This document shows, one piece after another, positions 1-64,000 of a stretch of 64,000 nucleotides of DNA (positions are counted from its first letter, which is position 1; each line of letters starts with the position of its first letter). Source of the stretch: Eubacteriales bacterium (GTDB lineage: Bacteria; Bacillota; Clostridia; Peptostreptococcales; Anaerovoracaceae); contig JAQXJR010000043.1 of assembly GCA_029009055.1 (NCBI GenBank), positions 1 to 64,000 on the forward strand. The letters are read 5' to 3'. Under the pieces are notes generated by a model. That model was not told the DNA's origin. It did no database searches and saw only the letters and a list, made by a program, of their open reading frames with translations. Both the position numbers and the translations under genes were made by a program.

Positions 1-485
1 AAGATGTGATCGATAAGAAATTCGCTAAGCTCTCTAAGTATTTCTCAGATGACATCACTGCGAGGGTCGTTCTGTCCAAGCAGAAGGATAAGGATAAGAT
101 AGAGGCGACCATTAACGCTAAGGGCGCTGTATTCAGAGCAGAGGAAGTCTGCGACGATATTTACGACGGCATAGAGGCTGTTGTGGACAGGCTGGCTGCT
201 CAGATGAAGAAGTTTAAGGGTAAACTCCAGAAGAGATATAACGATAATAAGGCCCTGAAATTCGAGATGATGCCGGATACAGAGGAAGAGACAGAAGAAG
301 AAACAGATAACATCGTAAGGAAGAAGAATTTCACGCTTCGTCCTATGGATGTGGAAGAGGCTATCCTGGAGATGGAGATGCTGGAGCATAATTTCTTCGT
401 ATTCCTCGATACAGCTACAGACAGCGTAAGCGTAGTATATAAGAGAAACGACGGCGGCTACGGAGTCATAGAGACTGAGAGATAG
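1..485 (+). CDS. hpf: Ribosome hibernation promoting factor, long form (5' truncated by window)
   Basis: Long-form HPF dimerises 70S ribosomes into inactive 100S particles in stationary phase. The visible part has the end of the RaiA/S30AE domain (basic helix around 'AAQMKKFKGKLQKRY'), an acidic linker rich in E and T, and the C-terminal dimerisation domain ('FTLRPMDVEEAILEMEMLEHNFFVF'). The ORF track starts at GTG 6, but the reading frame is open to the window edge and about 20 N-terminal residues of the S30AE fold are missing, so that GTG is probably an internal valine. A strong terminator follows the stop. Confidence 0.9.
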   Translation, partial: DVIDKKFAKLSKYFSDDITARVVLSKQKDKDKIEATINAKGAVFRAEEVCDDIYDGIEAVVDRLAAQMKKFKGKLQKRYNDNKALKFEMMPDTEEETEEETDNIVRKKNFTLRPMDVEEAILEMEMLEHNFFVFLDTATDSVSVVYKRNDGGYGVIETER

Positions 486-558
486 CGCGTAAATATAGCG
501 GTGACCACTGCCGGCAGATATGGCAGCATAAAGCCGATGTTATAAAAGAATAAACACT

Positions 559-592
559 ACACAGGCGCCCTTGGTGGTGCCTGTGTTTTTTG
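559..592 (+). terminator. Rho-independent terminator of hpf
   Basis: ACACAGGC and GCCTGTGT form a GC-rich hairpin followed at once by a run of T. It separates hpf from the cdaA operon. Confidence 0.85.
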
Positions 593-613
593 GTTGTGGA
601 AGCGGTGAATTCC

Positions 614-642
614 TTGAAAAAAGCCACTTTTTTTAGTAAAAT
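614..642 (+). promoter_or_regulatory. Promoter of the cdaA-cdaR-glmM operon
   Basis: TTGAAA, a 17-base spacer and TAAAAT form a good sigma-A promoter about 35 bases before the cdaA start codon. Confidence 0.65.
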
Positions 643-675
643 CATAAGTAGTATGTTTTTGATGTAGGAGACGAA

Positions 676-1551
676 ATGGCAGCTTTTTTCAGAACCGTAT
701 TTACAGGGGTGGGAGTGAACGATATCATAGATATCCTTCTCACCGCCTTTATCATATATAAAGTTATAGAATTCATGCAGCAGACCAGGGCTCAGCAGCT
801 CATTAAGGGTATACTGATCGTCATAGCGGCTTACATGATATCTGATTACTTCAGCCTGCACACTATTAATTGGATACTGAGGGGTCTGTTCACTATAGGC
901 CTCTTCGCCATAGTGGTCCTGTTCCAGCCTGAGCTCAGGCGAGGTCTGGAAGTCATGGGCAGGATGAAGCTTTCTTCTACCGTCGGAAATGTGGATGAGG
1001 AGAAGAGGCAGCAGATCATCCAGCAGCTCATAGACGCTGTGATGACTTTCTCTAAGACTAGGACGGGAGCCCTCATAGTTTTCGAGCGTGAGACCGCTCT
1101 GGAGGATATAGCGGAAACAGGCACGATACTGGAAGCGGATATTTCCGCTCAGCTACTGGGAAATCTGTTTTATGTGGGTTCACCGCTTCATGATGGCGCT
1201 GTGATAATAAAAAAAGATCAGGTCTACGCTGCCGGCTGTGTGCTCCCGCTCACTAAGGATAAATACCTAAGTAAGAGTCTGGGCACCAGACATAGGGCAG
1301 GAATAGGTATAACTGAAAACTCCGACTGCCTCACTATCATAGTAAGCGAGGAGACAGGAATAATTTCCGTAGCTGAAGGAGGAAGGATCCGGAGGCATTA
1401 TAACGAAGATACTTTGCGGGGAGTCCTCGATACTCTCTATACGGATAATAGAGATAAGAAGCATAGGATCTGGCCTATACACACGGGTATGGACGAACAC
1501 CACAGATATAACGCGGGCAGCGCAGGGGAGGAGGAAGACGATGAACAGTAA
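676..1551 (+). CDS. cdaA: Diadenylate cyclase CdaA (membrane c-di-AMP synthase)
   Basis: Makes cyclic di-AMP from two ATP at the membrane. Three hydrophobic segments fill roughly residues 12-90 and are followed by a DisA_N cyclase domain with both catalytic motifs: DGA in 'SPLHDGAVII' and RHR in 'GTRHRAGIGITE'. The length of 291 aa is slightly above the usual 270-285. The start ATG has the ribosome site GTAGGAG. The gene overlaps cdaR by 11 bases and glmM follows, which is the conserved Firmicute c-di-AMP operon in which CdaR and GlmM modulate the cyclase. The C-terminal tail is acidic (GEEEDDEQ). Confidence 0.97.
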   Translation: MAAFFRTVFTGVGVNDIIDILLTAFIIYKVIEFMQQTRAQQLIKGILIVIAAYMISDYFSLHTINWILRGLFTIGLFAIVVLFQPELRRGLEVMGRMKLSSTVGNVDEEKRQQIIQQLIDAVMTFSKTRTGALIVFERETALEDIAETGTILEADISAQLLGNLFYVGSPLHDGAVIIKKDQVYAAGCVLPLTKDKYLSKSLGTRHRAGIGITENSDCLTIIVSEETGIISVAEGGRIRRHYNEDTLRGVLDTLYTDNRDKKHRIWPIHTGMDEHHRYNAGSAGEEEDDEQ

Positions 1552-2767
1552 GAAAGTAAATGCCGTCATCTCCTTAGTCCTGGCTGTGGTACTGTGGATG
1601 TATGTCGTAGGAAAGATGGACCCTCAGGTCAGTAAGGTCTACAGGGATGTGACTGTTCATTACCAGAACGAGCAGGTCCTGTCAGATAAGGGACTGGCTA
1701 TGTCTTCCGGAAGTATTACGGCTGTGGACATCACTGTGACAGGTAAACGCAGTAAGATGGCTAAGATGACCAGAAGTAAGGTGAAAGCCACTGTGGATCT
1801 CAGCGATACGAACGAGGGCAGCAACTCCGTCGATATAAGGGTGAAGGTGCCGAATTCCATAGAGGTTACAGCTCAGTCAGACACTAAGACTAAGGTCACA
1901 GTCGAGAAGAGGGTCACGGACCAGAGACGCATATGTGTATATTATACAGGGCTTACATCTAAGGACATAGAAGAACCTTCCACATTAAGGCTTTACCCGA
2001 AGACCATTACGGTCGGGGGAGCGGAATCTCTCGTTAAGAAGGTGGCCTATGTGAAAGCGCCGGTCAGCGCTGATTCCGTTCAGGATGAGCTTACGTCCAA
2101 TAACGCTGAACTCACGCCGGTGGATGAGGATGGGAATACTGTTAAGAGAGTTACAGTATCTCAGTCTAACGCCGCGGTTTCGTCTCAGCTTTATCCTCTT
2201 AAGAAGGTCAGGCTGAATGTTTCTGTTAAGGATAATTCCGATGATGAATACGAGCGCGAGATAGATGTTCCGGGAAGCGTTTACGTGAAGGGTCCTAAGG
2301 ATAAATTAGCGGATCTGGATTCCATAGTGGCTGAGCGTGTGGACGTAACAGACATAACGTCCAGTGAGACCATTAAGGTAGTTCCTGTCCTCCCTGATGG
2401 AGTCGAGCTGTCTCAGCGCTATACAGACGGTATATCCATGAAGGTCAGCGTCGTAAAGCGACATAATAAAAAGAGCAGTAAGAAAGGCGAATTCACATCG
2501 AAGAACTTCGCCTTCACCGGTGAAGACATAGAGCTCACGAACGCGGGAAAGAAGAAAATTAAAGTTACGACTAAGGACATAGACGTGCAAATAACGGGGA
2601 CTCAGTCTCAGCTTTCTAAGATATCATCTTCTGATATCATACTCGCGGCGGATTGTAAAGGGTTGGCGCCGGGCACAGCCAGCGTGAAGCTTAAGGCTTA
2701 CTGCGGTGAGGAATATAACGAGATATATGTCGTGCCATCGTATATTAAGGTGAGCATTTCTAAATAG
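1541..2767 (+). CDS. cdaR: CdaA regulatory protein CdaR (YbbR-domain protein)
   Basis: Membrane-anchored partner that controls CdaA activity. One N-terminal membrane segment (about residues 8-25, 'VISLVLAVVLWMYVVGKM') is followed by about four repeated YbbR beta domains that would lie outside the cell, with the recurring pattern of 'V.V.G....L..I' strands. At 408 aa it fits the family. It begins inside the end of cdaA (11-base overlap, ribosome site GGAGGAAG), which suggests translational coupling, and glmM follows 14 bases later. Confidence 0.93.
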   Translation: MNSKKVNAVISLVLAVVLWMYVVGKMDPQVSKVYRDVTVHYQNEQVLSDKGLAMSSGSITAVDITVTGKRSKMAKMTRSKVKATVDLSDTNEGSNSVDIRVKVPNSIEVTAQSDTKTKVTVEKRVTDQRRICVYYTGLTSKDIEEPSTLRLYPKTITVGGAESLVKKVAYVKAPVSADSVQDELTSNNAELTPVDEDGNTVKRVTVSQSNAAVSSQLYPLKKVRLNVSVKDNSDDEYEREIDVPGSVYVKGPKDKLADLDSIVAERVDVTDITSSETIKVVPVLPDGVELSQRYTDGISMKVSVVKRHNKKSSKKGEFTSKNFAFTGEDIELTNAGKKKIKVTTKDIDVQITGTQSQLSKISSSDIILAADCKGLAPGTASVKLKAYCGEEYNEIYVVPSYIKVSISK

Positions 2768-2781
2768 GAGGACGAATTTAT

Positions 2782-4125
2782 ATGAGCAGACTCTTCGGAA
2801 CAGATGGAGTAAGGGGCGTAGCAAATAAGGATCTGACCGCCGAACTCGCGTTCAAGCTGGGTAAGGCCGGAGCTACTGTCCTTAAGAGAGAATCCGGAAG
2901 ACCGGTATTCATAATAGGTAAAGATACCAGGGTGTCGGGGGACATGCTGGAAAGCGCCTTGACAGCGGGTATCCTGGCCTGCGGCGGTAATGTCATAGAC
3001 GCGGGCATCATCCCTACGCCAGCTGTAGCTTATTTAGTCAGGTATTATCACGCTGACGCGGGTGTCGTCATCTCAGCTTCTCACAATCCGTTCGAATATA
3101 ACGGCATTAAGTTCTTTAACGGAGAAGGATATAAGCTGGCTGACTCCATAGAAGACGAGATCCAGGACGTAATAATGAACGAGACCTGGGAGACAGCGGA
3201 TCCGGATAGAATAGGGAAGCTGCTGGAAGCAGCGGAAGACGCGAGTGAATTATACGTTAAGTATTTGCTGTCTACCATAGACATAAGGTTGGATGACATG
3301 AAAGTGGTCCTGGACTGCGCTAACGGAGCGTCATATAAGACGGCTCCTATGCTCTACAGGGCTCTTGGCGCTGATGTGACCGTAATCGGAGGCAACCCTG
3401 ACGGTGTGAATATAAACGATAATATCGGATCCACTCATCCTGAGAAACTCCAGAAGATGGTGGTCGAGACAGGCGCTGACATCGGCTACGCATACGACGG
3501 CGACGCAGACAGGCTCATAGTAGTCGATGAGAAGGGCGAGATCATAGATGGAGATAAGGCCATCTGCCTTTGCGCTAAGATGTTGAAGGATCAGGGAAAG
3601 CTGGCGGAGAACAGAGTTACAGGAACAGTCATGAGCAATCTGGGATTCAGAAAGTACCTGGATTCTATCGGCGCGGATGTGGATATCACAGCTGTCGGCG
3701 ACAGATATGTCCTGGAGTCCATGCTGAAGACGGGATGCGTCATCGGCGGTGAACAGTCTGGCCACATAATTTTCCGCGAATACTCGACTACAGGGGACGG
3801 CGCTATTTCTTCTCTTCAGTTCACGAAGGCTCTTAAGGCTTCAGGCATGAAGGCGTCTGAGTTCGGCGCTCAGGTCCGCCTCTACCCTCAGGTGTTGGTG
3901 AATGCCAGAGTGAAGAACGAAAATAAAGAGAAGTATAAGGAAGATCCTGAAATAACCAAGATAATAGATAAATACACAGCCATGATGGAAGGGAACGGCC
4001 GCGTCCTCATCAGACCTTCCGGAACAGAGCCTCTCGTAAGGGTAATGATAGAGGGAGACGATGTCGACGAGATACAGAGAATGGCTGAAGATCTGGCAGA
4101 CGCCATATCAGATAAGTTCGAATAG
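2782..4125 (+). CDS. glmM: Phosphoglucosamine mutase
   Basis: Converts glucosamine-6-phosphate to glucosamine-1-phosphate for UDP-GlcNAc and cell wall synthesis. The four phosphohexomutase domains are present: the start 'LFGTDGVRGVAN', the phosphoserine loop 'ISASHNPFEYNG' near residue 100, the metal loop 'DGDADR' near residue 240, the sugar loop 'GGEQSGHIIF' and the C-terminal phosphate-binding 'RPSGTEPLVRVM'. Its 447 aa is normal. As third gene of the cda operon it probably interacts with CdaA. Confidence 0.98.
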   Translation: MSRLFGTDGVRGVANKDLTAELAFKLGKAGATVLKRESGRPVFIIGKDTRVSGDMLESALTAGILACGGNVIDAGIIPTPAVAYLVRYYHADAGVVISASHNPFEYNGIKFFNGEGYKLADSIEDEIQDVIMNETWETADPDRIGKLLEAAEDASELYVKYLLSTIDIRLDDMKVVLDCANGASYKTAPMLYRALGADVTVIGGNPDGVNINDNIGSTHPEKLQKMVVETGADIGYAYDGDADRLIVVDEKGEIIDGDKAICLCAKMLKDQGKLAENRVTGTVMSNLGFRKYLDSIGADVDITAVGDRYVLESMLKTGCVIGGEQSGHIIFREYSTTGDGAISSLQFTKALKASGMKASEFGAQVRLYPQVLVNARVKNENKEKYKEDPEITKIIDKYTAMMEGNGRVLIRPSGTEPLVRVMIEGDDVDEIQRMAEDLADAISDKFE

Positions 4126-4155
4126 TAATAACGCTAAAATATAGGAGAAAAGTAA

Positions 4156-5409
4156 ATGGCTGAATACGATATCAGAGACATTTCGCTGGCGCCATCAGGC
4201 CACGAGAAAATAGAATGGGTGAAATATAACATGCCCGTGCTTAAGGGGCTGTCGGAAGAATTCTCTAAGACTAAGCCTTTCGCGGGCGTTAAGATATCCC
4301 TTTCCGTCCACCTGGAAGCTAAGACGGCTTATCTTTGCGAAGTGCTGGCTGACGGCGGAGCGCAGATGTATGTCACCGGGAGCAACTCCCTGTCCACACA
4401 GGATGACGTAGCTGCCGCCCTGGCAGATAAAGGGCTTTCCGTCTTTGCTTACCACGGCGCCACGGACGAAGAATATAACAGACACATAGAGATGTGCCTC
4501 TCACAGAAGCCTAATGTCATCATTGATGACGGCGGAGACCTGGTAGGCATGCTCCACACTAAGAGACCTGACCTGGCTGAAGAAGTCTGGGGAGGCTGCG
4601 AGGAGACGACTACGGGCATAGTTAGACTTAAAGCCATGGACAGGGACGGCGTGCTTAAGTTCCCTATGATGGCAGTGAATGACGCGAAATGTAAGCACTT
4701 ATTCGATAACAGATATGGAACGGGGCAGTCCGTTTGGGACAGCATAATGAGGAACACGAACCTGGTCGTGGCTTCGAAGACTGTGGTAGTCGTAGGATAC
4801 GGCTGGTGCGGTAAGGGCGTGGCTATGAGGGCTAACGGTCTCGGCGCCCGCGTCATAGTTACGGAAGTCGATCCGGTTAAGGCCATAGAAGCCAGAATGG
4901 ACGGATACGACGTCATGCCTATAGCTAAAGCCGCTGAAGTCGGCGACATATTCGTCTCAGTTACAGGAGACCTTAAGACCATAACTGTCGAGAACATGTT
5001 GAAGATGAAGGACAGGGCCATACTCTGCAACGCCGGACATTTCGACTGCGAAGTCGACATGTCAGGACTTAGAGAAGCCGCTGTCGAGTGTAAAGAGACC
5101 CGTCATAACATCATGGGATATAAACTGCCGAACGGTAAGTGGGTGAACGTAATTGGCGAGGGTAAGCTCGTTAACATAGCCGCGGCTGACGGACATCCGG
5201 CAGAGATCATGGACATGAGCTTCGCGGTTCAGGCTTTATCGGCTCTCTACATAGTTAAGAACCACGAGAAACTCGAGAAACACCTGCTCAGGGTTACGGA
5301 TGACATAGACGACGAGATCGCCAGAAGAAAACTCGCCGCCTGGGGCACAGAAATAGACAGCCTAACAGACGAGCAGCAGGAATACCTGAGCAGCTGGGAC
5401 GTAAGATAG
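4156..5409 (+). CDS. ahcY: S-adenosylhomocysteine hydrolase
   Basis: Reversibly splits S-adenosylhomocysteine into adenosine and homocysteine using bound NAD. Visible signatures are 'LSVHLEAKTAYL', 'GCEETTTGI', the Rossmann loop 'VVGYGWCGKGVA' near residue 220 and 'NIAAADGHPAEIMDMSFA'. At 417 aa it is the short form that lacks the insert of many proteobacterial and eukaryotic enzymes. Many Firmicutes recycle SAH through Pfs/LuxS, so the one-step enzyme is worth noting. The start has ribosome site TAGGAGA. It lies 30 bases after glmM with no terminator, so it may share that transcript. Use of a related substrate such as S-inosylhomocysteine, known in some archaeal homologues, cannot be excluded. 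Confidence 0.95.
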   Translation: MAEYDIRDISLAPSGHEKIEWVKYNMPVLKGLSEEFSKTKPFAGVKISLSVHLEAKTAYLCEVLADGGAQMYVTGSNSLSTQDDVAAALADKGLSVFAYHGATDEEYNRHIEMCLSQKPNVIIDDGGDLVGMLHTKRPDLAEEVWGGCEETTTGIVRLKAMDRDGVLKFPMMAVNDAKCKHLFDNRYGTGQSVWDSIMRNTNLVVASKTVVVVGYGWCGKGVAMRANGLGARVIVTEVDPVKAIEARMDGYDVMPIAKAAEVGDIFVSVTGDLKTITVENMLKMKDRAILCNAGHFDCEVDMSGLREAAVECKETRHNIMGYKLPNGKWVNVIGEGKLVNIAAADGHPAEIMDMSFAVQALSALYIVKNHEKLEKHLLRVTDDIDDEIARRKLAAWGTEIDSLTDEQQEYLSSWDVR

Positions 5410-5429
5410 TTAGAAGAGGTAGTTAATGA

Positions 5430-5446
5430 GCCGGCTCTCAGCCGGC
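5430..5446 (+). other. Perfect short hairpin between ahcY and ywlG
   Basis: GCCGGCT-CTC-AGCCGGC is a perfect 7-bp stem with a 3-base loop and no T run after it. It may stabilise or pause the transcript. One copy of AGCAAAG lies 25 bases downstream. Confidence 0.5.
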
Positions 5447-5521
5447 GAAATATCAGAGATAAATGAATACAGCAAAGACGATGCCGGGGGCGTTCGTCTC
5501 GCTGAGAAAGAGGGAATATAA

Positions 5522-6103
5522 ATGGCGGATTTTACATATGAAGACATAAGGGACCAGGCGGCGGAAGCTGTGCGTGAGCTTCTGGAAGCCGCGGGTCTTA
5601 AGAAAGGCGACACATTCGTCGTGGGCTGCTCCACTAGTGAGATAAAGGGAGCGTCCATAGGTAAGGGCTCGGATCTTAACGCGGCAGATGCCGTATATGA
5701 GGGCATAAAGCCTGTACTGGACGAGAAGGGCATATACCTCGCCGCCCAGTGCTGCGAACATCTGAACAGGGCCTTGATAGTCGAGAGAGAATCCCTGCTT
5801 CCGGGCACAGAGATTTGCAACGTGGTTCCGCAGATCCACGCCGGAGGTTCATTCGCTACCACATGCTATAAGCATTTTAATGACCCTGTGGCCTTGGAGC
5901 ATATTAAGGCGGACGCCGGATTCGATATTGGCGACACCCTAATAGGCATGCACCTTAAGGACGTAGCCGTTCCTGTCAGGATAAAGGTTAAGTCCATAGG
6001 CCACGCTCATCTGGTCTGCGCCAGGACCAGACCTAAGTATATAGGCGGAGAGCGCGCTGTATACGATAAGGAGCTTTCAGGCGGCGAGATCAGGGATCTG
6101 TGA
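5522..6103 (+). CDS. ywlG: YwlG/DUF436 (UPF0340) family protein
   Basis: Member of the TIGR01440/UPF0340 family; its biochemical role is not established. The 193-aa protein contains the conserved 'VVGCSTSEIKG', 'AQCCEHLNRALIVE' with paired cysteines, and 'HAGGSFAT' segments. The cysteine and histidine residues suggest a small-molecule or metal site, but that is inference. The start ATG follows GAGGGAATATAA. It follows ahcY by 112 bases and is followed by a large hairpin. Confidence 0.85.
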   Translation: MADFTYEDIRDQAAEAVRELLEAAGLKKGDTFVVGCSTSEIKGASIGKGSDLNAADAVYEGIKPVLDEKGIYLAAQCCEHLNRALIVERESLLPGTEICNVVPQIHAGGSFATTCYKHFNDPVALEHIKADAGFDIGDTLIGMHLKDVAVPVRIKVKSIGHAHLVCARTRPKYIGGERAVYDKELSGGEIRDL

Positions 6104-6120
6104 TCGGCGCTGATATAACT

Positions 6121-6180
6121 AGGCCATCGGCGGGCATTTCTCCGGGCGATCCGGAATGGTTCCCGCTAGGTGGCCTGTTT
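6121..6180 (+). terminator. Large hairpin after ywlG, before gltX
   Basis: AGGCCA with TGGCCT forms the outer stem and GGCGGG with CCCGCT the inner part. It is followed by GTTTGATT rather than a clean T run, so termination may be weak. It could also be a leader element of gltX; no T-box or tRNA-binding features were seen. Confidence 0.5.
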
Positions 6181-6245
6181 GATTAATTACCCCGCTATGG
6201 GGATATTCAGAATATTATATTTTTTACTAAGAATTTGGAGGATCT

Positions 6246-7931
6246 ATGGAATCTGATAGAATCGCGGAGCTGCTGTTCCCAAACATCGATAAGACACCTG
6301 AATATTACGAAGAGAAATACCCGGAGAGGGATCTCCCTGAAGGCGCTATGGTAACCAGGCTCGGCCCGAGTCCTACAGGTTTCATACATCTGGGGAACCT
6401 GTACGGCGCTTTCGTGGACGAGAGGCTGGCTCATCAGAGCGGCGGTAAATTCTTCCTCAGGATAGAGGATACAGACGATAAGCGCTATGTAGAAGGCGCT
6501 GTGGACGTCATCATAAATTCACTGGACTTCTTCGGCATAGAATTCGACGAAGGAGCTACCCAGGAGGGCGATAAGGGAGATTACGGCCCATACACCCAGA
6601 GCCTGAGAGGAGATATCTACCAGTGCTTTGCTAAGAAACTCGTAGCGGAAGGTAAGGCATACCCTTGCTTCCTGACAGAGGAAGAAATAGCTGAGATCAG
6701 GGAGAGACAGGAATTAGCAAAGGTAACGCCTGGCATATATGGCGAATACGCCAGCTGCAGAGATTGGTCTTACGACCAGGTCGTGAAGGCTCTCGGCGAG
6801 AGGAGGCCTTACGTCATAAGGCTTAGATCTGACGGCTATCCACCTGAGGCATATATAAACGGCAGCGATGATAAGGCTATTAAGAAAATCAGGGTGAAGG
6901 ACGCCATCAGGGGCACGCTGGAGATGCCGGCCAACTTCCTGGACACTGTCATCCTGAAGACCACGGGCATACCGACATACCATTTCGCTCACGTCGTGGA
7001 CGACCATCTCATGAGGACGACTCATGTCGTAAGAGGCGCGGAGTGGCTGCCATCACTTCCTATCCATATAGAGCTCTTCGAGAAGCTCGGCTGGAAGCCG
7101 CCTGTTTACTGCCATACAGCTCAGCTCATGAAGCTGGATGAGAACGGAAATAAGAGAAAGCTGTCTAAGCGTAAGGACCCTGAGCTCTCATTGGATTATT
7201 ACAGGAACGAAGGCTACCACGCCGCGGCTCTGAGGGAATACCTCCTGACTATCCTGAACTCCAACTTCGAGGAGTGGAGGATGAAGAACGAGGACGCTCC
7301 TATAGAGGACTTTAAGTTCACGACTAAGAAGATGAGCAATTCCGGCGCGCTTTTCGACATAAATAAGCTGAACGACGTGGCTAAGGATGTCATGCTTAAG
7401 ATCCCAGCAAAGGACATAGCGGAATGGCTCAGGAGCTGGTCGGATCAGTTCGCGCCTGAGTACGCTGACATGTTCGAGGACATGGACTACCTGGAGAAGA
7501 TCCTGGATATTGGAAGGGAAGACCGCAAGCCTCGTAAGGACCTGGTATATGCCCGTCAGATCGTAGACTTCATCAGCTACTTCTTCGATAAGCACTTTAA
7601 GATAGAGGATCAGATCCCGGAGGAAGTGCCGGCTGAAGACGTTAAGAAGATCCTGGACGCTTATCTGGCAGGTTATGATCACTCAGATGACCAGAACGGC
7701 TGGTTCGGTAAAATCAGAGAGATAGCGACTGACCTCGGTTATGCTGCCAGACCTAAGGATTATAAGAAGAACCCGGACGACTATAAGGGACATGTGGGAC
7801 ATGTCAGCACAGTAATAAGGATAGCGCTCATGGGACGAGCTACATCGCCTGATGTTTGGACGATCCAGCAGATCATGGGCGAGGACATGACTAGAGCTAG
7901 AATCCGTAAATATATCGAAGAAAACTGCTAG
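6246..7931 (+). CDS. gltX: Glutamate--tRNA ligase
   Basis: Charges tRNA-Glu with glutamate. It is a class I synthetase with an ATP site 'RLGPSPTGFIHLGNLYGA' (HIGH motif as HLGN) around residues 38-55 and KMSKS as 'KLSKRKDPE'. The C-terminal part forms the anticodon-binding helical domain. Its 561 aa is longer than the usual 470-490, because of about 35 extra N-terminal residues and insertions, a variant I associate with Clostridia. Start ATG with ribosome site TTGGAGGATCT. Whether it is strictly Glu-specific or also charges tRNA-Gln cannot be read from the sequence. Confidence 0.95.
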   Translation: MESDRIAELLFPNIDKTPEYYEEKYPERDLPEGAMVTRLGPSPTGFIHLGNLYGAFVDERLAHQSGGKFFLRIEDTDDKRYVEGAVDVIINSLDFFGIEFDEGATQEGDKGDYGPYTQSLRGDIYQCFAKKLVAEGKAYPCFLTEEEIAEIRERQELAKVTPGIYGEYASCRDWSYDQVVKALGERRPYVIRLRSDGYPPEAYINGSDDKAIKKIRVKDAIRGTLEMPANFLDTVILKTTGIPTYHFAHVVDDHLMRTTHVVRGAEWLPSLPIHIELFEKLGWKPPVYCHTAQLMKLDENGNKRKLSKRKDPELSLDYYRNEGYHAAALREYLLTILNSNFEEWRMKNEDAPIEDFKFTTKKMSNSGALFDINKLNDVAKDVMLKIPAKDIAEWLRSWSDQFAPEYADMFEDMDYLEKILDIGREDRKPRKDLVYARQIVDFISYFFDKHFKIEDQIPEEVPAEDVKKILDAYLAGYDHSDDQNGWFGKIREIATDLGYAARPKDYKKNPDDYKGHVGHVSTVIRIALMGRATSPDVWTIQQIMGEDMTRARIRKYIEENC

Positions 7932-7968
7932 AGCTAATATTTCATAATAGGAATCTATCTGCTGAGGG

Positions 7969-9750
7969 ATGAGTACGCAGCGGATGAATAAGCCGGAAGC
8001 GCCGCCGGAGACCGGAGCGGGAGGACTTATGGATAAGGAGAATGACAGGAAGCAGATGGAGGGCGGGCTCTATAACGCTCTCTTTACTGATGAGACGGCA
8101 GGTGAATATTTTAAGAGTTATGATATCTGCCATGAATTCAACAGCTTAGACCCGGAAGACGAACAGGGCAGGAAGGAGATACTACCCCGCCTGTTCGGCT
8201 CGATAGGAGCGGGCTGTCGGGTCCATCCTCCTGTCAGGATATTCCGAGGCGACCTCATAAGTCTGAGCGATAATGTCAGCATAGGAGCCGGCACCTGCAT
8301 ACTGGCGACTAACAGGGTGAAGATCGGAAGCAATACCATAATAGGTGACGAATGTTCTATTTCCTGCGCCGGCCACCCGATGGATAAGGACTTAAGAGCC
8401 CAGGGCCTGGAGTACGGCTGGCCTATAGAGATAGGTTCCGACGTAGTTCTCGGTATGGGAACATCCGTAGTACCTGGAGTCACTATAGGAGACGGAGCAG
8501 TCATTGGAGCAGGTTCAGTAGTAACTAAGAACATTCCCGCGGGAGTCTACGCAGATGGCAACCCTTGCCGGGTGAGGAGAAAACTCAGGACGCCGGAAGA
8601 GGAAGAACGCCTATATGGGGCTAAAGCCGCGGCAGATGCTGACCTGTCAGACCCGTCAGAAGTCCTCTGTCTTAAGATGAATCAGATAGCCTTATCGGAT
8701 TACGGTACGAGGACAGAGTTTCTTAAGGGCTTCATAGGTTCCATGGGAGATGATTCCATGACCATGAGCCCGGAATACATACGCCACGCTGACCGGCTTA
8801 ACATGGGGATCCACTCTTTCATAAATTATGACGGGCATATAGATGCCGCCGGCGGAGTGGAGATAAGGGACCATGTTCTGATAGCGCCTAACCCCATGAT
8901 AGACACGGTGATACTTCCGGAAGACCCTGAGCTTAGAAGACAGGGCCTCCGCTACACCGCTAAGGTCACTATAGAAGACGGCGTCTGGATGGGAGCCGGA
9001 GTCAGGGTCCTGCCTGGCGTGACTATCGGAGAGAACAGCGTCATAGGCGCGGGAAGCGTCGTGACGCATGACATACCTGCAGGCTGCCTGGCGGCGGGGA
9101 ACCCTTGCGAAGTCCGGAGGAAATTTACAGAGGAAGACTTTGCTAGATACACGCCTGACCCAGACGTCGTGAAAGACATGTCTGAGGTAGACAGAGAGTA
9201 CGCGCGGATCATCTACCACGCAATAATAGAGGACATAGAAGTCGACAGGCGAATATACTACGGACTGTCTGACGACTACGGCAGCATGCTGCCTTCAGCC
9301 TATAAGGAGAGGGCGGACGTCGCGGCTAAGATATTCCCTATCGCGAAGGGCAATATAGAGGTCTTCGGGCCGATCATCGTCGACCAGGGCTACAATGTCG
9401 AAGCAGACGGATATGTGTTTATAAACCATAATTTCATACTTTTAGCGACTAATAAGGTGAAATTCGGTAAGAATGTCCTGATCGGGCCTAACTGCGTAAT
9501 GAGCTGCGCCGGCCATCCTTTCAATATAGAAGAGAGAAGGGACGACCTGGAATACGCTTACCCAATAACCATCGGCGATGACGTATGGATAGGAGAGGGC
9601 TGTAAGATCCTGCCGGGCGTTACGGTCGGCAGCGGCTCAGTCATAGCCGCGGGAAGTGTCGTGGCTTACGATATACCTGAGGGCGTATTAGCGGCGGGGC
9701 AGCCAGCCAGACCTGTGAAGAGGATAAGCGGATTTAAGTCTGAAGAATAA
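7969..9750 (+). CDS. Triple hexapeptide-repeat O-acetyltransferase (three maltose/galactoside acetyltransferase-like units)
   Basis: One 593-aa chain holds three consecutive left-handed beta-helix acetyltransferase units of the maltose/nodulation (MAT/NodL/LacA) type, at roughly residues 25-205, 230-395 and 405-590. Each ends in the same signature: 'GDGAVIGAGSVVTKNIPAG', 'GENSVIGAGSVVTHDIPAG' and 'GSGSVIAAGSVVAYDIPEG', followed by 'GNPCRVRRK', 'GNPCEVRRK' or 'GQPARPVKR'. Units 1 and 3 keep the catalytic His in 'CAGHPMD' and 'CAGHPFN'; in unit 2 the equivalent stretch is 'IAPNPMID', so it is probably inactive. Such enzymes normally work as trimers of one unit. The acceptor sugar is unknown. 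The start is uncertain: ATG 7969 has no strong ribosome site, while ATG 8029 follows GGGAGGACTT. Confidence 0.85.
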   Translation: MSTQRMNKPEAPPETGAGGLMDKENDRKQMEGGLYNALFTDETAGEYFKSYDICHEFNSLDPEDEQGRKEILPRLFGSIGAGCRVHPPVRIFRGDLISLSDNVSIGAGTCILATNRVKIGSNTIIGDECSISCAGHPMDKDLRAQGLEYGWPIEIGSDVVLGMGTSVVPGVTIGDGAVIGAGSVVTKNIPAGVYADGNPCRVRRKLRTPEEEERLYGAKAAADADLSDPSEVLCLKMNQIALSDYGTRTEFLKGFIGSMGDDSMTMSPEYIRHADRLNMGIHSFINYDGHIDAAGGVEIRDHVLIAPNPMIDTVILPEDPELRRQGLRYTAKVTIEDGVWMGAGVRVLPGVTIGENSVIGAGSVVTHDIPAGCLAAGNPCEVRRKFTEEDFARYTPDPDVVKDMSEVDREYARIIYHAIIEDIEVDRRIYYGLSDDYGSMLPSAYKERADVAAKIFPIAKGNIEVFGPIIVDQGYNVEADGYVFINHNFILLATNKVKFGKNVLIGPNCVMSCAGHPFNIEERRDDLEYAYPITIGDDVWIGEGCKILPGVTVGSGSVIAAGSVVAYDIPEGVLAAGQPARPVKRISGFKSEE

Positions 9751-9796
9751 ATAGATAATACTGTGCTCGGGCGCGTCCGGGCGGAATTGAGGGATA

Positions 9797-12700
9797 ATGG
9801 CCTTTACACATTTACATCTTCATACGGATTACAGCCTGCTCGACGGTGCCTGCAGGATAAGCGACGTCGTTTCCAGAGCTAAGGAACTGGGCATGGACAG
9901 CCTGGCGATAACGGACCACGGTAACATGTTCGGCGCCATAGACTTCTATAAGGAATGTAAGAAGCAGGGTATCCACCCTATCATCGGCTGTGAAGTCTAC
10001 CTGGCTGCCAGGGGCATGGAGGATAAGGACCCTGAGAAGGACCGCAGACGCAGCCATCTTATTTTGCTGGCTAAAACGAATAAGGGCTATCATAATCTCG
10101 TGAAGATAGTGTCTCTCGGCTACACGAAAGGTCTTTATTATAAGCCGAGGGTGGATAAGAATGTCCTGAGAAAGTATCACGAAGACGTGATAGCCACCTC
10201 AGCCTGCTTGGCTGGTAATATCCAGCGCTTCCTGGTGAATGGCCAGTATGACATGGCTAAGGCAGAGGCTGAGGAGATGAGAGACATATTCGGCGAAGAC
10301 TTCTATCTGGAGATTCAGAACCAGGGCGTTAAGGAAGAAGCCATGATAAACCCGAGTATTATCAAGCTCTCCCGGGAGCTTAACATACCGCTCGTGGCTA
10401 CTAACGACGTACATTATGTCAGACAGAGCGACGCTGAAGCCCACGACATACTTCTCTGCATCCAGACAGGCGCGACAGTTGACGATGAGAACAGGATGCG
10501 TTTCCAGACTGACCAGTTCTACCTGAAGAGCGAGGATGAGATGCGCGAGCTGTTTTCCGCTATCCCTGAAGCATGTGATAATACAGAGAAGATCGCGAAG
10601 TCCTGTAACGTGGAGTTCACGTTCGGTCAGTACCATCTTCCGGAGTTCACGCCTCCAGAAGGATACACTAATGACCAGTACCTGAGGAAGCTCTGCGCTG
10701 ACGGCCTCCGCGAGCGCTATGAGCATGTGACGCCTGACCTCGAGAAGAGGTTGGGGTATGAGCTCCATACCATAGAATCAATGGGCTATGTAGAGTACTT
10801 CCTCATAGTTTGGGATTTTATAAATTTCGCAAAGAGAAGCCATATAATGGTGGGCCCGGGCCGAGGGTCAGCTGCCGGATCAATAGTGGCTTACTGCCTT
10901 CATATCACTGAGTTAGACCCAATTAAATACAACCTTATATTCGAGCGTTTCCTGAACCCTGAGCGTGTCAGCATGCCTGATATAGACGTGGACTTCTGCA
11001 TAGAGCGAAGAGGCGAAGTCATAGATTACGTTAAGAGGAAATACGGGGAAGATAACGTGACACAGATAGTCACATTCGGGACACTTAAAGCTAAGATGGT
11101 CGTGAGAGATGTAGGAAGGGTCCTGAACCTCTCATACAGCGAAGCCGATAAGATAGCTAAAGCCATACCTTTCGAGCTTGGTATGACTCTGGAGAAGGCG
11201 CTAAATATGAGCCCGGACCTTAAGAAGATGTATGACGAAGATCCCAGGGCTAAGAAGGTCATAGACATATCCATGAAGCTGGAAGGCATGCCGCGCCATA
11301 CGTCCACACACGCTGCCGGCGTAGTGATTTCCAAACTCCCTGTGGATGAATATGTTCCGCTGTGTATGTCAGATAGGGGCGTGGCTACCCAGTATAATAT
11401 GACGACCATAGAGGAACTGGGGCTCCTGAAGATGGACTTCCTGGGTCTAAGGAACCTGACTGTTATCAGGGACGCTCTCGCTATGATAAAGGAAAATCAC
11501 GGTGTGGACCTGGATTTCTCTAAGATGGATTACGACGACCCCGAAGTATATAAGATGATAGCTGATGGGAACACGGCGGGCGTCTTCCAGCTGGAGTCTG
11601 AGGGGATGACGTCTTTCATGCAGAAGCTTAAGCCGAGCTGCTTCGAGGACATCATAGCCGGTATATCTCTATACAGACCGGGTCCTATGGACTCCATAGA
11701 TAAGTACATTGAGAATAAGAAACATCCTGAGGGAATTAAATACGTTACACCTGAGCTCGCTCATATCCTGGACGTGACATATGGCTGCCTGGTCTACCAG
11801 GAGCAGGTAATGCAGATAGTAAGAGATCTCGCCGGCTACTCCTACGGCAGGTCCGACCTTATGCGCCGCGCCATGTCTAAGAAGAAGAAACAGGTCATGA
11901 TGGAGGAGAAGGAGTACTTCATAAACGGTAAACTGGATGATCAGGGAAACGTGGAGATACCGGGCTGTATCAGGAACGGCATATCCAGGGAAGCGGCGGA
12001 AGCCATATATAGCGATATGGAGACATTCGCCCAGTACGCCTTCAATAAGTCACACGCTGCCGCTTACGCTGTCGTCGCCTATGAGACTGGCTACCTGAAG
12101 CGTTACTATGCCAGAGAGTTCATGGCGGCTCTCATGTCCAGCGTTATGAACGACTCATCACAGCTGGCTAAATACATAAGAAACAGCAGGGAGATGGGCA
12201 TAGAGATCACCCAGCCGAGCGTGAATGACTCTATGAGGAAGTTCACAGTTAAGGACGGTAAGATAGTCTATGGTCTCCAGGCTGTGAAGCATGTAGGAGA
12301 AGGTGCCATAGAGAATATAATTTCCGCCAGAGAGAGGAACGGTAAGCCGAGGAACATATTCCAGTTCATACGCGGCATAGACGTGAGCGTAGTAAATAAG
12401 AAAGCCGTGGAATGCCTTATTAAGGCTGGCGCGTTGGATTGTTTCAACACGAATAGAGCGGCTCATCTCGCTGTATACACGCAGCTCATGGAATCATCCC
12501 AGAATGAAGCTAAGAATAATGTCGCCGGTCAGATAAACCTATTCGACCTCGTGAGCGCGGACGAGCTGGGGTCAGATGTATCTGAGCAGCTGCCGCAGGT
12601 AAGAAATTTCGATAAGCGGACGATGCTCGCCTTGGAAAAAGAGGTGCTCGGGGTTTACATATCCGGACATCCTCTCGATGAGTTCGCTGACAGGATAGAG

Positions 12701-13426
12701 AAATATACTACAGCCAACAGCCGCCAGCTCCAGGCGTCAGTAAGACCCGCCGAGGATGATGAAGAGGGCGGCATAGACGAGGCGGGCTATAACGCCGGTC
12801 AGGTTTCAGATGTTTATGACGGTAAGACAGTGGTCATAGCAGGGATGATAGAGCACATTAAGGAGTTGGTCACTAAGAATTCCAAGCTGATGGCTTTCGT
12901 CGACATAGAGGACCTGTACGGCGAAATAGAGACAGTCGTCTTTCCGAATGTATACGAACAGTGCCGGCAGGCCATAGCGGAAGATAACGTCGTCGTCATG
13001 CGCGGTAAGCTGAATTTTAAGGAAGGCGAGGTGCCTAAGGTCCTGGCTGACAGGGTAGACCTCATAGATGAGTACGAGGATAATTTAGCAAAGGCGCGTG
13101 CCGGTATAAGCCGGGGCGGCTATGGAAATAGAGGGACGGGAGGCAGCCGGTATGCCGGCTCACAGGCCAGGGGACCTCAGCCTCTAAGTCAGGATTATAT
13201 TAAAATAAAGATCCCTGCCGGGTCAGACCAGGATGATGTGATAAGGTCTATAGACGCTATATCCATGTCACATCCCGGTCCATATGATATACTGGTATAC
13301 AGGCTCGACGGGAAGACGGTCAGGAAGAGAGGCAGGGGCGTGAGCCCCGATAAGGGCTTCTGCCGGGAGATGGACATCCTGGTCGGCAGAGAAAATATGA
13401 AGATAATAGACAGGAGTCAGAATTAA
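9797..13426 (+). CDS. dnaE: DNA polymerase III alpha subunit DnaE
   Basis: Replicative C-family DNA polymerase. N-terminal PHP domain begins 'FTHLHLHTDYSLLDGA' (residues 1 to about 215); the palm carries 'GPGRGSAAGSIVAY' and the catalytic 'PDIDVDFC' near residue 395, followed by fingers, helix-hairpin-helix and an OB domain near residues 1010-1090. A Gly/Arg-rich linker ('GGYGNRGTGGSRYAG') precedes a short C-terminal module. Its 1209 aa suits the family. Firmicutes usually also have PolC elsewhere. pfkA follows 71 bases downstream, a neighbourhood common in Firmicutes. Confidence 0.97.
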   Translation: MAFTHLHLHTDYSLLDGACRISDVVSRAKELGMDSLAITDHGNMFGAIDFYKECKKQGIHPIIGCEVYLAARGMEDKDPEKDRRRSHLILLAKTNKGYHNLVKIVSLGYTKGLYYKPRVDKNVLRKYHEDVIATSACLAGNIQRFLVNGQYDMAKAEAEEMRDIFGEDFYLEIQNQGVKEEAMINPSIIKLSRELNIPLVATNDVHYVRQSDAEAHDILLCIQTGATVDDENRMRFQTDQFYLKSEDEMRELFSAIPEACDNTEKIAKSCNVEFTFGQYHLPEFTPPEGYTNDQYLRKLCADGLRERYEHVTPDLEKRLGYELHTIESMGYVEYFLIVWDFINFAKRSHIMVGPGRGSAAGSIVAYCLHITELDPIKYNLIFERFLNPERVSMPDIDVDFCIERRGEVIDYVKRKYGEDNVTQIVTFGTLKAKMVVRDVGRVLNLSYSEADKIAKAIPFELGMTLEKALNMSPDLKKMYDEDPRAKKVIDISMKLEGMPRHTSTHAAGVVISKLPVDEYVPLCMSDRGVATQYNMTTIEELGLLKMDFLGLRNLTVIRDALAMIKENHGVDLDFSKMDYDDPEVYKMIADGNTAGVFQLESEGMTSFMQKLKPSCFEDIIAGISLYRPGPMDSIDKYIENKKHPEGIKYVTPELAHILDVTYGCLVYQEQVMQIVRDLAGYSYGRSDLMRRAMSKKKKQVMMEEKEYFINGKLDDQGNVEIPGCIRNGISREAAEAIYSDMETFAQYAFNKSHAAAYAVVAYETGYLKRYYAREFMAALMSSVMNDSSQLAKYIRNSREMGIEITQPSVNDSMRKFTVKDGKIVYGLQAVKHVGEGAIENIISARERNGKPRNIFQFIRGIDVSVVNKKAVECLIKAGALDCFNTNRAAHLAVYTQLMESSQNEAKNNVAGQINLFDLVSADELGSDVSEQLPQVRNFDKRTMLALEKEVLGVYISGHPLDEFADRIEKYTTANSRQLQASVRPAEDDEEGGIDEAGYNAGQVSDVYDGKTVVIAGMIEHIKELVTKNSKLMAFVDIEDLYGEIETVVFPNVYEQCRQAIAEDNVVVMRGKLNFKEGEVPKVLADRVDLIDEYEDNLAKARAGISRGGYGNRGTGGSRYAGSQARGPQPLSQDYIKIKIPAGSDQDDVIRSIDAISMSHPGPYDILVYRLDGKTVRKRGRGVSPDKGFCREMDILVGRENMKIIDRSQN

Positions 13427-13496
13427 GATATAACTTTGCTCGGTGGAAATGCCGGGCGTGATCATAAAATCGAAAGGTAATAAGGGGGAAGGGAAC

Positions 13497-14459
13497 ATGA
13501 GATCTATAGGAGTACTTACCAGCGGCGGCGATTCGCCGGGCATGAACGCGGCTGTCAGGGCTGTCGTCAGGTGCGGTATCGAGAAAGGGCTCACGGTCTA
13601 CGGCATCCACCGCGGCTACGAAGGCTTGATAGATGGCGAAATAGAGGAGATGGACAGAAACTCCGTGGGCGACATCCTGCAGAGAGGCGGGACGATCCTG
13701 AAGACGGCCAGGAGCGAGAGATTCAAGACGGAAGAGGGTCTGAAGAGGGCACTCACCATGCTCGACACGTTCGGCATAGAGGGTCTTATAGTCATCGGCG
13801 GCGACGGCAGCATGAGGGGGGCTGAGACCATTTCTAAGAGAGGCATACCTGTCATGGTCCTGCCGGGAACCATAGATAACGACCTGGGATACACGGATTA
13901 CACCATAGGTTTCGACACAGCGGTGACCACGGTCTTAGACGCCATATCCAAGCTCAGGGACACGTCATCATCCCACGAGAGGACGACTGTCATAGAAGTC
14001 ATGGGAAGGCACTGCGGCGACATAGCCCTCTATGCGGGACTGACCGGAGGAGCCGAGTATATACTCATACCGGAGTACCCATACGACATAAACGAGCTTT
14101 GTAAGAAGATAGTCGTCAGCACGAACCGCGGCAAACAGCATAACATAATCATAAAGGCTGAGGGCGTCGACATATCGTCCGCTGACTTGGCGGCTAAGAT
14201 CCAGGAGAAGACGGGAAGAGAGACGAAGGTCGTGGTCCTCTCATACCTGCAGAGAGGCGGCTCGCCGACCATGAGGGACAGGATGCTGGCCACGCTCTGC
14301 GGAGCAAAAGCCGTGGACCTGCTTTGCGAGGGATCGGGCTCTAAGGCTATCGGCACCACGGATAACCACATCGTGGCCTACGACCTGGACCAGGCCCTGG
14401 AAATAAAGCCAGTCTTCAATAAGGAGATATACGACCTGATCGGCGTGCTCGGTAAATAA
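13497..14459 (+). CDS. pfkA: ATP-dependent 6-phosphofructokinase
   Basis: Phosphorylates fructose-6-phosphate, the committed step of glycolysis. The track start at 13443 would add 18 unrelated residues; ATG 13497 follows GGGGGAAGGGAAC and gives the canonical 'MRSIGVLTSGGDSPGMNAA' start and a normal 320 aa. Catalytic 'PGTIDNDL' and the ATP loop 'GGDGSMRGA' are intact. The Gly after GGDGS, rather than a pyrophosphate-type Asp, supports ATP as donor. The aldehyde dehydrogenase gene follows after 15 bases, probably on the same transcript. Confidence 0.96.
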   Translation: MRSIGVLTSGGDSPGMNAAVRAVVRCGIEKGLTVYGIHRGYEGLIDGEIEEMDRNSVGDILQRGGTILKTARSERFKTEEGLKRALTMLDTFGIEGLIVIGGDGSMRGAETISKRGIPVMVLPGTIDNDLGYTDYTIGFDTAVTTVLDAISKLRDTSSSHERTTVIEVMGRHCGDIALYAGLTGGAEYILIPEYPYDINELCKKIVVSTNRGKQHNIIIKAEGVDISSADLAAKIQEKTGRETKVVVLSYLQRGGSPTMRDRMLATLCGAKAVDLLCEGSGSKAIGTTDNHIVAYDLDQALEIKPVFNKEIYDLIGVLGK

Positions 14460-14474
14460 TTTAGGAGATGATCC

Positions 14475-15845
14475 ATGGATAATAGTTATGAAGATATGCT
14501 CCGCCTCCAGCGAAGCTATTTCAGGACGGGCGCGACTCTGTCGGTCCAGTTCAGGAAGCGGATGCTGACTAAGCTATATAACGCTGTGAAGGCGCACACG
14601 GGAGACCTGGAGCAGGCTCTTAAGAAGGATATGAATAAGTCATATCACGAGACATATATGACGGAGATAGGGCTGGTCCTGGGCGAGATCAGGTATCATA
14701 TGGATCACCTGGCGGCTTGGGCTAGGCCACGCCACGTACTGGGGCCTGTGTCTGAGCTTCCTTCCATAGCGGAGATCGTGGCGAGGCCATACGGCTGCGC
14801 CCTGATAATATCCCCTTGGAATTATCCGGTGAACCTGACCCTGCAGCCTCTCATAGGAGCCATATCAGCTGGCTGCACTGCTGTCGTGAAGATGTCTGAG
14901 TATTCCAACCATACGACTGACGCCCTCGCTTCTATACTGGGGGAAACATTCGCGCCTGAGTATATATCTGTAGTGAAGGGCGGGGCCGATGTTTCTAAGG
15001 CTTTGCTCAGGCTGGATTTCGATAAGATATTCTTCACGGGTAATAAGAGAGTCGGAAGAGAGGTCCTGAGGGCAGCTGCTGACCACCTGACGCCTGTCAC
15101 ATTGGAATTAGGCGGTAAGAGCCCTGTCATAGTTGACGGGACGGCTGACATAGAAACTGCTGCCAGGAGGATAGCGTTCGGTAAGGTCTTAAACGCGGGT
15201 CAGACCTGCGTGGCGCCTGACTACCTGCTCATAAAGGAGTCCGTGAAGGATGAGTTCGTGGAAGCCTACAGGAAAGCCATAAAGCGCTTCTTCCCTGACG
15301 GAGACTATAGCTCCATGAACTCTATCATAGACGCCCGCCATTTCGAAAGGGCAGCGAGACTCATGGGATCAGGCGAGGCTGTCGTAGGAGGCAGGATAAA
15401 CAGGAAGAGGAGGTCCATAGAGCCGACGCTTCTCGATCATGTGTCCCTGGATTCACCGATAATGAATGAGGAAGTCTTCGCTCCTATACTTCCAATGCTG
15501 ACATATAAGCATTTAGACACGGCGATAGATTATATCAGGAGCGGCGATAAACCTCTGGCTGTCTACCTGTTCACCAGGAATAAGAAAGTGGCGGATAAGG
15601 TGCTGAGAAGGCTGGATTTCGGAGGCTGCTGCATAAACGATACCATAGTTCACATGACATCGGCCGATATGCCGTTCGGAGGAGTCGGCGGATCGGGCAT
15701 GGGAAGCTACCACGGTAAGTACAGCTTCATGGCATTCTCCCACACCGAGTCTATACTTAAGAAGACGAATGTGGTGGATATACCGTTAAGATACAGGCCT
15801 TACACTAAATTTAAGAGAAAACTGGTCAGGGCGGTATTGAAATGA
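14475..15845 (+). CDS. NAD(P)-dependent aldehyde dehydrogenase (class 3 type)
   Basis: Oxidises aldehydes to acids. The compact 456-aa form without an N-terminal extension matches class 3 ALDH. Catalytic Glu is in 'TLELGGKSPVIV' and catalytic Cys in 'NAGQTCVAPDYLL'; the Asn for oxyanion binding is in 'ISPWNYPVNLTLQP'. A C-terminal hydrophobic tail is not evident, so it is probably cytosolic. Its stop overlaps the next start by 4 bases (ATGA), indicating coupling with the flavoprotein that follows. The substrate cannot be predicted. Confidence 0.93.
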   Translation: MDNSYEDMLRLQRSYFRTGATLSVQFRKRMLTKLYNAVKAHTGDLEQALKKDMNKSYHETYMTEIGLVLGEIRYHMDHLAAWARPRHVLGPVSELPSIAEIVARPYGCALIISPWNYPVNLTLQPLIGAISAGCTAVVKMSEYSNHTTDALASILGETFAPEYISVVKGGADVSKALLRLDFDKIFFTGNKRVGREVLRAAADHLTPVTLELGGKSPVIVDGTADIETAARRIAFGKVLNAGQTCVAPDYLLIKESVKDEFVEAYRKAIKRFFPDGDYSSMNSIIDARHFERAARLMGSGEAVVGGRINRKRRSIEPTLLDHVSLDSPIMNEEVFAPILPMLTYKHLDTAIDYIRSGDKPLAVYLFTRNKKVADKVLRRLDFGGCCINDTIVHMTSADMPFGGVGGSGMGSYHGKYSFMAFSHTESILKKTNVVDIPLRYRPYTKFKRKLVRAVLK

Positions 15846-17038
15846 TAGATATCTGCGTTATAGGAGGAGGCGCCGCCGGTTTAGCCGCCGCTGTTTCCGC
15901 CGCCAGGGCTTCGGACGGTAAAGCATCTATCGTGGTGCTGGAGAAAAACAGCGAGCCGGGGCGGAAGATAAGGGCTACAGGTAACGGGCGATGCAATCTG
16001 GGAAACACTAACTGCGATGATTTCGACCGGGTCCGGGATTTCTTCATGAGCATAGGCGTAGTGACCAGGGTGACAGAAGGCGGCAGGGCTTATCCATATT
16101 CTGAGGAGGCGGCTTCTGTGGCTGACGCTCTTATAGGCGCAGCAAAGAGTTATGGCGTTTCTTTCACCTGCTCGGCAGAGGTGACAGGCTTGGAGAAGGT
16201 TGGCAGCTATTTCAGGGTGACATATAATAAAGCATCCGATAAGAAGGGCGCCGGTAAGAACAGTAAGACAGAAAAGACTTTGGAAGCTCGGAAGGTCATA
16301 CTGACATCTGGAGGTAAGGCAGCTCCCCAGTTCGGGACTACAGGCGACGGCTACAGGCTGGCTAAGAGCCTGGGCCATACGGTCACTAGGCTGGCTCCGG
16401 CACTCACTCCTGTGGAGACTAAGGAAGATCTGAGGGATATAGCGGGCGTGAGAGCTAAGGGTAAAGCGACGCTTAAGTTCGACGGTAAGATTTTGCTGAC
16501 GGAAGAAGGAGAGATCCAGTTCACGGATTACGGCATATCGGGCATAGCCATATTCAATCTGTCCCGCCTCATGGTCATTCCTGAGGGAAGCGGGCTTAAG
16601 GACGGCTTTGACAGGTACGAGATAAGCCTGGATCTTTGCCCGGACATGAGCCCGGACGAAGTCAGGCGGCTGCTTGGAAAGGAAAGCGGCGGAAAGGCTT
16701 TGCTGAATAAGGATGAGCCAGACCCTATATACTCCATAGTGAAGCGAAAACTCGCGGATAAAATAGTTAATATGGCGAATGGGGATAAAGACCGGGAAGC
16801 CGAGCTGCTGAAGGAATTCACGCTTAGGCCGTCCGGACTTAAGGGATGGAAGATGAGCGAGATAACCAGGGGAGGCATACCTCTTTCTGAGATCTCAGAA
16901 GACATGGAATCTAAGACCGCGCCGGGCCTATATTTCGCCGGCGAGATCATGGACATAGATAGACCTTGCGGCGGCTATAACCTGGAAAGCGCCTGGATAA
17001 CGGGCATGAGAGCCGGGGAAGCCGCAGCGGAGAAATAG
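15842..17038 (+). CDS. HI0933/BaiN-family FAD-dependent oxidoreductase
   Basis: Flavoprotein of the HI0933-like family (COG2081). N-terminal dinucleotide-binding loop 'VIGGGAAGLAAAVSAAR' at residues 5-21, then 'EPGRKIRATGNGRCNLGN', the family signature. The C-terminal FAD contact 'GLYFAGEIMDIDRPCGGYNLESAW' is complete. At 398 aa it is full length. Family members have been linked to bile-acid intermediates and to tRNA or thiol chemistry, but the true substrate is unsettled. Translationally coupled to the aldehyde dehydrogenase by a 4-base overlap and followed after 8 bases by another flavoprotein. Confidence 0.92.
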   Translation: MIDICVIGGGAAGLAAAVSAARASDGKASIVVLEKNSEPGRKIRATGNGRCNLGNTNCDDFDRVRDFFMSIGVVTRVTEGGRAYPYSEEAASVADALIGAAKSYGVSFTCSAEVTGLEKVGSYFRVTYNKASDKKGAGKNSKTEKTLEARKVILTSGGKAAPQFGTTGDGYRLAKSLGHTVTRLAPALTPVETKEDLRDIAGVRAKGKATLKFDGKILLTEEGEIQFTDYGISGIAIFNLSRLMVIPEGSGLKDGFDRYEISLDLCPDMSPDEVRRLLGKESGGKALLNKDEPDPIYSIVKRKLADKIVNMANGDKDREAELLKEFTLRPSGLKGWKMSEITRGGIPLSEISEDMESKTAPGLYFAGEIMDIDRPCGGYNLESAWITGMRAGEAAAEK

Positions 17039-17046
17039 AAAGAAGA

Positions 17047-18627
17047 GTGATTTTTTTGACTAGGTACAGGATAAATCAGGTGCAGCTCGGCTTGGATCAG
17101 ACCGTGGATGACCTTCCGGAAGCGATAAAGAAGAAGCTTTCCAGGAAGAGACTTAAGATAGAGGATATGAAGATCCAGAGGCTTTCCATAGACGCCAGGC
17201 ATAAGAAGGCTATTAAGAAGGTCTACACAGTGGACTTCACGACGAACTCTAAGCTGGACCTGAAAGAGGCTCCGGACATGTCATATAAGCAGGTGAAGAG
17301 CGGAGATCAGCCTCTTTATAACAGGCCGGTGATCATAGGCTTCGGTCCTTGTGGCATATTCTGCGCTCTGGAGCTCGCCTATAGAGGATACAGGCCTATA
17401 GTCATAGAGAGAGGCGGAAATGTGGAAGAGAGAGAGGCGGCTGTCCAGAAGCTCTGGAATGAGGGCGTCATAGATAATGACTGTAACGTCCAGTTCGGAG
17501 AGGGCGGCGCCGGTACGTTCTCTGACGGCAAGCTCAACTCAGGCATCAGCGATGTCAGGACTCATTTCGTCCTCGAAGAGTTCGTTAAGGCGGGCGCTCA
17601 GGAAGAGATACTCTATGATCAGAAGCCGCATGTAGGGACGGATGTCCTGAAGACGGTCGTTAAGAACATCAGAGAGAAGATCATAGAGCTCGGCGGCGAT
17701 GTCATATTCGATCACCGCATGGACGAGATAGACGTAGGCGACGGCAGCGTTCATTCCGTGACAGTTCTGGACCTTAAGGAGAAGGACGTTAAGAAGAGAT
17801 ATAAGACCATAGACACGGAGAACGTAGTCCTGGCCATAGGCCACAGCGCCAGGGATACGGTGAAGATGCTCATAGACTGCGGCATGACCATAGAGCCTAA
17901 GCCTTTCTCCATGGGTCTGAGGATAGAACATGACCAGAGTCTGATAGATAAGGCTATGTACGGCAAAGAATCGTCTGAGCTCGGGCTTCCGCCTGCTTCG
18001 TATAACCTGTCATATAAGGCTTCTAACGGCAGGGGAGTATACACGTTCTGTATGTGCCCGGGAGGAGAGGTCATATCGGCAGCGTCCCACATCGGTCAGA
18101 CAGTCACGAACGGTATGAGCAACAGTAAGCGTGACAGCGGCAGAGCTAACAGCGCAGTCCTCGTAGACGTAAGACCTACAGACTATAGCGATATAGGCGG
18201 CATACTGTCGGGCTTCGACTTCCAGGAGAGGTTCGAGAGAAGAGCCTTCAGAAACGGAGGGGCTAACTACAAGCCGCCTGTAACTACATGGGCGGATTTC
18301 AGAGATGATACGGAAGCTGCCCGTCCGGTAAGAGAATGCCTGCCTGGCTTCGTGGCTGATTCCATTAAGGAAGCTGTCCCAGAATTCGGTAAGAAGATAA
18401 AAGGCTTCGATAATGATGACGCTAAGCTCTACGCTGTCGAGACCAGGAGTTCTTCTCCTATCAGGCTCCTCAGAGATGACGTCAGCCTGTCTTCTGAAAT
18501 AACCGGATTGTATCCGGCCGGAGAAGGAGCGGGTTACGCCGGAGGCATCATGAGTTCAGCATGCGACGGCCTTAAAATAGCCGAGAAGATCATTGAAAAG
18601 TATAAACCTTTTGATAAGATAGACTAA
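17047..18627 (+). CDS. COG2509-type FAD-dependent dehydrogenase
   Basis: Uncharacterised NAD(P)/FAD-binding protein of 526 aa. The N-terminal 90 residues are a basic module ('AIKKKLSRKRLKIEDMKIQR') seen in this family, followed by the FAD loop 'VIIGFGPCGIFCALELAYRG', 'IERGGNVEERE', 'QFGEGGAGTFSDGKLNSGI', and the C-terminal 'GLYPAGEGAGYAGGIMSSACDG'. The function is unknown; one proposal is a redox step in cofactor or anaerobic metabolism. The start is uncertain: GTG 17047 has the AAGAAGA too close, whereas TTG 17056 would be better spaced. Confidence 0.88.
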   Translation: MIFLTRYRINQVQLGLDQTVDDLPEAIKKKLSRKRLKIEDMKIQRLSIDARHKKAIKKVYTVDFTTNSKLDLKEAPDMSYKQVKSGDQPLYNRPVIIGFGPCGIFCALELAYRGYRPIVIERGGNVEEREAAVQKLWNEGVIDNDCNVQFGEGGAGTFSDGKLNSGISDVRTHFVLEEFVKAGAQEEILYDQKPHVGTDVLKTVVKNIREKIIELGGDVIFDHRMDEIDVGDGSVHSVTVLDLKEKDVKKRYKTIDTENVVLAIGHSARDTVKMLIDCGMTIEPKPFSMGLRIEHDQSLIDKAMYGKESSELGLPPASYNLSYKASNGRGVYTFCMCPGGEVISAASHIGQTVTNGMSNSKRDSGRANSAVLVDVRPTDYSDIGGILSGFDFQERFERRAFRNGGANYKPPVTTWADFRDDTEAARPVRECLPGFVADSIKEAVPEFGKKIKGFDNDDAKLYAVETRSSSPIRLLRDDVSLSSEITGLYPAGEGAGYAGGIMSSACDGLKIAEKIIEKYKPFDKID

Positions 18628-18664
18628 ACGAGTTCAAACTTTATAAGCCAGCCAAGGAGAACAC

Positions 18665-19672
18665 ATGAATAATTGGGAACTTACTAAGGACGAAGAATTT
18701 AAGAACAGGAAGCTCGAGAAAGCTATTCAGGAGTATAACTTAGATGAAAATGAAGATACTCTGGCAGGAGTTTTAACTGAGCTTATGGACAGAATGTCTG
18801 TGGGAGGCCAGGTAGATGTACCTGTAGCTCTGTCTGATGAATTTAAGAGGGAATTCGATAATCAGACGGACGGTATGACATTCAACCTGGATCTGAGGAC
18901 GATAGAAGATGATGAGGGAAATGACTGGGTCCCTCTGTTCACGAACGCCGGCGCTGCTAAATCAGGTGGAAAGACTGATCTCATAGCCTATGATATAGCG
19001 GATATTATTAAGCAGATCGTAGATATAGAGGATATTAATGGAGCCATAATAGACCCGTGGACTACACCTTTCGAAGTTGATAGAGGAGCAATAAACATGC
19101 TGCTCAGCGTTATTGATAACACGGAGGGAGGAGCGCTGAACCTGATCCAGGGCGATATAGTGACCATGGATGTGCAGGCTATTGTAAACCCTTCTAATAA
19201 TATGCTGACGGCGGCTCCGGACGACGACAGCATAAACGGTCTTATCCACAGGGCGGCAGGCCCGGGACTAGACGCCGAGTGCAGGACTCTTCACGGCATA
19301 GCTACGGGTGAGGCTAAGATAACAGACGGATATGACCTCCAGGCGGAGTATGTCATCCATACAGCTGGGCCTATATATTCCGGAAAGCCTTCTGATGAGG
19401 AAGAACTGGCGGAATGCTACGAGAACGCTCTGGACCTGGCCAGGACCCACGGCATAACATCTATTGCCTTACCTTGCATATCTACAGGAGCGTTCGGCTA
19501 TCCGGCTGAGGACGCGGCAGATATCGCTATACCGACTGTGCTTGAGTGGATCAGCGATAACGATGATTATGACCTGAATGTTACATTCTGCGTCCACGAT
19601 GAGGATACTTATGATATGTATAAGGGCTTCCTGGACCAGATATTCGACAGCAGCGATACAGATGAGCAGTAA
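18665..19672 (+). CDS. SseB-domain/macrodomain fusion protein
   Basis: Two-domain cytosolic protein of 335 aa. Residues about 15-155 resemble the SseB N-terminal domain ('WVPLFTNAGAA', 'NGAIIDPWTTPFEVDRGAI'). Residues about 160-330 are a macrodomain that would bind or hydrolyse ADP-ribose: 'LIQGDIVTMDVQAIVNPSNN', 'IHTAGPIY', 'CISTGAFGYPAEDAA'. The first loop has Asp in 'GDIV' and Asn in 'VNPSNN', as in active macrodomains. The Asn/Gly-rich second loop typical of MacroD enzymes ('NAANSSLLGGGGVDG') is replaced by 'NPSNNMLTAAPDDDSINGLI', so hydrolysis is uncertain. Its end overlaps addA by 11 bases. Start ATG after CCAAGGAGAACAC. Confidence 0.85.
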   Translation: MNNWELTKDEEFKNRKLEKAIQEYNLDENEDTLAGVLTELMDRMSVGGQVDVPVALSDEFKREFDNQTDGMTFNLDLRTIEDDEGNDWVPLFTNAGAAKSGGKTDLIAYDIADIIKQIVDIEDINGAIIDPWTTPFEVDRGAINMLLSVIDNTEGGALNLIQGDIVTMDVQAIVNPSNNMLTAAPDDDSINGLIHRAAGPGLDAECRTLHGIATGEAKITDGYDLQAEYVIHTAGPIYSGKPSDEEELAECYENALDLARTHGITSIALPCISTGAFGYPAEDAADIAIPTVLEWISDNDDYDLNVTFCVHDEDTYDMYKGFLDQIFDSSDTDEQ

Positions 19673-22600
19673 AGAAGAAAAGAAAATAAAAAGCGGCAGA
19701 AGCTGGACGCCGGAGCAGGAGAAGGCCATATCCCACACGGGAGATGACATGCTCGTTTCGGCGGCGGCGGGAGCCGGTAAGACGGCGGTCATGGTAGAGC
19801 GCGTCATAAGGATCATAGCTGACGGGTCCGTTCCCGTCACAGATCTTCTAGTCGTGACATTTACTAAGGCCGCCGCTTCTGAAATGAAGGAGAAGATCAG
19901 GACAGCCCTGAAGAAGAGAGCCAGAGAGGAAGAGGACCGCGCGAGATCCGCCTTCTTCCGGGAGCAGATATCCAGGCTGGAAGAAGCGGACATATCCACG
20001 TTCGACTCTTTCACACGCCGGGTGATAAAGCAGTTTTTTTACCTGATAGACGCCGATCCGGGTTCACGTGTGGCGGATACGGCAGAATCGGAAGTTCTGA
20101 AGCAGGATTCGCTGGATGATTTACTGCGCATGGAATTCGAGGAAGACAGGCCCGATTTCATAAGCTTTCTCGACCATTACACGAATGAGAAAGACGTCGA
20201 TACTGCCCGAACCATGATAAGCTCTCTATATGAAACCATGGCTTCTCTTCCGGATGGCGAAAGCCTCCTGGATAAGTACGCTTCCGAGCAGGCGCTTCCT
20301 AAGGATGAATTCGAGAAGACGGATTCATTCCATGAGATAATGAACGTTATAGCCGGCAGGGTCGATGACGCGCTGAAAATGGCCGACAGAGCGATGCTGG
20401 TGCTTGATAACGCCGGCTGTCCGGATATGGCCGCGGGCGTGAAGAGTGAAAGGGATCAGATAGAGGGCATAAGGGACGCGGCTCTCGAGGGAGATCTCGA
20501 GAGATTCTACGACCTCGCGACGGGCTATTCTAAGCTTACATTACGAGCAAAGAAAAATGAGAAGGACGCTTACGCGGGCGTTAAGGATCTGATCACGCTT
20601 CTCAGGAATAAAGGCTATAACGAAATAATGAAGGAGATAGTCGGATACGCTAGCTCCGGCAGCGGCTATTACGATGATCTAAGGCTTTCTGCCAGGGGAG
20701 CCGCGACGCTGGTCCGTCTGGTGAAAAGGCTGGATTCTATATATTCGGAGAAGAAAGCGGAGCGGGCAGTCATAGACTTCTACGACATGGAAAGCCTTTG
20801 CTATAAGATACTATGTCACGAAGAAGCCGCTGACTACTATAAGAAAAAGTATAAATACATTTTCATAGATGAGTATCAGGATACCAGCGTAATGCAGGAG
20901 GCCATCATAGGGAAGATAACTTCCGGCGGGAACCTGTTCATGGTCGGCGATATCAAGCAGTCTATATATGGTTTCAGGCAGGCGAGGCCGGAAATATTCC
21001 TGGAGAAATATAAGGCATATCCTTCTGAGCCGGATGATAGCCACAGGATAAAAGTAGAGCTGAATAAGAACTTCAGGAGCAGACCGAATGTCATAAAGGG
21101 CATAAACAGTATATTCCGGGATATAATGGACGGCTACGATGATGCCGCCGCCTTACACCCGGGACTGGAAGAAGGCGCTTACCCGGATGCCGGGGAAATC
21201 CACACTCTCGTTCTGGATACGGGAGGCGCGCCTGATGATAAGGAGCCTAAAGACCCGGAGAAAGATCAGGATAAGGAAGTTGAGGACCCGAAGGGAGTTC
21301 AGAAAGCTTTGGCTTTGCTCGGTATAGGTGAGCATAAGGATAGACCTGAGTACACAGCCGGGGAGCTTGAGATATACGAGACCGCTAAACTGGTGAAGCG
21401 GCTGCTTAAGGAGAGGATACGTGATGATAAGGGTCGGGAGCGGTTCGTCAGGTATTCTGACATAGTGATCATACTGAGGGGCATAAGGTCCAGGGCTGAG
21501 GATTTCAGGAAGATATTCAGCGAGGAGGGTGTGCCTCTATATGTCGATGATAAGGACGGTTTCCTTAAGACGAGTGAGATCGGAGTGTTCACAGACCTCC
21601 TGACCATAATAGATAACAGGTATCAGGATCTTCAGCTCATCAGCGTTTTAAGGGGAGTTTTCCGCTTCTCGGAGGCTGAGCTGGCCATGATAAGGAAGCT
21701 TAGGCCGACCGGAAGTTACGCTGAAGCCGCTATGGGAATAGCCGGGATATTAAATGATGGAGAAAACGAAGCTGACGCGGGTGTTCAGGCGCTGGGCGCG
21801 TTGAGCGGCGGAGAGAGTAGAGCTTTAAGCCTGAAGCTTAAGAATGTATTCGACAGTCTGGATAAGTGGCATGAGATGTCCATATCCATGCCGCTGGGCA
21901 TGTTCGTCTGGAGGCTCATGACTGAGAGCGGCTATTATCTTTTAACCGGAATGATGCCGGACCCTGAGAGAAGACAGGCGAATCTGAGGCTGTTAGCCGA
22001 CAGGGCGGGGAGTTTCGCCAGGGACAGACAGGTGTCTCTGTACGATTTCCTCAGATATATAGACGCCATGAAAAACGGCGACTTCGATATGCCGCAGGCT
22101 GTGACCATAGGTGAAAATGACGATGTCGTAAGGCTCATGACCATACACCATAGTAAGGGACTGGAGTTCCCGATCGTTATAACGGGTGGCCTGGGGAATA
22201 GGCTCACTTATACAGGCTCTAAGAAGCCTGTCCTATTCGATGATAAGATGGGTATAGGACTTAAGCCACGCGATACAGAGACATATTTAGAGCGGAAATC
22301 TATCGTATACCTGGCGGACGAGCTTAAGCTCGCCAGATCTGAGATAGAAGAGCAGCTCAGGGTCCTGTATGTGGCTCTGACCAGGGCTCAACAGAGGCTT
22401 TATCTGATAGGTGGCGTTAAGGAACTAGATAAGTTCCGGGCTCGTATGGAAGCGGGGATCATGGACCCAAGCACATACTATGATATGATGGACGTCTTCC
22501 CGAATATCGAGTATATAAAGGCGTCCGGTCCTACTGATGGCGCGGCTGATATAGAGGCGGCTGACGGCGGTAGGTTAAGCCTAAGCGAGGAAGATATAGA

Positions 22601-23342
22601 TGAGGAAGTTAAGAGGCGCTTAGACTACGAGTACGAGTATAAGGGCGCTTCCGACCTTAAGCTTAAATACTCCGTTAGTGAGATAAACAGGGAGTATGAC
22701 GAGCGCCGTTTATCCGGGCAGGAGCTTAAGCTGAGCTCTGACGACGAGGAACTCATGAAGAAGCTGAGCGAGCCTGAAAACCAGGATGACGTTCCGGCCT
22801 TCATAAGGGGCGAAGCTAACATAACAGCCGCCAGAAGAGGAACCATATACCACACGATCATGGAGCATCTAGACTTCGTGGAAGCTGAGAACCGGGGAAT
22901 GGATTATATCCATGAGAAAACTGCTGAAATGACGAGTCTGGGCATAATATCCGAAGATGAGCTTTTTGCCGTTAACTTATCACGCGTGAGCGCTTTCTTT
23001 AAGACAGAAGAAGGGAAGAAGTGCGTGGAAGCGGCTGAAAGTGGCTCTTTGCAAAGGGAGCAGCCGTTCGTGCTCCGAGTGGCTATGTCGGGCGAGCATT
23101 GTTATATCCAGGGAATAATAGACTGCTGGTATGAGGATGAGAAGGGGCTCGTGCTCATAGACTATAAGAGCAGCAGGATAGACCATAGACATCTGGCGGA
23201 GGAGAAAGCCAGGGTAGCAGAGACATACGCGGCGCAGATGCGGATATACAGGCAGGCTCTGGAAGAGGCTACAGGTAAGAAAGTTTATAAGACCCTGCTT
23301 TACCTGTTCGGAGCGAATGATTTCGTAGAAGTAAGCGGCTGA
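19662..23342 (+). CDS. addA: ATP-dependent helicase/nuclease subunit A (AddA)
   Basis: Helicase-nuclease that processes double-strand ends for recombination. ATG 19662 is chosen over the track start at 19578 because it gives 'MSSKEEKKIKSGRSWTPEQ' just before the Q motif and a normal 1226 aa. UvrD-type motifs are complete: Walker A 'SAAAGAGKTAVMVERV' near residue 30, 'FIDEYQDTSVMQ', 'DIKQSIYGFRQARPEIF', 'MTIHHSKGLEFPIVI' and 'LYVALTRAQQRLYLI'. The C-terminal PD-(D/E)XK nuclease has 'GIIDCWYEDEKGLVLIDYKS'. addB normally lies just upstream; here the macrodomain gene occupies that place and overlaps by 11 bases. AddB may be encoded elsewhere. Confidence 0.95.
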   Translation: MSSKEEKKIKSGRSWTPEQEKAISHTGDDMLVSAAAGAGKTAVMVERVIRIIADGSVPVTDLLVVTFTKAAASEMKEKIRTALKKRAREEEDRARSAFFREQISRLEEADISTFDSFTRRVIKQFFYLIDADPGSRVADTAESEVLKQDSLDDLLRMEFEEDRPDFISFLDHYTNEKDVDTARTMISSLYETMASLPDGESLLDKYASEQALPKDEFEKTDSFHEIMNVIAGRVDDALKMADRAMLVLDNAGCPDMAAGVKSERDQIEGIRDAALEGDLERFYDLATGYSKLTLRAKKNEKDAYAGVKDLITLLRNKGYNEIMKEIVGYASSGSGYYDDLRLSARGAATLVRLVKRLDSIYSEKKAERAVIDFYDMESLCYKILCHEEAADYYKKKYKYIFIDEYQDTSVMQEAIIGKITSGGNLFMVGDIKQSIYGFRQARPEIFLEKYKAYPSEPDDSHRIKVELNKNFRSRPNVIKGINSIFRDIMDGYDDAAALHPGLEEGAYPDAGEIHTLVLDTGGAPDDKEPKDPEKDQDKEVEDPKGVQKALALLGIGEHKDRPEYTAGELEIYETAKLVKRLLKERIRDDKGRERFVRYSDIVIILRGIRSRAEDFRKIFSEEGVPLYVDDKDGFLKTSEIGVFTDLLTIIDNRYQDLQLISVLRGVFRFSEAELAMIRKLRPTGSYAEAAMGIAGILNDGENEADAGVQALGALSGGESRALSLKLKNVFDSLDKWHEMSISMPLGMFVWRLMTESGYYLLTGMMPDPERRQANLRLLADRAGSFARDRQVSLYDFLRYIDAMKNGDFDMPQAVTIGENDDVVRLMTIHHSKGLEFPIVITGGLGNRLTYTGSKKPVLFDDKMGIGLKPRDTETYLERKSIVYLADELKLARSEIEEQLRVLYVALTRAQQRLYLIGGVKELDKFRARMEAGIMDPSTYYDMMDVFPNIEYIKASGPTDGAADIEAADGGRLSLSEEDIDEEVKRRLDYEYEYKGASDLKLKYSVSEINREYDERRLSGQELKLSSDDEELMKKLSEPENQDDVPAFIRGEANITAARRGTIYHTIMEHLDFVEAENRGMDYIHEKTAEMTSLGIISEDELFAVNLSRVSAFFKTEEGKKCVEAAESGSLQREQPFVLRVAMSGEHCYIQGIIDCWYEDEKGLVLIDYKSSRIDHRHLAEEKARVAETYAAQMRIYRQALEEATGKKVYKTLLYLFGANDFVEVSG

Positions 23343-23397
23343 AGAGGCCCGGGAATCGTACGATGACCGAGGCGTCGTAATAAGGGGGGAAGAAGAG

Positions 23398-24246
23398 ATG
23401 AGTACAGTGATTTTCGAAGGCGGAGCTATGAGGGGGATATTTACCGCCGGCGTCATAGATTATTTTCTCGACCGAGGAATAAAATTCGATAACGTTATAG
23501 GTGTGTCCGCGGGAGCCTGCCACGCCTGCAGCTATGTTTCAGGCCAGAGAGGAAGAGCCTACACCACGTCCACTGAATACCTGAAAGATCCGAGGTACTG
23601 CAGTCTGGAGAGCCTGAGAAAAACAGGCGACATGTTCGGCGCCGACTTTCTCTATAGGGAGATACCGGAGAAGCTCTATCCAATAGATAACGAGGCTTTC
23701 ATGAATAGCGGCGTTAAATTCCAGGTCGCTGTGACGAACTGCATAACCGGCGAGGCTGAATATCCATATGTCAGGGACCTCAGCAAAGACATGCAGTACG
23801 TGCGGGCTTCCAGCTCTATGCCGGTACTCGCGAGAATGGTGCCGCTTAACGGTTACGTTTACATGGATGGGGGCATAGCTGATTCCATCCCGGTAAAACA
23901 GGCCGAAAAGCAAGGGAGTTCTAAGAACGTGGTCGTGCTGACACAGCCGAGAGGCTATCGTAAGAAGAAAGCTTCACCCCTGATAATGTCAGTGATAAAG
24001 GCGAAGTACAGGGATTACCCGCAGATGATAAAAGCCTTGGAAAGCAGAACGGAAGTCTATAATGATACTTTGGACTATATCGACAGGGAAGAGAAGGCGG
24101 GCAGGTTGTTCGTCATAGCGCCCCTGGGCTCTCTCGACATAGGAAGGACAGAGAAAAATAAGGCTAAGCTTAAGAAAGCGTATAACGAAGGCTATTTCGT
24201 GGCGGAAGGATTGGGAGACAGGCTGAAAGCCTATTTGGCGGAATGA
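23398..24246 (+). CDS. Patatin-like phospholipase family protein
   Basis: Serine lipid acyl hydrolase of the bacterial patatin type. The oxyanion loop is 'EGGAMRGIFTAG' (residues 6-17), the nucleophile elbow is 'GVSAGACHA' near residue 40 and the catalytic Asp is in 'YMDGGIADSIPV' near residue 162, so the Ser-Asp dyad is intact. At 282 aa it fits the YjjU-like group; no signal peptide is seen, so it is probably cytosolic or peripheral. Strong ribosome site AAGGGGGGAAGAG. Substrate unknown. Confidence 0.9.
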   Translation: MSTVIFEGGAMRGIFTAGVIDYFLDRGIKFDNVIGVSAGACHACSYVSGQRGRAYTTSTEYLKDPRYCSLESLRKTGDMFGADFLYREIPEKLYPIDNEAFMNSGVKFQVAVTNCITGEAEYPYVRDLSKDMQYVRASSSMPVLARMVPLNGYVYMDGGIADSIPVKQAEKQGSSKNVVVLTQPRGYRKKKASPLIMSVIKAKYRDYPQMIKALESRTEVYNDTLDYIDREEKAGRLFVIAPLGSLDIGRTEKNKAKLKKAYNEGYFVAEGLGDRLKAYLAE

Positions 24247-24310
24247 GCCGGACGGCATGAACGCAGGTTGGCTTTGCTGTAGTAGAAAACAACTGAAAAA
24301 CATGATTTTA

Positions 24311-24343
24311 CGAAAAAGGAGCCTCGAAAGGCTCCTCTTTTCG
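24311..24343. terminator. Bidirectional terminator between the lipase gene and gdhA
   Basis: AGGAGCC-TCGAAA-GGCTCCT flanked by A on the left and T on the right, serving both convergent genes. Confidence 0.85.
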
Positions 24344-24365
24344 TGTGTATAAGGATGAATGGGAA

Positions 24366-25709
24366 CTATACGATACCCTCAGCCATCATAGCGTTAGCGA
24401 CTCTCTCGAATCCGGCGATGTTAGCGCCTGCTACGAGGTCGTATCCCAGACCGTATACAGCGCTTGCTTCCTCGCACTGACGGTGGATGTTGACCATGAT
24501 CTTCTCAAGCTGGTCATAAACTTCTTCAGGTGTGAAGAATGTATGCTGAGCGTCCTGGCTCATCTCTATGCAGGAGCATGCTACTCCGCCGGCATTAGCT
24601 GCCTTAGCAGGTCCGATGATGACGCCGTTCTCCTTCAGGTAAGCGACAGCTTCCGGAGTAGTAGGCATGTTAGCTGCTTCGCAGAGGTACTTAGCTCCGT
24701 TAGCTACGATCTGCTTAGCGTCTTCGAGTGTGATCTCGTTCTGTGTAGCGCATGGAATGTAAATATCAGCAGGAACTTCCCAAGGCTTCTTATCAGGAAT
24801 GAATTCAGCGTTCTCATACTTATCAGCGTATGGTGAGCACTTTCTGTTTCCGGATGCTCTCAGGTCGAGCAGGTAATCTACCTTATCTCCTTCTACGCCG
24901 TCCTTATCGAGGACATAGCCCTCGTGGTTGGAGATGGTGATGACTTTAGCGCCGAACTCGTTCAGTTTCTTAATGGTTCCCCATGTTACGTTTCCGTAAC
25001 CGGATACTACTACTGTCTTTCCTTCCAGTGTGTCTCCGAAGTGCTTCAGCATCTCTCTTAAGAAGAATACGACGCCGTAGCCAGTAGCTTCAGCTCTTCC
25101 GGCGAGTCCGCCGAATGTGAGGCCCTTACCGGACAGAGCGCCTTCATATCGGTTAGTCAGCTTCTTATACTGGCCGAACAGGTAGCCGATCTCTCTTCCG
25201 CCTACACCGATGTCTCCCGCAGGAACGTCTGTGTTAGGTCCGATGTGTCTATAAAGCTCGCTCATGAATGACTGGCAGAATCTCATGACTTCAGCGTCAG
25301 ATTTACCGCTAGGATCGAAGTCTGAACCGCCCTTACCGCCGCCGATAGGAAGTCCTGTCAGAGCGTTCTTGAATATCTGCTCGAATCCGAGGAACTTAAT
25401 GATTCCTGGATATACGTTAGACGCGAATCTCAGACCGCCCTTATAAGGTCCGAGCGCACTGTTGAACTCGTATCTGTAACCCCTGTTCACGTGTACCTTA
25501 CCATTATCGTCTACCCATGGCACTCTGAACTGGATGCCTCTTTCAGGCTCGATCAGTCTTTCTACCAGGCCGGATTCGATGTACTCAGGATGAGCCTCGA
25601 GGAGCGGTTCTACAGAAGTGAGCACCTCTGTTACTGTCTCCAGGAATTCAGGCTCGTGTGGATAATGTTCTTTCGCAATATCAATATACTGCTGAGCTAA
25701 ATTTCCCAT
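24366..25709 (-). CDS. gdhA: NADP-specific glutamate dehydrogenase
   Basis: Makes or breaks down glutamate from 2-oxoglutarate and ammonia. The start is set at ATG 25709, preceded by AGAGGGTG, rather than GTG 25718; this gives 447 aa, the standard bacterial hexameric form. Key segments are 'GPYKGGLRFA', the catalytic-Lys loop 'LPIGGGKGGSDFDP', 'PAGDIGVGGREIGYL' and 'RAEATGYG'. The Rossmann fold starts at 'VVSGYGNVTWG'. Codon use is more uniform than in its neighbours, suggesting high expression. It is a single-gene transcript with a clear upstream promoter. Confidence 0.97.
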   Translation of the reverse strand: MGNLAQQYIDIAKEHYPHEPEFLETVTEVLTSVEPLLEAHPEYIESGLVERLIEPERGIQFRVPWVDDNGKVHVNRGYRYEFNSALGPYKGGLRFASNVYPGIIKFLGFEQIFKNALTGLPIGGGKGGSDFDPSGKSDAEVMRFCQSFMSELYRHIGPNTDVPAGDIGVGGREIGYLFGQYKKLTNRYEGALSGKGLTFGGLAGRAEATGYGVVFFLREMLKHFGDTLEGKTVVVSGYGNVTWGTIKKLNEFGAKVITISNHEGYVLDKDGVEGDKVDYLLDLRASGNRKCSPYADKYENAEFIPDKKPWEVPADIYIPCATQNEITLEDAKQIVANGAKYLCEAANMPTTPEAVAYLKENGVIIGPAKAANAGGVACSCIEMSQDAQHTFFTPEEVYDQLEKIMVNIHRQCEEASAVYGLGYDLVAGANIAGFERVANAMMAEGIV

Positions 25710-25766
25710 ATAAAACACCCTCTTTTTAAGTTTTTTGCGCGAAATTTCAGCGCTGTTGACCTTGTC

Positions 25767-25795
25767 ATTATATCATCTGGGATTTTTGCGGTAAA
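25767..25795 (-). promoter_or_regulatory. gdhA promoter
   Basis: Read on the minus strand: TTTACC, 17 bases, TATAAT, about 60 bases before the gdhA start. Confidence 0.7.
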
Positions 25796-25859
25796 GGCTT
25801 TCAAATAAAAACATTTTCATAAAAAGGCGATATAATTTGTTGTGACGAATATAAAATGA

Positions 25860-26052
25860 CGAGAATATTGCAATTTACACACAAATTAGCTGTTGGATTT
25901 CCGTTTGCCGAATCAAAAAAACATGAAATTTTTGTTAAAAATACATTTTAGAAACCAAGATCCTCCTCAGGTTGCCCGGAGGGATGTTCTATGTCCGGCT
26001 TTGCTCGGTGAAATAAGCCATTTTCAAGTCCCTCAGCAAAGTGATTTCAGGT
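25860..26052 (+). other. AT-rich intergenic stretch with nested inverted repeats upstream of the mgtE promoter
   Basis: No convincing gene: the track ORF starting at 25893 lacks a ribosome site before its 26127 codon. The stretch holds TCCTCC/GGAGGGA (25971-25984), GGCTT/AAGCC (25997-26019) and the inverted 7-mers CTTTGCT (25999) and AGCAAAG (26035). CAGGTTG occurs at 25969 and again at 26048. These could be a small RNA or gene-end repeats. Confidence 0.4.
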
Positions 26053-26081
26053 TGTCATTTCTAATGCCTTGGAATATAATT
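26053..26081 (+). promoter_or_regulatory. Promoter of the mgtE leader
   Basis: TTGTCA, 17 bases and TATAAT. Transcription would begin near 26088, giving a leader of about 215 bases before mgtE. Confidence 0.75.
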
Positions 26082-26120
26082 AATGCATATGATTTAACGA
26101 AAATAATGGGAAAAAGAGGT

Positions 26121-26219
26121 GAGAACATGGATAACAGCGTTCCTTTACCAGACAGCGGAAACGCGGATAAACACCGAATACGCGGTAACTCGGAAAACAT
26201 TACATGTTCTCGTTTTTTT
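26121..26219 (+). promoter_or_regulatory. Structured attenuator-like leader of mgtE
   Basis: GAGAACATG (26121-26129) pairs perfectly with CATGTTCTC (26203-26211), which is followed by seven T, so the closing stem is itself a terminator. Inside lie GCGTTCC/GGAAACGC (26137-26164) and a smaller ACCG/CGGT hairpin, giving a multi-helix junction. The 5' arm contains the start codon of the leader ORF, so forming the terminator hides that start while translation would open it. A second GAACATGT at 26269 could also pair with the 3' arm. The family was not recognised; the conserved M-box Mg riboswitch blocks were not found. Confidence 0.6.
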
Positions 26220-26234
26220 GCCATAGGTCTCTGA
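26127..26234 (+). CDS. Putative mgtE leader peptide (35 aa)
   Basis: A small ORF with a good ribosome site (AAAGAGGTGAG, 6 bases before ATG) begins inside the closing stem of the leader hairpin and runs through the T run. The peptide starts 'MDNSVPLPDSGNADK', with two prolines near the start as in some Mg2+-responsive leader peptides, and ends 'CSRFFAIGL'. It has no membrane segment. The first codons (ATGGATAACA) resemble those at the mgtE start. Translation is inferred only from the ribosome site and placement. Confidence 0.5.
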   Translation: MDNSVPLPDSGNADKHRIRGNSENITCSRFFAIGL

Positions 26235-26301
26235 TCGTCAGCTGATCTGACTGGCAGCCATTCGCCGGGAACATGTGTGTTAGGATACGGAGAATGGGAT
26301 C

Positions 26302-27705
26302 ATGGATAACACAGCATTGGAAAGGGAGGATTACATGGATATTTCCATGGAGAAGATCCTCGACTTTCTGGATCAGAGAAAATATTTCGACGCCAGAGAC
26401 GAACTGCTGAAATATAACGCCGCCGATATAGCCGATATACTGGAAGATATTAACGACGAGGCGGGGCTGAGGATGACAGTCATACTGTTCAGACTGCTTC
26501 CTAAGGATATTTCTGTAGACGTCTTTTCATATCTACAGGCCGAAGACCAGGTGGATCTGGTCAGAGGCATAACAGATAAGGAAATCTCTTTCATAGTCCA
26601 CGAGTTGGACTTCGATGATAAGATCGATATTCTGGAAGAGCTTCCTGCCAATCTCGTTAATAAGATCTTAGAGAACACACCTAAAGACGAAAGAAAACTT
26701 ATAAATACGTTCCTTAACTATCCGGAGAACTCTGCCGGCAGCCTGATGACGCCTGAGTACATCAGTCTGAAGCCTGAGTGGACAGTGGGCGACGCCATGA
26801 AGCACATTAAGAATGTGGGCATGGACGCAGAGACCATATACACCTGCTATGTTAAGGATTTCAGCAGACACCTGATCGGCATCGTGTCTCTCAGCACCAT
26901 GGTGGTGTCAGATGATGACACTAAGATTGTCGATATCATGCGCACAGAGTTCGTCAGCGAGAAGGTGAACACAGACCAGGAGGAAGTATCAGACGACTTT
27001 AAGAAGTACGGCTACCTGGCTCTTCCTGTCGTGGATATGGAGAACAGACTCGTCGGCATCATAACATTCGATGATATCCTGGACGTCATGGAAGATGAGG
27101 CGACAGAAGATATCGAGAGGATGAACGGTGTCATCGACTTCGAGAATAAGGACAGGGGCTACCTGGATATCTCAGTATGGCAGCACGCTAAGAACAGGCT
27201 GCCTTGGCTGCTCATCCTTATGGTCGCATATGTCTTCACGGGACGGATCATCACCAGTTTCGAGGGTTCACTCTCTAAGGTGATAGCGCTGGTAGCCTAC
27301 ATGCCTATGCTCATGGGAACAGGCGGAAATACCGGCTCCCAGGCATCGACCCTTATCATTAGAGGTCTGGCGACCGATGAAGTAGAGCTTAAGGACTGGC
27401 TTAAGATACTTTGGAAGGAAATCAGGATAGGGGCCCTCATAGGCGTGATCCTGAGCGCTGTGAATTTCCTCAGAGTATGGCTGCTGGACGGCAATCCTAT
27501 TCCAATAGCCCTGACCGTAAGCTGCGCTATGATATTCATCGTCATATTCGCGAAGATGCTCGGCAGCATGATACCTATAATAGTAAAGAGGATAAACCTG
27601 GACCCGGCGCTCATCGCGAACCCTGCTATTTCATCGGTTTCAGACGCTGTCGCTCTTTCTATATATTTCCTTATGGCTATGATTTTCCTGGGGAGCATGC
27701 TTTAA
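26302..27705 (+). CDS. mgtE: Magnesium transporter MgtE
   Basis: Mg2+ channel/transporter of the inner membrane. The N domain of helical repeats ('AADIADILEDINDE') is followed by two CBS domains (about residues 145-265) and five membrane helices in the last 180 residues, with the pore signature 'MPMLMGTGGNTGSQASTLIIRGLA'. At 467 aa it is full length. ATG 26302 has GGAGA 9 bases upstream; ATG 26335 has a stronger GGGAGG and would begin 'MDISMEKILDFL', closer to typical MgtE starts, so the true start may be there. The upstream leader suggests transcript-level control. nnrD follows at once. Confidence 0.95.
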   Translation: MDNTALEREDYMDISMEKILDFLDQRKYFDARDELLKYNAADIADILEDINDEAGLRMTVILFRLLPKDISVDVFSYLQAEDQVDLVRGITDKEISFIVHELDFDDKIDILEELPANLVNKILENTPKDERKLINTFLNYPENSAGSLMTPEYISLKPEWTVGDAMKHIKNVGMDAETIYTCYVKDFSRHLIGIVSLSTMVVSDDDTKIVDIMRTEFVSEKVNTDQEEVSDDFKKYGYLALPVVDMENRLVGIITFDDILDVMEDEATEDIERMNGVIDFENKDRGYLDISVWQHAKNRLPWLLILMVAYVFTGRIITSFEGSLSKVIALVAYMPMLMGTGGNTGSQASTLIIRGLATDEVELKDWLKILWKEIRIGALIGVILSAVNFLRVWLLDGNPIPIALTVSCAMIFIVIFAKMLGSMIPIIVKRINLDPALIANPAISSVSDAVALSIYFLMAMIFLGSML

Positions 27706-27706
27706 T

Positions 27707-28612
27707 ATGAAAATTATCGATATTACCCGGGATATGATCGGAGACATACTGGAACCTAGACCTAGGGATATACATAAAGGTGACTGCGGCAGGGATCTTA
27801 TTATCGCTGGGGGCGCCGGCATGACAGGCGCCGCTTATTTCTCAGCAAAGTCAGCCTTAAGATCCGGAGCCGGGCTCGTTTATTCCTGCACATCAGAGGA
27901 GAATTTTGCTATAATAAAAACGTTAGTGCCGGAAGCCATATGCCTGACATGGGGAGATGCTGAGGCGGAGATCCTTAAGGCAGGCCCGGGCACAGCCAAT
28001 ATAGAGGGCGCGGACTTCAGGAAGAAGAGCTATGACTCCATAGCCTTCGGTCCGGGGATGGGTACTAGTGACGAGAGTAAGGAACAACTGGCGTTCATCC
28101 TGAAGGATTTCTCCGGGCCGCTGGTTATAGACGCTGATGGGCTGAACTGCCTGGCTCAGGAGCCTGAATTAAGGCGGCTGCTTAATAAATATCGGGGGAA
28201 TGCCGTTATCACTCCACACGCGGGCGAGGCTGCCAGACTGATAAAATGTTTGGGCTCTGACATAAGTGTTAAGGACCGCGAGAAGGCTGTGAGGTTCCTG
28301 GCTTCGGAGTACGGCGTTACTGCCGTGCTTAAGGGTAGTGGGACTCTGATCTGCGATAGTTCTTATCCGGATGTCATATTTAGGAACACTACGGGAAATC
28401 CCGGCATGGCTACAGCAGGGTCAGGGGACGTTCTTACAGGAGTCATAACAGCGCTTTCCGGTCAGGGATACGATGTGCCGGAGGCTGCTCGAGCCGGTGT
28501 GTATTTGCACGGTATGGCAGGCGACCTGGCAGCTGCGGATAAGGGAGAGTATGGGACCATAGCGTCTGATATACTAGAACACATCCCTGGCGCAATAAAA
28601 CAGTTTGTTTAG
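27707..28612 (+). CDS. nnrD: ADP-dependent NAD(P)H-hydrate dehydratase
   Basis: Repairs hydrated NAD(P)H using ADP or ATP. The ribokinase-like CARKD domain covers nearly the whole 301 aa: 'IIAGGAGMTGAAYFSAKSAL', 'GPGMGTSDE', 'VIDADGLNCLA', 'TPHAGEAARLI' and the catalytic 'GNPGMATAGSGDVLTGVI'. There is no N-terminal epimerase (NnrE) domain, so epimerase activity must come from another gene. It starts 1 base after the mgtE stop, so it is co-transcribed with mgtE. Confidence 0.93.
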   Translation: MKIIDITRDMIGDILEPRPRDIHKGDCGRDLIIAGGAGMTGAAYFSAKSALRSGAGLVYSCTSEENFAIIKTLVPEAICLTWGDAEAEILKAGPGTANIEGADFRKKSYDSIAFGPGMGTSDESKEQLAFILKDFSGPLVIDADGLNCLAQEPELRRLLNKYRGNAVITPHAGEAARLIKCLGSDISVKDREKAVRFLASEYGVTAVLKGSGTLICDSSYPDVIFRNTTGNPGMATAGSGDVLTGVITALSGQGYDVPEAARAGVYLHGMAGDLAAADKGEYGTIASDILEHIPGAIKQFV

Positions 28613-28646
28613 TTAATTTTAAGATAAAGCTATTTAAGGAGTAACG

Positions 28647-29474
28647 ATGAAAAGGGAGAACAGCGAATATTATAAGGAAATCGCTAAGCGCGTCCGTATC
28701 GACGTCATTAAAGCGCTGTATCACGCCGGTTCCGGTCATCCGGGCGGGTCGCTTTCAGCTGCTGACATCATTACGGCTCTTTACTTCGGTGAGATGAACA
28801 TAGACCCGAAGAATCCGAAGATGCCAGGAAGAGACAGGTTCGTGCTTTCTAAGGGACACGCGGTTCCGGCCCAGTACGCGGCTTTAGCTGAGAGGGGTTA
28901 TTATCCTGTAGAGGATATGATGACTCTGAGAAAGCTGGGCAGCCATTTCCAGGGACATGGAAATATGCAGAAGGTACCGGGCATAGAGATGTCCACAGGT
29001 TCACTGGGACAGGGCTTTTCCACAGCTGTGGGAATGGCTCTGGCGGATAAGCTCGATGGTAATGGCGCCAGAGTATACGCTTTGCTAGGTGATGGAGAGC
29101 TGCAGGAAGGAATAGTTTGGGAAGCCGCTATGTCAGCTTCGCATTATGGCCTCAGCGCGCTCACAGCTATCGTAGACTGGAACGGCCTTCAGATAGACGG
29201 AAGGAACGAGGACGTCATGACTGTAGCCCCTATAGCGGAGAAATTCGCCGCTTTCGGCTGGCAGACGATCGAGATAGACGGACACGACTTCGACCAGATC
29301 TTCAGCGCCTTAGACCAGGCCAGGGAAGAGACAGAGAAGCCGACATGCATAGTCGCTAAGACAGTTAAAGGTAAGGGCGTGGACTTCATGGAAGACCAGG
29401 CAGGCTGGCATGGTAAGGCTCCGAGTGAGGAGCAGGCTAAGGATGCGGTAAGACAGCTTGGAGGTGAATGGTAA
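28647..29474 (+). CDS. Transketolase, N-terminal subunit
   Basis: Thiamine-diphosphate-binding half of a split transketolase of the pentose phosphate pathway (275 aa). The TPP motif 'GDGELQEGIVWEAA' continues through 'WNGLQIDG' and the substrate histidines are in 'HAGSGHPGGSLS' and 'SKGHAVPAQYAA'. Its stop overlaps the start of the C-terminal subunit, as expected for equal production of two chains. The split form is common in anaerobic Firmicutes. Confidence 0.95.
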   Translation: MKRENSEYYKEIAKRVRIDVIKALYHAGSGHPGGSLSAADIITALYFGEMNIDPKNPKMPGRDRFVLSKGHAVPAQYAALAERGYYPVEDMMTLRKLGSHFQGHGNMQKVPGIEMSTGSLGQGFSTAVGMALADKLDGNGARVYALLGDGELQEGIVWEAAMSASHYGLSALTAIVDWNGLQIDGRNEDVMTVAPIAEKFAAFGWQTIEIDGHDFDQIFSALDQAREETEKPTCIVAKTVKGKGVDFMEDQAGWHGKAPSEEQAKDAVRQLGGEW

Positions 29475-30403
29475 TGGCAGATAAGATCGCTACGAGACAG
29501 GCTTATGGCGAATTCCTCCAGGAGGAGGCCGCGAAGAATAAGGATCTGGTGGTCCTGGACGCTGACTTGGCCGGTTCCACTAAGACATCTATGTTTAAGA
29601 AGGTCGAGCCTGACCGTTTCTTCGACATGGGTATAGCAGAGCAGAACATGATGGGCGTCGCTGCCGGACTCGCTGTTTCGGGTAAGACGGTATGCGCTTC
29701 CAGCTTCGCTATGTTCGCCGCGGGAAGAGCTTTCGAGATCATCAGAAATTCCATAGGATATACGCACGCTAATGTTAAGATCTGCGCTACACACGCGGGA
29801 ATCACCGTAGGCCCGGATGGAGCTACTCATCAGACGTTCGAGGACCTGGCCCTCATGAGGACCATTCCGGGAATGACTGTAGTCAACCCTTGCGACGCTA
29901 CGAGCACGAAACTGCTGTTAAGGCAGGTGCTCGACTTCGACGGACCATGCTATGTAAGGCTGGGAAGGGCTTCCGTTCCTGTATTCTATGGTGAGAACGA
30001 TAAGCTCGAGCTAGGTAAGGGGCACGTGCTCCGCGAGGGGAATGACGCCACAGTGATAGCTACGGGCATCATGGTATCCGCCGCCGCTGAGGCTGTAGAC
30101 CGTCTGGCGGAGGAAGGGATCCATGTAAGGCTTATCGACATGCACACGCTTAAGCCTCTGGACGAGGATATTATCGTTAAGGCTGCTCAGGAGACAGGTA
30201 AGATCGTCACAGCTGAGGAGCATTCTGTAATAGGCGGTCTGGGCAGCGCTGTAGCTTCCGTGCTCGCTGAGAAGTGCCCTGCCAGAATGAAGATGGTAGG
30301 CCAGCATGATGAGTTCGGTGAGTCCGGAGATCCTGACGAGCTGCTCGAGAAGTACGGCATGACGGCTGATGATATAGAGAAGGCCGTAAGGGAGATCCTT
30401 TAG
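29474..30403 (+). CDS. Transketolase, C-terminal subunit
   Basis: Pyrimidine-binding and C-terminal domains of the split transketolase (309 aa). 'RFFDMGIAEQNMMGVAAGLA' contains the Glu that activates TPP, and 'GITVGPDGATHQTFEDLALM' belongs to the active site. The track start at 29468 sits only 3 bases after GGAGG; ATG 29474, overlapping the stop of the first subunit as TAATG, has better spacing. A terminator lies about 100 bases downstream. Confidence 0.95.
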   Translation: MADKIATRQAYGEFLQEEAAKNKDLVVLDADLAGSTKTSMFKKVEPDRFFDMGIAEQNMMGVAAGLAVSGKTVCASSFAMFAAGRAFEIIRNSIGYTHANVKICATHAGITVGPDGATHQTFEDLALMRTIPGMTVVNPCDATSTKLLLRQVLDFDGPCYVRLGRASVPVFYGENDKLELGKGHVLREGNDATVIATGIMVSAAAEAVDRLAEEGIHVRLIDMHTLKPLDEDIIVKAAQETGKIVTAEEHSVIGGLGSAVASVLAEKCPARMKMVGQHDEFGESGDPDELLEKYGMTADDIEKAVREIL

Positions 30404-30498
30404 TTTTCTGATACAGCAAAGTGAAATATGGAATAAAATTCCATTACACTTGTTATCTTAAAATAATATATTATTAATATATAAAAATTAAAAATGTG

Positions 30499-30532
30499 GC
30501 GGATAGAGATGATTTTTCTATCCGTCTTTTTT
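30499..30532 (+). terminator. Terminator of the mgtE-nnrD-transketolase transcript
   Basis: CGGATAG and CTATCCG stem with an 11-base loop, followed by TCTTTTTT. Confidence 0.8.
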
Positions 30533-30580
30533 GATTTTCGCTTGTTTTCCCCATACTATGATGATAGCATGAATTCATCA
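30533..30580 (+). promoter_or_regulatory. Possible overlapping promoters upstream of ftsE leader
   Basis: Two frames fit: TTGATT-17-TACTAT and TTGTTT-17-TAGCAT. Either would transcribe the folded element that follows. Confidence 0.4.
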
Positions 30581-30644
30581 GGGTGAGGCAGGTGATACGC
30601 GTAACGGGAGGGGACCGGTCACATAGAATGCCAGGCGTTCACCC
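30581..30644 (+). ncRNA. Folded leader RNA element upstream of ftsE (unrecognised)
   Basis: Three nested stems line up in order: GGGTGA with TCACCC, GGCA with TGCC, and GTGA with TCAC, around a G-rich apical loop (ACGGGAGGGG). CTTTGCT follows directly. I matched no known riboswitch family. It lies about 100 bases before an extended -10 box nearer to ftsE, so it could be a small RNA or part of a longer leader. Confidence 0.4.
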
Positions 30645-30739
30645 TTTGCTGACTGGCGCCCGGCTTGTGAAACTTTTATGAAAATTGGGAGGATATTCCC
30701 TCTTAAGAAGTCTTAAGCCTTTTATTAGCCCCTTAATTA

Positions 30740-30748
30740 TGGTATAAT
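30740..30748 (+). promoter_or_regulatory. ftsE proximal promoter (-10 box)
   Basis: ATGGTATAAT about 40 bases before the ftsE start; the -35 region is weak. Confidence 0.5.
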
Positions 30749-30789
30749 TCGAAAATGTTGAAAAATACCATATTAATTGGAGGAATCGC

Positions 30790-31509
30790 ATGATTACGTT
30801 TACTAACGTAACTAAGATATATGACGGGAATAATGTCGGCCTCGAGAACGCTAACATAGATATAGACGCCGGTGATTTCGTGTTCCTGGTGGGACCGAGC
30901 GGAGCCGGGAAATCCACATTTATTAAGCTCATCCTGAAGGAGATAGACGCTGATTCGGGCACTATCCAGGTAGGAGATTATGAAGTGACATCTCTTACGA
31001 AGAGAATGGTGCCTCAGCTCAGGAGACGTATCGGGATCGTGTTCCAGGACTTCCGACTGCTTCCTAAGAAGACAGTTTTCGAGAATGTGGCTTTCGCCAT
31101 GGAGATACTGCACCAGCGCAGGAGCATCATTAAGAAGAGAGTTCCGCAGGTGCTCGACCTGGTAGGTATATTAGATAAGAAGGATAGATACCCTAGGGAG
31201 CTTTCCGCGGGCGAGCAGCAGCGTGTGGCTATAGCCAGGGCTATCATAAATAACCCTAAGGTGCTGATCTGCGATGAGCCTACAGGAAACCTGGACCCGC
31301 AGACCGCTTATGACATCATGGATCTGCTGGTACAGATAAACAACACAGGAACGACTGTGGTAATGGTTACTCACGCTAAGGACATCGTCGACAGGATGAA
31401 TAAGAGAGTCGTGGCCATAGACTCAGGGCACATCGTGAGAGATGAATTCGGACAGTATAACATCAATCATGATAAGGTGTTCAGCCAGGAGGTCGTAGAC
31501 GATGAGTAG
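30790..31509 (+). CDS. ftsE: Cell division ATP-binding protein FtsE
   Basis: ABC-type ATPase of the FtsEX complex that activates cell wall hydrolases. Walker A 'VGPSGAGKSTFIKLI' near residue 36, Q-loop 'VFQDFRLLPKKTVFEN' (the 'DFRLLP' run is typical of FtsE), signature 'LSAGEQQRVAIARAI' and Walker B 'VLICDEPTGNLDP'. Its 239 aa is slightly longer than the usual 220-230. Ribosome site TTGGAGGAATCGC. The stop overlaps ftsX by 8 bases. Confidence 0.97.
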   Translation: MITFTNVTKIYDGNNVGLENANIDIDAGDFVFLVGPSGAGKSTFIKLILKEIDADSGTIQVGDYEVTSLTKRMVPQLRRRIGIVFQDFRLLPKKTVFENVAFAMEILHQRRSIIKKRVPQVLDLVGILDKKDRYPRELSAGEQQRVAIARAIINNPKVLICDEPTGNLDPQTAYDIMDLLVQINNTGTTVVMVTHAKDIVDRMNKRVVAIDSGHIVRDEFGQYNINHDKVFSQEVVDDE

Positions 31510-32392
31510 GATTTTCTATAATATCAAGCAGGCTTTTCTGCAGATAGGCAGGAATAAGGGACTGAGCCTGGCGTCCATATTTGCGATAACAGCTATGATG
31601 ATGATACTGGGAGTGTTCTTCGTCGTGAGCGTTAACGTGAACCTGTTCACGGAGATGGTGAAGAGGGATTATAACACTGTGGAAGTCTTTCTTAAGGATG
31701 ATATCAGCGACAGCCAGACTAAGCAGATCATGAATGACCTGACGGGAATAGACGGTGTTACGGAAGTTTCATACCGTACTAAGGCTCAGGCTCTTAAGAT
31801 CATGAAGGAGAGATGGGGCGAGAGCGGATATCTTCTGGATTCCCTCGGAGGAAACCCTCTTCCTAACTCCATACTCGTTAAGGTGAAGTCTCTTGATGCC
31901 GCGGATAACGTGAATAAGCTGGCTATAGCTCATTCCGGCGTAGAGAGCACTAAATACTATAAGGAGACGGTAGACAGGCTGGCTAAGGTGACGAATTTCA
32001 TGCAGATAAGCGCTGTCGTTATCATGATCTTCCTGGTCATAGTTTCTGTCCTGGTCGTTTCCAATACCATAAAACTTACGGTATTCGCCCGGGCGAGAGA
32101 GATATCGATAATGAAGTACATAGGCGCCACCAACTGGTTCATAAGAGGACCGTTCCTGGTAGAGGGAATGATAATAGGCGCCATATCGTCTCTCATAGCT
32201 TCAGGAATAGCATACACAGTATATAAGAAGCTGGTATCAGTGATTGGGATGAAGGTATTGACCATGCTGTCATCGCCTCTCGTACCGGCGGGGTATCTCG
32301 CTTCTAATTTAGTAATAATCTTCCTGGCTCTGGGAATAGGAATCGGCGCTGTCGGAAGTATAATTTCCATGAGACGTTTCCTCGATGCTTAG
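31502..32392 (+). CDS. ftsX: Cell division protein FtsX
   Basis: Membrane partner of FtsE. One N-terminal helix (about residues 20-43), an extracellular loop of about 130 residues with the conserved 'VEVFLKDDISDSQTKQI', then three C-terminal helices, which is the four-helix FtsX layout. 296 aa is normal. The extracellular loop should contact the secreted hydrolase encoded just downstream. Confidence 0.95.
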   Translation: MSRIFYNIKQAFLQIGRNKGLSLASIFAITAMMMILGVFFVVSVNVNLFTEMVKRDYNTVEVFLKDDISDSQTKQIMNDLTGIDGVTEVSYRTKAQALKIMKERWGESGYLLDSLGGNPLPNSILVKVKSLDAADNVNKLAIAHSGVESTKYYKETVDRLAKVTNFMQISAVVIMIFLVIVSVLVVSNTIKLTVFARAREISIMKYIGATNWFIRGPFLVEGMIIGAISSLIASGIAYTVYKKLVSVIGMKVLTMLSSPLVPAGYLASNLVIIFLALGIGIGAVGSIISMRRFLDA

Positions 32393-32433
32393 AGAACATT
32401 GATAGAAAACGCTTAGATAGAAAGGAGATCGTT

Positions 32434-33540
32434 TTGAAGAAAATCAGATCTAAAGAAAACGCGGCGCGTATCATGGCGGTCCTGATGGCTTTCATCATGA
32501 CTTTCGCGTACGTACCCGCGGGTCAGATGGCTTCGGCGGCTTCTAAGAAAGCTAAGACTAAGAAGCAGCTTTCCAGTGTAACTAAGGAGAAGGAAACAGT
32601 TTACACTAAGATAGAGAAGCTTTCTGATAAGATCGACACACAGAAGAAATCAGCTCAGAAGATAAATAAGAAGGTTAAGAAATTAACCGCGACTGTTAAT
32701 AAGACAGAAGAAGAACTTAAGAAGATGCAGGAGAAGGTCGACGCTCAGAAGACCGCTCTTAACGCCAGAGTCAGAGCTATGTATAAGAATGGCTCTGTAG
32801 GCTATCTGGATATAATACTGAACTCACACAGCGTGACAGAACTGGTGACGAATGTAGACCTGGTTCAGAGGATCTATAAGTCCGATGAAGAGACTCTGGA
32901 TTATCTTAAGAAGCAGAAGACGGCTATTGAAGCCAAACAGGCTACTCTTAAATCTCAGCAGTCTAAATTGAATATTAAGAAGGCTGAATATAATAAGGCA
33001 GCGGCTGAAATGACCGCCAGTAAGAAAGAACTGCAGAAGAAATATAAGGAACTGCAGGCTGAGGAGAATAAGCTCACCGCTCAGCTGGCTGCCATCGAAA
33101 GAGCGGGTAGAGTTAAGAACAGTAAAGGTAAGACGACTAAGCTGCCTACTAACTATAAGGGCGGTAAATTCATATGGCCTGTGAATGGTACAGTCACATG
33201 TGAGTGGGGCACACAGCGTTCATATGAGAGGCATCCGGGTATGGATATAGGAGTCGCGTCCGGCACGCCTGTTAAGGCAGCCGCGTCAGGAGTAGTGATC
33301 TTCTCGGGATGGAACGGCGGATACGGGAACTGTGTCGCTATATCCCACGGTTCGAACCTTATAACCCTATACGGTCATAATTCAAGCCTTAACTGCTCAG
33401 TTGGGCAGAAGGTCAGCCAGGGACAGGTAATAGCTTACTCAGGATCCACCGGTTGGAGTACTGGTCCGCACGTCCACTTCGAAGTAAGAAAGGGCAGCAT
33501 GAATAATTACGTAACCGTAAATCCGAGAAATTACCTCTAG
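32434..33540 (+). CDS. Secreted murein hydrolase activator/M23 endopeptidase with coiled coil
   Basis: Cell wall enzyme likely switched on by FtsEX, comparable to EnvC or PcsB in layout. TTG start with ribosome site AAAGGAGATCG. Signal peptide to about residue 36 ('MAVLMAFIMTFAYVPAGQMASAAS'), then long coiled coil (about residues 40-215) rich in K, E and Q, and a C-terminal LytM/M23 domain with zinc ligands in 'RHPGMDIG' and 'GPHVHFEVR'. The catalytic residues are present, so it may be an active peptidase and not only an activator. The position right after ftsEX supports the link. Confidence 0.9.
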   Translation: MKKIRSKENAARIMAVLMAFIMTFAYVPAGQMASAASKKAKTKKQLSSVTKEKETVYTKIEKLSDKIDTQKKSAQKINKKVKKLTATVNKTEEELKKMQEKVDAQKTALNARVRAMYKNGSVGYLDIILNSHSVTELVTNVDLVQRIYKSDEETLDYLKKQKTAIEAKQATLKSQQSKLNIKKAEYNKAAAEMTASKKELQKKYKELQAEENKLTAQLAAIERAGRVKNSKGKTTKLPTNYKGGKFIWPVNGTVTCEWGTQRSYERHPGMDIGVASGTPVKAAASGVVIFSGWNGGYGNCVAISHGSNLITLYGHNSSLNCSVGQKVSQGQVIAYSGSTGWSTGPHVHFEVRKGSMNNYVTVNPRNYL

Positions 33541-33546
33541 GCACAT

Positions 33547-35208
33547 ATGAATAGAAATGAACTGACTCCAGCGATATTGGAGCTATTGAAACAGCGCGGC
33601 ATAGAATCGGATGAGGATATTGAAGAATTCATATCCGATAAGCCGCAGAGAATGTACGATCCATTCCTGCTTCCTGATATGGAAGCGGGGGTGGATTTGA
33701 TACTTTCATCAGTAAATAATGGGGGGAAGATCTGTATATACGGAGATTATGACTGCGATGGAGTCACGTCTACCGCTATCCTATACACAGTGCTTACTCA
33801 GCTCACAGATAAGAGTAAAGTCTCATACCATATACCTTCCAGGTTTTCAGAGGGATATGGCCTGAATAAACCTGCCTTCAAAGAGATAAGAGATAATGGT
33901 GTAGATCTGGTAGTAACTGTAGACTGCGGATCCGTTTCAGTAGATGAAGTGGAATACGCTAAAGAGATAGGACTTAAGATCCTGGTTACAGACCACCATA
34001 CCATCACAGATAAGAGGGCTGACTGCCTGCTTATAAATCCGGCTAGACCTGACAGTAAATATCCGTGCCCATATCTGGCGGGCTGCGGGGTAGCGTTCAA
34101 GCTCAGTCAGGCGTTAGTTAGCAAGACAGGGCTTAAGAAGGGTTTGCTTGTTTCTCTTATGGACCTGGCAGCTTTAGGGACCATAGGAGATATAGTTCCA
34201 CTGGTGGATGAGAACAGAGCTTTAGCCAAGTATGGCATCAGGGTCATAAACACTAGGAGAAGAAAGAATCTCGATCTGCTGATAAGAACTATAGGTCTCA
34301 CGCCGGGTAAGATCACAGCGGAGAATATTTCATATATCATAGTTCCACATATAAACGCCGCGGGAAGGATGAAATCCGCTTATACGGCTCTGAAACTGTT
34401 CATTACTGAAGATGACAGAGAAGCGGCTGAGCTGGCTTCTGAATTAGCAGAGCTGAATGAGCGCAGGAAGTCTTTACAGAATCACATATTCGATGAGGCT
34501 GTGAATGTCATCGAAGAGAGATATAAGGACGATAAATTCATCCTGGTGGATATGGGAGACGCTCATGAAGGCGTGACCGGAATAGTCGCTGGTAAGCTTA
34601 AGGAGCGTTATTATAAGCCTGCTGTCGTTTTGACACACACGAAAGACGGAAGACTTAAGGGAACAGGCAGGAGCGTGGAAGGCGTGAACCTGTACGATCT
34701 GCTTAAGCCTAACGAGGAATTCTTCTATACGTTCGGCGGGCACGCCGGAGCCTGCGGTTTCACCATGAAGCCGGAAGCGTTGGAAGCCCTGAGAGATAAT
34801 CTCAACAGGGAAGCCGCGGAGATCGCGGCGGTGAAACCGGCTTTATTTCAGAAGCATATCGAGATGGATATGGAGCTGCAGCCTAGGGATATATCTTATG
34901 ATTTCGTGGAACAGCTCGACGTGCTGGAGCCTTGCGGCTGCGCGAATGAGAGACCTGTATTCGGCTTCGACGCCTTTACGTCATCTGTGGGAAGGATGGG
35001 TAAAGAAGGCCAGTATCTGAGATTCAACGCTTCTCCGGGTAATGGAAGGCGGGTGACATGTGTTTGCTTTAACGACGCTGACAGGGTGCAGGGTGTGATA
35101 GACCAGGCCCAGGGAGAGCCTGTAAAGATCATAGGTCAGCTGTCAGAACGGTTATGGCAAGGTAATAAATACATGCAGATGAATGTCATGGATGTGGTCG
35201 ATTTCTAA
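33547..35208 (+). CDS. recJ: Single-stranded-DNA-specific exonuclease RecJ
   Basis: 5'-3' single-strand DNA exonuclease. DHH phosphoesterase motifs are visible: 'IYGDYDCDGVTSTAIL' near residue 63, 'VTVDCGSVS', 'LVTDHHTI', and in the DHHA1 domain 'GGHAGACGFTM'. A C-terminal OB-like domain follows. At 553 aa it resembles the short RecJ of many bacteria and lacks the extra C-terminal region of Bacillus RecJ. It starts 6 bases after the hydrolase stop, though no clear ribosome site is visible, so expression may be coupled. Confidence 0.95.
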   Translation: MNRNELTPAILELLKQRGIESDEDIEEFISDKPQRMYDPFLLPDMEAGVDLILSSVNNGGKICIYGDYDCDGVTSTAILYTVLTQLTDKSKVSYHIPSRFSEGYGLNKPAFKEIRDNGVDLVVTVDCGSVSVDEVEYAKEIGLKILVTDHHTITDKRADCLLINPARPDSKYPCPYLAGCGVAFKLSQALVSKTGLKKGLLVSLMDLAALGTIGDIVPLVDENRALAKYGIRVINTRRRKNLDLLIRTIGLTPGKITAENISYIIVPHINAAGRMKSAYTALKLFITEDDREAAELASELAELNERRKSLQNHIFDEAVNVIEERYKDDKFILVDMGDAHEGVTGIVAGKLKERYYKPAVVLTHTKDGRLKGTGRSVEGVNLYDLLKPNEEFFYTFGGHAGACGFTMKPEALEALRDNLNREAAEIAAVKPALFQKHIEMDMELQPRDISYDFVEQLDVLEPCGCANERPVFGFDAFTSSVGRMGKEGQYLRFNASPGNGRRVTCVCFNDADRVQGVIDQAQGEPVKIIGQLSERLWQGNKYMQMNVMDVVDF

Positions 35209-35264
35209 TATACTGATTCTAAACAGTCGGGCAGAGCCGGGCGCGGTTTTCGCTTTGCGGCTTC

Positions 35265-35293
35265 TTGACTTTAATGCGTAAAAGTGATAACCT
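35265..35293 (+). promoter_or_regulatory. Promoter of the YerC-type regulator gene
   Basis: TTGACT, 17 bases, TAACCT, about 30 bases before the start codon. Confidence 0.6.
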
Positions 35294-35323
35294 CTTTATA
35301 TTACTGAGAGGAGTGATCTGGCG

Positions 35324-35650
35324 ATGGGATATGAATCTAAATTTAAGAGTGATGATGTAGACGAGCTGTTTGACGCCATCCTGTCACTGAAGACTAGAGA
35401 AGAATGCTACAGGTTTTTCGAAGACATCTGTACGGTGAATGAGATACACGCGATTACGCAGAGGCTGCAGGTCGCGAAATACCTTTCGGAGAATAAGACG
35501 TATAATGAAATAGAGGCGATGACGAACGCTTCTACGGCGACCATAAGCAGGATAAATAAATGTCTGCTTTATGGAGCTGACGGATATAAGATAGCCCTGG
35601 ATAGGATCGGGGGGCCGGAAACGGAGAATAAGGATAATAAGGACGAGTGA
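35324..35650 (+). CDS. YerC/YecD-type TrpR-related DNA-binding protein
   Basis: Small (108 aa) helical regulator of the TrpR superfamily. 'LFDAILSLKTREECYRFFEDICT' is the family core, and 'LSENKTYNEIEAMTNASTATISRINKCL' is the helix-turn-helix. Family members are abundant in Firmicutes but their targets are largely unknown; a ligand like tryptophan is not established. Transcribed alone between its own promoter and terminator. Confidence 0.92.
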   Translation: MGYESKFKSDDVDELFDAILSLKTREECYRFFEDICTVNEIHAITQRLQVAKYLSENKTYNEIEAMTNASTATISRINKCLLYGADGYKIALDRIGGPETENKDNKDE

Positions 35651-35655
35651 GAGAT

Positions 35656-35689
35656 TCCGGATAATTTATTTTATCCGGGATTTTTTTAG
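35656..35689 (+). terminator. Terminator after the YerC-type gene
   Basis: TCCGGATAA with TTATCCGGGA followed by seven T. Confidence 0.85.
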
Positions 35690-35732
35690 TTTTACGCTCT
35701 CTGTCAGGCGTATGGTTATATAGAGAATCCAC

Positions 35733-36344
35733 ATGAATGAGATATTAATATACCGAGGAAAGTTCGGACATGGCATAGCCGGGGAGCCGCTCGTAAGGAA
35801 GGCGGCAGAATCATGGGCGGCTGATAACGGCTCTGGGAGCGAGCTGGTTGAAAAAATCGTGAAGACTCCGATAGTCAGGATAAACGGCAGGCCGGAGTTT
35901 CAGGATCTGCCATTCGATTTCTCCATCTCTCATAGCATAGATGTCTGGGCGATACTTTTTTCTGAAGAGCGGTGCGGGCTGGATCTTCAGTTTTTCAGAG
36001 AGCAGGGAGGAAGGCTTTCTCAGATCGCTGACAGATTTTTCCCCGAACAGCAAAGAAAATTCGCGAAGTCCAGCCGGGCTGATTTCTTCAGGGTCTGGAC
36101 TTTAAGAGAAGCCATGGGGAAATACACGGGCAAGGGTGTTTTAGATGACCTGCCTGATTTGATTCCTGAGAAAGATATGGAGGCAGAACTTGAGGGAGAA
36201 TGGGTCGAGCTGAGAGAAATCGACCTGAGTTTGATCCGTGAGAGTGACCCAGAGCTTTACGAGTGTATGAGAAAAACCGGCGCGTCCATGACAGCCTGCT
36301 TGAAGAAGGGCACGGGACCGATAAAAGTCAGGACATTGAAGTGA
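35733..36344 (+). CDS. 4'-phosphopantetheinyl transferase superfamily protein (Sfp type)
   Basis: Would transfer phosphopantetheine from CoA to a carrier protein serine. The 203-aa pseudo-dimer keeps the three PPTase motifs in reduced form: 'FDFSISHSIDVWAILFSEE' near residue 67, 'CGLDLQFFRE' with the Mg-binding Asp, and 'FFRVWTLREAMGKYTGKG'. The third motif has Arg where most have Lys (WTLREA). The carrier is unknown; DltC in this window needs the same modification, but AcpS could also supply it. ATG start with a weak ribosome site. Confidence 0.85.
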   Translation: MNEILIYRGKFGHGIAGEPLVRKAAESWAADNGSGSELVEKIVKTPIVRINGRPEFQDLPFDFSISHSIDVWAILFSEERCGLDLQFFREQGGRLSQIADRFFPEQQRKFAKSSRADFFRVWTLREAMGKYTGKGVLDDLPDLIPEKDMEAELEGEWVELREIDLSLIRESDPELYECMRKTGASMTACLKKGTGPIKVRTLK

Positions 36345-36428
36345 TAATTCCAGGATGGAAGAGAGCGGTAGAAGTTGACCGGAGGTAAATGGGTCGAGTG
36401 GGCTTTGCTGTGTGATAAGGGGTGTGAA

Positions 36429-36953
36429 ATGGGGTTTAGGACCGGTAAGAAAGAGGAAAATATAAGGAAGGACATATATGAGGCTGCGGACGCTAAGCTT
36501 TCCAGGAAGAGCATGACGGTCTACGAGCTCAGGGCTTTTCTTAAGGATAAGGGGTATGAGAAGGCCGAGATCGACGCGCTCGTGGACAGATATACCGAGC
36601 TTGGCTACCTGGACGATAAGAGGTACTGCGGCGAATATTTCGATTACGCCTTTAAGAAGAATAGGAGCGTGCGAAGGACGTTTTCAGACCTGGAGGAGAA
36701 GGGCGTGGCGCCTGACACGATAAGGGAAGCTTTCGATGAGTATGAAGATATCAATGATAAGGCCGTGGACGAGAGGGCTATGGCTGAGCGAGAAGCTGTA
36801 AGGGTGCTCAGGGCCGGAGGTGTGTTCCCGGACATGGCTGTACCGGAGAAGATGAAGGGCAGAGTAGGAAGGAAGCTCTACAGTTTCGGTTACAGGGAGT
36901 CTCTGGTATACGACATCATAGATGACCTCGACAGGATAAACAGGGAGAATTAG
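36429..36953 (+). CDS. recX: Regulatory protein RecX
   Basis: Modulator of RecA filaments. Three-helix RecX repeats are recognised ('[40 protein letters not shown]', then '[21 protein letters not shown]'). The track start TTG 36375 would put GGAGG inside the gene; ATG 36429 follows AAGGGGTG and gives 174 aa, so it is preferred. One copy of CTTTGCT lies just upstream at 36403. No recA is in the window. Confidence 0.85.
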
Positions 36954-36963
36954 GGAGTCTGAG

Positions 36964-37260
36964 ATGGCGGAGCATGAAGAGAAAGCCGGGCTCTCCTATG
37001 CTTATATATTGGAGTGCGCGGATGGGACATTATACACAGGGTGGACGAATGACCTGGAGAAAAGGGTCAGGACCCATAATTCCGGCAGGGGGGCTAAGTA
37101 CACCAGGCCTAGGCGGCCTGTGAGGCTGGTCTATTTCGAGGCGTTTGAAACTAAGGAAGAGGCTATGAAGCGGGAAGCCGCTATAAAGAAGCTGAAGAGG
37201 GCAGCTAAGGAGAAGTTGGTTGAGTCGGAGAACTGCAGTCTGCCTGCATGGGCTGAATAG
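36964..37260 (+). CDS. GIY-YIG domain protein (UPF0213/YazA type)
   Basis: Single GIY-YIG nuclease-like domain of 98 aa: '[42 protein letters not shown]' with the catalytic Tyr and Arg, and '[19 protein letters not shown]' with the metal-binding Glu. These small proteins are linked to DNA repair or structure-specific cutting, but the substrate is not known. Starts 10 bases after recX. Confidence 0.92.
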
Positions 37261-37266
37261 TGATCA

Positions 37267-37295
37267 TTGACTTCTTTACATGGAAACCACATAAT
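37267..37295 (+). promoter_or_regulatory. Promoter of the interrupted surface protein gene
   Basis: TTGACT, 17 bases, CATAAT. Confidence 0.65.
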
Positions 37296-37338
37296 TTATT
37301 TATATCTAAACTACCTGGGTATGCGGGAGGATGAGCTC

Positions 37339-39231
37339 ATGAGCAAAGAAAAGGAAATCGGCCTTACTAAGTTGATCACTATATTATTCCTCACTATAGT
37401 AATGGCGGCAGCGTTCATGCCGATGACTTCGTTTGGAGCTGTATCTGATGAAGCGTCTGATACGAAAACGGTGAAGGAATACCCTGATTCGTGCAGTAAC
37501 ACGGAAGTGAGCCTGATAAAAACGTCTTATCTGGAATCGATAGACGGCGGGTATATGCGCGTGTTCAATAAAGATAGCAAGGTGCATGTTGAATACTACG
37601 ACAGCGATTTTAAAGTCACAGGTAAGAAGAGTATAAAACTGGAGCTTCCGATATGGGGAGGCTTCTTCAAGGGGGAAGATGCCTATTATCTCGTCGAGGG
37701 GCAGAATAATAAGAAAGGCGTCGACGGCACCGAAGTCGTTCGGATAATAAAGTACGACACTTCATGGAAGAGAATCGGAGCCGGCAGCGTTTACGCGAAA
37801 GAGGGTTGGGAATATGAGATCCGATACCCGTTCGACTACTCCAATGTTAATTTTACAGAGACCGGAGGGAATCTATATTTGATCACGGGACGGGAAGGAT
37901 ACGTCGATCCTCAGTTTGGTATGGGTCACCAGGGCATGATGCTAATCCGTATGAATGAAAGTACTTTGAATACGGAAATAGTTTACGGGGATTTCTGGCA
38001 TTCATTCTCACAGCACATAACTCATAATGGAAGCGATGTGTATTTATATGAGGAGAGTGAAGGAAACAGAGCTACTCAGCTCTCGCTCTTCGATGGGAAC
38101 AGCACAGGGACAGATTATTTCGACGCGTAGAAAAAAAGCTTCCCTGTCCTGGAATATGGCGGAGATAGAGATTCTGCGTGGGCTATCCCATGTTACGCTA
38201 CTGCCGATGATGTGTCTGTTTCAGGCGAGAATGTTATCGGAGTCGGGACGTCGATCGATCAGTCCAACTATGATAATTACGATTGGGATAAGGATCCATA
38301 TAATATCTATCTGACAGTAACGCCAATCTCTGATATGGAGCAGGAAGCAACGAAAGTGATTTGGCTCACTAACTATAAAAAGGGAGCGAAATCATTCGCC
38401 GGAGTGAATCTGACGAAAGTGAGCGATGATCGTTTCCTCGTATTATGGGAAGAATATAAAAATGATTACACGCCTTCAGACTCCGGTGATCCGTTCTCAG
38501 GGCATAGCATCCACTATGTTTTCATAGATGGCGCGGGTAACGCGGTCTCTAAGGTGTTCGCGAGAAAAGCGGCGATATCAGACTGTCACCCGATAATCTC
38601 CGGGAATAAAGCCATATACTATGCGTCCACCGGTTTTTATGATTCGGGATATGATAGTACCGTTTTTTATTCTATAGATACAGAAACGGGTGATTTCTCA
38701 AAGAAGGTCTATAACAGAAAGTCTATAGAGACAGTATCAGTCTCTAAGGTCGGAAAGAAAACATATACCGGGACTGAAATCAAGCCGTCTGTTAAACTGA
38801 AAGCCGGTGGAAAAGTGTTGAACTCCGGAACAGATTACTCCATAACATACTCTAATAATGTTAACGTCGGAAAGGCTAAGATCACGATAAAAGGTAAAGG
38901 AATCTATGAAGGCAGCTTTAAGGTCACATTCTATATCGTCCCTAAGGGCACGAAGCTGAAAAAGGTCTCTGCCGCGAAGAAAGCCCTTAAAGTCGGCTGG
39001 AAGAAGCAGACTGAGCAGACGACCGGGTATCAGATTCAGTACGCCTTGAATAAGAAGTTTTCTAAGGGGAAGAAAACAGTAACTCTGAAGAAAAATACTT
39101 ACTCATCAAAGAAGATCACAAAACTGAAGGCGAAGAGTAAATACTATTTGAGGATCCGGACGTATAAGAAGGTGAGCGGAAAGTATTACTATTCATCCTG
39201 GAGCCCTGTAAAGTCCGCTAAGACAAGGTAA
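37339..39231 (+). pseudogene. Secreted surface protein gene with one in-frame amber stop
   Basis: The two track ORFs (37267-38130 and 38212-39231) are in the same frame and are separated only by TAG at 38128-38130; the codons between them stay open, giving a 630-aa protein if read through. ATG 37339 follows GGGAGGATGAGCTC. The N-terminus is a signal peptide ('LITILFLTIVMAAAFMPMTSFGA'), then a long region that resembles no family I recognise, an Ig-like repeat ('KTYTGTEIKPSVKL...YSITYSNNVNVGKAKITIKG') and a C-terminal fibronectin-III-like domain ending in basic residues. As it stands, only the first 263 residues would be secreted and the Ig and Fn3 parts lost. A recent nonsense mutation, sequencing error or readthrough all remain possible. 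Confidence 0.75.
38128..38130 (+). other. In-frame amber codon
   Basis: GAC GCG TAG AAA AAA AGC: a single TAG breaks an otherwise open frame. It is followed by a run of seven A, but both sides share one frame, so a slippage event is not needed to explain it. Confidence 0.85.
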
Positions 39232-39249
39232 ATCATAAGTAAAGCATAA

Positions 39250-39298
39250 GATATCCCGCGGGTGCGCAGATTGAATCCTCACATTCGCGGGTATTTTT
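39250..39298 (+). terminator. Terminator after the surface protein gene
   Basis: CCCGCG and CGCGGG stem with a 25-base loop, then TATTTTT. Confidence 0.6.
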
Positions 39299-39306
39299 GT
39301 GTTATA
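39297..39306 (+). promoter_or_regulatory. -10 promoter box of the MetA-aspartokinase gene
   Basis: TGTTATAAT, an extended -10; the -35 is weak. The gap of 117 bases holds no SAM riboswitch or T-box that I can see. Confidence 0.5.
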
Positions 39307-39348
39307 ATAAAAATACTTTGCGCGTATACAAGGGGGGTATAGTATTTT

Positions 39349-41628
39349 ATGCCAATAAAGGTACCTAATAATTTACCTGCGGTAGATAAACTTAAGGAAG
39401 AGAACGTCTTCGTCATGACGGATTCCCGGGCTATGACCCAGGATATCAGGCCGCTTCAGATCCTGATCCTGAATCTCATGCCTACGAAGATAGAGACAGA
39501 GACACAGCTCACCAGGCTGCTGGGAAATACACCGCTCCAGATAGAGCTCTCTCTGCTCCAGACCACTATGCATGAGGCTAAGAACGTGTCTCAGGAGCAC
39601 ATGATATCTTTCTATAAGACATTCGATGAGGTCAGGAACAACTATTACGACGGCATGATCATAACGGGAGCGCCTGTCGAGACCATGGAGTTCGAAGATG
39701 TCGAGTACTGGTACGAGCTCTGCGAGATCATGGACTGGTCTAAGAAGCATGTCCACAGCGTCTTCCACGTCTGCTGGGGCGCCCAGGCGGGTCTTTACTA
39801 CCATTATGGAATAAAGAAGCATAATCTGGAGAAGAAGCTCTCGGGTGTCTATGAACACCACCTTGACTATGATAAGGGTATGCTGTTCAGAGGCTTCGAT
39901 GACGTATTCTATGCGCCTCACTCCAGAAATTCCACAGTGTACAGAGAGGACATAGATAACTGCAGAGACCTGAAGGTCATAGCCAGCTCAGACGAAGCGG
40001 GAGTCTTCGCCGTTAAGTCCAACGATGACAGGATGATATTCATCATGGGACATGTGGAATACGACGGTGACACTTTGCAAAGGGAATACGAGCGCGATAA
40101 GAAGGCGGGGCTCGATCCTCAGGTCCCTGACCATTACTTCCCAGATGACGATGACACTAAGAAGCCGATAGTCCGCTGGAGATCCTGCGCTAACCTGCTC
40201 TACACAAACTGGCTCAACTACGTCGTTTATCAGTCAACTCCTTACGACATTAAGAGAGTGTCGGAAGAGGATCTGAAACTCCCACAGCGCTTCGATGGAG
40301 AAGGGGATATTAAGGTCTGTAAATTCGGAGGCACATCCCTGGCTGACGCCGCTTGCTTTAAGAACGTGGCGGACATAGTGACGTCAGACGCTCACAGGAA
40401 TTACGTGGTAGTCTCCGCGCCTGGCTATATCAGCGAGTTTAAGAGGAAGATAACAGACGTACTCATTAAGGCGGCGGACAGCTACGAGCAGGGAGACAGG
40501 AAGGCTGCTGAGAGGTACATCAGCAGGGCGACCGATCGGTTCGTAGAGATAGCGTACGGCATAGACAGCGGCCTTAACATGGATAGGATCTGGATGGAGA
40601 TATCCAGGGAGTATTTCGGCGGCGCCGGAAGAGATTACCTGCTGAGCAGGGGAGAGTACTGCAGCGCCAGGCTCCTGGCTGAACTCATCGGTTACGACTT
40701 CATAGACGCGGCGGATATCATCAGGTTCAATAAAGATGGCAGCCTTAACGCCGATAAGACAGCGGAGCTCGTAAGAGAGGTGCTGGACAGCCACGAGCAG
40801 GCTGTAGTGCCGGGCTTCTACGGAGCTGATGAAGACGGAGCTGTTATGACATTCTCCAGAGGCGGCTCTGATATAACAGGATCTATCATCGCCAGCGCTA
40901 TAGGAGCGTCCATGTACGAGAACTGGACAGACGTGAACGGTCTGCTCCTGGCAGATCCTTCTGTCGTGAAGAAGCCGCTTACTGTTCCGGTAATCACTTA
41001 TAAAGAGCTGAGAGAGATGGCTGTGAAGGGCACGGAGGTGCTCCATCAGGACGCCGTGCTCCCGGTCGAGAAAATGGGTATCCCTATCAATATCAGGTGC
41101 TCCTCTTCTCCTGACCAGAGCGGAACACTTATCGTAAAGAGCGGTAAGTACTACGAGAGCATCCTGGATATCACGGGCATATCGGGCATGAGCGACTGCG
41201 CCGAAGTGATAATAAACCAGGAGAGGCTGAACGACATACCGGGATTCAGGCAGAATCTTAAAGACGTTTTGGAAGAGCACGATGTTAAAGTCCTGTCGGA
41301 ATTGGTCGGCATAGATTCCATAAACCTGGTCATCTACAGGAAGGATATAGACACGTGCAGGAGCGCGCTGGAGGACCTGATTAAGGACGCTACCGGAGCG
41401 GACGCCGTATCTATAGACACGGATCTGGCTGTCATTTCTGTCGTAGGTCAGAAGCTCTCGGAGTCGCCTGACATAGCCGTTAAGGCCCTGGAAGCCCTCG
41501 CTGAATCCGGCATCCAGGTGAAGCTCATAGACCAGAGCGCCGGTAAGATCAGCATGTCTATCGGCGTGAATAAGGCCAGCTACATATCCGGCGTTAACGC
41601 CATATATGATACATTTACGAGAAAGTAA
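39349..41628 (+). CDS. MetA homoserine O-acyltransferase fused to aspartate kinase
   Basis: One 759-aa chain. Residues 1 to about 310 are a complete MetA: Cys 'HVCWGAQAG' near 143, 'SGVYEHH', 'APHSRN', and the His-Glu pair in 'MGHVEYDGDTL'. Residue 111 is Glu ('GAPVETMEF'), the residue tied to acetyl-CoA rather than succinyl-CoA use in characterised MetA enzymes. A short linker leads into a complete aspartate kinase from about 323: 'KVCKFGGTSLADAA', 'LLSRGEYCSARLLAE', 'VPGFYGADEDG', 'TFSRGGSDITGSIIA', then two ACT domains ('VGIDSINLVIY', 'ISVVGQKL'). The fusion joins the first step of the aspartate pathway to the methionine branch step. asd and hom are not nearby. Confidence 0.93.
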   Translation: MPIKVPNNLPAVDKLKEENVFVMTDSRAMTQDIRPLQILILNLMPTKIETETQLTRLLGNTPLQIELSLLQTTMHEAKNVSQEHMISFYKTFDEVRNNYYDGMIITGAPVETMEFEDVEYWYELCEIMDWSKKHVHSVFHVCWGAQAGLYYHYGIKKHNLEKKLSGVYEHHLDYDKGMLFRGFDDVFYAPHSRNSTVYREDIDNCRDLKVIASSDEAGVFAVKSNDDRMIFIMGHVEYDGDTLQREYERDKKAGLDPQVPDHYFPDDDDTKKPIVRWRSCANLLYTNWLNYVVYQSTPYDIKRVSEEDLKLPQRFDGEGDIKVCKFGGTSLADAACFKNVADIVTSDAHRNYVVVSAPGYISEFKRKITDVLIKAADSYEQGDRKAAERYISRATDRFVEIAYGIDSGLNMDRIWMEISREYFGGAGRDYLLSRGEYCSARLLAELIGYDFIDAADIIRFNKDGSLNADKTAELVREVLDSHEQAVVPGFYGADEDGAVMTFSRGGSDITGSIIASAIGASMYENWTDVNGLLLADPSVVKKPLTVPVITYKELREMAVKGTEVLHQDAVLPVEKMGIPINIRCSSSPDQSGTLIVKSGKYYESILDITGISGMSDCAEVIINQERLNDIPGFRQNLKDVLEEHDVKVLSELVGIDSINLVIYRKDIDTCRSALEDLIKDATGADAVSIDTDLAVISVVGQKLSESPDIAVKALEALAESGIQVKLIDQSAGKISMSIGVNKASYISGVNAIYDTFTRK

Positions 41629-41634
41629 AATAAA

Positions 41635-41687
41635 AACGGACGCGGGTCCGGGGCCATGATAGACCATCGAAACCGCATCCGTTTTTT
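41635..41687. terminator. Bidirectional terminator between MetA-AK and proA
   Basis: AACGGACGCGG and CCGCATCCGTT with A run left and T run right. An AGCAAAG copy lies at 41709 beside the proA stop. Confidence 0.8.
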
Positions 41688-41717
41688 GATTGTTGTTTTT
41701 ATTGCTGTAGCAAAGCT

Positions 41718-42962
41718 TTATGCGCGAACCTGCCCCTGGCCTGTAATGACGAATTTATAAGTCACGAGCTGGTCTACACCCATAGGACCTCTGGCGTGGA
41801 GCTTTTGGGTGGAAATACCGATCTCAGAGCCAAGCCCGAGCTGACCACCGTCCGTGAATCTGGTGGAAGCGTTCCAATAGACAGCGGCGGAGTCCACATT
41901 ATCCAGGAAATACTTTGCCGCTTCTTCATCTTCAGTAACTATGCAGTCGCTGTGATGGGTTGAATACCTTTCTATGTGGTCGACAGCCTCCTCGACGGAA
42001 TCTACGATCTTAACGCCCATGATCAGGTCTATGTATTCGCGGCCCCAGTCATCTGCTGTGGCTTCATTCATTTCAGGGATGATTTTCCTGGCTTCGTCGT
42101 CCCCCCTAAGTTCCACGTTTTTATCGTAAAGCCTCTTAGCGATGACCGGAAGAGCCTTATCGGCTATGTCCTTATGGACGAGCAGCTTCTCGGCCGCGTT
42201 GCAGACGGAAGGCCTCTGGGTCTTAGCGTTTTCAACTATGTCAGCCGCCATCTCTATGTCGGCAGCCTTATCGACATAAATATGCACGTTTCCGGCGCCG
42301 GTCTGGATAACAGGAACGCTGGCATTCCGGACGACCCGATTTATGAGCTCGGCGCCGCCTCTAGGAATGAGGACATCCAGGTATTCTGTCAGGTTCATCA
42401 TCTTATTCGCCGTTTCGTGGGACGTATCAGTTATGAGCTGGATGGAATCTTCCGGAAGTCCGGCTTCAGCGAGCGCGCGGCGCATAACTCCTGTCGTCGC
42501 GATATTAGAGTTTATGGCTTCGTGGCCGCCCCTAAGAATAACGGTGTTTCCGGCTCTTACGCATAATGAGGCGCAGTCGCTAGCTACATTAGGCCGAGAC
42601 TCGAATATAATGCCTATGACGCCGAGAGGGACGTTTACCCTCTTAACGTGGAGGCCGTTCGGTCTGTCGTATTCCTGTATGACGCGGCCGACAGGGTCCG
42701 GCCAGGCGGCGACATCTTCGACGGCCTTTGCCATGCCTTCTATCCTGTCAGGCGTGAGCTTCAGCCTGTCCTGCATGGATATGGACATACCGTTTTCCTT
42801 TGCTAGAGCCATATCTATATCGTTAGCCTGTAAAATTTTCTCTTGGTCAGCCCTGAGAGCCGTGGCTATATTAAGAAGCCCCTCTGTCTTCTTCTCCGGA
42901 CTTATGATCCTGAGTTTTCTCTCGGCCATTACAGCTCTCATGCCTATTTCATTAAGATCCAT
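41718..42962 (-). CDS. proA: Gamma-glutamyl phosphate reductase
   Basis: Second step of proline synthesis, reducing glutamyl-5-phosphate to the semialdehyde. ALDH-fold protein of 414 aa with 'GVIGIIFESRPNVASD', 'LRGGHEAINSN', 'PRGGAELINRVV' and catalytic Cys in 'KTQRPSVCNAAEKLLVH'. ATG 42962 is chosen over GTG 42971 because AAGGGGTG lies 6 bases before it. Downstream of proB by 45 bases, on the same transcript. Confidence 0.96.
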   Translation of the reverse strand: MDLNEIGMRAVMAERKLRIISPEKKTEGLLNIATALRADQEKILQANDIDMALAKENGMSISMQDRLKLTPDRIEGMAKAVEDVAAWPDPVGRVIQEYDRPNGLHVKRVNVPLGVIGIIFESRPNVASDCASLCVRAGNTVILRGGHEAINSNIATTGVMRRALAEAGLPEDSIQLITDTSHETANKMMNLTEYLDVLIPRGGAELINRVVRNASVPVIQTGAGNVHIYVDKAADIEMAADIVENAKTQRPSVCNAAEKLLVHKDIADKALPVIAKRLYDKNVELRGDDEARKIIPEMNEATADDWGREYIDLIMGVKIVDSVEEAVDHIERYSTHHSDCIVTEDEEAAKYFLDNVDSAAVYWNASTRFTDGGQLGLGSEIGISTQKLHARGPMGVDQLVTYKFVITGQGQVRA

Positions 42963-43007
42963 GATTTTCACCCCTTCTGAAATTCCGGATTTTTATGATA
43001 GTTTGAT

Positions 43008-43877
43008 TTAACGTGCCGGACTTTCAACCGCCCCGGCGCCGAATATGGTGCCTACGGCCTCTCCATCGAAAAGCCTGTAGAGGTTATTCGGGTCGTTACC
43101 GTTTATTATAGCGCACGGAATGCCCGCGCCTGAAGCTATTTTCGCCGCTATGATCTTCGTTATCATGCCCCCGGTACCGTTGCTGGTGCCCGCGCCGCCG
43201 GCTATGGCTTCTATTTCAGGCGTTATGGCATCGACTTCGTGAATGATCCTCGCGTCCTCGGCTTCCCTCGGGTCTCTGTCGTATAAGCCCTCTACGTCAG
43301 ATATTATGACCAGGAAATCCGCTCCTACCAGCTTCGCCACATCTGCCGACAATGTATCGTTATCGCCTATGGAGTGGCCTTCCAGCTCTTTAGTCGCCAC
43401 GGTATCGTTCTCGTTCACGATAGGGATGACACCCAGCTCCAGAAGATTGTTGAACGTGTTTATTACATTCCGCCTCGTATCTTCGTTATCTATGACGTCT
43501 GCCGTCAGCAGGACCTGAGCCACGTTCCTGTTATATTCGCTGAAAAATTTCTCGTATGTGAACATGAGCTCGCTCTGACCTATGGCTGCCAGTGCCTGCT
43601 TATGCCCGGTGTCATCCGGCCTTTCTGACATGCCGAGCCTGCCGAGTCCCACGGCTATGGCTCCCGAAGAGACGACTATGACTTCCTTACCCGAGTTTTC
43701 CAGGTCGCAGCAAATCTTAGCCAGGTTGGTTATCCTCCGGAAATGCAGCCTCCCGTTCGGGTAGGTGATGGTGCTGGTCCCGACCTTTATCACGACCCTG
43801 TGGGCGTCCCGGAGGCCTGCCCGTATGCCGGCCGCTTCTCCTTCTATGTTTTCTTTCACTTTTATATCATCTTCCAT
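43008..43877 (-). CDS. proB: Glutamate 5-kinase (short form without PUA domain)
   Basis: First step of proline synthesis. The amino-acid kinase domain has 'VVIKVGTSTITYPNGRL', 'VVSSGAIAVGLGRLG', 'PIVNENDTVATKEL', 'GDNDTLSADVAKL' and 'GTSNGTGGMITKI'. At 289 aa it ends where the kinase domain ends, so the C-terminal PUA domain of E. coli ProB is missing; short forms occur in other bacteria. An acidic N-terminal extension of about 25 residues precedes the kinase core. Confidence 0.95.
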   Translation of the reverse strand: MEDDIKVKENIEGEAAGIRAGLRDAHRVVIKVGTSTITYPNGRLHFRRITNLAKICCDLENSGKEVIVVSSGAIAVGLGRLGMSERPDDTGHKQALAAIGQSELMFTYEKFFSEYNRNVAQVLLTADVIDNEDTRRNVINTFNNLLELGVIPIVNENDTVATKELEGHSIGDNDTLSADVAKLVGADFLVIISDVEGLYDRDPREAEDARIIHEVDAITPEIEAIAGGAGTSNGTGGMITKIIAAKIASGAGIPCAIINGNDPNNLYRLFDGEAVGTIFGAGAVESPAR

Positions 43878-43919
43878 AATCTCTTAAACCCCATTGGTTT
43901 TAGTACGTTAATTAAATAA

Positions 43920-43948
43920 AGTGTACTAGCTTTAACACTATGTGTCAA
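43920..43948 (-). promoter_or_regulatory. proBA promoter
   Basis: On the minus strand: consensus TTGACA, 17 bases, TACACT. Confidence 0.7.
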
Positions 43949-43968
43949 ATGACAATTATGTTCTGCCA

Positions 43969-43997
43969 TTGTTGACGGGGCGCTTTTTCGGTATAAT
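43969..43997 (+). promoter_or_regulatory. nadE promoter
   Basis: TTGTTG, 17 bases, TATAAT, divergent from the proBA promoter. Confidence 0.65.
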
Positions 43998-44051
43998 GAC
44001 TAATAGAATTAATAGTGATTTATGGCTTTATTTGCTGAAAGGGGGAAGCAG

Positions 44052-44819
44052 ATGGAAGATTATATGAAGGATTTCGACGCGGATCTGGTGAGAGACGAGA
44101 TAGTCCTGTGGATCCGTGATTATTTCGACAGGTTCAATAAAGGGGGAAACGCTGTAATAGCGGTGAGCGGCGGTAAGGACAGTTCTGTGACAGCGGCTCT
44201 GCTCGTGGAAGCGCTCGGTAAGGACAGGGTGTTCGGCGTCCTGCTCCCTAACGGCGTCCAGCCTGATATCTCTTCTTCTTACGAGTTGGTGAACGCTCTC
44301 GGAATCGACTACGCAGAGATAAATATAAAGGGCGCTGTGGATTCTATCCAGGGCTCCATGGAGCAGGCTGGTATCCCGGTCGAGGACAGGACGAAGATAA
44401 ATCTTCCGGCTAGGATCAGGATGTCGACTGTGTACGCTGTTTCCCAGTCTAAGAACGGCATGGTCCCTAATACCTGCAACTTATCAGAGGATTGGGTCGG
44501 CTATTCCACGCGTTACGGCGACAGCGCCGGTGATTTCGCTCCTATAGGCCGCCTGGTCGTCCAGGAGGTCAGAGCGCTCGGACGCAGCCTGGGCCTTCCT
44601 ACGGACCTCGTGGAGAAGGTGCCTTCAGACGGGCTTTCCGGCCTGACTGACGAGGATAAGCTTGGATTCACATACGAGTGCCTGGACCGCTACATAAGGA
44701 CCGGAGTCTGCGATGATCCTGAAGCAAAGTCGAAGATAGACCATCTCCACGCTGTGAATAAATTTAAAATGGAGCTCATGCCTGCTTTCGAGTATGACGG
44801 GAACATAGCCATTCTCTAA
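44052..44819 (+). CDS. nadE: NH3-dependent NAD synthetase
   Basis: Amidates nicotinate adenine dinucleotide to NAD using ATP and ammonia. PP-loop 'AVSGGKDSSVTAAL' near residue 36, and 'NTCNLSEDWVGYSTRYGDSAGDFAPIG' in the substrate site. No N-terminal glutaminase domain, so ammonia is the donor. ATG 44052 with AAGGGGGAAG upstream is preferred to 44022, giving 255 aa, a normal length. Confidence 0.94.
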   Translation: MEDYMKDFDADLVRDEIVLWIRDYFDRFNKGGNAVIAVSGGKDSSVTAALLVEALGKDRVFGVLLPNGVQPDISSSYELVNALGIDYAEINIKGAVDSIQGSMEQAGIPVEDRTKINLPARIRMSTVYAVSQSKNGMVPNTCNLSEDWVGYSTRYGDSAGDFAPIGRLVVQEVRALGRSLGLPTDLVEKVPSDGLSGLTDEDKLGFTYECLDRYIRTGVCDDPEAKSKIDHLHAVNKFKMELMPAFEYDGNIAIL

Positions 44820-44855
44820 CCGGCGCAGAGTCCATACAGTGAATCTAAAGCATAA

Positions 44856-44916
44856 TAAAACGGCTCTGCCGCCTAGCTTCCCCACGGGAGCCGGGACGGC
44901 TAAAGCCGTTTTTTCT
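44856..44916. terminator. Bidirectional terminator between nadE and deoD
   Basis: AAACGGCT and AGCCGTTT close a 38-base internal region that can form a GGGAAGC/GCTCCC-like inner stem; A run left, T run right. CTTTGCT follows the T run. Confidence 0.7.
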
Positions 44917-44932
44917 TTGCTATATATTAAAA

Positions 44933-45652
44933 TTACTCTTCGTAAGTCTTAACGGCAGTCTCCAGGGCCAGCTCCATCATCTTAGTGAAGCCGTGCTCTC
45001 TGTCTTCGACGCTGGACCTTCCGCCTGTCACGAAGTTATCGCTTATCGTCACCATGGACAGGGCGTTTCTGCCCAGGTAAGCCGCGTTCATGTACAGTGC
45101 CGCTGTTTCCATCTCTACGCCCAGAACACCCATGTGAGCCCATTTCTTCCACCAGTCTTCGTTTATCTCATAGAAAACGTCGCAGGACACTATGTTTCCG
45201 GCAGTGAAATCTATATCGTTCTCTCTTCCTGCTGCCTGAGCCTTAGTGAGCAGGTCGTAGCTGCAGGAAGGGGAGTATGTCCCGTTAAGCTCGAAAGTGT
45301 GCTGATAGTTGGAATCAGTGGAAGCTGCCAGGCCGATGACTATATCGCCCAGGTCTATGTTCTCGCTGAATGTTCCTGCTGTTCCGATCCTGATGATGTT
45401 CTGGACATCGAAAGCTGTCATCAGCTCCCAAGAATATATACCCATAGAAGGCATGCCCATGCCGCTTCCCTGGATGGATACCGGTACTCCCTTATATGTG
45501 CCGGTAAATCCGTACATATTTCTAATGCTGGAGTACATTCGCGCGTCCTCAAGGAAATTCTCGGCTATGTACTGGGCGCGGAGAGGGTCTCCCGGCATGA
45601 GGACGGTCTTAGCTACAGGCGCCTTATCATCGATAGCGATATGAAGTGACAT
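44933..45652 (-). CDS. deoD: Purine-nucleoside phosphorylase DeoD type
   Basis: Cleaves purine nucleosides with phosphate for salvage. Trimer-of-dimers DeoD family, 239 aa: 'VLMPGDPLRAQYIAENFLED', 'IQGSGMGMPSMGIYSWEL', 'IRIGTAGTFSENIDLGDIVI', 'GVEMETAALY' and the catalytic Asp in 'TISDNFVTGG'. Ribosome site AAGGAGGTAAG. Confidence 0.96.
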   Translation of the reverse strand: MSLHIAIDDKAPVAKTVLMPGDPLRAQYIAENFLEDARMYSSIRNMYGFTGTYKGVPVSIQGSGMGMPSMGIYSWELMTAFDVQNIIRIGTAGTFSENIDLGDIVIGLAASTDSNYQHTFELNGTYSPSCSYDLLTKAQAAGRENDIDFTAGNIVSCDVFYEINEDWWKKWAHMGVLGVEMETAALYMNAAYLGRNALSMVTISDNFVTGGRSSVEDREHGFTKMMELALETAVKTYEE

Positions 45653-45681
45653 TTCTTACCTCCTTATTATTTTAAGATAAT

Positions 45682-45714
45682 AAAAAAACGATGGAGACAC
45701 GACCATCGTTTTTT
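45682..45714 (-). terminator. Terminator of rpsT
   Basis: AACGATGG and CCATCGTT with homopolymer tails on both sides; it ends the minus-strand rpsT transcript before deoD. Confidence 0.8.
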
Positions 45715-45762
45715 CGCTCATAGCATGTGTACCAGCTGTACACAGGTGGGGACGGGTGAGTC

Positions 45763-46035
45763 TTATTTAGCTGCGTTAGCCGCGTTCAGCTTCTTAGTGA
45801 TCTGAGAAACCTTTCTGCTGGCAGCCTGTGAAGAAATAGTGTGCTTAGCAGCAGCCTTCTTCAGCTTCTTCTCGGCGTCAGTTCTGGTTGCAGCCGCTTC
45901 CTCGAGCTGACCTGCCGCGATCTGAGCGTCGAATGTCTTAAGAGCTTCCTTAATGCCATCCTTAACTACTCTGTTAGCTGCAGTCTTCTTAGCTGTTGTC
46001 TTAACTCTCTTCTTTGCGGATTTAATGTTTGCCAT
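45763..46035 (-). CDS. rpsT: 30S ribosomal protein S20
   Basis: Small-subunit protein of 90 aa, almost all helical and very basic ('MANIKSAKKRVKTTAKKTAANR'), contacting the 5' domain of 16S rRNA. Biased codon use agrees with high expression. It is transcribed alone from its own promoter. Confidence 0.98.
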   Translation of the reverse strand: MANIKSAKKRVKTTAKKTAANRVVKDGIKEALKTFDAQIAAGQLEEAAATRTDAEKKLKKAAAKHTISSQAASRKVSQITKKLNAANAAK

Positions 46036-46091
46036 TTAATTTTACCCCACTTTATTAATTATTTGCATTAGATATAAAATTCGCGAGTAAT

Positions 46092-46120
46092 AGTTTACTA
46101 CAAACCATTTGGTATTTCAA
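46092..46120 (-). promoter_or_regulatory. rpsT promoter
   Basis: On the minus strand: TTGAAA, 17 bases, TAAACT. Confidence 0.6.
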
Positions 46121-46157
46121 CGAAAAGTCGGGATTATTTTCATTTCTGCCATGTTTT

Positions 46158-46850
46158 TTATTTCATGGCAAGGATCATGCCATCCCCGAGCAAATCCTTA
46201 CCGTCGTTTTCGGCTTCCGCCTCTTCCTGACCCTTCTTCACAGCGTTATCCGCCATGAGCCTGATGTTATCGTATAGGAAATCCTTATATTCGCTGAAAG
46301 GTATCGGTTTATTCTCCAGGATCATGCTGTAGCAGGTGGAGTTTACCATCTCCAATATAGTATAGAAGAGAAGCAAAGCGTTCTTCAACTTTATGTGAGT
46401 CTTCTCGTACAGACTTTCCAGGAATCCCTCCATGTCTATGGTCTCTTCGCCGTTCTTCTTCATTCTCTCTACGGCTTCGTCGCTCAGGAGGCCCAGAGAC
46501 AGATTCTTAGATATGAAACGGAGCTCATCATGGTCATCTGATAGCTTCTTCAATATATAATCTATGACGAAAATGAGCTTGTCGGAAAATGACATGTTAT
46601 CCCTGTTATGATTGAGCTCCAGTTCCTCTATCGCGTCATTAATGATACTGTTGGATTTTATGATGACCAGATCGTCTCTGAGTTCATATTTATCTTTAAA
46701 ATAAAGATAGAAAGACCCCTTACTTACTCCGGCTCTCCTGGATATGCTGGAGATAGTAGTGGCTTCGACGCCGTTTACAGAAAACAGGTCATAGCCGGCT
46801 TTCAGCAGTTTCTTCCTATTTCTGCTTTTCTTAAGTTCGATCTTCGTCAT
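46158..46850 (-). CDS. TetR-family repressor of the adjacent exporter
   Basis: 230-aa regulator. N-terminal helix-turn-helix 'TTISSISRRAGVSKGSFYLYFKDKYELRD' (about residues 28-56) and a divergent ligand-binding domain with no recognisable ligand. ATG 46850 with AGGTG upstream is preferred to GTG 46859. It is divergent from an MMPL transporter; the gap holds three copies of a 13-bp site, one over its own -35 box and one over the transporter -35. This predicts that it represses both itself and the transporter until an unknown compound binds. Confidence 0.92.
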   Translation of the reverse strand: MTKIELKKSRNRKKLLKAGYDLFSVNGVEATTISSISRRAGVSKGSFYLYFKDKYELRDDLVIIKSNSIINDAIEELELNHNRDNMSFSDKLIFVIDYILKKLSDDHDELRFISKNLSLGLLSDEAVERMKKNGEETIDMEGFLESLYEKTHIKLKNALLLFYTILEMVNSTCYSMILENKPIPFSEYKDFLYDNIRLMADNAVKKGQEEAEAENDGKDLLGDGMILAMK

Positions 46851-46913
46851 CAAAAACACCTGCGCAATGGAAAATATATTATTTTTACGAAATTATTAAT
46901 TAATTTTAAAATC

Positions 46914-46942
46914 ATATTATCATTAAAATGACCAATGGTCAA
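46914..46942 (-). promoter_or_regulatory. Promoter of the TetR gene
   Basis: On the minus strand: TTGACC, 17 bases, TAATAT. The -35 lies within operator 1. Confidence 0.7.
46929..46941. promoter_or_regulatory. TetR operator 1
   Basis: TGACCAATGGTCA, a palindromic TGAC-N5-GTCA site over the -35 of the TetR gene. Confidence 0.75.
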
Positions 46943-46985
46943 TAAAAAATACATGATTAAATCCTTTGATTTGCAACGCGTTGAA

Positions 46986-47030
46986 AAAATGACCGTTAGT
47001 CAATATTGGATATTGACTAACGGTCATTTT
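46986..47030. promoter_or_regulatory. TetR operators 2 and 3 in a perfect 21-bp inverted repeat
   Basis: AAAATGACCGTTAGTCAATAT and its exact reverse complement flank TGG. Each arm contains one TGAC-N5-GTCA site: TGACCGTTAGTCA at 46990 and TGACTAACGGTCA at 47014. Confidence 0.8.
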
Positions 47031-47040
47031 GTGCTATTAT
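47013..47040 (+). promoter_or_regulatory. Promoter of the MMPL transporter operon
   Basis: TTGACT, 16 bases, TATTAT; the -35 is inside operator 3. Confidence 0.7.
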
Positions 47041-47098
47041 TATTTATGTATTCATAACGTTTGTATAAGAAACTTTGACCGAGAGGGGAAGATTTCAG

Positions 47099-49246
47099 AT
47101 GAAAATTGGCAAGCCAGTAGTTAAATGCCGCTATATCATCCTCATCGTCTCTCTGATCCTGCTGATACCTTCAGTCATAGGAATGCGGGCGACGAGAGTC
47201 AATTATGATATGCTGACATACCTGCCTGAGGACATGGAGACCATGAAGGGGCAGAAACTTCTGCAGAAGGACTTCGGTAAGGGCGCTTTCAGCCTGATCG
47301 TGGTCGAGAACATGAAGTCGGAGCAGATAGAAAAGACAGCGTCGGATATTAAGAAGATAGATCACGTAGAGTCTGTGATAAATCTAGAGAAGGTCATAGA
47401 TCCTAACGTGCCGATTTCTATGTATCCGGAGCAGGTAAGAAAGAACTTCCATAAACAGGGCGCTACGATCCTGGCAGTCTTCTTCGATACCGACACTTCG
47501 GCAGAGCCGACGATAAACGCTATAACTCAGATAAGGAACACAGTATCTAAGAACTGTTATGTTTCAGGTATGAGCGCTCTGGTCACAGACCTTAAGGCCA
47601 TGTGCGAAGCCGAGGAGGCTAAATATGTCGGTGTAGCAGTGCTTCTGGCTCTGGCAGCTATGATGCTTCTGCTGGACTCATACGTCGTACCTTTCATATT
47701 CCTTCTTAGTATAGGTGTGGCTATCCTGTTCAACATGGGATCTAACATCATATTCGGAGAGATATCTTACATCACTAAAGCTATAGCAGCTGTACTTCAG
47801 CTGGCTGTTACCATGGACTACTCCATATTCCTATGGCACAGCTATACGGAGAATCTGGAGAAGTACGATAATAGAAACGACGCCATGGCTGCCGCTATAG
47901 ATAATACTCTGGTCTCAGTGACCGGTAGCTCGGTCACGACCATAGCCGGCTTCCTGGCTCTGTGCGCCATGTCATATACCATGGGTAAGGACCTGGGATT
48001 AGTAATGGCTAAGGGCTGCCTGCTCGGCGTTATCGTCAGCGTTACGGTCCTTCCGTCCATGATCCTGCTCATGCATAAGGTCCTTATGAGGACCAGACAT
48101 AAGGCTCTTCTGCCGGATGTATCCATAATAGCGGATAAGATCCTGAACCATTACGTCATATATCTGATCATATTCGCCGTACTTCTGGTTCCAGCGATCA
48201 TCGGATATAATAACGAGAATGTTATCTACGACTTCTCTAAGACAGTCGGAAGCGCTAAGACGCTGCCGGCAGATCAGACCAGATTCCTTACAGCTAATGA
48301 GAAGCTGAGGAAGGACTTTAATATAGAGACTACTCACATGATCATAGCGGACGCGGACCTCTCGGCTAAGGATGGAGCCGTTATGAGTAAAGACATAGAA
48401 GATGTCGATGGGGTCCAGACCGTGCTTGGCATAGACGCCCTCACGGGTGGAACGATACCTCGTGAGATCCTGCCTCAGGAGCTTACGGATTCCCTGATCG
48501 CTAAGGGACACCAGCTGATAATGGTGAATTCTTCATATAAAGTCTCAACAGACGAATGTAACAAGCAGATAGATAAGATAAATCAGATCGTAGCTAAATA
48601 CGATAAGACAGCTAAGGTAATTGGAGAGGGACCTGCGACTAAGGATCTGATAAACCTGACCAGTAAGGACTTTAAGGTAGTAAGCTGGATATCTATAGCC
48701 GCGGTATTCGTTATCATACTGCTGGTATTGAGATCATTCTCGCTGCCATTCATCCTGGTAGCTGTCATAGAGTTCGCTATATATATCAACCTGGGCATAC
48801 CAGGGTATACGCACCTGGAACTGCCTTTCATAGTGCCTGTACTCATAAGTACTATCCAGCTCGGTTCTACTGTAGACTACGCGATCTTGTTCACGACGAG
48901 GTTTAAGACAGAGAGGATAGCCGGACACACCAAGCATGAATCCATAGAGATAGCGGCTAAAACATGTATACCTTCTATCCTGGTGAGCGCTCTCGGTTTC
49001 TTCGCCGCGACGTTCGGCGTAGCCGTATACTCTAATATTGAGATCATAAGCACACTTTGCAGCATGATGGCCAGAGGCGCGCTCATAAGTATGATTTGCG
49101 TTATACTGGTGCTCCCTGCTTTGCTGATGGCATTAGATAAAGTTATATGTAAGACGACTAACGGCATGCGTGATATATATAAGAGAGATGCTGAACAAGC
49201 GGATGCTCCTGCTGGGCAGCTGATCGGAGGGAATGAAAATGAATAA
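47099..49246 (+). CDS. MMPL/RND-family exporter
   Basis: Membrane transporter of 715 aa with the RND layout in two halves: TM1 (residues 12-30), an extracellular loop, a cluster of five or six helices ending near 350, and the same pattern again. The first half carries 'VTMDYSIFLWHSYTE' and the second 'GSTVDYAILFTTRFKTE', the Asp-Tyr pairs of the proton relay in MMPL proteins. ATG 47099 after GAGGGGAAG is preferred to TTG 47075. Substrate unknown; likely a lipid or hydrophobic compound. Overlaps the next gene. Confidence 0.92.
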   Translation: MKIGKPVVKCRYIILIVSLILLIPSVIGMRATRVNYDMLTYLPEDMETMKGQKLLQKDFGKGAFSLIVVENMKSEQIEKTASDIKKIDHVESVINLEKVIDPNVPISMYPEQVRKNFHKQGATILAVFFDTDTSAEPTINAITQIRNTVSKNCYVSGMSALVTDLKAMCEAEEAKYVGVAVLLALAAMMLLLDSYVVPFIFLLSIGVAILFNMGSNIIFGEISYITKAIAAVLQLAVTMDYSIFLWHSYTENLEKYDNRNDAMAAAIDNTLVSVTGSSVTTIAGFLALCAMSYTMGKDLGLVMAKGCLLGVIVSVTVLPSMILLMHKVLMRTRHKALLPDVSIIADKILNHYVIYLIIFAVLLVPAIIGYNNENVIYDFSKTVGSAKTLPADQTRFLTANEKLRKDFNIETTHMIIADADLSAKDGAVMSKDIEDVDGVQTVLGIDALTGGTIPREILPQELTDSLIAKGHQLIMVNSSYKVSTDECNKQIDKINQIVAKYDKTAKVIGEGPATKDLINLTSKDFKVVSWISIAAVFVIILLVLRSFSLPFILVAVIEFAIYINLGIPGYTHLELPFIVPVLISTIQLGSTVDYAILFTTRFKTERIAGHTKHESIEIAAKTCIPSILVSALGFFAATFGVAVYSNIEIISTLCSMMARGALISMICVILVLPALLMALDKVICKTTNGMRDIYKRDAEQADAPAGQLIGGNENE

Positions 49247-51554
49247 TCTCATTAAGAATAATTATAAGAAAATCATTGCTGGAGCTCTGGCTGTTGCTAT
49301 GGTCGGTGGATCGGCAGCTGTATATACAGCTAGAAGCACATCTTACGCGGATGAAGATAACGGTACTCAGAAGGAATTCGAGCAGGCGGCGAATAATCTG
49401 ATAAACAGCGCCAACTCCTCGGACGACGAGCTTTCTAAGGAAGAGACTACATACGCTGTCCTGAACGCGGATGGTTCGACTAAGAAGGTCTACGTTAATG
49501 AATGGCTGAAGAACGGAACGGATGACGCGGTAATCGATGATTACACCACACTGAAGGATTTTAAGAACATATCCGGGGATGAGGAATACACTACGAGTGG
49601 GAATTCTGTCACCTGGCACGCTAATGGTAAGGATATTAAGTATCAGGCGTCTTACACGGGAAAGCTTCCTGTGACTGTTAAAGTCACATATTATCTGAAC
49701 GGTAAGAAGACAGACCCGGATAAGATGGCTGGGAAGAGCGGTGATGTGGAGATCCATTTCAGCTATGATGTGAATGAGTCCAGGACTGTATTGAGTTCCG
49801 GCTCTTCATATAACTTAAAGCAGCCTTATGCGGTAGTCAGCGGACTTATGCTGGATACGAATGACTTCTCAGACGTATCTATAAATTCAGGGAAAATCGT
49901 AGAACAGGGTAATAATGACTTCGTCGTAGGTCTGGCTTTCCCAGAGATGAATGAGAACCTCGACATATCTAAGTCCAGCGTGGACATTCCCGATGAGGTA
50001 GTCGTAAGGGCTCAGACATCTGATTTTCATATAGACGGGACATATAGTGTGGCCATGACAGGGCTTTTCAGTGACATAGACACATCATCAGCTGACAGTG
50101 TTAAAGCTAAGATGAATGAGCTTGAAAACGGATTAGATGAGCTGTCTAAGGCTTCTGAGAAGTTAGTTAAGGGCTCTGATGAACTGGCTGACGGAGCCGC
50201 TAAGCTGGCTAAGGGTTCTAAGAAGCTTTACGCCGGAACGGATGAGGCTTTCGGCCAGGTCGATAAAATTAATAAAGAATTCCAGACACTGGCGCCTAAC
50301 CTGATTAAAACGGCTCAGGGTGTAGATAAGCTGGAGAAGCAGCTTAATGACGGTCTCACACAGCTTAACGACGGCGCCTCTCAGCTCAGCACGGGCCTTA
50401 AGCAGCTCAGCGCCAACAGTAAGGCTATAAACGATGGATCAGACCAGATAGAGACAGCTATATTTAAGTCCGCTTCAGATCAGCTGCAGAAAGCTACAGG
50501 TATTAATAACATATCACTCGACAGATCTAATTATAAGCAGGTCATAGAAGGAATCCCGTCTGCTGCCGTAAAACAGGCTGTAGAGACTATAAGAGCTCAG
50601 ATAAAGCAGGCTGCGCCTGATTCTACAGAATCTGATCAGAATCTGATCATGTCTATGGCTTATATGATGAACCCGACTAGTATGAAGGAAATCACAGCTG
50701 ATATCCAGAAGGCCAGTAAGGAAGCTCAGGAGGCGGCTTTCGTAGGGAACGCCGCAGCAAACGCTGAATATCAGAAGGCTGCTGTGGCGATCATTAAGGC
50801 TAAGGGAGGAACTCCTGATGAGAACACTATTATTGCTTACTGCACAGCTATGGCTGTAGCGGGCAGCACAGATTCGACGGTGTTCGGATCCGATCAGGTA
50901 AAGGCTAAGGTAAAAGAACTCCTTAATGCGGCGGAAGACGCTAAGGTGGCTCAGCAGAACACAGCTGCTAACGTTCAGGCTTTAGGAGCTTTAGCTGTAC
51001 AGCTTAAACAGCTTGAGACAGGTAAGACCGCTGAACAGACTTCCGCGGAACTTCAGGCAGTAGAGAAGCAGCTCGACAGTGTCGTTACATATGTTAATGG
51101 AGTAAAGACATATACAGCAGGTGTAGATTCCGCTTATAAGGGGAGCACACAGCTCCTGTCAGGGATCCAGGACGCTACGAAGAAAGTCGATAACGGTCTC
51201 GGTAAGTTCAATACATATTACAACAAATTCAAGAAATATATCCCTCAGATCCCTGGGTATGCCAATAAGTTCGATAAGGGCATGAAGCAGATAAACGACG
51301 GAGCAGAGCAGGTATCAGATGGTTCCGCTAAACTTTCTAAGGGAGCGGATAAGCTGGCTGAAGGTATGAGTAAGTTCGATAAAGATGGAATACAGAAGCT
51401 GGTCAACTCCCTCGACACTAAGGACCTGGAGAAGGTATCCAACAGGTTCAGAGCTCTGGCTGACGCGTCTAAGGATCCTGTATTCGTCGGAGGTAAGCTC
51501 AGCAGCATGCCTGGTAGCAGTAAGATCGTATTCAAGACAGCTGAGATAAAATAA
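49239..51554 (+). CDS. Secreted heptad-repeat (X-X-X-Leu-X-X-Gly) protein
   Basis: 771-aa exported protein. Signal segment 'IIAGALAVAMVGGSAAVYTA' near residues 12-31, a beta-rich region with 'LPVTVKVTYYLNGKKTDPDKMAGKSG' around 150, and later repeats such as 'LSKASEKLVKGSDELADGAAKLAKGSKKLYAGT' and 'INDGAEQVSDGSAKLSKGADKLAEGM'. These match the repeats of YhgE/Pip proteins, but no C-terminal membrane helices are present, so it is probably anchored by its N-terminus or free. It starts within the last codons of the exporter and is probably its extracellular partner. ATG 49239 fits GGAGGG best. Confidence 0.85.
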   Translation: MNNLIKNNYKKIIAGALAVAMVGGSAAVYTARSTSYADEDNGTQKEFEQAANNLINSANSSDDELSKEETTYAVLNADGSTKKVYVNEWLKNGTDDAVIDDYTTLKDFKNISGDEEYTTSGNSVTWHANGKDIKYQASYTGKLPVTVKVTYYLNGKKTDPDKMAGKSGDVEIHFSYDVNESRTVLSSGSSYNLKQPYAVVSGLMLDTNDFSDVSINSGKIVEQGNNDFVVGLAFPEMNENLDISKSSVDIPDEVVVRAQTSDFHIDGTYSVAMTGLFSDIDTSSADSVKAKMNELENGLDELSKASEKLVKGSDELADGAAKLAKGSKKLYAGTDEAFGQVDKINKEFQTLAPNLIKTAQGVDKLEKQLNDGLTQLNDGASQLSTGLKQLSANSKAINDGSDQIETAIFKSASDQLQKATGINNISLDRSNYKQVIEGIPSAAVKQAVETIRAQIKQAAPDSTESDQNLIMSMAYMMNPTSMKEITADIQKASKEAQEAAFVGNAAANAEYQKAAVAIIKAKGGTPDENTIIAYCTAMAVAGSTDSTVFGSDQVKAKVKELLNAAEDAKVAQQNTAANVQALGALAVQLKQLETGKTAEQTSAELQAVEKQLDSVVTYVNGVKTYTAGVDSAYKGSTQLLSGIQDATKKVDNGLGKFNTYYNKFKKYIPQIPGYANKFDKGMKQINDGAEQVSDGSAKLSKGADKLAEGMSKFDKDGIQKLVNSLDTKDLEKVSNRFRALADASKDPVFVGGKLSSMPGSSKIVFKTAEIK

Positions 51555-51650
51555 GCTGCGGGGAAATTAGCTCAATTTCCCACTGATGGAGAAGTGAGCG
51601 AATAAAAAACATTTTTCCAAATAAATGAGCAAACAAAAAAACATTTTTGT

Positions 51651-51682
51651 GGAGCCGGCGGTTTGCCCGGCTCCGTTTTTTT
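51651..51682 (+). terminator. Terminator of the exporter operon
   Basis: GGAGCCGG and CCGGCTCC with seven T after it. Confidence 0.9.
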
Positions 51683-51958
51683 ACGCGAAAAAATGCCGGT
51701 AATGGCTCAGAGAGGCGGGAAGAAGACTGTTTGCTAAGGGATAGATAATGAATTCGAGAAAAATTCAGAAAATGAGCTTTGTTTTAGAATATATATAAAT
51801 ATTCAGAATTTTAGGACACAACTCAACAAATGTTTAAGTGCACAAAATTATACAAAAAAATTAGTGGATTTATATTAAAAAACACTTGTAATATGAAAAA
51901 CAATGTATTAGAATCGTAGCTGTAGCGTGAAGGAATTGTGAAACCAATGGAGGGAATC
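51683..51958 (+). other. AT-rich gap before an unrecognised gene
   Basis: No gene is visible. The stretch is strongly AT-rich from 51770 and ends in a promoter (TTGTAA, 17 bases, TAGAAT at 51886-51914). Confidence 0.5.
51886..51914 (+). promoter_or_regulatory. Promoter upstream of the unrecognised 51959 gene
   Basis: TTGTAA, 17 bases, TAGAAT, about 45 bases before the preferred start. Confidence 0.6.
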
Positions 51959-52549
51959 GTGAAGGCAGAGAAATATCTGGACAGGACACTTGCTAAGTAT
52001 GCTCAGATGTACGACATTTTCGAGTCTTACGATTTCGCCGGAAAAACATTTCCGGCTTATGCTTATTTCTCCCAGCACGGAGAGAAATATGTGCTTTCTA
52101 AGAAGGCGCAGCTATGGCAGGTGAATGGTTTCGAGCATGTGCTCTTCGTTATGAAAGACAGGCTGACATCTGAAGATGTTAAGTGGTCCAGGGATCTTAT
52201 GGCAGACCATATGGCTCCTATTCTGGTATGTAAGGGGAATAAATATCCGGAGAAGGACCACATGGTATCTAATCTGACGGTCGTCTTTATTTCAGATAAG
52301 ACACCTGACGAGGAGACCAGGAAACAGATTAAGAGCTTCAGCTACGATAAAGGGTATCTGTTCTCTTTCAGGGGACATGTAGACGGCAGAATAGTCTGCT
52401 GCGACATGGAAGCTGAGGACGTATATACGAACCGCGCCGGTAAGCAGCTTAAGAAGTCCTTCTTAAGTACTTTCAGCGAGGTGGAGAAGAATCTTAAGGG
52501 GTATTCAGATATAAAGGCTGAAATTTATCATACGGGGACAGATGTTTAA
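51959..52549 (+). CDS. Unrecognised protein of about 196 aa
   Basis: I do not recognise the family. GTG 51959 follows GGAGGGAATC and gives 'MKAEKYLDRTLAKYAQMYD'; GTG 51938 and ATG 51947 are alternatives. The protein is soluble with mixed helix and strand, including 'GEKYVLSKKAQLWQVNGFEHVLFV' and 'HMVSNLTVVFISDKTPDEETRKQI', followed by 'SFSYDKGYLFSFRGHVDGRIVCCDMEAEDVYTNRAGKQLKK'. No signal peptide or transmembrane helix is seen. Composition matches neighbours. It precedes the cstA-type gene by 120 bases, with a separate promoter in between. Confidence 0.75.
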   Translation: MKAEKYLDRTLAKYAQMYDIFESYDFAGKTFPAYAYFSQHGEKYVLSKKAQLWQVNGFEHVLFVMKDRLTSEDVKWSRDLMADHMAPILVCKGNKYPEKDHMVSNLTVVFISDKTPDEETRKQIKSFSYDKGYLFSFRGHVDGRIVCCDMEAEDVYTNRAGKQLKKSFLSTFSEVEKNLKGYSDIKAEIYHTGTDV

Positions 52550-52616
52550 GGCGTCGGCGGAGAGTTCTCACGGGGGAGAGTTCTTCGCGGGACGCGGATC
52601 CATAAGATAATAATAA

Positions 52617-52646
52617 TTGAGAGATTATTTATTATATATTTATTAT
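52617..52646 (+). promoter_or_regulatory. Possible cstA promoter
   Basis: TTGAGA, 18 bases, TATTAT; the resulting leader would be very short. Confidence 0.35.
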
Positions 52647-52668
52647 CATCTATTAAGGAGGAATTATT

Positions 52669-54447
52669 ATGAACGCAGCATTATTACTTATACTTGCAGC
52701 CGCGGCGCTCATCTGCGGTTACATGTTTTATGGTAAGTGGCTGGAGAAGACATGGGGGATCGATCCTGACAGACCGACTCCTGCGCACGAATTAGAGGAC
52801 GGAGTTGACTACGTTCCTGCTAAGACGCCAGTACTTATGGGACACCACTTCTCATCCATCGCCGGAGCCGGCCCTATAAACGGACCTATTCAGGCAGCCG
52901 TATTCGGATGGGTTCCTGTAGTTCTTTGGGTACTGGTAGGAGGAATCTTCTTCGGAGCTGTCCATGATTTCGGAGCTTTATTCGCGTCAGTCCGTCACAG
53001 AGGACAGTCCATCGGAGTCGTAATCGAAGATACTATGGGTAAGGGAGCTAAGCGTCTCTTCATCTTCTTCGCTTATCTGACTCTGCTTCTGGTAGTAGCC
53101 GCATTCAGCTCTATCGTAGCCAGCACATTCGGAAATACTAACGCGGCAGGCGCTCCTATTACAGGAAAAGCACTCGCTGCGAACGAGACCACAGCTATGA
53201 TCTCACTTCTGTTCATCGTCCTGGCTATCATATTCGGTATCCTGGTTTACAGAAAGAACACACCGCTGAGCGTAGGTACAGCTATCGGTATCGTAGGTAT
53301 CTGCGTAATCGTAGCTCTCGGACTTAACTGGCATCCACTTTCATTCTCATATAACGTATGGATGGTAGTTATCGGAGCATATATCCTTATCGCGTCCGTT
53401 ACTCCTGTATGGATCCTGCTTCAGCCTAGAGATTATCTGAGCTCATTCCTGCTCTACTTCATGATGGGCGTAGCTGCCGTAGGTATCATTGGTTCAGCCA
53501 TCATGGGTAAGGGAGCTATAAACATGCCTGCTTTCAACGGCTGGAGCCACCCTACATCTAACGGACTGTTCACGACAGGAACTATTTTCCCTGCTTTGTT
53601 CATCACTATTGCCTGCGGAGCTATTTCCGGATTCCATTCACTGGTATCTTCCGGAACTACAGCTAAGCAGATAGATAATGAGTCTAACGCTCGTCCTATC
53701 GGTTACGGAGCTATGCTTATTGAGTCTCTGCTCGCTGTTATCTCCGTATGCGCTATCTCATTCGTTTGGAAGGAAGCTAACGCCGGAGCCATCGCTTCAC
53801 CTACAGCTGTATTCGCTCTCGGTATTTCTGAGATGGTAGGAACATTTGTTCCTTCAGCTCATGTAGTTAACGTAACATACAGTATGCTGGTACTGGCAGT
53901 ATCCGTATTCTGCCTGACATCACTCGACACATCTACGAGACTGGCTCGTTACATGTTCCAGGAATTCTGGCTCGAGGGTGATGAGACACCTGAAACAGTT
54001 ACAGGATTTAAGAAGGTACTCGTTAATCCAGTAGTAGCTACACTTATCACAGTTGTCATCGGTGTTTCCCTCGGACTCACAGGATACACTAAGATCTGGC
54101 CTCTGTTCGGAGCTTCCAACCAGCTGCTCGCGGCTATCGGACTCCTGGCAGTATGCACATGGCTCGGTAAGATCGGCAGAAATAATAAGATGTTCTACAT
54201 CCCTATGGTATTCATGCTCGTAGTAACACTTACATCACTGTCACAGACCATCATCGCTAAGGCTAAGGCTCTCGGACTCCCATCCGAACAGCTCGCTGCT
54301 CTGGGAACAGATAAGGTCACGATCACTATGCAGCTGGTACTCGCTGTACTGCTCGTAGTATGCGCTGTACTCCTGGCAATCACAGCATTTAAGACTCTCG
54401 TTAAACAGCACGCCGAGAAGAAAGCCGGCGCTGCTCAGGAAGCTTAA
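52669..54447 (+). CDS. cstA: CstA-family transporter (carbon starvation/pyruvate type)
   Basis: Membrane protein of 592 aa with about 14-16 helices, related to CstA and BtsT, which take up peptides or pyruvate. Signatures are 'LMGHHFSSIAGAGPINGPIQ', 'VHDFGALFASVRHRGQSIG' and 'SGFHSLVSSGTTAKQI'. The ideal ribosome site AAGGAGG and a codon choice rich in GCT, GTA and GGA, different from its neighbours, point to high expression. Pyruvate versus peptide preference cannot be decided from sequence. Confidence 0.92.
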   Translation: MNAALLLILAAAALICGYMFYGKWLEKTWGIDPDRPTPAHELEDGVDYVPAKTPVLMGHHFSSIAGAGPINGPIQAAVFGWVPVVLWVLVGGIFFGAVHDFGALFASVRHRGQSIGVVIEDTMGKGAKRLFIFFAYLTLLLVVAAFSSIVASTFGNTNAAGAPITGKALAANETTAMISLLFIVLAIIFGILVYRKNTPLSVGTAIGIVGICVIVALGLNWHPLSFSYNVWMVVIGAYILIASVTPVWILLQPRDYLSSFLLYFMMGVAAVGIIGSAIMGKGAINMPAFNGWSHPTSNGLFTTGTIFPALFITIACGAISGFHSLVSSGTTAKQIDNESNARPIGYGAMLIESLLAVISVCAISFVWKEANAGAIASPTAVFALGISEMVGTFVPSAHVVNVTYSMLVLAVSVFCLTSLDTSTRLARYMFQEFWLEGDETPETVTGFKKVLVNPVVATLITVVIGVSLGLTGYTKIWPLFGASNQLLAAIGLLAVCTWLGKIGRNNKMFYIPMVFMLVVTLTSLSQTIIAKAKALGLPSEQLAALGTDKVTITMQLVLAVLLVVCAVLLAITAFKTLVKQHAEKKAGAAQEA

Positions 54448-54497
54448 ATCTATAAGCAGCATAGAAGTCTGATTTATAATCTATAAGATTTCAGAAG

Positions 54498-54558
54498 GCC
54501 TGCTCCTGCCGTTATTCCTGGATCTGGAAATCCGGGAGCGGCAGGGCGGGTCTTTTTA
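54498..54558 (+). terminator. Terminator of cstA
   Basis: CCTGCCG and CGGCAGG with an outer GCCTGCT/GGCGGGT extension, then TCTTTTT. Confidence 0.75.
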
Positions 54559-54568
54559 TATTTTCTCA

Positions 54569-54597
54569 TTGAAGGGAGGGCTAAATGCCGTTATAAT
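54569..54597 (+). promoter_or_regulatory. serA promoter
   Basis: TTGAAG, 17 bases, TATAAT. Confidence 0.7.
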
Positions 54598-54639
54598 GGG
54601 AAAAGTACTAGTGTTTTCAATAGTTAAGGAGAATCCAGG

Positions 54640-55803
54640 ATGTATAAATATAAATGTCTGAACGCTATTTCCAGCGCCATAAATACGGTATTTGACGATC
54701 AGTATGAACCGACAGAGGACATGGACCAGGCTGATGCCATAATCGTTAGAAGCGCTAAGATGCATGACTTCGAGTTTTCTGACGACCTTCTGGCTATAGC
54801 CAGAGCCGGAGTCGGCGTTAATAACATTCCTCTCGAGAGGTGCGCTGAGCAGGGTATCGTAGTATTCAACGCTCCGGGAGCTAACGCTAATGGCGTTAAA
54901 GAGCTGGTAATAGCTTCTCTCATAAATGGAGCTAGGAATATTCCTGACGCTATCAGGTGGGTGAAGGATAACGCTGATGATCCTGACCTGGCTAAGGATG
55001 TCGAGAAAGGTAAGAAGAAATACGTAGGAACAGAGATTAAGGGTAAATCACTGGGCGTCATCGGTTTAGGCGCTATAGGCGGCATGGTAGCTAACGCTGC
55101 TGATGTGCTGGGCATGAACGTTTACGGTGTAGACCCATTCCTGTCCGTAAGAAATGCTCTGTCCCTTTCCAGGAACGTAAGAGTGCTCAGGTCCAGAGAC
55201 GAGCTTTACGGGGTCTCAGATTTCATCACTGTTCATCTTCACCTGACAGATGAGACCAGAGGCATGATAGATAAGGACGCGTTCGAATCCATGAACGACG
55301 GTGTCATTCTGCTTAACTTCTCCAGAGGCGAGGTAGTGGACGAACAGGCTCTGGCTGACGCGCTTGAGTCAGGTAAGGTCAGAAAGTATGTTACTGACTT
55401 CGCCGACCCTGAAATCATGAAGCTTCCTAACGTAATAGCTACTCCGCATCTGGGAGCTTCTACGACAGAGGCTGAAGTAAACTGCGCTATAATGGCGGCT
55501 GAGGAGCTCAGAGATTACCTGGAGAACGGAAACATCACGAATTCTGTTAATTTCCCTGCCTGCAACGCCGGCGTCTGCAGATCTAAGGGCAGGATCACTG
55601 TGGCTCATAAGAACACTCCGGCTATGCTTAATAAGTTCACTAAGGTATTCTCAGACGAGAACATAAACATAGCCAACATGACTAACCAGACCCGCGGCGA
55701 CTACGCTTACTGCATATTCGACATAGACTCAGAAACAACAGATCTTCTCATAGACGACCTGAAGGCTATAGATGGAGTCATCAGAGTCCGCAAAATAAAA
55801 TAA
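54640..55803 (+). CDS. serA: D-3-phosphoglycerate dehydrogenase
   Basis: First step of serine synthesis. 387 aa: substrate domain, then NAD-binding 'GKSLGVIGLGAIGGMVANAA' near residue 140, catalytic Arg in 'LLNFSRGEVVDEQAL', Glu in 'DFADPEIMK' region and His in 'ATPHLGASTTEAE'. A C-terminal ACT domain ('FSDENINIANMTNQTRGDYAYCIFDID') can bind serine for feedback. The form without an intervening domain is the short type. serC is not nearby. Confidence 0.95.
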   Translation: MYKYKCLNAISSAINTVFDDQYEPTEDMDQADAIIVRSAKMHDFEFSDDLLAIARAGVGVNNIPLERCAEQGIVVFNAPGANANGVKELVIASLINGARNIPDAIRWVKDNADDPDLAKDVEKGKKKYVGTEIKGKSLGVIGLGAIGGMVANAADVLGMNVYGVDPFLSVRNALSLSRNVRVLRSRDELYGVSDFITVHLHLTDETRGMIDKDAFESMNDGVILLNFSRGEVVDEQALADALESGKVRKYVTDFADPEIMKLPNVIATPHLGASTTEAEVNCAIMAAEELRDYLENGNITNSVNFPACNAGVCRSKGRITVAHKNTPAMLNKFTKVFSDENINIANMTNQTRGDYAYCIFDIDSETTDLLIDDLKAIDGVIRVRKIK

Positions 55804-55830
55804 CCGGATATATCTTTATAAGAGGATCAT

Positions 55831-55867
55831 AAAAGAGCTGAATTTTTCGGAATTTAGCTCTTTTTTG
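55831..55867 (+). terminator. Terminator of serA
   Basis: AAAGAGCT and AGCTCTTT with T run. Confidence 0.85.
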
Positions 55868-55933
55868 TGAAAAAGTCGAAAAATGTTTATAAAGATAAAC
55901 GATTTATCTTAAGAAATATAAAGTACTCTGAAA

Positions 55934-55962
55934 TTGCCTTAAGTAACCCTATTTTATATAGA
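55934..55962 (+). promoter_or_regulatory. dlt operon promoter
   Basis: TTGCCT, 17 bases, TATAGA. The leader then contains CAGATAG/CTATCTG (55987-56018), a 7-bp stem with an 18-base loop that may influence the leader. Confidence 0.55.
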
Positions 55963-56052
55963 CAGTGTAGTACGCGTGTGGTACAACAGATAGGTAATAT
56001 AGTGTAAGTTTCTATCTGATATGATCAGACTAAGTAAGAGAGGAGAGACATA

Positions 56053-57588
56053 TTGGATATTCTATCGAATATTAAATACTCTGCGCAGCATTTTGGCTCG
56101 GCTACAGCCTTTCATTCCAGGTCCGGAAATATATCATACCGGGAGCTTTGGAGGCAGTCGGACGCTATAGCGAGCTTCTTGGACACGGAGCTCGGGGATG
56201 ACAGGTCCCCGGTCGTCGTTTTCGGTCATAAGGATCCCCTGATGCTTGTCTGCTTTCTCGGATGCGTTAAGTCAGGCAGAGCCTACTGCCCTGTAGATAC
56301 CAGCATGCCGGCTGACAGGATCAGCGATATAGCCGAAGCGGCAGGAAACGGCGTTCTCTTCGCCACGGAAGATTTCGATGAGTCCATGGCTCCAGATGGT
56401 GTCAGGGTCCTGTCCAGCGAAGAAATAAAGAGCATAACCAGTCTCGGCGGCACTGTCTCAGAAGATAAGTGGAATAAGCCAGAGGATATTTTCTACATCA
56501 TATTCACTTCCGGGAGCACGGGCAAGCCTAAGGGTGTCCAGATCTCGACGGCGAACTTGAACGCTTATGTGGAGTGGGCGGTGAAGCTGGGCGATTTCAA
56601 GCATCCGGCTGATAGGCCTGTCTACCTGGATCAGGCTCCCTTCTCGTTCGACCTGTCCGTCATGGACCTCTACACGTGCCTGGCCAGGGGCGGTGAGCTT
56701 TGGTCTGTGGATAAGAAGCTGACCAAGGATATTCCTGCTTTAGTTTCATATATAGCAAAGGGAAATATAGATTATTTTGTTTCCACGCCTTCGTTTGCGG
56801 ATGTCTGCCTGGGAGACCCGGCTTTCAACGGGGATAATCTAAAGAGCCTGGATGCCTTCCTATTCTGTGGCGAGACTTTAACGAAGAAAACGACTGAAAG
56901 GCTCATGGAGAGGTTCCCGGATGCTCAGGTCATCAATACATACGGACCGACTGAAACGACAGTCTGCATCAGTTCTGTCGTCATAGATAATGAGATGTTG
57001 GCTGATGACAGGTCTCTTCCGATCGGTATAGCTAAACCGGGAACGGAAGTCCTTATAATTGGCGATGACGGGGATGAGCTGGAAGCCGGGAAGGCGGGAG
57101 AACTCGTCATAACCGGAGACACCGTGAGTCCGGGATATTATCAGGATCCTGCGAAGACTAAGGATGTTTTCTTTGCTATAAAGAGAGGAGAGAAGACTGT
57201 AAGAGCTTACAGGACCGGCGACTCGGGATATAAGGACGAGACCGGCATGCTCTATTACGAGGGCAGGATAGACCAGCAGATAAAGCTGAACGGATACAGG
57301 ATAGAGCTCGGCGACATAGAGCAGAACATACTCTTAATAGACGGCGTAGAGAAGGCGGCTGTCGTGCCTAACTACCAGGACGGTAAAGTGAAGAACCTGG
57401 CGGCTTTCATCGTGAAGGCTGCAGGCAGCGGTATACCTGACGGATACGAAGGCAGGAAATACGTTAGGAAGAGCCTGGCGGGGCTGCTGCCGAAATACAT
57501 GGTGCCTAAGGTCGTGAATTTCATAGATGTCATGCCGCTTACCGGTAACGGGAAGATAGACAGAGGCCAGCTGAGGAAGATGATATGA
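56053..57588 (+). CDS. dltA: D-alanine--D-alanyl carrier protein ligase
   Basis: Activates D-alanine with ATP and loads it on DltC. Adenylate-forming enzyme of 511 aa: 'FYIIFTSGSTGKPKGVQIS', 'NTYGPTETTVCI', 'YRTGDSGY' and the catalytic Lys in 'TGNGKIDRGQL'. TTG start with the ribosome site GAGAGGAGAGAC. It overlaps dltB by 4 bases. First gene of dltABCD, which puts D-alanine esters on teichoic acids and lowers the net negative charge of the wall. Confidence 0.95.
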   Translation: MDILSNIKYSAQHFGSATAFHSRSGNISYRELWRQSDAIASFLDTELGDDRSPVVVFGHKDPLMLVCFLGCVKSGRAYCPVDTSMPADRISDIAEAAGNGVLFATEDFDESMAPDGVRVLSSEEIKSITSLGGTVSEDKWNKPEDIFYIIFTSGSTGKPKGVQISTANLNAYVEWAVKLGDFKHPADRPVYLDQAPFSFDLSVMDLYTCLARGGELWSVDKKLTKDIPALVSYIAKGNIDYFVSTPSFADVCLGDPAFNGDNLKSLDAFLFCGETLTKKTTERLMERFPDAQVINTYGPTETTVCISSVVIDNEMLADDRSLPIGIAKPGTEVLIIGDDGDELEAGKAGELVITGDTVSPGYYQDPAKTKDVFFAIKRGEKTVRAYRTGDSGYKDETGMLYYEGRIDQQIKLNGYRIELGDIEQNILLIDGVEKAAVVPNYQDGKVKNLAAFIVKAAGSGIPDGYEGRKYVRKSLAGLLPKYMVPKVVNFIDVMPLTGNGKIDRGQLRKMI

Positions 57589-58772
57589 TGGCGCTTTTCT
57601 CAGATACCAGCTTCTTCGTACTGGCGGGAATACTGGCTGTGCCGGCTTTGATATTGGGTCTTAGGGAGAAGCCTATTAAATATTACGGCTTCGCGGTGAC
57701 GCTCGTTTTCGTCTGGCTGTCCATGGGACATAATACGGCGGCGCTTTGCTGGTTGGCAGCCTTCTGTGTGGGGGAGTACGCCCTGATCCAGGCCTACCTG
57801 GCATTAAATAAGAAGTATCGCAGAAATAAATGGATATACTTCGCTGCCCTCGCTTTATCGATTTCGCCGCTCGTCACATATAAGATATTGAGCGCTGTGG
57901 GGAATTCTCATCATATCTGGGGCTTCCTCGGTATATCTTATCTGACGTTTAAGGCGGCGCAGATAGTCATAGAGATCTACGACCAGGTCATAACTGAAGT
58001 GAAGGCCTTCGATTTCTTCTATCTGATGCTGTTTTTCCCGGACATAACGTCGGGCCCGATAGACAGGAGCAGGAGGTTCAGCGAAGATATAAACAGGGTC
58101 ATACATAAGTCGGAATACGCTGAGATGGCGGGAACGGGTCTGCACAGGATCCTTATAGGCATGGTCTATAAAATGGTCTTGGGAACGGGTTTCTACCAGA
58201 TAATGGCCACTCAGGGAGAACATCTGACGATAAAGTCTTTGCTGATATACATATATTGCTATGGCTTCTACCTCTTCTTCGATTTCGCCGGCTACAGCCA
58301 CATGGCGATTGGCATAAGCTACATATTCGGTGTAAAGACGCCGGAGAACTTCGATAAGCCTTTCGTCAGCAAAGACATGAAGGAGTTCTGGGACCGCTGG
58401 CATATAACGCTGTCTCACTGGTTCAGGGATTTCATATTCTCCAGGGTGACCATGAATATGATCCGCCATAGATGGACGAGAAATAAGCTGGTCATCGCGT
58501 CGACCGCTTTCATGGTGAATATGCTGGTCATGGGATTCTGGCACGGTCTGGAGCCGTATTACATAGCATACGGTCTCTACCACGGTGTCCTGCTGTCCCT
58601 GACAGAGATATACCAGAAGAAATCGAAGTTTTATAAGAAACATAAGAGGGATAAGTGGTTCCAGGTGATAGAGTGGTTCATAACATTCAACCTGGTTATG
58701 TTCGGCTTCTTCATCTTCTCCGGCAGGCTGCACCACCTGATCGTTACGGGGAAAATAGGAGTGATTTTCTAA
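57585..58772 (+). CDS. dltB: D-alanyl transfer protein DltB (MBOAT)
   Basis: Membrane-bound O-acyltransferase of 395 aa that moves D-alanine across or into the membrane. About ten helices; the invariant MBOAT His is in 'MLVMGFWHGLEPYYI' and the Asn-His-type region includes 'FWDRWHITLSHWFRDFIFSR'. 'FPDITSGPIDRSRRF' is the usual DltB loop. The start overlaps dltA (ATGA). Confidence 0.95.
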   Translation: MMALFSDTSFFVLAGILAVPALILGLREKPIKYYGFAVTLVFVWLSMGHNTAALCWLAAFCVGEYALIQAYLALNKKYRRNKWIYFAALALSISPLVTYKILSAVGNSHHIWGFLGISYLTFKAAQIVIEIYDQVITEVKAFDFFYLMLFFPDITSGPIDRSRRFSEDINRVIHKSEYAEMAGTGLHRILIGMVYKMVLGTGFYQIMATQGEHLTIKSLLIYIYCYGFYLFFDFAGYSHMAIGISYIFGVKTPENFDKPFVSKDMKEFWDRWHITLSHWFRDFIFSRVTMNMIRHRWTRNKLVIASTAFMVNMLVMGFWHGLEPYYIAYGLYHGVLLSLTEIYQKKSKFYKKHKRDKWFQVIEWFITFNLVMFGFFIFSGRLHHLIVTGKIGVIF

Positions 58773-58820
58773 AGTTGACCGCCGGATGTAAGGCATCCGG
58801 AAAATATAGGAGGAATTATT

Positions 58821-59057
58821 ATGGAAGATAAGATTTTTGACATGCTCGAGGATATATGCGGCGACCCTATAGTAAGGGAGAACCCTGACATAGATCTGCT
58901 GGGCGAGGAACTCATGGATTCTCTGGATTATGTAGAGCTGCTCATGAACATCCAGGACGAACTCGGTGTCGTGATAGCTCCGTCTGAAGTGACCAGGGAA
59001 GAAATGGCTACGCCGAATAAGATCATAGCTGTAGTGAAGGCCAGGATGAATAAATAG
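58821..59057 (+). CDS. dltC: D-alanyl carrier protein
   Basis: 78-aa carrier protein with phosphopantetheine Ser in 'EELMDSLDYVELLMNI'. Four-helix acyl carrier fold. Ribosome site AGGAGGAATT. It must be modified by a phosphopantetheinyl transferase; the Sfp-type protein at 35733 is one candidate. Confidence 0.95.
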   Translation: MEDKIFDMLEDICGDPIVRENPDIDLLGEELMDSLDYVELLMNIQDELGVVIAPSEVTREEMATPNKIIAVVKARMNK

Positions 59058-59074
59058 ATTTCAGGGCAGAAGTA

Positions 59075-60337
59075 ATGACTAAGATTAAAGCTTTTTTTAC
59101 AGCTCTTCTTCTAATGGTTCTGTTCGCTCTGGGCATTCACGGGGTCTTCAGCCACATGTCACTGAAAGATGATAAGGATATGATCGGTGCCTGGACCAGC
59201 AGCTATAAGGACCTGTCCTATAACTGGGTGAGCGATAACCTGACGGAGCCGGACATAATGCCTGTATTGGGCTCATCTGAGTTCAATCACGGCCTCGGCC
59301 AGCCTTACCATCCATTTTCTCTTTTTAACGCTAAAGAGAGCGATGTTAAGATAATGAACATAGGCGGCCCATTCAACCAGACGCTTTTCCATACCGTATT
59401 CCTGGGCGCGGCGGAGCCCCAGATGAAGCTGAGGAAGGTGGTCTTCCTGGCTTCTCCGACATGGTTCCAGCGGGGCGGTGTATCTAAGGAGTCATATGGG
59501 CTGAGGTTCTCGACAGGCGAATACATAGCTTTCATGGAGAATGATAATATACCTAAGTCCATTAAGGAATATGTAGCAAAGCGTTCCGAGAAGCTCCTCG
59601 CGGATGATACGGGGAAGATAAAGGACGTAAGGCTCATAGACAGGGTGAATCTGAGCGGGAAAGCAGGCCCTGTAAGCAAACTCAGATATAATGTACTTAA
59701 GATGTACACGTTCGATACAGATATAGTCACGACTAAGACTGCCATGGCTATAAGGGAGAAGACCGGTAAGGGGACCGGCAGGAAGAAAAAGAGCTCCGCG
59801 AAATATCCCGAGGATCCGAAAAGCCCCATGATGTGGGAAAGGGCAGGAGAAAGAGGATCTGCCGGAAAGTCCGGCTATTTCGTGAACTGGAATGTACTGG
59901 AACAGTACGCTGAGCGCCGTGATCCGCGCCATTCCAATAAGAATGACTTCTTTATGGATGACCACGAATGGGGTAAGCTGTATAAGACACAGTATAAGAA
60001 GCTTAAAGGCTACCACAGTAAGACCAGGTGGGATAAGTCGCCGGAATTCACAGATCTGGCATATTTCCTCAAGCTCTGTAGGGCCAGAGGCATTAAAGCC
60101 GAGGTCATCGTTCTGCCGGTGAATGGCTACTGGTACGATTACACAGGCATGACCGCTAAGAGAAGGGATGACTTCGAGAAGAAGATCGCTGGTGTCTGCG
60201 ATAAATATGGCGCTGAGGTCGCTTCACTCTCTAAGTACGACTATGATAAATACATAACCATGGACGCTGTGCACCCGTGGGGGAAGGGCTGGATAAAGAT
60301 AAATGAGCAGATCTACAGATTCTATAGAGAAAAATAG
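59075..60337 (+). CDS. dltD: D-alanyl-lipoteichoic acid synthesis protein DltD
   Basis: Membrane-anchored SGNH-fold enzyme of 420 aa that finishes D-alanine transfer outside the cell. N-terminal helix 'AFFTALLLMVLFALGIHGVF', nucleophile Ser in 'VLGSSEFNHG', and Asp-His in 'MDAVHPWGKGWI' near the C-terminus. A basic stretch ('KGTGRKKKSSAKYPED') near residue 232 looks like a surface insert. The end overlaps the small gene at 60303 by 35 bases. Confidence 0.94.
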   Translation: MTKIKAFFTALLLMVLFALGIHGVFSHMSLKDDKDMIGAWTSSYKDLSYNWVSDNLTEPDIMPVLGSSEFNHGLGQPYHPFSLFNAKESDVKIMNIGGPFNQTLFHTVFLGAAEPQMKLRKVVFLASPTWFQRGGVSKESYGLRFSTGEYIAFMENDNIPKSIKEYVAKRSEKLLADDTGKIKDVRLIDRVNLSGKAGPVSKLRYNVLKMYTFDTDIVTTKTAMAIREKTGKGTGRKKKSSAKYPEDPKSPMMWERAGERGSAGKSGYFVNWNVLEQYAERRDPRHSNKNDFFMDDHEWGKLYKTQYKKLKGYHSKTRWDKSPEFTDLAYFLKLCRARGIKAEVIVLPVNGYWYDYTGMTAKRRDDFEKKIAGVCDKYGAEVASLSKYDYDKYITMDAVHPWGKGWIKINEQIYRFYREK

Positions 60338-60530
60338 CGGGGAAGCTCCTGATACATCTATCCCCGGAAATGAAGCCGTTGGAGACGAGGCGGGCAGAGA
60401 GCCGTCAAAAGAATTTAAGAAATATATTAAGTATACTTTGATATTCTTCGGGCTTATGACTGTTCTGTATCTCTTCTCTATGTATGGTTCCATGCTGGCT
60501 TCGCCGGGCTTCACATACGCTGAGTTCTAA
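60303..60530 (+). CDS. dltX: DltX-like small membrane protein
   Basis: 75-aa ORF overlapping the end of dltD by 35 bases. A hydrophilic N-terminal half is followed by one membrane helix ('YIKYTLIFFGLMTVLYLFSMYG') and the C-terminal 'SPGFTYAEF', which matches the F-x-Y-x-E-F ending of DltX. The C-terminal Tyr motif of DltX is needed for D-alanine transfer. Typical DltX is about 45-50 aa and sits before dltA; this one is longer and lies at the end of the operon. The ribosome site is weak, so coupling to dltD translation is likely. Confidence 0.7.
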   Translation: MSRSTDSIEKNSGEAPDTSIPGNEAVGDEAGREPSKEFKKYIKYTLIFFGLMTVLYLFSMYGSMLASPGFTYAEF

Positions 60531-60588
60531 GTAAGGGCTTTTTCGCTTGGAGAGGCGCTTTTCAGAAATGCCAGGGCTGAATTTAACA

Positions 60589-60616
60589 TTGATTTTTTTT
60601 CTGACTGAGTTATCAT
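60589..60616 (+). promoter_or_regulatory. Promoter of the small membrane protein gene
   Basis: TTGATT, 16 bases, TATCAT. Confidence 0.5.
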
Positions 60617-60659
60617 GAATGTTATCGATGTTGATGAAAACGAATGAATGGAGTATAGC

Positions 60660-60896
60660 ATGCCTAGACTTGATAATAATAACGAAAATATTGTTAAAAG
60701 AAATATGAAGACCCTTAGGATACTGACGATTATGGACACTATCATAGGGACGATATTCATGATCATGGGCTTCCTGGAGATTTCTGTTAAGTCATACGGT
60801 TACACTGCTCTTTATCTGGCGCTGGCAGCGGCTTTTCTCGGCCTAGCGGGCATGTACTGGTACAGATATAGGAAACTCGCCAGGAGGAACATGTAG
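60660..60896 (+). CDS. Small two-helix membrane protein
   Basis: 78 aa from ATG 60660 (GGAG 6 bases upstream); the track start at 60648 has no ribosome site. Two hydrophobic helices ('IMDTIIGTIFMIMGFLEI' and 'LYLALAAAFLGLAGMYWYRY') are flanked by basic ends. I do not recognise a family. It is followed by a small terminator. Confidence 0.7.
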   Translation: MPRLDNNNENIVKRNMKTLRILTIMDTIIGTIFMIMGFLEISVKSYGYTALYLALAAAFLGLAGMYWYRYRKLARRNM

Positions 60897-60919
60897 CTGA
60901 TCTGCGAGTGAAGAGATAC

Positions 60920-60945
60920 CGGGACTTATTCGTCCCGAGATTTTA
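60920..60945 (+). terminator. Terminator of the small membrane protein gene
   Basis: CGGGAC-TTATT-CGTCCCG followed by AGATTTT. Confidence 0.6.
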
Positions 60946-60958
60946 CATGACTTAATTA

Positions 60959-61010
60959 AAAAAGACGCTTTCCACAGGCGCTGTTACAGCGCGGGAACGC
61001 GTCTTTTATT
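60959..61010. terminator. Bidirectional terminator before the acidic protein gene
   Basis: AAAAGACGC and GCGTCTTTT enclose an inner GCGCTG-TTA-CAGCGC hairpin. Confidence 0.75.
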
Positions 61011-61030
61011 ATGTCATTTATTCAGTCAGT

Positions 61031-62383
61031 CTATACTATGCCGTATGTCGGGAAGCCGAAGTGGTCCAGCACATCATTTATCTTATCTATGTCGTAGACC
61101 TTCTTCCTCATGAGGTATTCGTTAGTGAGGTCGTATTTCTCCTCGTCAGAGAATATGTAGCCGCACTTATACATGAGCTTTATGGCGTCTTCCCATTTTA
61201 TTTCCAGTGCAAAGCATATAGCGAGCACGTCCTGCTTGGAAGGTATGAAGTCAGGAACGTCTGTCACGGCTGTGAGCAGGCGGTGGTCCAGTCTCATGCG
61301 CGAGCAAAGATCTGATACGCTCAGGCCTTCCTTATCCATGAGTCTCTTAATAGTGTTCCCGAACGTGTTCTCCGGCTTATCCACCATAGCCCAGAGAATG
61401 GCTGTCTGCATCTGATCCTGACGCTGAGCTTTCACCGGATCGTCAGGGACTTCGCCGCTATACTTATCCATAGGATCATGGCTAACGGTAGATGATGAAT
61501 AGTGAGCCTTATGGTCTGTTTCTTCCGCCACATGCTCAACCTCCGCGGTCTCCTCGGCGGCTTCAGAGTCTTCAGCGCCCTTCGCTGTCTCGACGTTAGT
61601 CTCGGTATCTTCGGTTTCGGTTTCTGTTGGCTTGATATCTGTCGCTTCGATTGGTGCTCCCGTTGCGGTCAGAGAATCAGGGGCTTCTGTGCTTTCCTCG
61701 TGCTCATCGCCTGATTCCTCGTGCTCGCCCTCTTCTGAGAGCCCTGCCAGGTCGGAGAATGAGAACTGATGGCCTGCCTGATTTATGTCTATTTCGACTA
61801 CTTCTTCAGGCGAAGTTTCCGTTTCTTCCGCAGCTGTCTCTGGAGCTTTTTCGCTCACGGATTCATCCGAAACGATATCCGCTATCTCCTTATCGAGCTC
61901 GCGGATGGTATCTACAGCGTGGTTGGCAGCTGATGCGTATCTACCCGCTGAGTGCTTAGCTATGAGTTCCGCGCTCCTAGCCGCGAGCTTCTCTTCTTCA
62001 GTCTCCTCGTCAGTTAAGCTCTCATCTTTCGTTTCTTCATCCGGCTCATCCTTAGCGTCTTCAGCCTCAGCATCCAGATCGTATGATTTCTTAAGCTCGA
62101 ATTTAGTCGTGCCGTCTCTAAGCGGGAATATATCAGGATATGTTATCTCCTCGACCGGTTCTTCTTCTGGCTCCGGCTCAGGTTCCGGCTCGACTTCCGG
62201 CTCTACATAGAAAAAGTTCACGTAATTGGTGACCTCTGTGTAAAGCTCTTCTTTCTCAGCCCTGAGTCTGTCTGACTCTATATGAGGAAGCGGCTCGCTG
62301 TCCTTAACTTCCTCGGTTTTATTTACTTCTTCATCTATATTTTCATGTTCGCTCTGGAACATTTTCCTAAATTTTTCGAACAT
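61031..62383 (-). CDS. Long acidic protein with C-terminal helical (XRE-like) domain
   Basis: 450 aa. Residues 1 to about 335 are disordered and very acidic, rich in E, D, T, A and S ('EPEVEPEPEPEPEEEP', 'TETETEDTETNVETA'). The last 110 residues form a compact helical domain: 'FGNTIKRLMDKEGLSVSDLCSRMRLDHRLL...SKQDVLAICFALEIKWEDAIKLMYKCGYIFSDEEKYDLTNEYLM'. This resembles a domain I remember at the C-terminus of many Clostridia macrodomain, von Willebrand and kinase proteins, with HTH-like helices; its function is unknown. No signal peptide or membrane helix is evident. Start ATG with GGAGGG upstream. Confidence 0.8.
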   Translation of the reverse strand: MFEKFRKMFQSEHENIDEEVNKTEEVKDSEPLPHIESDRLRAEKEELYTEVTNYVNFFYVEPEVEPEPEPEPEEEPVEEITYPDIFPLRDGTTKFELKKSYDLDAEAEDAKDEPDEETKDESLTDEETEEEKLAARSAELIAKHSAGRYASAANHAVDTIRELDKEIADIVSDESVSEKAPETAAEETETSPEEVVEIDINQAGHQFSFSDLAGLSEEGEHEESGDEHEESTEAPDSLTATGAPIEATDIKPTETETEDTETNVETAKGAEDSEAAEETAEVEHVAEETDHKAHYSSSTVSHDPMDKYSGEVPDDPVKAQRQDQMQTAILWAMVDKPENTFGNTIKRLMDKEGLSVSDLCSRMRLDHRLLTAVTDVPDFIPSKQDVLAICFALEIKWEDAIKLMYKCGYIFSDEEKYDLTNEYLMRKKVYDIDKINDVLDHFGFPTYGIV

Positions 62384-62414
62384 CGTACCCTCCGATGGAT
62401 TTTTATTTATTTAT

Positions 62415-62442
62415 ATTGTAACACTTGAACAAGTTTAGTAAA
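62415..62442 (-). promoter_or_regulatory. Promoter of the acidic protein gene with a palindromic spacer
   Basis: On the minus strand: TTTACT, 16 bases, TACAAT. The spacer contains the near-palindrome ACTTG-AA-CAAGT (62423-62434), a possible operator. Confidence 0.45.
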
Positions 62443-62493
62443 ATACCCCCATTTCCATATTGTATCTTGAAAAAATTTAAGCATGCATACGTG

Positions 62494-62500
62494 ATATAAT
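62494..62500 (+). promoter_or_regulatory. -10 box of rarA
   Basis: TGATATAAT is an extended -10 about 85 bases before rarA; no convincing -35. Confidence 0.5.
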
Positions 62501-62530
62501 ATAAACGGAAGTTCGTCGATTACGGCTTCT

Positions 62531-62549
62531 CTTTGCTTTATCAGCAAAG
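62531..62549 (+). repeat. Inverted pair CTTTGCT-TTATC-AGCAAAG in the rarA leader
   Basis: A perfect 7-bp stem with 5-base loop built from the window-wide 7-mer and its reverse complement; no T run follows. Confidence 0.75.
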
Positions 62550-62584
62550 GGAAACGTTATTATAATTCTGAATTGGAGGAAGAT

Positions 62585-63913
62585 TTGGAACAGATCTCTT
62601 TATTTGAAAAGGAAGTGCCTAGGCCGCTCGCTGCCAGAATGAGGCCCCAGACCCTGGACGAATTCGTCGGTCAGAGGCATTTTCTGGGTAAGGGGAAGGT
62701 CCTGTCCAGGCTCATAGAGAACGACCAGGTGACATCTATGATATTTTGGGGTCCGCCGGGAGTGGGGAAGACTACGCTGGCTGAGATAATAGCCAGGACC
62801 ACTAACGCGGAGTTCATAGATTTCTCAGCGGTAACGAGCGGTATTAAGGAGATCCGCCATGTCATGGACCAGGCGGAGAAGAACAGGAAGTTCGGCAGTA
62901 AGACCATCCTGTTCGTAGATGAGATCCACAGGTTCAATAAAGCCCAGCAGGACGCTTTCCTCCCTTACGTGGAGAAGGGGAGCATAACGCTTATAGGCGC
63001 GACCACCGAGAATCCATCTTTTGAGATAAATAGCGCTCTTCTGTCCCGATGTAAGGTGTTCGTCCTGAAAGCGTTGGAAACAGATGACATAGTGACTTTG
63101 CTGAGAAGGGCAGTTACAGATGTCAGGGGTTTCGGAAGCCAGGACGTGGATATAAGCGATGATATACTGGAGAGAATAGCCGTTTTCGCTAACGGAGACG
63201 CCCGATCGGCGCTTTCGACTCTGGAGATGACTGTTTTGAACGGGGATGTCGATGAGTCCGGTAAGGTCACCGTGACCATGGACATACTGGAACAGTGCAC
63301 GCAGAAGAAGTCTTTGCTATATGATAAGAAGGGCGAGGAGCACTATAACCTGATATCGGCTCTCCATAAATCTATGAGGAATTCTGACCCTGACGCGGCT
63401 GTATATTGGCTGGCGAGGATGCTGGAAGCCGGTGAGGATCCTTTATATGTGGCCAGAAGGGTGGTAAGGTTCGCGAGCGAGGACGTGGGACTGGCTGATT
63501 CCAGGGCTCTCACGATAGCGGTGAATGCTTATCAGGCCTGCACATTCATCGGAATGCCGGAATGCAGCGTGAATCTGACTCAAGCCGTGGTCTATATGGC
63601 TATGGCGCCGAAATCCAACGCTATGGAGACGGCATATAATATGGCGAAGGAGGATGCCTTAAACACGGTTTATGAGCCGGTGCCGCTCTGGATAAGGAAC
63701 GCGCCGACAGACCTTATGAAGGACTTAGATTATGGTAAGGGCTACATGTACGCTCATGATTACGAGGGGCACATCACAGCCATGCAGTGTCTGCCGGACT
63801 CTCTTAAGGACAGAGAGTATTACGTGCCATCGGAGCAGGGGAACGAAGCCCGCTATAAGGCTAGACTGGAGCAGATAAAGGAATGGAAGAAGAAACACCG
63901 GGGTGGTGAGTGA
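62585..63913 (+). CDS. rarA: Replication-associated recombination protein RarA
   Basis: AAA+ ATPase (MgsA/RarA) that acts at stalled replication forks. Walker A 'FWGPPGVGKTTLAEIIA' near residue 54, Walker B 'ILFVDEIHRF', sensor 'IGATTENPSFEINSALLSRC', then the helical C-terminal tetramerisation domain ('YWLARMLEAGEDPLYVARRVVRFASEDVGLAD'). TTG 62585 follows GGAGGAAGAT and starts 'MEQISLFEKEVPRPLAARM'; TTG 62573 would place the ribosome site inside the gene. 442 aa is normal. Confidence 0.95.
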   Translation: MEQISLFEKEVPRPLAARMRPQTLDEFVGQRHFLGKGKVLSRLIENDQVTSMIFWGPPGVGKTTLAEIIARTTNAEFIDFSAVTSGIKEIRHVMDQAEKNRKFGSKTILFVDEIHRFNKAQQDAFLPYVEKGSITLIGATTENPSFEINSALLSRCKVFVLKALETDDIVTLLRRAVTDVRGFGSQDVDISDDILERIAVFANGDARSALSTLEMTVLNGDVDESGKVTVTMDILEQCTQKKSLLYDKKGEEHYNLISALHKSMRNSDPDAAVYWLARMLEAGEDPLYVARRVVRFASEDVGLADSRALTIAVNAYQACTFIGMPECSVNLTQAVVYMAMAPKSNAMETAYNMAKEDALNTVYEPVPLWIRNAPTDLMKDLDYGKGYMYAHDYEGHITAMQCLPDSLKDREYYVPSEQGNEARYKARLEQIKEWKKKHRGGE

Positions 63914-64000
63914 ACTTGAATCCATTTCGGGGCTGATATATGATTTAAGCGGACATTTCTGTTTGGTTTCCCGTTTGGGGAAATTCAGATAATAGCGATA
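63914..64000 (+). other. Window end after rarA
   Basis: No gene is visible. TTTCCC-GTTTG-GGGAAA (from 63967) is a 6-bp hairpin without a T run. Confidence 0.4.

Follow-up and report, generated by a model that had tools for sequence, protein, structure and literature searches.

Hexapeptide acetyltransferases are textbook homotrimers with shared active sites, and a natural single-chain version would let each half-site mutate independently. How such a chain would assemble, and how many of its sites would stay alive, is the question raised by a gene in the window, by which we mean the whole 64,000-nucleotide stretch of DNA analysed.

A three-unit acetyltransferase gene and its genomic slot

The gene is one uninterrupted open reading frame (ORF) at 7969-9750 on the + strand, coding for 593 aa with three units of the MAT/LacA type, and was found in one genome only. 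An initial annotation had proposed that three acetyltransferase units share this chain, and this is borne out by the LacA and MAT models, each of which matches three times along the ORF, and by the hexapeptide stretches found. Pfam reports Hexapep repeats (1.7e-34) and a Mac cap (5.4e-11, residues 31-80, in unit 1); a Mac-like segment is present in unit 3 but is unscored by Pfam, and the unit 2 version is shortened. The closest solved structures are maltose and galactoside O-acetyltransferases. The start codon is probably the ATG at 8029, which would give a protein of 573 aa, because a GGGAGGA motif precedes it at 8019-8025 and the resulting N-terminus resembles those of homologs. The neighbouring genes we take from their sequences to be of the gltX and dnaE types.

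6246..7931, + strand: gltX-type gene 37 bp upstream of the ORF, bounding the syntenic slot on the left
7969..9750, + strand: triple acetyltransferase ORF, 593 aa; probable true start 8029 (573 aa)
8019..8025, + strand: Shine-Dalgarno-like GGGAGGA ahead of ATG 8029 (sequence reading and homolog N-termini)
8029..8598, + strand: unit 1 (residues 21-210), Mac cap and left-handed beta helix; the His loop is intact and the Asn/Trp face has decayed
8599..9174, + strand: unit 2 (residues 211-402), cap shortened; Asn/Trp face intact, catalytic His lost
9175..9747, + strand: unit 3 (residues 403-593), full Asn/His/Trp set
9797..13426, + strand: dnaE-type gene 46 bp downstream of the ORF, bounding the syntenic slot on the right

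Summed over the three stretches, the LacA model scores 339 bits and the MAT model 268.7 bits, below the NCBIfam cut-offs of 347 and 314 respectively, and a single-unit protein from G203, a genome of the same genus, also falls below these cut-offs. A gamma-carbonic anhydrase model failed, with 101 bits against a cut-off of 250 and far under the LacA and MAT scores. We thus place the protein in the MAT/LacA family, as neither an annotated LacA nor an annotated MAT.

The three units are 29-34% identical at the amino acid level over their full length in a shared alignment (38-43% by local BLAST), and their third codon positions, at 28-33% identity, are randomised. The units therefore appear to be old, all three having stayed open and protein-like, and the saturated third positions rule out a recent tandem duplication.

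Relatives in the same genus provide a context for the locus. G203 and G204 carry a single-unit gene in the gltX-dnaE interval, the slot occupied by the window triple, and G200, G142 and others have the interval without such a gene. Window units 1 and 3 group with the G203 and G204 singles in the tree (97/98), and the unit 3 helix is 62-63% identical to them; they differ from the window protein in having one unit of 209-210 aa with a complete site. Window unit 2 is a long branch that groups weakly with unit 2 of a second triple, in G1148 (92/59), and a separate source for it is possible. Elsewhere, a lone TAG is all that separates two in-frame single-unit acetyltransferase genes arranged head to tail (L090:780-1931), an arrangement that could plausibly represent a step towards fusion.

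Among other features of these genomes, we note that the G204 interval (L071:3041-5999) also contains a Macro-domain protein, a VWA-like protein and a 282-aa protein that by eye we take to be ADP-ribosylglycohydrolase-like, and the interval is therefore seen as one that gathers accessory genes. The window itself encodes an SseB N-terminal domain fused to a Macro domain of the O-acetyl-ADP-ribose deacetylase type (18665-19672), and a 773-aa ORF without a Pfam match that adjoins an MMPL-family gene (49233-51554).

Catalytic residues in the three units

The positions of LacA Asn85, His115, Arg122 and Trp139 are unchanged in 54/54 single-unit homologs, a sample that includes LacA and a MAT. In the window the Arg is retained in all three units, and the other three positions are as follows.

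8284..8286, + strand: Gly106, LacA Asn85 position, lost in unit 1 (Asn in 54/54 singles)
8374..8376, + strand: His136, catalytic His of unit 1, kept (alignment with singles)
8446..8448, + strand: Val160, LacA Trp139 position, lost in unit 1 (Trp in 54/54 singles)
8824..8826, + strand: Asn286, LacA Asn85 position, kept in unit 2 (alignment with singles)
8914..8916, + strand: Leu316, catalytic His115 position, lost in unit 2 (His in 54/54 singles)
8986..8988, + strand: Trp340, LacA Trp139 position, kept in unit 2 (alignment with singles)
9424..9426, + strand: Asn486, kept in unit 3 (alignment with singles)
9514..9516, + strand: His516, kept in unit 3 (alignment with singles)
9586..9588, + strand: Trp540, kept in unit 3 (alignment with singles)

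Unit 1 has thus lost the Asn85 and Trp139 equivalents and retains its His, unit 2 has lost only the His115 equivalent, and unit 3 has lost nothing. The complete set is present in unit 3 alone, and Asn, His and Trp are all accounted for only at the level of the chain. The initial annotation was right that 'AGHP' is kept in units 1 and 3 and that unit 2 lacks the His, but its placing of 'APNPMID' at the position of 'AGHP' does not hold, as 'APN' aligns to LacA A105-P106-N107, and Leu316, within 'TVILPED', occupies the place of the His. A search for a replacement His in the unit 2 loop found none, so the loss there stands. Its picture of units 1 and 3 as sound and unit 2 as dead has to be given up, as unit 1 is itself without two of the catalytic equivalents.

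Beyond the catalytic columns, the faces of the units have decayed unevenly. Profile scores against the single-unit proteins, expressed as z, are -7.9 for the Asn/Trp face of unit 1 versus 0.0 for its His loop, a trend repeated in a smaller sample. At conserved columns, unit 1 losses number 4/8 on the Asn/Trp face versus 2/35 elsewhere (p=0.007, the face having been defined post hoc). The Asn/Trp faces of unit 2 (z -0.5) and unit 3 are normal. The case for unit 2 is weaker than that for unit 1: its His loop falls slightly below the singles (z -1.5), and the z of -7.3 for its hexad 3 has a counterpart in unit 3, where hexad 3 is also low (z -4.7). This unevenness weighs against the ring favoured below, and the contrast within unit 1 weighs for it.

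A second triple and its sister

A search for the same triple architecture, proposed in the initial annotation, succeeded. A phylum-wide scan identified a 610-aa ORF, likely encoding 602 aa, with three MAT/LacA units in G1148, a single-contig genome from a different family of the same phylum. Unit 1 of this triple is complete, the Asn of unit 2 is replaced by Glu286 and the His of unit 3 by Arg518, and Trp is retained throughout. Complementary half-site losses in one three-unit chain are therefore present in both the window and G1148, one Asn and one His having been lost in the latter, and the two share the cyclic order of Asn lost, His lost and intact, with the positions rotated by one.

The sister genome G1296 also has three units, in which all nine catalytic residues are retained. 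In its gene (L118:2335-5976) an insertion with an IS605 OrfB-type gene with TnpB domains (4180-5298) separates unit 2 from unit 3, and both remaining parts are open. Because G1296 keeps all nine residues, the simplest history would place the G1148 losses after fusion. The pair gives dN/dS values of 0.15, 0.11 and 0.22 for units 1, 2 and 3; dS between the window units is saturated, and dN/dS was drawn from this pair only. Units 1 and 3 of G1148 do not join the clade formed by window units 1 and 3, so the two fusions probably arose separately. Further triples were sought in about 1,990 scans of genomes, some of them covered repeatedly, and in plasmids, phages and viral contigs, and only the G1148/G1296 pair emerged; a scan of genome contigs gave only weak single-unit matches. 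In the literature searched, no triple MAT/LacA protein was described.

Assembly of the chain and comparison with known systems

MAT, GAT and other hexapeptide acetyltransferases that work with acetyl-CoA have a conserved Trp that lies opposite the catalytic His but on the adjacent subunit (PMC3046976), and in CatB the His is supplied by a second monomer (PMC8096840). If sites are shared in this way between neighbours in the window protein, units 1 and 2 would each be short of one complementary half-site. We place Asn85 on the Trp side of the interface, from hexad register rather than coordinates, because Asn85 and Trp139 are both in the second hexad of a coil, Trp139 two coils on.

The reading that we favour, with moderate confidence, is that the protein is an intramolecular pseudo-heterotrimer, a sugar O-acetyltransferase in which two sites are live and one is dead. 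Three MAT/LacA-family subunits fused in one chain would fold into their own ring, with one composite site per unit-unit interface at which the His loop of each unit meets the Asn/Trp face of the unit before it. Complete sites would then be formed by His136 of unit 1 with Asn486/Trp540 of unit 3, and by His516 of unit 3 with Asn286/Trp340 of unit 2. The third site would be dead from both sides, Leu316 of unit 2 lying opposite Gly106/Val160 of unit 1. Linkers of about 27 and 30 residues from helix end to next cap, measured on the alignment, would permit ring closure, a point of plausibility only. We infer the closure, its handedness and the count of two live sites, and predict activity with acetyl-CoA and sugar; with the His facing the preceding unit, both losses would coincide in one site and leave two whole. 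This handedness also fits unit 3, which keeps all its catalytic residues and both of whose halves would face intact partners. Partner subunits that supply the missing halves from elsewhere are ruled out, as the genome contains no other MAT-type unit and only two weak hexapeptide matches.

The closed pseudo-trimer put forward initially is not visible in the full-chain structure predictions, which are too weak to display packing. AlphaFold without an alignment gave pLDDT 40.6 and pTM 0.29. A second model reached pLDDT 64.8 and pTM 0.49 and is confident only in the unit 3 helix and the unit 1 cap, the parts covered by its input alignment; MAFFT split homologs or stacked them on one unit, never on three units together. 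The unit 3 helix is modelled at pLDDT 90-98 and lies within 0.8 A over 117 columns of MAT structures, and Foldseek returns LacA/MAT structures as best matches to the second model, confirming the unit 3 fold only. The absence of confident unit-unit packing would also suit an arrangement without closure within the chain, in which three chains join like units (or swap), the unit 3 trimer alone is active, with units 1 and 2 playing a passive part. MAT/LacA enzymes are usually homotrimers of separate chains and unit 3 alone is complete, but this arrangement leaves unexplained the canonical His loop of unit 1, the canonical Asn/Trp face of unit 2 and the matching cyclic order in G1148, and we consider it unlikely. 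Contacts between unlike units of separate chains would yield the identical loss pattern.

The same residues are also consistent with a ring of the opposite hand, in which each His faces the Asn/Trp of the following unit, leaving His136 with Asn286/Trp340 as the one live site and the other two half-dead. One live site of three would match the plant gamma-carbonic anhydrase (PMC7447434). However, both halves of unit 3 would then meet dead partners, yet this unit keeps all its catalytic residues; G1148 would also be left with one site and the halves of its intact unit stranded, and both triples must each have lost two separate sites. We regard this ring as rather improbable.

Less probable still is that units 1 and 2 are simply decaying and that the pattern of losses is coincidental, with no special assembly. 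Were each triple to lose two of its six half-sites by chance alone, the losses would fall on one composite site with the same handedness in both with a probability of 6/15 x 3/15, or about 0.08, and some face scores are low in units with intact sites as well, including the Asn/Trp face of S3 of G1296 (z -4.4). Against this, reading frame, codon composition and scaffold residues are kept in all three window units although third positions are saturated, and purifying selection acts on the units of the G1148/G1296 pair (T and S). With two triples being few, we take the shared pattern as well motivated and supporting rather than conclusive. An assembly or annotation artefact that joined separate genes is scarcely credible: the window triple comes from a single genome, but its units are too divergent for a repeat-collapse error, conserved gltX and dnaE lie on either side, and the second triple occurs in a genome of one contig.

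The proposal of an intramolecular trimer with non-equivalent sites thus draws indirect support from matching complementary losses in two triples and from a sister without losses. If the pseudo-heterotrimer is correct, two acetyl-CoA per chain are predicted, with named residue pairs, which is directly testable. A broader scenario, which we offer tentatively as somewhat doubtful, is that a homotrimeric sugar acetyltransferase became a single-chain heterotrimer at least twice in bacteria, and that one site was then lost on both faces and may have another role, such as binding of a regulator or partner. The triples would provide a ready-made system for studying the reasons for enzyme symmetry, the need for all three sites and the loss of symmetry through fusion and decay; G1296, its gene split but no catalytic residue lost, and G1148, with two losses, offer a before-and-after comparison.

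Among known systems, E. coli LacA (1kqa) and the maltose acetyltransferases (3srt, 1ocx) align along the length of the window units, with a Mac cap and left-handed beta helix, and their Asn/His/Arg/Trp set is present in unit 3. Known LacA and MAT proteins have one unit per chain and assemble as homotrimers whose three sites are equal, whereas the window protein has three unequal units in one chain. The gamma-carbonic anhydrase of plant mitochondrial complex I is a heterotrimer of the hexapeptide fold in which one of the three interfaces is complete (PMC7447434). It differs in consisting of separate polypeptides, in its Zn-site chemistry and in being part of complex I, but resembles the proposed arrangement in that its hexapeptide-fold subunits are non-identical and bring all the catalytic residues together at one interface only (PMC7447434).
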